Source: a virus
DNA length: 21,269 nucleotides
Direction: 5' to 3' (one strand)
Virus record (IMG/VR): IMGVR_UViG_3300005663_000218
Span: 1-21,269 of that record
Positions 1-21,269 of the stretch are shown here, piece by piece. Each line of letters starts with the position of its first letter. The first letter of the stretch is position 1. Made by a program: the position numbers and the translations under genes. Under the pieces are notes generated by a model. The model saw only the letters and a program-made list of their open reading frames with translations. It did not search any database and was not told where the DNA came from.

Positions 1-1810
1 CCTCTATAATAGACACAAGCTCTTTTCTTGAAACAACGTCATGAAAACTACTTGGATCTTCTCTAAGTTGTTGCTTGACTTCTACCGGAACTATTTCATC
101 ACTTGCTTTCAACAATCTTTCAGCTAATTTATTTCTAACCTTCTTTTGCTTAGTAGCGCCAAGAGTAACAATATCTAAGAGTTTCTCAGCTTTAGTCAGC
201 TCTACTTCTTTAGGTCCAACCTCAGCAGGAGCCGGTTTAACACCTTCTAAGGGGATTCGTTCTTTTACTTTAACGCCATCCTTCAGTCCTTTTATTTCTA
301 AACCTATTGGATCACCACCACCTTTAGGCGTTACTAATTCAAAGAAGTCTTTAGGTTTTTGTATCGCTATTCCAAGATTCTCAGCTGCCTTTGTAGCCTC
401 CAGTACGTAAGTATCAAATCCTTCGATACCCTTTCCGGTAGAAGGAGTTTGCGAAGGTAATTTTATAAGGTCAACAGGAGTCTTAGCAAAACCCACAAGC
501 CTTTGTTCACCTACGGAAATGCCTGGCTGTATAGGTTTTAACGCAGTAGTAAAGCTGGGCTTGAAAAGTTTCTGCTCTCCTCCAGCTATATCTAAAGCTC
601 GTTGCTGGTAACTATTAACAACACTTTCAGAAGCGGTAGTCACGTCTATTGTTTCATCTAAAAACGCTTTTATTTCTGGAACAGGATCATCTGCTTTTTT
701 AAAAAGATTCCTTACCCATTTAATAAAATTTCTCTTTTCTTCAATAGTAGCCCCTTCTTTTAACGCGATATTTAATTCTCTTACGCCCTCTGCTGCATCG
801 TCTAATGCAACCCTTCCAGCTTTTACTTCTTGAGGCGTAGCCTTGAAAGCTCCATCTGATAAAATACTCTGCACACCTCTTTTAGTACCTTCAGGAGAAA
901 CTTTTACTCCCTTAACTCTAAGAAATTTTTTCGCAGTCTTGCCGGCAAATCCCAAGACCTTACCAATTAAAGGTAATACTATAGGAGCAGCCGTACTTAA
1001 GGCTGCTATAAACGCTACATCTTTGTTTATCTCTCCTTCTTGACCTGCCGCAATAGTACCTCCTGCTATTCCTTCGGTTGCTCCTACTCTTAACATTCTG
1101 AGCAATTTTTGGACAGTAGCAGGGATTTTTCCAGCTTTCTGTGCTTGATTTACCGCAGCTCCTAACTGAGATAGAGGTAAAAAGAATTGAGTAATATTTC
1201 CCATCAACATACCGGTGGCCTGATCTTCATTAGTAGGTTCAGTAATTTTCTTTAAAATTTCCGGTCTTTCTACCGTAGGCACTTGCCCCCCAAGAGCTTC
1301 TATAACAGGAGCGGTTACTTTAGCTAATCCTCTCTGTCCTATTTCGCTTAAACCCGCAAGAGTAGCGGGAAAAGATTTAGCAAAGCCTACTCTTAAATCC
1401 CTTCTCCTAGTTTCGGAACCAGGCGGTTCTTTTACTGCTTCAGGAGCTTTTTCAACAAATGCTTTTAAAGGATCAACTACTCTACGTTGAGCTTGTTTTT
1501 TAAAGGTACTCACCACGGGAGCAGTTCCTCTTTGCAATATCTCCCTTTCTTTCTGAGCCTGCTTAGATCTTTCGGCTAAACTAGTTATACTTGAAATAAT
1601 CTTAGGCTTTTTGGGAAGTGGTTCAGGCACTCTTGTAGGTTGAATAGAGATTTTAGGCGCCTCCCTAACAGGAGCGGCCTTGACCGGCGCTTTAGGGGTT
1701 CTTACTGCGGTAGGTCGTACAGCCAGCTGCTTCTTTTGTTCGTCTTTTTTCTTCTGCACTTCGGCACGGGTAGTACCAAGCTGAGAAAGTAAGCCATCTA
1801 TTAATGCCAT
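1..1810 (-). CDS. Large internal virion (ejection-type) protein, C-terminus cut by window edge
   Basis: The frame is open from an ATG at 1810 to the left edge, giving 603 residues without a stop; the rest lies outside. It begins MALIDGLLSQLGTTRAEVQ and continues with a basic, Pro/Lys-rich stretch (about residues 20-85). An Ala/Gly-rich hydrophobic part around residues 240-290 (AFIAALSTAAPIVLPLIGKV) could enter a membrane. After it come alternating charged helical and Pro-rich segments. No catalytic motif is visible in the part seen. It lies 11 bases after the 465-residue gene at the end of the structural cluster, where podoviruses place ejection proteins that leave the head with the DNA. The leader is AT-only with no Shine-Dalgarno. 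Ejection-protein identity is inferred from position, size and the membrane-like stretch; a polyvalent protein with an enzyme domain further on is possible. Confidence 0.6.
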   Translation of the reverse strand, partial: MALIDGLLSQLGTTRAEVQKKKDEQKKQLAVRPTAVRTPKAPVKAAPVREAPKISIQPTRVPEPLPKKPKIISSITSLAERSKQAQKEREILQRGTAPVVSTFKKQAQRRVVDPLKAFVEKAPEAVKEPPGSETRRRDLRVGFAKSFPATLAGLSEIGQRGLAKVTAPVIEALGGQVPTVERPEILKKITEPTNEDQATGMLMGNITQFFLPLSQLGAAVNQAQKAGKIPATVQKLLRMLRVGATEGIAGGTIAAGQEGEINKDVAFIAALSTAAPIVLPLIGKVLGFAGKTAKKFLRVKGVKVSPEGTKRGVQSILSDGAFKATPQEVKAGRVALDDAAEGVRELNIALKEGATIEEKRNFIKWVRNLFKKADDPVPEIKAFLDETIDVTTASESVVNSYQQRALDIAGGEQKLFKPSFTTALKPIQPGISVGEQRLVGFAKTPVDLIKLPSQTPSTGKGIEGFDTYVLEATKAAENLGIAIQKPKDFFELVTPKGGGDPIGLEIKGLKDGVKVKERIPLEGVKPAPAEVGPKEVELTKAEKLLDIVTLGATKQKKVRNKLAERLLKASDEIVPVEVKQQLREDPSSFHDVVSRKELVSIIE

Positions 1811-1821
1811 ATATTATATTA

Positions 1822-3219
1822 TTATATTTGACCTGTCTGTTCAGCTATCAAACCTATAGGAGGGAAAAGAGTCGGGTCACTTTTAGACGAACTTATAATA
1901 TCATCCTCTAGCGAAGTCGTTGCAGTTTCCTCACCGCCACCACCTCCTCCACCACCACCGGCGCCACCTCCTCCACCAATAGCGCTAATACCTCCAGTAA
2001 TGAAGTCTCTAACCTGTGGATTATTACCAACAGCCCTAATCAGATCTAACTGTATTTCTGCCAATGTTTTACCGGCAGCAAAATCAGCCATAGCCTTATC
2101 CATCACCTCTTGGAAATTACCTGTAGGAACAACTCCAGCTTCTATAATAAAGTTCTGCATATCACTCAATAATGTTTGCAATCCTTCTTCTTTAACGGCT
2201 TTATCCTCTCTAGTTTCTCCTCTTATCTGTGCTTGCTCAGCTCTTATTTCAGCATTTATATCTCTACCTTCAGCTCTAAACTCGGAAGCTATCTGTCTAT
2301 TCTCAGCAGTCTCGGTAACAGTTTCTTGTAGATTAAATTCAAGCGCTCTTCTGGCTAAATCAATCTCTTGCTCATCCAACTGTCCCGACTGTTCAAACCC
2401 AAATATCAAAGCGTCTATATTATCTTGACCGGACTGCACCATGGTATCAAATTCTTTATCAGATAATCCAAGCTGAATATCAAGACCGGCCCTTAGCCTT
2501 GTGTGAGATCTCACTAATTTATCCATTTGATCTACTAAGGCTCCTCTCTCTTTAGCTTCAACCCTTCTAAATTGAGCCTGAGTTAATCCAACATCTTTGG
2601 TCCGACTTACTATATCTCCTCGAAGATCAGTTAATAATCCTTCTGTGTCAAGTATCTGCTCTTCTACAGCTTGTATCGAAGGAGCAAAAAATCTACTAAT
2701 ACGACTATCTTCACCAAATAATTGATCAAATGCTGAAGTCCTTAAGTCTCCCATTCCTCGTATAGCTTCTGTAATCTCACTCACATCTCCTTCTCGGCCT
2801 GCAAATATGTCTTGTATCTTTTGTTCAGCCGTAGCAAAAGGATCAGCTGCTTCTCCAGGAGCCGCTACGTCCGCACCTCTTATTCCACCTACATCTGTAA
2901 CACCAGGAATTCCAGCTTCTGCTTCTGCCGTAGCTGCCACTCCACCCGCTGTTGGAGTGGTAGGCAAGCCTCCCGCGCCTGCTGCTAATTCTGTGATCCT
3001 GCTACGAGCTGCTTCCTCAGACTCAGGAGTCACCTGTAATGGTGGCGCGGGCGCCCTGTCAGGTTCACCAGGAGGTCTCGCAGCTCTGGGAGCTGTGGGT
3101 TTAGGAATAGACGTGACAGTGACTCCAGGCGCTATACCTGGATCATCTGCACTTGTTTGAACAGTGCTACCTTGAGCGGCTCTATTTCTAAATTGTTGTA
3201 TTCTATCTTGAACTGCCAT
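1822..3219 (-). CDS. Helical internal virion protein with Pro/Ala-rich N-terminus and poly-Gly linker
   Basis: 465 residues, family not recognised. Residues 1-130 are low complexity, rich in Pro, Ala, Gly and Thr (PRAARPPGEPDRAPAPP at about 44-60). Residues 130-400 are charged and mostly helical, with heptad-like stretches around 180-250 and 285-345 (RQIASEFRAEGRDINAEIRA). An almost pure glycine run covers residues 415-429 (bases 1933-1977), followed by a short acidic tail. The layout of disordered head, long helical body and flexible tail, and the place between the head-tail adaptor and the large terminal protein, suggest an internal or ejection protein. The start at 3219 is the only one in frame near the end of the upstream gene, and its leader is AT-rich without a Shine-Dalgarno. 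Function is inferred from context only. Confidence 0.7.
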   Translation of the reverse strand: MAVQDRIQQFRNRAAQGSTVQTSADDPGIAPGVTVTSIPKPTAPRAARPPGEPDRAPAPPLQVTPESEEAARSRITELAAGAGGLPTTPTAGGVAATAEAEAGIPGVTDVGGIRGADVAAPGEAADPFATAEQKIQDIFAGREGDVSEITEAIRGMGDLRTSAFDQLFGEDSRISRFFAPSIQAVEEQILDTEGLLTDLRGDIVSRTKDVGLTQAQFRRVEAKERGALVDQMDKLVRSHTRLRAGLDIQLGLSDKEFDTMVQSGQDNIDALIFGFEQSGQLDEQEIDLARRALEFNLQETVTETAENRQIASEFRAEGRDINAEIRAEQAQIRGETREDKAVKEEGLQTLLSDMQNFIIEAGVVPTGNFQEVMDKAMADFAAGKTLAEIQLDLIRAVGNNPQVRDFITGGISAIGGGGGAGGGGGGGGGEETATTSLEDDIISSSKSDPTLFPPIGLIAEQTGQI

Positions 3220-3241
3220 ATTTATTTTAAGTTAAATTTTA

Positions 3242-4168
3242 TTAACTGAGTCCGGTAGGGTAATTATTAGGATTAACAGGTAGTAGATCTCTTGGTAATG
3301 TATGTACATAAGGAGAATCATACATCTCTTCTATATCTTTTCTTAACGATTTCAAAGCACGTTTCGCCCTGTCTTCATAATAACTTGCTTTACCTCCGGC
3401 TATACTCATGTCCTCTCTCTTCTCCCACAATCTTTGGAGCGTGAATCTGGCTACTATCTCCGTTGCGTCTTCAGGTATTGGTGGAACTGTTCCTAATTTG
3501 TAGTTCCCTCCAGAAATAGTAGTCCCCTCGTAATTCCTATCTATAGTAATAGAGGTCGCAGTCGCGAATGACGTGATCTTATACCAGAACCCATCAGTGT
3601 CGAATCGTATATATCTACCTACGTCAGTGGCGGCAAACGCTGTTCCAACCCCAGTCACAACGGCTGCACCATTGACAATAGAAACAGTTCCAGCAATTTT
3701 GTCAGTAAAGTCATTAGAGCTTACATCTCTAAAATAACTATAATATTTAACTTTAATACTATTACCAGCAGAAGAAAGAATCGGATAAAAACTAATCTTA
3801 TATCCACTACTGGTCCCTATCGGTCTAATGAAAAAGAAACTAGGATAATCAGAAGCAGCCGTACTTCCATCACCGGTCACTAGATCATCCCACTGATCTC
3901 TACTCGCAATAGGCTGTATAGGATAATCAACACTCCCTACAGTGATTATACAGCTTATAGCCTGTCTATAATTCATAGGAAGCTCGTACGTGCCTGTAGA
4001 AGCGATTGTCGTTAATGTAGTAGTATTTATCTCATAATTAATTTTAAGCTGTCTCTTGACATCTTTTATAAGAATATTTATATAGCTCTGTATAGCTGTT
4101 TGAGTTTTCGCACTAGAATCATTAGACGTATCTTGTACGTATTTCTGTATTTCTGCTACTGTTCTCAT
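3242..4168 (-). CDS. Head-tail adaptor / gatekeeper-like neck protein
   Basis: 308 residues. The N-terminal 45 residues are helical (RTVAEIQKYVQDTSN, then INILIKDVKRQLKINYE). A beta region follows with the pattern TGTYELPMNYRQAISCIITVGS and FFFIRPIGTSSGYKISFYPI. The C-terminal part returns to helix (ATEIVARFTLQRLWEKRED, then AKRALKSLRKDIEEMYDSP). This order of helical bundle, short beta domain and C-terminal helix is usual for adaptor proteins of the T7 gp11 / P22 gp4 kind, which join the portal ring to the tail. Residues 158-226 look like an extra beta module between the beta domain and the last helices. It lies among tail genes 17 bases before the next gene upstream, which supports a neck role. 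No Shine-Dalgarno. The assignment rests on pattern recognition, not a search. Confidence 0.6.
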   Translation of the reverse strand: MRTVAEIQKYVQDTSNDSSAKTQTAIQSYINILIKDVKRQLKINYEINTTTLTTIASTGTYELPMNYRQAISCIITVGSVDYPIQPIASRDQWDDLVTGDGSTAASDYPSFFFIRPIGTSSGYKISFYPILSSAGNSIKVKYYSYFRDVSSNDFTDKIAGTVSIVNGAAVVTGVGTAFAATDVGRYIRFDTDGFWYKITSFATATSITIDRNYEGTTISGGNYKLGTVPPIPEDATEIVARFTLQRLWEKREDMSIAGGKASYYEDRAKRALKSLRKDIEEMYDSPYVHTLPRDLLPVNPNNYPTGLS

Positions 4169-4185
4169 ATATATTAATTATGTTA

Positions 4186-4779
4186 TTAAGCAAACTCAGG
4201 TAAAACACCTATAATTTCCAGATCATTATTATATGTATCAGTCCCCGCTGCTCCATTTCTAGTAATCTCGAATCCTATTATGTCATGATATTGCGTATTT
4301 AGCAAGTTATTCCATGCAATTCTAGGGATTTCAATAGTCTGGATAGCGTCAGCGGTCCCTACGGTAGCGTAAGAAGCTTCAGCTAAAGTGTCAGTTATCG
4401 TAGCTACTCCAATCCTAGCTCTACGCGTAGCAAAGGCTAGTCTTATATTTAAACTTGAAGCGCTTCTATCTATATAAATTAATTTTAATCCTATTAAAGA
4501 AGTTCTCCACGTAGGTATCCATATATTAAAAGTACTCACGGCAGAAGCTCCGTCAGCAAAAACTACAGCTCCAAGTTCCAAGACTTGAGCCAAGGATACA
4601 TTTGCGTCAGTTACATCAAATTCTGAAGCAGGAATATATCTATGTTGATATAGTTTTTCTATGTTTCTAGCTCGAATCTTGTTTCCGTCAGTCCCACCAC
4701 CTCCATGTCTGTGATTAAGGCTTAACGCATTTCTTTCAATTGGATCCGCTCCTCCTAGTTGTGCTTTTTCTTCTGCCAT
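4186..4779 (-). CDS. Small fibre-like or tail accessory virion protein
   Basis: 197 residues, family not recognised. The first 50 residues are charged and probably flexible and include NHRHGGGGTDGNKIRARNIEK; His/Gly-rich HRHGGGGTDG segments of this type are common in phage fibre proteins. Residues 70-197 are beta-rich and look like one jelly-roll-sized domain (FNIWIPTWRTSLIGLKLIYIDR, ending YNNDLEIIGVLPEFA). It sits 2 bases after the propeller-like protein and directly before the adaptor gene, so a tail or collar accessory role such as receptor contact or fibre capping is likely. The start at 4779 has a leader of A and T with no ribosome-binding site. Alternative: a decoration protein of the neck. 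Confidence 0.55.
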   Translation of the reverse strand: MAEEKAQLGGADPIERNALSLNHRHGGGGTDGNKIRARNIEKLYQHRYIPASEFDVTDANVSLAQVLELGAVVFADGASAVSTFNIWIPTWRTSLIGLKLIYIDRSASSLNIRLAFATRRARIGVATITDTLAEASYATVGTADAIQTIEIPRIAWNNLLNTQYHDIIGFEITRNGAAGTDTYNNDLEIIGVLPEFA

Positions 4780-4781
4780 AA

Positions 4782-6341
4782 TTAGTAAATATGTATTCTG
4801 GTTAAGCCTATGGTTTCTTCAGCTCCAGCTCCACTGGCTGTTAAATCAAAACGCATCTGCATTTTAAATGCTTTTTCATATACTCCGTAAAGAATCTCGT
4901 TCATATTATCATTTGCTGCCGGATCATTATCTATAATCCCCAACGTAGTCCAGTTACTAGTATCATCAAGATAATCAATATCTGAATCTAGTCTGTATTT
5001 AACCGTCACTTTATTGATAGCATCGTCTACATTCATGGCTTCTGCAAATTCTAACTTGACACCTTTGACTAATCGCGGATCTTCTCTATGACTAATCTCA
5101 AATGGTGAAGTTACAGCATAGGCACTGTTGGCATAACCCTCATCTATAGTGACTTGATCTACATTGTAGGTGCTGTTTTCAGCATCATAATAAGAGAATA
5201 AAATCTTAGTAGCAGGATCTAAAGGTTTCCAAAAAGAATCAGTTCCAAAGTCAGAAGGGAATACGAATAATCCTCCCATCTTCAATAAGTCACTCTGTCC
5301 ATACTCACCGGTTCTAGGTTCGTAAGCGTGAGAAACTGCAAGAGGAAATTCTACACTATTTCTCCCAAACTCCCATACTCCCCCCTTAGTCTTCACAGAG
5401 CCAGCTGAATCCTGTGGCGGCTCTAAAGCAAACAAAACATTTTCCCTATATAAAACAGAAGTGCTTACAGTGGAGGGAAGATTATCAGAAGTATTATGAA
5501 CTCCTGGAATTCTTTTCTGTATTTCAAAATCAGATCCATTATAAGCAAAAATACGTCCTTTACTTACTCCTATTAATCTGTTGTTATAATTAGTCAGTCC
5601 GTACAATGGTCCGTCGGTTGTTACTATGGCTGAAGGGAACTCAGAAACTCCGTCCCAAAAGGCTACAAACCCCTCATTCCCTGTCACGTTAGCCAAAACT
5701 CTATGCTTCTTGGCTATAGATATAACTATGAAATCATTCCACACAGTCATATCCACAACCATGCTATCAGCAGATAATGTCAAAGCCGTAGCATCATAAT
5801 TGACTTCATCAGCTTCCAATTTAGAAATATATCTATTCACTCCTATATACAAACTGGAAGCGAATACGACCATTGGGTTTTGCCCTGTAGTAAGAAATGG
5901 CAATCCTTTATAAGCGTCAGTCCAATTTCCTCCTACCGTTGGATCTCCATTCAATCTCCCTAAGCTTGCTCCATTTACATAATACATAGACGTAGCGAAA
6001 GATTTTATAGTATCACCTAAAATCGCTCCAGCTGTGTGATCTCTTTTCCATGTATCATCGGCTGGGTCTAATCTGTATATACCAGTATTTGAACCTACAC
6101 CATGTAAATTGATCTGCCCAATAGCATTATCATAAACATATAGTTCAAAATCTTTTATATACTCACTATTCGTAGTAAGAACAGTATCCACCCCTCCTTG
6201 CTCTGTTTTATAAGCCGCCCTTAAAACTCCAGGATTTCTATGTATATCAGAACCATACATCATCTGAAATCCCCGATTTTTAGTAATATCAGACTGAGTC
6301 CCTTGCGAAAAATCATCAATTGTCACTATTGGAGTTGGCAT
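4782..6341 (-). CDS. Beta-propeller-like tail nozzle / hub protein
   Basis: Taken as 519 residues starting at MPTPIVTIDDFSQGTQ (ATG at 6339-6341), one base after the stop of the 960-residue gene. A longer frame from 6389 adds 16 residues but would overlap the upstream gene by 47 bases and begins with atypical sequence. The protein is almost entirely beta, with repeated short blades such as GSNTGIYRLDPADDTWKRD, FIVISIAKKHRVLANVTG and NYNNRLIGVSKGRIFAYNGS, and a long C-terminal beta region. Podoviruses have a tail nozzle or hub of similar size (T7 gp12, P22 gp10) encoded close to the adaptor, as here. The family match is by overall pattern and neighbourhood; no diagnostic motif was seen. Confidence 0.55.
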   Translation of the reverse strand: MPTPIVTIDDFSQGTQSDITKNRGFQMMYGSDIHRNPGVLRAAYKTEQGGVDTVLTTNSEYIKDFELYVYDNAIGQINLHGVGSNTGIYRLDPADDTWKRDHTAGAILGDTIKSFATSMYYVNGASLGRLNGDPTVGGNWTDAYKGLPFLTTGQNPMVVFASSLYIGVNRYISKLEADEVNYDATALTLSADSMVVDMTVWNDFIVISIAKKHRVLANVTGNEGFVAFWDGVSEFPSAIVTTDGPLYGLTNYNNRLIGVSKGRIFAYNGSDFEIQKRIPGVHNTSDNLPSTVSTSVLYRENVLFALEPPQDSAGSVKTKGGVWEFGRNSVEFPLAVSHAYEPRTGEYGQSDLLKMGGLFVFPSDFGTDSFWKPLDPATKILFSYYDAENSTYNVDQVTIDEGYANSAYAVTSPFEISHREDPRLVKGVKLEFAEAMNVDDAINKVTVKYRLDSDIDYLDDTSNWTTLGIIDNDPAANDNMNEILYGVYEKAFKMQMRFDLTASGAGAEETIGLTRIHIY

Positions 6342-6342
6342 A

Positions 6343-9225
6343 TTAATCGCTATATAAATAAATATATCTAGTGGCTCCAGCGAGACCACTCTTAACCCTT
6401 ACTCTCTGAGTCTGTGTACTCCCTCCGGCGGTAGAATCCTCAATGTCTCCTATAAAGGAGAAAGCGTGTCTTGGAACATTGGCAGCACTTACGTCAATCA
6501 CGATTGCGCTAATTTCCAACGTAGATCCTGCGTAGTCAATATCAATATGAACTGCATTACCATAACTGTTTTGATCTATCGTAAACGCACCACTTGAGGC
6601 AGCTGTTGGTCCGTCTTGCTGAAGAGATAAACATGGTTTAACAGCACTCGCGTGATCATTCTCTATAAAGACAAGAGGTGAATTAGTTTGAGCTACTCCA
6701 GAGTGAACATATAAAGCGTACTTACCAGCAGCAAGATCTGTATTTTGCGCTATGTTTACATTATGTCCTGTACCTGTATTTTGGAACACAGCATTTGCGG
6801 CTACACTTGAAGAGTTCAATTGTTCTACTAATAATAAAGCAGACGTAGCTTGAGTTTGATTACCAGATGTCAGTATATGTATTCCAAATTTAGCAGACGC
6901 GAGTACTCCCTGCGTAAGTTCTAATCCTGTTCCTGATCCATCATTCTTCAAATTTAATAAATCTGCCGTAGAAGAAGCATTATCTAATTCAAAACGTACC
7001 AATGGACCATTAACCTGTGCGATAGCAGAATAAAAATGACTACCATAAGCACCTGCCTCGATAACTCCACCCTGCTTAACAAGAAGAGTAGTCCCAATAC
7101 CAGCGTTTTCAATCGAACAAACCTTGGTTCTACTAAGCGCGTTAGTCATATTAAAGAACACAAGAGCGTTTCCAGGGCTACTTTGATTAGTTGTTGAAAT
7201 TACTTCAAGAGCACCTGCAGGATTAACTAAATCTCCAGTTTGTGTAATTTTTAACGCTGAATCAGTACCAGCATTAGTAATCGTCATTGTCTGAGGATTG
7301 TTTGTAACATCATTATTAATTATTTCCAAAGCAACATTATTACTCGTGTCTGGAATAGTTATTGTTACCGCCCCAGAATCAGCCGTAATAGCTCTACCGG
7401 CTCCAACTCCACCTTGATCATAAGCTTGGTCTAAAGTGTTACCGCCACCAGGTACAGCTTGAAAAGTAGGTTCAGTTCCAACACCATTAGAAGTTAAAAC
7501 TTGACCAGATGTGCCTACAGGAACGGTGGTGGGGGCGCCAGCAGCGTCCCATGTGATAAGTTCACCATCAGTCCCATTTGCTAACATAGGTACCGTCACG
7601 GCCCCTGCCGCAATTGTGGTGGCGATACTGACTGTTCCCGAACCTGTAACATTTCCTGTTAAAGTAATTGTCTGATTAACTAAAGCAGCGTTAATAGCGT
7701 TTAAAAGAGAAACTTCTCCAAAATTAGTTTCAAATGTATTCCATTCAGCAGAAGTATCTGAAAGAATTAATTCAGTTGCATAAGTAGAACCACTTTTATT
7801 GCCATCACTAAATACTAAATCAGTTAAAGCTAACAAATGTACATCTCCCGCAGTAGTGTTTTGCAATATAATATCTGCACTAATAGCTGTAATCTTATCT
7901 CCGCTGGTCATTTGTATATCAGTTCCTCCTGTAATATTTCCTAAGACTAAAGTTTGTGCAAGCGTTTCTCCACCTCCTCCTGCAGCAGCTTGATTGATAG
8001 CATTCAATAAAGACACTTCTCCAAAATTAGTTTCAAACGTGTCCCATTCTCCAAAATTATCTGAAAGAATTAACTCGGTTCCATAAGTTGACCCAGCCTG
8101 ATTCCCATCTGAAACAACTAAATCAGTCAATGGAGTCAAATGTATATCTCCACTTGTAGTGGTTGCAAATATTATATCCTCACTATCTCTAGTAATTCCG
8201 GTATTAGCCAGTGATAGTGGAATGAACTTATCAGTTACATCATCTAATACTGGTAAAGATTCTCCGCTTTTCCAAGAACTCGCAGTGTCCAATCTGAACA
8301 CATAAGTATCTGTAGGCGTACCAGTATGATTTTGTAAATCAATAGCCGTTGCGTTTCCAATAGTTCCAGAAGTCTCTAAAACTTGTAATCTTATACAATT
8401 AGTATTCGCAGCCGTACCTCCTCCTGTAACCGAAGTTCTAATTACGTGTCCAACAAGCGTAGACACGCTTCCTGCCCCAGAATAAGTAGTATCAAATTGT
8501 CCAGCAAAAATCGCTCCAGTTCCAGCACCATTTACATCTATAACCAAACCAAAAGAAGACGTCGCAGAATCTGAATCCATATCTATTTGTAACCCAAATC
8601 CTTCTGCGTTTTTATCTATTAAAACTCCAATCAAACTTCCAGCATCAGTTACAACTAATGGAGTTGGACTATTCGTAATATCATTTCCTATAATTGTTAA
8701 TCCAGAATTATTGCTAGCATCAGGAACAGTGATGCTCACTGCCCCAGAATCGGCTACAATAGCTCTACCTAATCCAGCTCCACCTTCATCGTATGCTTGA
8801 TCCAGGGTATTACCTCCTCCTCCAAATGCTTGATTAAGAGCATTCAGTAAAGAAACTTCTCCAAAATTAGTTTCAAATAAATCCCATTCAGCACTAGCGT
8901 CCGATAGTATTAACGGAGTTGCATACCCAGAACCAGCTTGAAATTGATCTGAAAATCCTAAGTCTCCAGTAGAGGCCATCGTTCCGGTATCCCCTAAAAT
9001 TATTATACTCTCCTGTATCAATAAGCCTGTCACCCCATCAAATCTCGCGATAGCGTTGTCTGTAGCTCCAGCAGGGCCTACTACGTCTCCACTGCCTACG
9101 CCTGTAACTTCAATTAAAACACGTCCTGTTACTGGGTTTATTTGAACGGGTAGCGGCGTAGTTCCGTCTGCGGAACTTACCCCCAGCATAGCCGTTACAC
9201 GATTATCGTCTCTAACTGCATCCAT
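6343..9225 (-). CDS. Long repeat-rich tail fibre protein
   Basis: 960 residues, almost all beta-rich, poor in Cys and His, rich in Gly, Thr, Asn, Ser and Ala. Residues 5-41 carry the RDDNRV...GVSSADG...INPVTG module shared with the 90-residue neighbour. The phrase GATDNAIARFDGVTG (53-67) and GTSGQVLTSNG...PTFQ (571-588) are typical of phage fibre shafts. Three copies of a block ending FETNFGEVSLLNA lie at residues 92-135, 372-415 and 473-515, and two copies of a block beginning GGNTLDQAYD at about 137-195 and 594-652. The C-terminal third is made of VKQGG/LTQG/NIAQN-type strand repeats. No lyase, sialidase or intramolecular chaperone motif was seen. It probably forms a trimeric fibre for host adsorption. 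No Shine-Dalgarno. Confidence 0.8.
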   Translation of the reverse strand: MDAVRDDNRVTAMLGVSSADGTTPLPVQINPVTGRVLIEVTGVGSGDVVGPAGATDNAIARFDGVTGLLIQESIIILGDTGTMASTGDLGFSDQFQAGSGYATPLILSDASAEWDLFETNFGEVSLLNALNQAFGGGGNTLDQAYDEGGAGLGRAIVADSGAVSITVPDASNNSGLTIIGNDITNSPTPLVVTDAGSLIGVLIDKNAEGFGLQIDMDSDSATSSFGLVIDVNGAGTGAIFAGQFDTTYSGAGSVSTLVGHVIRTSVTGGGTAANTNCIRLQVLETSGTIGNATAIDLQNHTGTPTDTYVFRLDTASSWKSGESLPVLDDVTDKFIPLSLANTGITRDSEDIIFATTTSGDIHLTPLTDLVVSDGNQAGSTYGTELILSDNFGEWDTFETNFGEVSLLNAINQAAAGGGGETLAQTLVLGNITGGTDIQMTSGDKITAISADIILQNTTAGDVHLLALTDLVFSDGNKSGSTYATELILSDTSAEWNTFETNFGEVSLLNAINAALVNQTITLTGNVTGSGTVSIATTIAAGAVTVPMLANGTDGELITWDAAGAPTTVPVGTSGQVLTSNGVGTEPTFQAVPGGGNTLDQAYDQGGVGAGRAITADSGAVTITIPDTSNNVALEIINNDVTNNPQTMTITNAGTDSALKITQTGDLVNPAGALEVISTTNQSSPGNALVFFNMTNALSRTKVCSIENAGIGTTLLVKQGGVIEAGAYGSHFYSAIAQVNGPLVRFELDNASSTADLLNLKNDGSGTGLELTQGVLASAKFGIHILTSGNQTQATSALLLVEQLNSSSVAANAVFQNTGTGHNVNIAQNTDLAAGKYALYVHSGVAQTNSPLVFIENDHASAVKPCLSLQQDGPTAASSGAFTIDQNSYGNAVHIDIDYAGSTLEISAIVIDVSAANVPRHAFSFIGDIEDSTAGGSTQTQRVRVKSGLAGATRYIYLYSD
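7270..8814 (-). repeat. Two copies of a ~58-codon GGNTLDQAYD block in the fibre gene
   Basis: Copy 1 is at 8641-8814 and copy 2 at 7270-7443. Both begin GGNTLDQAYD(E/Q)GG and continue GRAI, ADSGAV, ITIPD, SNN, and end in a strand with NDVTN and TNAG. Copy 1 follows directly on the first FETNFGEV block, while copy 2 follows the SGQVLTSNG phrase, so the two repeat families are mixed rather than in strict tandem. Confidence 0.8.
7681..8952 (-). repeat. Three copies of a ~43-codon block in the fibre gene
   Basis: The copies lie at 8821-8952, 7981-8112 and 7681-7809. Shared core: SD-GNQ/KxGSxYxTELILSD, then EWDTFETNFGEVSLLNA and N. Between copies 2 and 3 only a handful of positions differ (for example NFGEWD versus TSAEWN). 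Each copy ends in an Ala/Gly-rich linker, the first two being followed by runs of glycine codons. They look like tandemly duplicated shaft units separated by other material. Confidence 0.85.
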
Positions 9226-9245
9226 AATATATTATTTAAATTATT

Positions 9246-9518
9246 TTATACTTCTGTCAGCCATCTTCCATTTGCCACGTTTATATGTATCGGCATAGGC
9301 TCTCCATTGTCTATTCTCTGAGCACATGCAATCGTTACACGATTATTGTCCCTAGGAACCTCTGTACCAATTGTCACAACAGGACTTGTATCCTTCCCAT
9401 CTACTCTTAGCTTTCCTGTTACAGGGTTAATTTCAGCTTCTAAAGGAGTTACTCCATCAGTACTACTAACTCCTAACACGGTCTCTACACGATTTTGATC
9501 TCTATTTGCTTCAGCCAT
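9246..9518 (-). CDS. Small virion protein made of two RDxNRV modules
   Basis: 90 residues, made almost wholly of two related units: residues 6-40 (RDQNRVETVLGVSSTDGVTP, then LEAEINPVTGK) and 56-90 (RDNNRVTIACAQRIDNGEPM, then PIHINVANGRW). The first unit closely matches the N-terminus of the downstream 960-residue fibre. I know of no function for it. The start at 9518 overlaps the end of the upstream coiled-coil gene by 8 bases, which implies translational coupling, and the gap to the fibre gene is 20 bases. Being only two docking-like modules without a shaft, it could be an adaptor that joins fibres to the virion or a leftover of a duplicated fibre N-terminus. The leader is A/T-only. Confidence 0.7.
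   Translation of the reverse strand: MAEANRDQNRVETVLGVSSTDGVTPLEAEINPVTGKLRVDGKDTSPVVTIGTEVPRDNNRVTIACAQRIDNGEPMPIHINVANGRWLTEV
9249..9503 (-). repeat. Repeated RDxNRV...INPVTG modules
   Basis: Module copies are at 9399-9503 and 9249-9353 in the 90-residue gene, with a third at 9103-9213 in the fibre gene. At DNA level all share the phrase ACACGATT(A/T)T(T/C)G on the plus strand (the NRV codons). A shorter trace, ENNRVP, occurs near the start of the 113-residue gene at about 11953-11964. Confidence 0.8.
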
Positions 9519-10212
9519 TTTTATTATTTAAGTATTTCTTTGCTTCAAGTAAACTTACCCATTGATCTTTTATTTTCACTTTCTCTTTCTCTACCCATTT
9601 CATCCCAGCTCCTAAAGCTGCGTATCCTCCGTTCAGAACTTTATCTTTCTCGTCTAGTATATCTCTATCTTCTTGTAGTTTTTGCAATACATTCTCCCTA
9701 TAGTCTTCTACTCCAACCAAAATTTCTGTCACCTTTTCTAGTGATTCAGAAGCTATCTTTGTCTCTTTCGTGGTTTTAATTCTATCTTTACTCGTGCTCT
9801 TTACATTCTCTTTAGCAGTACGTAAATAATTTTCAGCTTTTACCATATTATTTTCAATCTCTACTTTATTTGACTCCAGCGCAATAATATCTGCTTGTAT
9901 ACATATCCTCTTCTTATCTATTTCCTTTCCCTCATCTTTTAGCGCTCTCGCTATATTATTTATCTCTTTTATTTTTCCCATACTTCTTTCAATCTCTTTT
10001 TCAGCAACTTTTCTAGCTTCCTTAACCTTTGTCGTAATTCTTTCTAATTCTTCCTGTATAAATATATTTACACTTTTTCTTCCCTCATCTTTAATATTTC
10101 TTATTTTATTTATTCCTTTCTGTAATTTATCTTTATATTCCTGAAGCTCACGGATTTGTAATTCCTCTTGCTTAATCTGTTTATGCAATTTTACTAAATA
10201 ATCTTCATCCAT
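9511..10212 (-). CDS. Long coiled-coil protein of unknown function
   Basis: 233 residues, extremely rich in Lys, Glu, Ile and Leu. Residues 1-195 read as nearly continuous amphipathic helix with heptads (LHKQIKQEELQIRELQEYKD; IEIENNMVKAENYL-type pattern). The last 35 residues contain GGYAALGAGMKWVEKEKVKI, a possible small hydrophobic contact patch. No signal peptide or membrane segment is visible. Its ATG follows the stop of the holin-like gene directly (TAAATG), and its end overlaps the next gene by 8 bases. The tight pairing with a one-helix membrane protein suggests the two may act together, for example at lysis or in the virion; this is speculative. It could also be a trimeric fibre stalk. 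Confidence 0.65.
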   Translation of the reverse strand: MDEDYLVKLHKQIKQEELQIRELQEYKDKLQKGINKIRNIKDEGRKSVNIFIQEELERITTKVKEARKVAEKEIERSMGKIKEINNIARALKDEGKEIDKKRICIQADIIALESNKVEIENNMVKAENYLRTAKENVKSTSKDRIKTTKETKIASESLEKVTEILVGVEDYRENVLQKLQEDRDILDEKDKVLNGGYAALGAGMKWVEKEKVKIKDQWVSLLEAKKYLNNKNG

Positions 10213-10419
10213 TTATTTAATTTTATTTGCTAATTTATCCAACACTTTTGTAAGTTTAATTTTGGCTTTAGTTTCCTCTTTCTGAGCTTCGTATGTATGC
10301 CGTAAATGATTATTCATAGTAGTATTATTCATCTTTTCTTTTTTCCACATATAGAAAATTAAAGCTATAGCGACTCCTACGCTTCCTCCTTCAACTAATA
10401 TTTTTATCCATTCAGACAT
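10213..10419 (-). CDS. Holin-like small membrane protein
   Basis: 68 residues. One hydrophobic helix at about residues 7-25 (ILVEGGSVGVAIALIFYMW) is followed by KKEK and a long basic amphipathic helix ending TKVLDKLANKIK. A single N-terminal membrane helix with a charged C-terminal coiled region is the build of the BhlA/UviB-type holins and of several other small phage membrane proteins. No endolysin is present in the window, so a lysis role cannot be confirmed from context. The start at 10419 lies 13 bases after the preceding gene; its stop touches the ATG of the coiled-coil gene, suggesting joint translation. Confidence 0.55.
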   Translation of the reverse strand: MSEWIKILVEGGSVGVAIALIFYMWKKEKMNNTTMNNHLRHTYEAQKEETKAKIKLTKVLDKLANKIK

Positions 10420-10432
10420 GTTTATATTATTA

Positions 10433-11653
10433 TTATCCGCCCACTTGAACTATAGACAAAGTTATATCATCAATTATAACATTATTAGTATTTGTTTCAT
10501 TCCATATCCAAACCTCAACCGTATCATTTACCGCTAAATCTACTATTCCATTCATAATTATTGACGCTGTATCACCACCTCCTCCAGATAAACTTCTATG
10601 AGCATGAACATTTTGCTTTTCAGTAGCTCCGTTATTAAGAACCACACTAGTACCTATCTGATAAGATGTTCCTCCCGTACTTGTTACAGATAGACTAACT
10701 GTAATAAGATATTTACCAGCTTTAGTGATTGTAATATGATCATTCGTATGGTCTGGAGTAGTGTTATTAGATTGACCATTTACCGTGAAACTTGTTATTT
10801 GGGCCGCATTAACATATCCTATTCCAGAAATTGTAATTGTATCAGCAGCATTATAAGTATAAATTTCTCCAAATACTAATCCTATTCCATTACCTACAAA
10901 CGTAACATCTTTAAGCATTCTTATTTCCTCATTCTGTATTCCACCTGAACTATCCGCTTCTGCATATATTTTCATAAATGACTGACCATCTATTTTAAAG
11001 GTATACGACTCCTGAGTCCCCGCCGCAGGCGTTGCCGAAACGCTCATATCCATCGCAGTAACAAGACCCGCATCCTCCTTAAATTCGTAAGTATCTGCCA
11101 CAATACCTCCGTCAGCATAAAGCATTCCATCTACTTCCAATTCCCCTGTTATCATTAAATCATCCTCAGAGTTTAACCCGTGAGTGGTTACGCCAGCATC
11201 CCCTATACGGAGAAAAGCTCCTACTCCATACAGGGTAGGAACACTATCTACAATGGCAACCCTTAGATAATCACTTACGTTACCTATGTATAGTTCAGCA
11301 AACGGGCTAGCCGCTGAACCTATATCGTATGTTGCTGCACCAACTATATCCCCACCAGCAGTTATCCCCCCATCAGCATAAAACATTCCATTCACTTCTA
11401 GTTCTCCCGTCACTAATAGATCATCTTCTGAGTTTAAAGAGTGCGAAGTAGTGGCCGCATCACCTATCCTCACCGGTAATATCGCAGTTGAACCGAATAT
11501 AGAGTCAACATGTAAAATATCATTTGCTCCCACGTCGATATTGCCAGTCATGATATTGCCTCCGTCTAATCGTAAATATAAAAGATCCGCTTCTGCTTCT
11601 GTTAAATTTGCACCACCTCCGCCTGCAATGACCGGACTTAATTGTAAAGGCAT
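10433..11653 (-). CDS. Tail or head fibre with duplicated shaft unit and C1q-like tip
   Basis: 406 residues. Residues 15-45 hold the phrase LTEAEADLLYLRLDGGNIMTG and NIDVGANDI, a standard start of phage fibre shafts. Two copies of a unit with RIGDA, TTHGLNSEDDL, TGELEVDGM and YADGGI lie at residues 62-98 and 149-186. The C-terminal 150 residues are a compact beta domain: ITSFTVNGQ, ITITKAGKYLITVSLSV, a Gly-rich loop SLSGGGGD and VDLAVNDTVEVWIW, which matches the strand order of C1q/TNF-like trimeric tips. Such tips usually close a trimeric fibre and contact the receptor. Unlike the 960-residue fibre it lacks the RDxNRV module. No Shine-Dalgarno; the leader is TTTTTAACTATATAGATTT. Confidence 0.75.
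   Translation of the reverse strand: MPLQLSPVIAGGGGANLTEAEADLLYLRLDGGNIMTGNIDVGANDILHVDSIFGSTAILPVRIGDAATTSHSLNSEDDLLVTGELEVNGMFYADGGITAGGDIVGAATYDIGSAASPFAELYIGNVSDYLRVAIVDSVPTLYGVGAFLRIGDAGVTTHGLNSEDDLMITGELEVDGMLYADGGIVADTYEFKEDAGLVTAMDMSVSATPAAGTQESYTFKIDGQSFMKIYAEADSSGGIQNEEIRMLKDVTFVGNGIGLVFGEIYTYNAADTITISGIGYVNAAQITSFTVNGQSNNTTPDHTNDHITITKAGKYLITVSLSVTSTGGTSYQIGTSVVLNNGATEKQNVHAHRSLSGGGGDTASIIMNGIVDLAVNDTVEVWIWNETNTNNVIIDDITLSIVQVGG
11096..11470 (-). repeat. Two copies of a ~38-codon fibre shaft unit
   Basis: Copies at 11360-11470 and 11096-11209. The shared residues include IGDA, TTHxLNSEDDL, TGELEV, GMxYADGGI. The DNA is also alike (for example TCTGAGTTTAA or CAGAGTTTAA over the LNSED codons on the plus strand), which points to an internal duplication. 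Confidence 0.8.
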
Positions 11654-11657
11654 AAAT

Positions 11658-11999
11658 CTATATAGTTAAAAATCTAAAATTCAAAACTCCGTCAGCACTA
11701 TCTCTTACGATATAGATTTCATCCATATCCGCTACTCCAAAAGCTTCGGCTGATCCAGCTTGTATAGTATAATACTGAGTCATTGCTACAACTTCCCCAA
11801 CCCTCATAGCTGTAGAAGGAGCAAAAACCACCTCTGCTGCATTTTTAGGAATAGCAATAGTAATAACGCTATTACTGTAAACCAAAGGAGAAGTCTGAGG
11901 CGTAGGATCCGTAATGTCAGCTGTTAAAAAAGCATTAGCCGTAGGAATAGGAACACGATTATTCTCCCTTTCAAATCTTTCAAATTCTTTATCTGCCAT
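11658..11999 (-). CDS. Small beta-rich virion protein of unknown role
   Basis: 113 residues, not recognised. The start MADKEFERFERENNRVPI resembles the beginnings of the RDxNRV proteins next door, but the later part of that module is not conserved. The remainder is beta-rich (NSVITIAIPKNAAEVVFAPS; MDEIYIVRDSADGVLNFRF) and of the size of a head or neck decoration protein. It sits 9 bases after the 187-residue gene and 4 bases before the C1q-tipped fibre gene. It may be a fibre base or decoration protein. The leader is TAATTATAATAT with no Shine-Dalgarno. Confidence 0.6.
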   Translation of the reverse strand: MADKEFERFERENNRVPIPTANAFLTADITDPTPQTSPLVYSNSVITIAIPKNAAEVVFAPSTAMRVGEVVAMTQYYTIQAGSAEAFGVADMDEIYIVRDSADGVLNFRFLTI

Positions 12000-12008
12000 A
12001 TATTATAA

Positions 12009-12572
12009 TTATTTAATTAATCCTAAATTAATTCTAAGCTGTTTATATTCAGCTCTCTCATCCTTATTAACTTTAGGCCATCGAGCTTTAAGTTCCTCGT
12101 ATCGAGCCTGGTCTGGAGTAACGTCTTTAGGGTCACGAGTATCAACTTTTTTCTCTTCTTTTTTTTCAACACCTTTTACCACTACTGTTCCTACAGGAGT
12201 TTCTGTAATAGCTGCCTTAGGTTTACCTTCTTCTAAATCTTTTTTCTTAGGAGCATTTTTAGATTCTTCAATTATTTCATCTAAATCTAATTCAGACTCT
12301 TTTATATTAAGCATTTGTTTAGCAATATAATTACGTTCTCCCATATTTACAGATAATCCACCCTTCCTTTTACCATCTTCAAAAACATCTGCAAACTTTC
12401 CTTTATGAATAAGAATCTTATTCGCTAAATGTTTAGCTCCGTGCACAGCTAAAAATGCTGGCATACTTACCGTTTTAAACGCAGAGATTTTGTACCACTG
12501 CTTATCATGCTGAAACTCGAAGTCTTCAGGCAATGGATTCGTCAGCGTCATTAATTTAAATTCTTTGGACAT
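12009..12572 (-). CDS. Unknown protein with basic N-terminal domain and acidic/lysine linker
   Basis: 187 residues, family not recognised. Residues 1-95 look folded (FEFQHDKQWYKISAFKTVSM; AVHGAKHLANKILIHKGKF). Residues 100-150 are a charged, probably disordered linker rich in Glu, Lys and Pro, and the end (RYEELKARWPKVNKDERAEY) is helical. It follows the capsid decoration gene after a 66-base gap that contains a hairpin, the largest gap within the structural block. Its content in charge and its place after capsid genes would fit a minor head protein, but nothing proves this. The start at 12572 is followed by an ordinary MSKEFKLMTL. Confidence 0.6.
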   Translation of the reverse strand: MSKEFKLMTLTNPLPEDFEFQHDKQWYKISAFKTVSMPAFLAVHGAKHLANKILIHKGKFADVFEDGKRKGGLSVNMGERNYIAKQMLNIKESELDLDEIIEESKNAPKKKDLEEGKPKAAITETPVGTVVVKGVEKKEEKKVDTRDPKDVTPDQARYEELKARWPKVNKDERAEYKQLRINLGLIK

Positions 12573-12606
12573 AGATTGTGGGGTTAATAATTAATCTATT
12601 TGCCTA

Positions 12607-12625
12607 CCCCTTATAAGCTAAGGGG
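12607..12625 (-). other. Intergenic hairpin between decoration gene and 187-residue gene
   Basis: Perfect 7-bp stem: CCCCTTA (12607-12613), loop of 5, TAAGGGG (12619-12625). No U-run follows in either direction, so it is not a standard intrinsic terminator. The TAAGGGG arm could also pair, less well, with ACCCC at about 12571-12590 nearer the next start. It could be a processing site, mRNA stabiliser or weak attenuator that lowers expression after the capsid genes. Confidence 0.5.
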
Positions 12626-12638
12626 CAGAACAAACGGA

Positions 12639-13112
12639 TTAAGTCAAGTATCCACTATCATAAACCATTGGGTAGTTCAGCTCTACAGTACAGAGACTTG
12701 AACTGTCAGCAGATCGTGAGATCATGCCAGCAACCCAATCTCCCGCTGTAGCAGCATCGTCAATACGACCCGCTGTGCCATCAATGTAGCACGCTTTGTC
12801 AGCTGCGATAGTATCGCAACCGGTATTCTCGTTTTTACCATAAATTTGGTACCAACCGTAACTGCTAGCAACAATCGCTGCCATAGCTACGGCTACTCTT
12901 CCTACCGCGTCAGCGACAATAAGAGTGGTGACATGATCTTCATCATACGTCACAACTGAACCAAGTACGGTAGAAATCACACCTTGCAGATAGATAAACT
13001 CCTCACCAGCCGGCCCATAGGCTCTTGTGCCTAATGGGTGACGAAGAGAAGAGTGTACTGCATCTGTGTCTTCAAAGAATGAACCAGTTGGGCCTGTCAA
13101 TTCTTTTGCCAT
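12639..13112 (-). CDS. Capsid decoration / stabilising protein
   Basis: 157 residues. The sequence pattern HPLGTRAYGPAGEEFIYLQG, then VVTYDEDHVTTLI, GWYQIYGKNE, KACYIDGTAGRIDDA and GDWVAGMISRSAD is one I recognise from small beta-rich proteins encoded next to coat genes in many phages, generally thought to bind the outside of the capsid (related in style to DUF2190-like proteins). It lies two genes after the coat protein gene. No signal peptide or catalytic residues. The start MAKELTGPTGSF has leader AGAACAAAGATTT with no Shine-Dalgarno. Alternative: a minor tail-collar protein. Confidence 0.6.
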   Translation of the reverse strand: MAKELTGPTGSFFEDTDAVHSSLRHPLGTRAYGPAGEEFIYLQGVISTVLGSVVTYDEDHVTTLIVADAVGRVAVAMAAIVASSYGWYQIYGKNENTGCDTIAADKACYIDGTAGRIDDAATAGDWVAGMISRSADSSSLCTVELNYPMVYDSGYLT

Positions 13113-13145
13113 AAATCTTTGTTCTTAAGAAATAATAAATCGAGT

Positions 13146-14324
13146 CTACACTGTTGATAATACAGGTGGTGTAGCGAATGTTCCATAACTGCTTAATTCA
13201 ACATCAAGCCAGTCTGTCCCATCCCAAATGAACTCTGCGTATTCTCCCGCAGCAGTGAATGTCAAAGTGTTGACAGCTCCTCTACCAGCGAAAGTTACTA
13301 CACCAGTTCCACCAGATGTACTAACAAAAATGATTTTCTTTTTCTGTCCAATTATTGTACCAGCTGCCATTGTGAACGCGTCTCCTCCACCATCTGCTCC
13401 AATAGTTGTCACAAGTGTCGCAACACTAATTGCTCCACCAGCACCTTCAGCGATAATTTCAGTTGCCGCTGTGTACTCAAACGGAACACTCACGTTTGCA
13501 GTTGCGGACTCAATTCCAGCAGCGGCTGGGATTACTACCGCACCTGAACCATTAGGAGAGATTTCAATATCTCCATTAGCTCCATCCGTAATTGTAATAC
13601 TACCAGTTGTAGCATTCCCTGTTTGAAGAACTAAATCAAAATCTCCATTAGAGACAAATTTACCACTACCCACACCATCACCAGCAACGATATAACCAAA
13701 ACTTCCGTCATGTCTAATGGAAGCAGCTAAAGAAGTTGAACCTGTACCGTCCGCAATTCTGAATCCAATAAGACCGAATTCAGCTCCCGCACTTGGATCT
13801 AAAATTAAACCAGCAAGTTCAGCATAAATACTAACAGCGCCTCCATCATCATTACCCTTAAAACTAATAAGACCAATTTCATCACTAATCGCGGGTGAAG
13901 CACTATCATGAACAAGATTAAGAGTCGCTCCGGTAGCTCCTGCGTCAATTGATGTAACAGTAACTGGACTCACAAGAGCGAATCCCGTAGAAGTTACTGC
14001 AAACTGTTGAGTAAGAACACCAGCAGTCATTACATAGAAATTAATGGCCGCATCCTCTGTACTCGCAGATACATCATTAGCAACTACATCAATTCTAGCA
14101 AGCTCAACCTTGGTCCCAGCGTCGTCATTCCCATAAAACTGTTGCCGTGAAACCACGTCAGCATTCGCAGGGCTTGGGCTATTATGATACATATCAAAAC
14201 TTGGACCAACAGCTCCAGGATCAGCGGTTTGAAGTTCTAAAAGATCTCCAGTTAATTTAGTTTTGATAATCTGCTCCGCTCCATACATTAATGCTGGTGA
14301 ATAATTTCTTGCTTGTAAAGCCAT
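13146..14324 (-). CDS. Repeat-containing fibre or decoration protein next to the coat gene
   Basis: 392 residues, beta-rich. Two related units occupy residues 42-97 (FDMYHNSPSPANADVVSRQQ, FYGNDDAGTK, INFYV) and 134-190 (LNLVHDSASPAISDEIGLIS, FKGNDDGGAV, IGFRI). A Gly/Asp-rich shaft follows (GSITITDGANGDIEISPNGS). The C-terminus is a compact beta domain with VTFAGRGAVNTLTFTAAGEY and AEFIWDGTDWLDVE, a phrase often seen in fibre proteins. Units of the SxSPAxxDxxGxxxFxGxDxxG type also occur in fibres. Its place 19 bases after the coat gene and before the decoration gene favours a head fibre, but a tail fibre is possible. The stop is TAG. Confidence 0.65.
   Translation of the reverse strand: MALQARNYSPALMYGAEQIIKTKLTGDLLELQTADPGAVGPSFDMYHNSPSPANADVVSRQQFYGNDDAGTKVELARIDVVANDVSASTEDAAINFYVMTAGVLTQQFAVTSTGFALVSPVTVTSIDAGATGATLNLVHDSASPAISDEIGLISFKGNDDGGAVSIYAELAGLILDPSAGAEFGLIGFRIADGTGSTSLAASIRHDGSFGYIVAGDGVGSGKFVSNGDFDLVLQTGNATTGSITITDGANGDIEISPNGSGAVVIPAAAGIESATANVSVPFEYTAATEIIAEGAGGAISVATLVTTIGADGGGDAFTMAAGTIIGQKKKIIFVSTSGGTGVVTFAGRGAVNTLTFTAAGEYAEFIWDGTDWLDVELSSYGTFATPPVLSTV
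13755..14201 (-). repeat. Two copies of a ~56-codon SPAxxD...FxGNDD unit
   Basis: Copies at 14034-14201 and 13755-13925. Conserved: (Y/V)H(N/D)SxSPAxxDxxxxxxFxGNDD(A/G)G with an aromatic-ended strand at the close. Protein-level repeat; the DNA has diverged. Confidence 0.7.
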
Positions 14325-14343
14325 AAAAAAATAAGGTTAAATA

Positions 14344-15393
14344 TTAAACACCAGTAATTCCCTGCATAACAGATGATCTATTTGGGTTCCTATTGACCAG
14401 TTCTCCATAAAGAATAAACTGACCAATCACCGCATCCTGATTAATTGGATCTTTCAAACCTGTCCAACTAATAGGTTTTGGACCTTCTTCAGCATAATAT
14501 CCCTCAATCATGCTTGAACCGCTTTGCATCTTATTATCTGGATGTGGAAGGTTATACCATCCAAGATAATTCTCATTCAAGAAATACATATAACCAGCAG
14601 TACATTTTTCGTCTTTCACCATAGGAACACCTCTATACCATAGAGCATCAAATCCAATTTCGCCTTTCAAAGCTCCTCGGTTTTGCGCTGTACCTGTTTT
14701 GGTAACTTGTGCAAATCCTCCGGCATCATAACCGGCACGTACTGTAGGTTGTAGTAACTGCTCGTAAAACGACCACACAGCTTCTGTCGTAACAATGATA
14801 GTAGGTTTATCGCTTCCAACTGTAGCGGCATCAAAAGATGTAGCCATAGCTGCAAGGGTCAAATTACCTATACCAGTAGTCACGCTAGACTGCAGCGTAG
14901 TGTAAGTAACCGATCTATTAAGTCCTCCGTAAGTTGCAGCTACAGAACCATCATCAACGGCAGCTGCTAAACCTGTGAAGTCCTTAGAACCATTTCCGGT
15001 ACCATCAGAATAGAAAGTTGTACCAATTCCATCAATCATATCATCTTTAGCAGATTCCATTTCAAGTCCTAGAAGATCTAAGACTTTTGCTGCTGTATTG
15101 TTTACAGCTCTTTCCATATTAGAAAGTACTACAGACTGATAGAAACCTTTTACGTTGAATTGCATTTGAACACGGTTATTAGTACGAGTTGTACTAAATG
15201 TGTCAAATCCATCAAAAGATCCTCCAGCTGTACTCTTAGATACTTTAACATTGAATTTCATCAACTCACCAACCCAAGGTTTTGGATTACCAAGAAGTCT
15301 CATTGTTAAAACATTCGAGTTCAAAATAGAATCTACAACCGTAGGCACTATTTCATCTTGTGTTGTGGTTTTCACCACTTCGTCAAATGTCAT
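14344..15393 (-). CDS. Major capsid protein
   Basis: 349 residues, within the usual size of HK97-fold coat proteins. It starts MTFDEVVKTTTQDEIVPTVV and has an early helix followed by GNPKPWVGELMKFNVKVSKS. A long helix that reads like the spine helix (AVNNTAAKVLDLLGLEMESA) and the Gly/Thr-rich FYSDGTGNGSKDFTGLAAAV come next. The C-terminal half includes PTIIVTTEAVWSFYEQLLQP, WYRGVPMVKDEKCTAGYMYF and the tail DAVIGQFILYGELVNRNP, the usual 'variable insertion, strand, hydrophobic P-domain' ending of coat proteins. It follows the scaffold gene by 15 bases, the classical order portal-scaffold-coat. No protease gene is seen, so maturation may not need cleavage. No Shine-Dalgarno. Confidence 0.85.
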   Translation of the reverse strand: MTFDEVVKTTTQDEIVPTVVDSILNSNVLTMRLLGNPKPWVGELMKFNVKVSKSTAGGSFDGFDTFSTTRTNNRVQMQFNVKGFYQSVVLSNMERAVNNTAAKVLDLLGLEMESAKDDMIDGIGTTFYSDGTGNGSKDFTGLAAAVDDGSVAATYGGLNRSVTYTTLQSSVTTGIGNLTLAAMATSFDAATVGSDKPTIIVTTEAVWSFYEQLLQPTVRAGYDAGGFAQVTKTGTAQNRGALKGEIGFDALWYRGVPMVKDEKCTAGYMYFLNENYLGWYNLPHPDNKMQSGSSMIEGYYAEEGPKPISWTGLKDPINQDAVIGQFILYGELVNRNPNRSSVMQGITGV

Positions 15394-15408
15394 AATTCAG
15401 ATTTTAAA

Positions 15409-16107
15409 TTATAAATCGAGTTTACTATTCTTAGCTACAATAGCTTTTGCTCTCGCCACCGCTTCACCGATACTCTTAGCCGGTGTTCTGGCCTTTCCAG
15501 GATTTGTGACAGCTCCTTCAGCAGCTTTTGAACTAGGTTTAGTATCGACCGTTTCCTTAGTCGTCCCTCTGTCTTTTAGAATCTGATAGGCTGTTTCAGC
15601 CGGTAAAAACGCTTTCGCACCATCTCCCAGGTCAGTGGCATATTTCTTAGCAATTACTATGACTTCTGCCTCATCTTCGGAGGATAAGTTCTCTTTTGAG
15701 GAAAGTGTGTCCATCTCCGTATCAAGAAGTTCTTGCGGGTCCGGTAAACCTTCTTCAGCTTTCGCACTAGGTTTGAAATCTTCATTCTTTTGCAGAGCTA
15801 TCATTTCTTTCATCAACTCTCCCATTTCGGTGTTCTGCGCACTCAAAGTTTCAACCTTTGTGTTAAGCGTAGCGTTTTTCCTAGTCATTCTCTGGAAAGC
15901 GGGATGCTTATGGAACGGTTCGGGTTTTGAGGGTTCTTTTTCTCCAGGCTTTTCCTCTTCGCCTTTCGGTTTCTCCTCCTGGATTTTAGCGTCTTCTTTG
16001 ACGGGAGGGGGAGTAACCTCGACAGACTTTTCAGGGGGCTGAGTCCCTTCGGTGTTCTGAACCGCAGCTGCTTTAGTGGCAGCCTCACCAGCATTTTCTT
16101 CTGGCAT
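15409..16107 (-). CDS. Scaffolding protein
   Basis: 232 residues, highly charged. Residues 1-65 are acidic/Pro/Lys-rich and likely disordered (EEKPKGEEEKPGEKEPSKPE). HPAFQRMTRKNATLNTKVET begins a coiled coil through about residue 110 (LSAQNTEMGELMKEMIALQK). An acidic helical part follows (DTEMDTLSSKENLSSEDEAE) and a basic tail ends AVARAKAIVAKNSKLDL. Disordered acid N-terminus, central coiled coil and basic C-terminal helix are hallmarks of scaffolds that chaperone procapsid assembly; the basic tail commonly binds the coat protein. The gene sits directly before the coat gene and after the portal and a tiny gene. No protease domain is visible. Confidence 0.8.
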   Translation of the reverse strand: MPEENAGEAATKAAAVQNTEGTQPPEKSVEVTPPPVKEDAKIQEEKPKGEEEKPGEKEPSKPEPFHKHPAFQRMTRKNATLNTKVETLSAQNTEMGELMKEMIALQKNEDFKPSAKAEEGLPDPQELLDTEMDTLSSKENLSSEDEAEVIVIAKKYATDLGDGAKAFLPAETAYQILKDRGTTKETVDTKPSSKAAEGAVTNPGKARTPAKSIGEAVARAKAIVAKNSKLDL

Positions 16108-16129
16108 TATATAAATGTTATGGGTTGGC

Positions 16130-16231
16130 TTATCTAGGCTTCTTCATTTTCTTTTCACTCTTAATGGTCTTTTCACTTAATAAAACTTTTTTAGCTCTCG
16201 CCTTTACTATCCTTATTCTATCTTTAGGCAT
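16130..16231 (-). CDS. Tiny basic peptide between portal and scaffold
   Basis: 33 codons from ATG at 16229-16231 to TAA at 16130-16132. It starts MPKDRIRIVKARAKKVLL and ends KKMKKPR, with 14 Lys/Arg and 2 acidic residues beyond the start. It fills an otherwise empty gap: 23 bases after the portal stop and 22 bases before the scaffold start, spacing like the other genes of the operon, and its AT-only leader matches theirs. It could bind DNA or RNA or be a head minor protein. No family is recognised; the call rests on spacing and composition. Confidence 0.5.
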   Translation of the reverse strand: MPKDRIRIVKARAKKVLLSEKTIKSEKKMKKPR

Positions 16232-16254
16232 AATATTATTATTAATTTATTAAA

Positions 16255-18237
16255 TTATACATTAGCAACCGACGCCGGTGGTGCAACTCCTGGTATTGGT
16301 AATTGACCAGGCAATTCAGCTTCAGCAGCTCCAGCCTCTTTACGTTCAGCAGTTTTCGTTTTCACAATTTCAAGTTCAGCTTCTAAATGATCAGCAGCTT
16401 TCTCTCTAATCTTTATATCCAATTCTTTAAATCTAGGCGTATTAAATAAATCTTGATGTACCGCTATATGCTGTGGATTAGCACCTTCAAATGGTGGAAC
16501 ATTAGCTCCTTTTATCAAGGACCGGTTCTCAATCTCAGCTTGCGCAATAGCCTTTTTCGTATCTTCAGCTTCTGCGTTTTCATCCTGTTCCTTAACCTCA
16601 GCCATTGCATCAGCAAATAACGCTTGTGGATTAGTCGTCCACTTAACCAATCTTTCAGCAGTTCTAAATGGTGTAGGATCTCCAAGTCTTTCAAATAACG
16701 TAATTGGATCAATAGCTTTCTGTTGCCACAGAACTATGGCCTCCTGTGAGAGAGCCACCTTATCTTTTGTAAGACTACTTCCCTGTCTAACATCTACAGC
16801 TGTACCATCTCTTACGACAGCTTTATCAACAGGAATCTGTGTAGCAGTCCCGTCAGTTCCTAAGAAAGAAATATACTCCTTCTTTTTAAAATGAACACGT
16901 ATCATTTGAGCGAAAGCGTTATAAACTTTCTCCATAACTCTTTCTAGCATTTGAGCTAGTTCTTCAATTCTCTCTTGATCAGATTCTTTTAAAAGCTGTC
17001 TACCTCCAAAAGTCTCTTCACCTGGAGTCTTCTCTCCACGAGTAGTCGAGTGAGTACCAAACACGTTGTCAACCTCAGCAATAGTGTGAAGCATATCCTC
17101 CATCACGTACGGTTGTAATTGTTGACCTTGGAAATTCTGTACTCCTCCTTGTGCCCCGTCTTTAGTATAAGTGACAGAATTTGCTCTCTTTCTATTTTCT
17201 TCCAAAGCAGCAGCCTCTTTTTTCGTAAAACCACTATTACCATAAACAACGATCTGTCCATTGGCATGATCCGCATTATCAGAAATTTGTCTTTTACGTT
17301 TATTTATAGAATCTTGGAGAGTAATCATCTGATCTACAAGCGTAGTCAAAGAGTATGATGTCACTCCAAGAGTCCACAAATCACTAAATATATAATCTTT
17401 TTTTGGAGTTTTCCAATGATTCTTTTTGCTATTCTTTTCATCCCAATGTGGATTTTTAACCTTCTTTAATACAAGATTATTAACTTTCCAAAATTTAAAT
17501 TCATCAGTAGTTATTTCATAATATCCTATACGCGATCCCGTAACAGCGTTTTTCTTTTGCCCCTTAGTCACGACCAACTCTTCTATTTCTTTTGCCTTTT
17601 TGGGAAACCGAGCTTTAAGCTCTCCAAGGGTATTTTCATGATACTCGATAACGTAATAATCATCATCATAAGGCGGGATTAAGATTCTTTGTGCTCGAAT
17701 ATTCTTGACCCAAATACCCTCCTCTTTATCATAACCAAATTTCAAAACTCCTAAATAAAAGAGTTCATGAAATCTCAAAAACTGTTTCAATATTTGTGGT
17801 ATCTGCATACCCGTAGCAATAGACAACATTATCTTTTCAAGATTCTCTGAATATTTTCTACTATCTTTCTCCTTCTCCTCATCATCCGTCTGTGGAAGAG
17901 AAACCATCGGAGCCGGTAACTTTCTTGTAGCTCTAGGAATAACAGTCTCCAAAGATTGAAAAACCTTATTAAGTACAATATGAGCACGATAACGCCCTAA
18001 CCGTTTACGATCTAATTGATTACCAAGAAAATACCTCTCATTACGCTTTTGAAGTTTAAGATACTCGTTATGAAGAGGTTTGGCCTCGTCTATCCAAGCG
18101 TTAGCAGTGATTATCAGATCCTCATCCTTCATCTTAAAAGAAGCACTCTTACGCTGCTCTATAATCCCTTCCTTTAAAACGTCCGCATCCGTTGAAGCAG
18201 GATTGTTCCCTCTCTGTCTATTCACTGTAGGTGGCAT
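16255..18237 (-). CDS. Portal protein
   Basis: 660 residues, the size of podovirus (P22-like) portals. The N-terminal region has a wing-type helix (NEYLKLQKRNERYFLGNQLD) and HIVLNKVFQSLETVIPRATR. A central part has FLRFHELFYLGVLKFGYDKE and ILIPPYDDDYYVIEYHE, which is where portals fold their clip and stem region. The long helical section VDQMITLQDSINKRKRQISD, NGQIVVYGNSG, VFGTHSTTRGEKTPGEETFG and GRQLLKESDQERIEELAQML is a signature I recognise from many phage portals. The C-terminus is an acidic helical barrel-like tail ending in Pro/Ala. It forms the dodecameric ring through which DNA is packaged, docked by the terminase whose gene is 6 bases upstream. Confidence 0.85.
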   Translation of the reverse strand: MPPTVNRQRGNNPASTDADVLKEGIIEQRKSASFKMKDEDLIITANAWIDEAKPLHNEYLKLQKRNERYFLGNQLDRKRLGRYRAHIVLNKVFQSLETVIPRATRKLPAPMVSLPQTDDEEKEKDSRKYSENLEKIMLSIATGMQIPQILKQFLRFHELFYLGVLKFGYDKEEGIWVKNIRAQRILIPPYDDDYYVIEYHENTLGELKARFPKKAKEIEELVVTKGQKKNAVTGSRIGYYEITTDEFKFWKVNNLVLKKVKNPHWDEKNSKKNHWKTPKKDYIFSDLWTLGVTSYSLTTLVDQMITLQDSINKRKRQISDNADHANGQIVVYGNSGFTKKEAAALEENRKRANSVTYTKDGAQGGVQNFQGQQLQPYVMEDMLHTIAEVDNVFGTHSTTRGEKTPGEETFGGRQLLKESDQERIEELAQMLERVMEKVYNAFAQMIRVHFKKKEYISFLGTDGTATQIPVDKAVVRDGTAVDVRQGSSLTKDKVALSQEAIVLWQQKAIDPITLFERLGDPTPFRTAERLVKWTTNPQALFADAMAEVKEQDENAEAEDTKKAIAQAEIENRSLIKGANVPPFEGANPQHIAVHQDLFNTPRFKELDIKIREKAADHLEAELEIVKTKTAERKEAGAAEAELPGQLPIPGVAPPASVANV

Positions 18238-18243
18238 AAAATA

Positions 18244-19863
18244 TTAGATATATTTCCATGCCTCATTATCGTCTAAATCGTGATCCTTGCCTAATATAGG
18301 AATTCTATCTGCCGGAATACTGTCGTCAGTGACATATATCGCAGCCCCTTTAACTCTCTTCTCCTCGTTCTCCTCCGGCTTAGGCACTTTGCTTAACGCC
18401 ATCTTGAAATATGCTGTAGCGTGTACAAAATGATCAGGGCCACTGTGCTTCCACTCTGAATACAACATCCCGAACCTATCCTCTTCCGTAACTTTGTATA
18501 TATTTTGCCAGTGTTTACAGTATTCGTCAAGGTTTTGTTCAAGATAGACTTGCGGAGTTCTGCCATCTGTGGTGAAAGGTAGCTTTTTATCTATAAAATC
18601 ATATATGATAGAAGAGATCATTTGGTTTCTGTCTACATATACGTGTCCTCTTTTATCGTCTTGCCCCCACTCGATAAGTTCTTTTCGCTGAGAATTATGT
18701 TTATAGAAACAGACAAATACTTGATTACGATATTTAGGTACAAGCTTTCTACGTGGATACGGATCCGGATTAGCATCTATTACAGTAATAGGATTATATT
18801 TTATAATCTTCTGTTCAAGTTGTTTCCATATTTTTTCACCCTTTATAGTTCCGGTTTCAAAAATACCGGCATGATTCCCTACGACATAGTGCAATTCTCT
18901 GTACCCCACATCTACACCCATAGCATTTCGCAGTTTATTATTTTTATCCGTCTTAATATTCTGCAATATAAGTTCCTTATCCACAGTTTCATCTTTCTCG
19001 ATGTAGGGGAGGCCCAAGATCATGTTGTAGAAGTACTGAGGGGTTTTAGTCTCTTCTAAATAAACAAGCTCTCTAGCAGTCACCCACGGAGCCATGAGTT
19101 GATTTATATGATACCCGTGCATCTCTCTGTTCTCATATTCGGCTATCCACTCACCTACACGCCGGTCCTCTTCGTTGAGTTCCATTTTACAATGTTGACA
19201 CATATACACCATCTTGTCCTTGTCTATATTCTTCCAGTAGTCAAGAGCCTGATAGTGGTTACACCTGGAGCATTTAATCATCCAATGTCTTTTATCAGAC
19301 ATCTCATATTTAGCGTCAATACCGCCAGGTCTTATAGGATTAGAGAAAAACCATTCTCCTTTATACTTGGATTTCTGAAGACGAGACGCGTATAGATCTA
19401 CAACCTCTATATTGGAAGCGTCGTACTCGTCGTAAATATTAAGATCTGAGGTGTGCATGATCGCCGCCTTTTTCCCATGAGTACCTCTGTACCAAATGAA
19501 GTTATTCCCAATCTGCTTTTTCGTGATAGCGTCAGAAGTATGTACAAGTTTCGCCAGGACAGGATTATTCGTTATCATATTATCCACCTTGGAAGGTACA
19601 AAGTCATGTACATCATCAAAAGTGGGTAGACAATAAATGCAGTTCAAGTTTCTAAACGCTAATCCGTAAAAGGTTTTTAAGATCGCCAGTGTGCTCCACC
19701 CTATCTGAGCGGACTTCATGGTTGCCTGCTTCCAGTGCCAGTTAGCAAAAGGTTCCAGTAAGAAATAATGCTCCTTAAACTCCACCTTCTCACCACGTTC
19801 AGTCTTGATGCCGTTCTGCATGATCCAACCGAGGACCGACTGATTTAAATCTATATCACTCAT
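18244..19863 (-). CDS. terL: Terminase large subunit, GpA-like (ATPase-nuclease)
   Basis: 539 residues. Packages DNA into the procapsid by ATP hydrolysis and cuts it. The ATPase part has a Walker A-like motif MKSAQIGWST (residues 49-58), adenine-side LEPFANWHWKQ and Walker B LNIYDEYD (141-148). A four-cysteine zinc ribbon (C198, C201, C222, C225; CSRC and CQHC) separates it from the nuclease, as in GpA-family terminases. The nuclease keeps likely metal ligands D318 (GVDVGYRELH), D363 (VIDANPDP) and D477 with H478/H481 (GPDHFVHATAYF). Length is somewhat below lambda gpA, mainly at the C-terminus. The start overlaps the tiny peptide by 8 bases. No small subunit is obvious; one of the small genes to the right is a candidate only by position. 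Confidence 0.9.
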   Translation of the reverse strand: MSDIDLNQSVLGWIMQNGIKTERGEKVEFKEHYFLLEPFANWHWKQATMKSAQIGWSTLAILKTFYGLAFRNLNCIYCLPTFDDVHDFVPSKVDNMITNNPVLAKLVHTSDAITKKQIGNNFIWYRGTHGKKAAIMHTSDLNIYDEYDASNIEVVDLYASRLQKSKYKGEWFFSNPIRPGGIDAKYEMSDKRHWMIKCSRCNHYQALDYWKNIDKDKMVYMCQHCKMELNEEDRRVGEWIAEYENREMHGYHINQLMAPWVTARELVYLEETKTPQYFYNMILGLPYIEKDETVDKELILQNIKTDKNNKLRNAMGVDVGYRELHYVVGNHAGIFETGTIKGEKIWKQLEQKIIKYNPITVIDANPDPYPRRKLVPKYRNQVFVCFYKHNSQRKELIEWGQDDKRGHVYVDRNQMISSIIYDFIDKKLPFTTDGRTPQVYLEQNLDEYCKHWQNIYKVTEEDRFGMLYSEWKHSGPDHFVHATAYFKMALSKVPKPEENEEKRVKGAAIYVTDDSIPADRIPILGKDHDLDDNEAWKYI

Positions 19864-19924
19864 TAAAGGATGTTATCAAACACGCAATTACGAATCCGGC
19901 CATAAGTAAACTGTATAAATCCAT
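19856..19924 (-). CDS. Tiny hydrophobic peptide overlapping the terminase start
   Basis: 22 codons from ATG at 19922-19924 to TGA at 19856-19858, beginning MDLYSLLMAGFVIAC and ending LITSFNE. It is one hydrophobic helix. Its stop overlaps the terminase start in an 8-base overlap (ATGAGTGA), the same geometry as the 233/90-residue gene pair at 9511-9518, so it may serve for translational coupling (leader peptide) as much as for a protein product. Its ATG lies 19 bases after the last helix of the candidate structured RNA. Short open frames arise by chance, so confidence is limited. Confidence 0.4.
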   Translation of the reverse strand: MDLYSLLMAGFVIACLITSFNE

Positions 19925-19942
19925 ATCTTGTTATTATGGTGG

Positions 19943-20232
19943 GGACGGGGATATTGCGCAATCCCCAGCTTGTCCAGTTGCCAGAGTACTACCTCCACCA
20001 GCCTTTTACACGTGCTATTATGACTGGTCTTTCAAGTTTAATCCCCTCGTTATTTGGTGGCAAGAGAGGGCATTGCCCCTCTCCTACCATATTAGTTCTC
20101 AGAACCCTCAACATTAGCTGACGAAGGCAAATTATTAGTGATGAAACTACAAATGTACCCATTTTCCCACCAGCTAAGTTGAGAGAGAGAGTCCAAATCT
20201 CCAACATTACGTTGAAGGTTCTAAGAACTAAT
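19943..20232 (-). ncRNA. Candidate structured RNA upstream of terL
   Basis: The bases between the 86-residue gene and the tiny peptide hold no credible gene but fold on the minus-strand transcript. P1: 20211-20232 with 20091-20112, 22 bp, all paired, with two G-U wobbles at the only DNA mismatches (A-C on the other strand). P2: 20198-20205 with 20178-20186 (8 bp, one bulge). P3: 20171-20177 with 20114-20120 (UUAGCUG/CAGCUAA). P4: 20163-20170 with 20138-20146 (8 bp, one bulge). P2 and P3 abut with no spacer, as do P3 and P4 on the 5' side, and P3 and P1 are one base apart: a tight three-way junction. Further hairpins: 20064-20070/20077-20083 (GAGAGGG), 19997-20003/20022-20028 (one G-U), and 19947-19952/19961-19966 with an outer GGAC/GTCC at 19943-19946/19972-19975. 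It may be an RNA gene or a leader of terL. No U-run terminator follows. Confidence 0.6.
20091..20232. repeat. 22-bp inverted repeat, 98 bases apart
   Basis: Arms 20091-20112 and 20211-20232 agree at 20 of 22 positions. Each arm also begins with a small palindrome, GTTCT-C-AGAAC in one and GTTCT-T-AGAAC in the other. The flanks show no target-site duplication. It is interpreted as the P1 helix of the RNA above; a protein-binding or packaging site in the DNA is the alternative. Confidence 0.85.
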
Positions 20233-20234
20233 TG

Positions 20235-20495
20235 TCAATACTTTTTCTTCTTACGCTTCTTCTCCATAAACATAGGCTCACAGCCTTTTCTAGCAAAACT
20301 CTCACTGGTAGCCGGTTTTGTGTTCATACACTGCCTACGGTCTCTCATGACAGCCTCACGATCCAGCTCAGCCTTGTCACACACAGCAGCTACTTCTTCT
20401 TCTGAGCTACACTTGGAGATCTCTGATTGTAGATCAATATTTTTCATAACTAATGTTGACCATCCTAAACTACGGTATTTAAATTTTATTTTCAT
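20235..20495 (-). CDS. Small charged protein, unknown
   Basis: 86 residues, not recognised. The start ATG overlaps the stop of the 63-residue gene (ATGA, bases 20492-20495), a standard sign of translational coupling, which supports both the gene and this start; an in-frame internal Met at residue 17 (MKNIDLQSEI) is the alternative. The middle is an acidic helical stretch (SSEEEVAAVCDKAELDREAV). The end is strongly basic (MEKKRKKKKY) and could touch nucleic acid. Four cysteines (29, 39, 56, 72) are scattered and do not make an evident zinc site. It is the last gene before the structured RNA and terL; a small-terminase-like DNA-binding role is possible by position but not supported by motif. 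Confidence 0.55.
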   Translation of the reverse strand: MKIKFKYRSLGWSTLVMKNIDLQSEISKCSSEEEVAAVCDKAELDREAVMRDRRQCMNTKPATSESFARKGCEPMFMEKKRKKKKY

Positions 20496-20683
20496 TCCTC
20501 CCCAGTTATATATCCGGTTACGTATCCAGCTAAGTAATTTCTAGTAGCACGGACACTGCTTCTAATCTTCTCAAACTCTTCAACGTCTATCTTTACCACC
20601 CCCCTTTTAGCTTTGTAGAGCTTTATCCTGTCGTAAGCCTCATCAATCGTATTCAGTAAGGAGCTAGCCATTTTAGAATCCAT
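20492..20683 (-). CDS. Small helical protein, unknown
   Basis: 63 residues, not recognised. MDSKMASSLLNTIDEAYDRI followed by KLYKAKRGVVKIDVEEFEKI suggests two helices with a short strand between; the end ATRNYLAGYVTGYITGEE is aromatic and weakly hydrophobic. An internal Met at residue 5 could be the true start. It follows the zinc-ribbon gene by 16 AT-rich bases and is joined to the next gene by an ATGA overlap, so the three small genes form one unit driven from the repeat-bearing promoter region. Function is unknown. Confidence 0.55.
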   Translation of the reverse strand: MDSKMASSLLNTIDEAYDRIKLYKAKRGVVKIDVEEFEKIRSSVRATRNYLAGYVTGYITGEE

Positions 20684-20699
20684 AGTATATTTTGTTAAT

Positions 20700-21101
20700 T
20701 TATAATTTAGTCATATTTTTAAGAAAACTTTTGTACATCTTCTGACTACTACCGGCTTTAAATTTCACACAAACATCACATATAATTACGTTCTCCCCTG
20801 TAGTCTCGTTCCAAGTTTCATAACAAGGCGTCTTAGCAATATCCCATTCCTCTTTACAGTTACTGCATAAAGCCATGACCGGATCTACTGCAAGCTCCTC
20901 ATCATGCGATATTCCTGCCGGATAATCTTCATTGGGAGATAAATCGTCATTGAAAGGCTTACCTTGAAGTTCAGTCACATCTTCCTTCATCCCGTAAATA
21001 GTCCCTCCCACCCTAAAACACTCTCCATCCCTCATCAAACACATATAATGGCTCAAACGAGCTTTGTACTCCCTGACTGTGATAATTTTAATCTTCTCCA
21101 T
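20700..21101 (-). CDS. Small zinc-ribbon protein with possible Phd/YefM-like N-terminus; candidate regulator
   Basis: 133 residues. The N-terminus KIITVREYKARLSHYMCLMR followed by DGECFRVGG recalls the Phd/YefM antitoxin start (strand, 'R-x-x-K/R-x-x-L-S' helix, 'xxGE' turn, strand), a dimerising DNA-binding fold. The middle is acidic (PNEDYPAGISHDEELAVDP). The C-terminus has a zinc ribbon of C79, C82, C108 and C111 (CSNC and CDVC). The ATG is touched directly by the first of five GTGACTAC repeats, so self-repression is plausible. No toxin-like partner is evident in the small genes downstream. The Phd resemblance is weak and unverified; the zinc-ribbon pattern is clear. Confidence 0.55.
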   Translation of the reverse strand: MEKIKIITVREYKARLSHYMCLMRDGECFRVGGTIYGMKEDVTELQGKPFNDDLSPNEDYPAGISHDEELAVDPVMALCSNCKEEWDIAKTPCYETWNETTGENVIICDVCVKFKAGSSQKMYKSFLKNMTKL

Positions 21102-21219
21102 GTAGTCACCGTTATGCTGTAAGCGTAGTCACATCTTACATCTACTGTAGTCACGCTGTCAATGTTAACGTAGTCACCGTATACACAATGGCTTTACAAG
21201 GTCAATAAAACGTAGTCAC
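21102..21219 (-). promoter_or_regulatory. Array of five GTGACTAC direct repeats (operator/iteron-like)
   Basis: The octamer, GTAGTCAC on the plus strand, occurs at 21102-21109, 21125-21132, 21147-21154, 21170-21177 and 21212-21219. Starts are 23, 22, 23 and 42 bases apart, close to two and four helical turns, so a protein would meet them on the same or a slowly rotating face. In minus-strand reading the octamer is always followed by A or G. It ends at the ATG of the 133-residue gene and covers promoter-like sequences. Best read as an operator array; a replication iteron set is the main alternative. Confidence 0.8.
21133..21162 (-). promoter_or_regulatory. Candidate promoter of the small-gene/late operon
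   Basis: On the minus strand TTGACA (21157-21162), 18-base spacer, TAAGAT (21133-21138). The third repeat lies inside the spacer and the second begins just after the -10-like box. A weaker alternative, TTGACC (21200-21205), 16 bases, TATACG (21178-21183), lies upstream between repeats 4 and 5. Neither fits the Bacteroidota TTTG / TAnnTTTG pattern that the leaders would lead one to expect. Confidence 0.35.
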
Positions 21220-21230
21220 ATAGTGAATGT

Positions 21231-21269
21231 TTAAAATTGAAATCGGTTGGGCTGAGGGTTCATGTACAG
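21231..21269 (-). CDS. Possible C-terminal end of an upstream gene
   Basis: One minus-strand frame is open from the right edge to TAA at 21231-21233, encoding MNPQPNRFQF after two residues. Only 12 codons are visible, so this could be chance; it would place the repeat array in a true intergenic gap. Confidence 0.2.
   Translation of the reverse strand: MYMNPQPNRFQF

Follow-up and report, generated by a model that had tools for sequence, protein, structure and literature searches.

The operons of phages T7 and lambda contain RNase III processing signals, which are intercistronic stem-loops and mostly consist of single hairpins. The put RNA of phage HK022, which is short and located behind a promoter, precedes phage genes and folds into paired hairpins within the nascent transcript. 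Furthermore, GOLLD, ROOL and OLE are highly structured orphan non-coding RNAs, some of which occur with phage genes (PMC12286853). The literature searched contained no report of structured RNA preceding the terL gene of a phage.

The DNA analysed here (hereafter the window) is an IMG/VR virus record of 21,269 bases from an uncultured phage. The window genes are encoded on the minus strand in the order small ORFs, terL, portal, a further ORF, major head protein and later genes, with the following features of relevance:

20235..20495, minus strand: upstream 86-aa ORF with a lysine-rich C-terminus, without family match
19856..19924, minus strand: 22-codon hydrophobic mini-ORF, the 3' end of which overlaps the terL start
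18244..19863, minus strand: terL, GpA-like (PF05876, phrog_675)
minus strand, downstream of terL: portal (phrog_156)
minus strand, downstream of the portal and a further ORF: major head protein (phrog_9953)

The element is placed between the lysine-rich 86-aa ORF, for which no relative was identified in IMG/VR, and terL. It begins 2 nt past the stop codon of this ORF and ends ahead of the mini-ORF overlapping terL, which may represent a coupling leader for terL. The window TerL shares less than 30% identity with those of isolated phages among the best matches listed. Its closest relatives found are IMG/VR fragments, namely L001 (73% identity), L002 (68%), L003 (67%) and L028 (63%), followed by L004 and L009 (both 58%) and L032 (54%), and no TerL relatives were found in GTDB contigs. 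Long in-frame intein-like insertions interrupt TerL in L020 (932-1990, also in L021) and L022 (939-1715), at two different protein positions.

The stretch from 20232 to 19943 is confirmed to be tightly folded and without coding signal, in agreement with the original prediction of about 290 bases that lack a credible gene and fold on the minus-strand transcript. Its best ORF (72 aa, 20207-19989, ATG start) obtains a codon score (-0.155) that is near the spurious-ORF mean of -0.17, and it has no match in Pfam or PHROGs. No tRNA or tmRNA was found, and the Rfam 15 covariance models gave no match for the stretch at the gathering score. The minus strand has a minimum free energy of -110.1 kcal/mol compared to a shuffle mean of -78.2 (z -6.54; 0 of 200 shuffles as low), while the plus strand of the same stretch has a z of -4.65. 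The core (20232-20091) exhibits z values of -7.8 to -8.4 in sense orientation (-8.4 with 500 shuffles) and -6.6 in antisense orientation, the latter being also far from random, as would be the case for any long inverted repeat, whereas 20090-19943 folded alone reaches only -3.0. Across the record, 141 non-overlapping 150-nt windows per strand have a mean z of about -0.3 (sd 1.2) and a minimum of -4.8, located at a different site. In addition, a strand-neutral search assigned the closing inverted repeat a score of 46, compared to a best score of 29 among 100 shuffles.

The predicted minus-strand structure consists of the following parts:

20209..20232, minus strand: 5' arm of the closing helix, 24 bp with 3 G-U pairs, mismatch-free (repeat score 46; mean pair probability 0.97)
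20091..20114, minus strand: 3' arm of the closing helix (from inverted-repeat search and pair probabilities)
20178..20205, minus strand: three-way junction, branch A, a bulged helix of 8 bp (mean pair probability 0.91)
20115..20176, minus strand: three-way junction, branch B, helices of 10, 8 and 4 bp in turn (mean pair probabilities 0.90-0.96)
20058..20089, minus strand: 13-bp hairpin with 2 G-U pairs, mismatch-free (mean pair probability 0.97)
19944..20048, minus strand: 3' domain of lower certainty, with 20028-20022/20003-19997 as its best helix (mean pair probabilities of its helices 0.61, 0.97 and 0.70)

The repeat arms form the exact borders of the domain 20232-20091, and both contain the palindrome GTTCT-N-AGAAC. 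The 22-bp closing helix with two G-U pairs described in the original prediction holds for the first 22 bp, but the helix is really 24 bp long with three G-U pairs, and a helix of at least about 20 bp is thereby present between two same-strand genes, the 86-aa ORF and terL. The three-way junction was likewise recovered, with gaps of 3, 1 and 0 bases rather than the stacking at gaps of 0 or 1 initially described. Among the further hairpins proposed towards terL, the one at 20089-20058, which is located 1 nt from the three-way-junction domain and lacks a T-run behind it, is solid. Of the three helices closest to terL, however, two reach mean pair probabilities of only 0.61-0.70. No terminator-like site (G+C-rich hairpin plus T-run) was found at the hairpins of 20232-19943, and consensus scans identified neither a promoter-like site directly ahead of the element nor a promoter or terminator of its own. 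The 3' domain also contains a ribosome-binding-site-like GGAGGT (19996-19991, minus strand), but ATG, GTG and TTG are all missing at the spacing usual for a start codon.

The orientation of the G-U pairs had been regarded as the trace of selection on an RNA. It was re-examined with the strand-neutral repeat search: on the terL-sense strand, the two significant repeats of the window contain five G-U and no A-C mismatches, and those of L002 seven G-U and one A-C. However, as the sense strand is keto-rich, this argument is weaker than first claimed: composition alone predicts that 55-63% of transition mismatches are G-U (63% in the window domain). When pooled with L002, and only then, the excess (12 G-U vs 1 A-C; P ~0.005-0.03) is moderately convincing evidence in favour of RNA over DNA, and in combination with the better sense fold it moderately favours RNA. 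Long imperfect repeats are fairly common in this phage group, with 33 compared to 6 in shuffled sequence (391 kb).

L002 also has a structure ahead of terL, where 436 nt contain no sense-strand ORF of 45 codons. Its positions 251-417 fold with a z of -6.7 in sense and -4.1 in antisense orientation, and two hairpins (251-272 and 273-308) are directly followed by a 27-bp repeat around 55 nt, an order of domain and hairpins that differs from that in the window. Comparison of the first 18 pairs of the closing helices identified 9 identical, 5 one-sided, 4 compensated and 0 broken pairs, while pairs 19-24 align poorly. Permuted L002 pairs equalled the observed similarity to the window with P 0.013 (P ~0.01-0.02 overall), and of 24 long repeats from the phage group, that of L002 had the highest helix similarity, whereas plain alignment gave no signal (P 0.86); a MAFFT alignment was left out because the 3' arm was misaligned. 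The covariance model scored L002 with 14.9 bits (E 0.015), part of which any long helix would obtain. The L002 structure may thus be considered an analogue of that in the window and possibly a homologue. Compensatory changes, which the original prediction had proposed as a check, are suggestive in this single uncertain homologue, and covariation is not established because a firm homologue was not found. It is conceivable, if rather doubtful, that window and L002 together represent an undescribed, fast-evolving phage RNA family with a branched core enclosed by a long closing helix and one or two adjoining hairpins, in which structure would have been kept and sequence similarity lost. Such a family would occur in only some members of the phage group and would either affect the terL mRNA or function as a discrete RNA.

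No sequence homologue of the element was identified in the collections searched. Blastn against phage and plasmid records yielded only short matches, which were taken as chance, and a hairpin pattern search of IMG/VR returned zero matches. A pattern of the features common to window and L002 recovered L002 together with one coding sequence in four identical copies, the latter rejected as chance. An arm pattern had zero matches in IMG/VR and one in a Clostridia genome, which is coding and was also rejected as chance. A single-sequence covariance model run on 49 sources and 20 whole records detected the window itself only, which is a weak negative as this insensitive model also missed L002 at default filters.

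The element is patchy among relatives and occupies a place where several of them have joined genes. The terL start is overlapped by a 50-aa lysine-rich ORF in L003 and by a small gene in L004, the two relatives lacking the structured gap, and the same arrangement is visible in L001 within the 222 nt present. Sense folds near terL are ordinary in all three. L009 has a long non-coding leader that is unstructured, L032 has nothing notable folded directly ahead of terL, and structure signals in L028 are mostly found within a stretch of many GTGACAGTCA repeats. The intergenic region of L028 at 3422-3589 contains an 18-bp inverted repeat around a 168-nt structured stretch, which folds far better on the strand opposite terL (minus z -6.1 vs plus -2.6). 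This repeat was rejected as a homologue, given its opposite strand and different place, and its helix letters match those of the window no better than those of other repeats.

A stem-loop at the stop codon of a 157-aa gene (window 13112-12639) is strong in five of the five distinct genomes where the place is visible:

12639-12585, minus strand: stem-loop in the window
L012:6811-6861: stem-loop at the 157-aa gene
L045:8255: stem-loop at the 157-aa gene
L047:10462: stem-loop at the 157-aa gene
L049:8155: stem-loop at the 157-aa gene

The stem-loop sequences are mostly unrelated between genomes. The window and L012/L027 versions have the inner stem CTGCYCCTTA/TAAGGGGYAG in common, and the outer stem of window and L012 differs in sequence with its pairing kept. 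Intercistronic stems with a fixed position and diverged sequence therefore exist in this phage group. A G-rich motif of approximately GGGGGYATRGGGGGGKTNNNGGGGGYGTGG precedes terL in four distinct relatives, where it is conserved on the terL-sense strand:

L002:63-93: G-rich motif
L004, approximately 3219-3250: G-rich motif
L009:2862-2892 (also in L010): G-rich motif
L028:3628-3657: G-rich motif

This motif could in principle form a G-quadruplex or be a packaging, replication or promoter site. It was not seen in the window, where the contig possibly ends before it. Furthermore, a gene resembling Phd/YefM at its start and a zinc ribbon at its end, both as judged by eye, is located upstream of terL in the window (20700-21220), L004 (3300-3981) and L028 (3710-4392). 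Many short operator-like repeats are found ahead of this gene, some even within it, and their sequence is another one in each phage (GTGACTAC about five times in the window, TTGTACAA in L004 and GTGACAGTCA many times in L028).

The fold excess, the strand preference, the absence of a coding signal and of an Rfam match, and the sense-strand analogue in L002 bear out the original view of an undescribed structured RNA. We tentatively hypothesize that the stretch is a cis-acting intercistronic structured RNA in the terL mRNA with a function in processing, insulation or translation control, a plausible reading that is favoured by the fold excess, the sense preference, the place, the G-U excess pooled with L002, the L002 analogue, the strong stem kept at another intercistronic site of this operon and the overlapping small gene of relatives. 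The transcript would run from the small upstream genes through the element into the terL-portal-capsid operon, and the three-way-junction domain with its adjoining hairpin would form a compact block separating translation of the upstream genes from that of terL. As the 24-bp double strand (about two helical turns) is long enough to be a substrate for an RNase III-type enzyme, the mRNA could be cut at the element, or a new 5' end could be protected there. Translation of terL might then restart through coupling to the overlapping 22-codon mini-ORF.

Alternatively, the stretch could act at the DNA level, as paired protein-binding palindromes or as a component of a site for packaging or replication close to terL. 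Because each arm contains GTTCT-N-AGAAC, part of the element could have a DNA-binding role, and two such operators alone would make much of the inverted repeat. Both strands also fold far better than shuffles, and operator-like repeat arrays occur in neighbouring genes of the phage group. However, every mismatch in the window and almost every one in L002 is G-U when read on the terL-sense strand, folding is clearly better in sense orientation, and operators need no branched internal pairing, which makes a DNA site unlikely. The patchy distribution and the repeat arms that bound the domain exactly would also suit a mobile or recent MITE-like insert with terminal inverted repeats that is functionless for the phage. 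Yet neither the several copies nor the target-site duplication of a miniature inverted-repeat element was found: the element is single-copy in the record and no further copy was found by the searches of IMG/VR, GTDB contigs and phage and plasmid records, no duplication is evident at its ends, and a structure at the same place in L002 would be left unexplained. Such an insert is considered improbable. We regard a 72-codon small protein gene (20207-19989) with incidental structure as hardly credible: an ATG-started frame is present and the small genes here are also weakly codon-biased, but its codon score is that of spurious ORFs, it matches no family, and the structure is far beyond that of coding regions in this genome.

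Two of the three functions originally suggested for a phage RNA at this site, antitermination of the 18-kb late operon and packaging, fared less well than the proposed cis-acting element. A put-like RNA modifying RNA polymerase would be well located at the entry of this long operon, with hairpins formed in the nascent RNA. However, terminator-like sites in consensus scans are not above shuffled sequence (three on the coding strand; six on both strands vs 10.8 expected in shuffles). The scans thus place the element neither shortly after a promoter nor ahead of an excess of terminators, and it is absent in relatives with the same operon, so that this function appears very improbable. A discrete trans-acting RNA, either a TerL packaging RNA or a small regulatory RNA, would be consistent with a compact and stable structure near terL and is decidedly improbable for other reasons. 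None is found at that place in relatives with 58-67% identical TerL, where a small gene instead overlaps the start of terL, which disfavours a packaging RNA. An obligatory packaging RNA in particular is unlikely because L003 and L004 have a small gene in its place, and conservation together with the packaging ATPase, as for the phi29 pRNA, is not observed. Moreover, the insensitive covariance model detected no such RNA in 20 whole relative records, and neither a promoter or terminator of its own nor an Rfam match was found.

If real, the stretch would place an orphan structured element where a packaging operon begins, in a phage group to which the phage collection offers no close cultured relative. 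It would also mean that such elements can outrun sequence-based family searches while position and fold persist. With one well-folded example and one probable analogue at present, its weight is modest. Compared to GOLLD, ROOL and OLE, which are far longer and have many homologues (PMC12286853), the window element comprises 140-290 nt and has no firm homologue or Rfam match. The phi29 pRNA is likewise compact and branched and comes from a phage locus close to the packaging ATPase gene, and its copies are joined into a ring by interlocking loops. The window element differs from it in having no Rfam match, in being missing from relatives with very similar TerL and in accompanying a GpA-like terminase that is not of the phi29 type. 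In contrast to the shorter, promoter-proximal put RNA of HK022, it is not followed by an excess of terminators. The candidate resembles known intercistronic elements, and its novelty is limited until homologues or transcripts are found. It differs from the RNase III signals of T7 and lambda in its predicted branched domain with a 24-bp closing helix and a second hairpin. As in those signals, two genes of one transcript would be separated by an extended RNA duplex with hardly a break, the position of which is kept while the sequence is variable.
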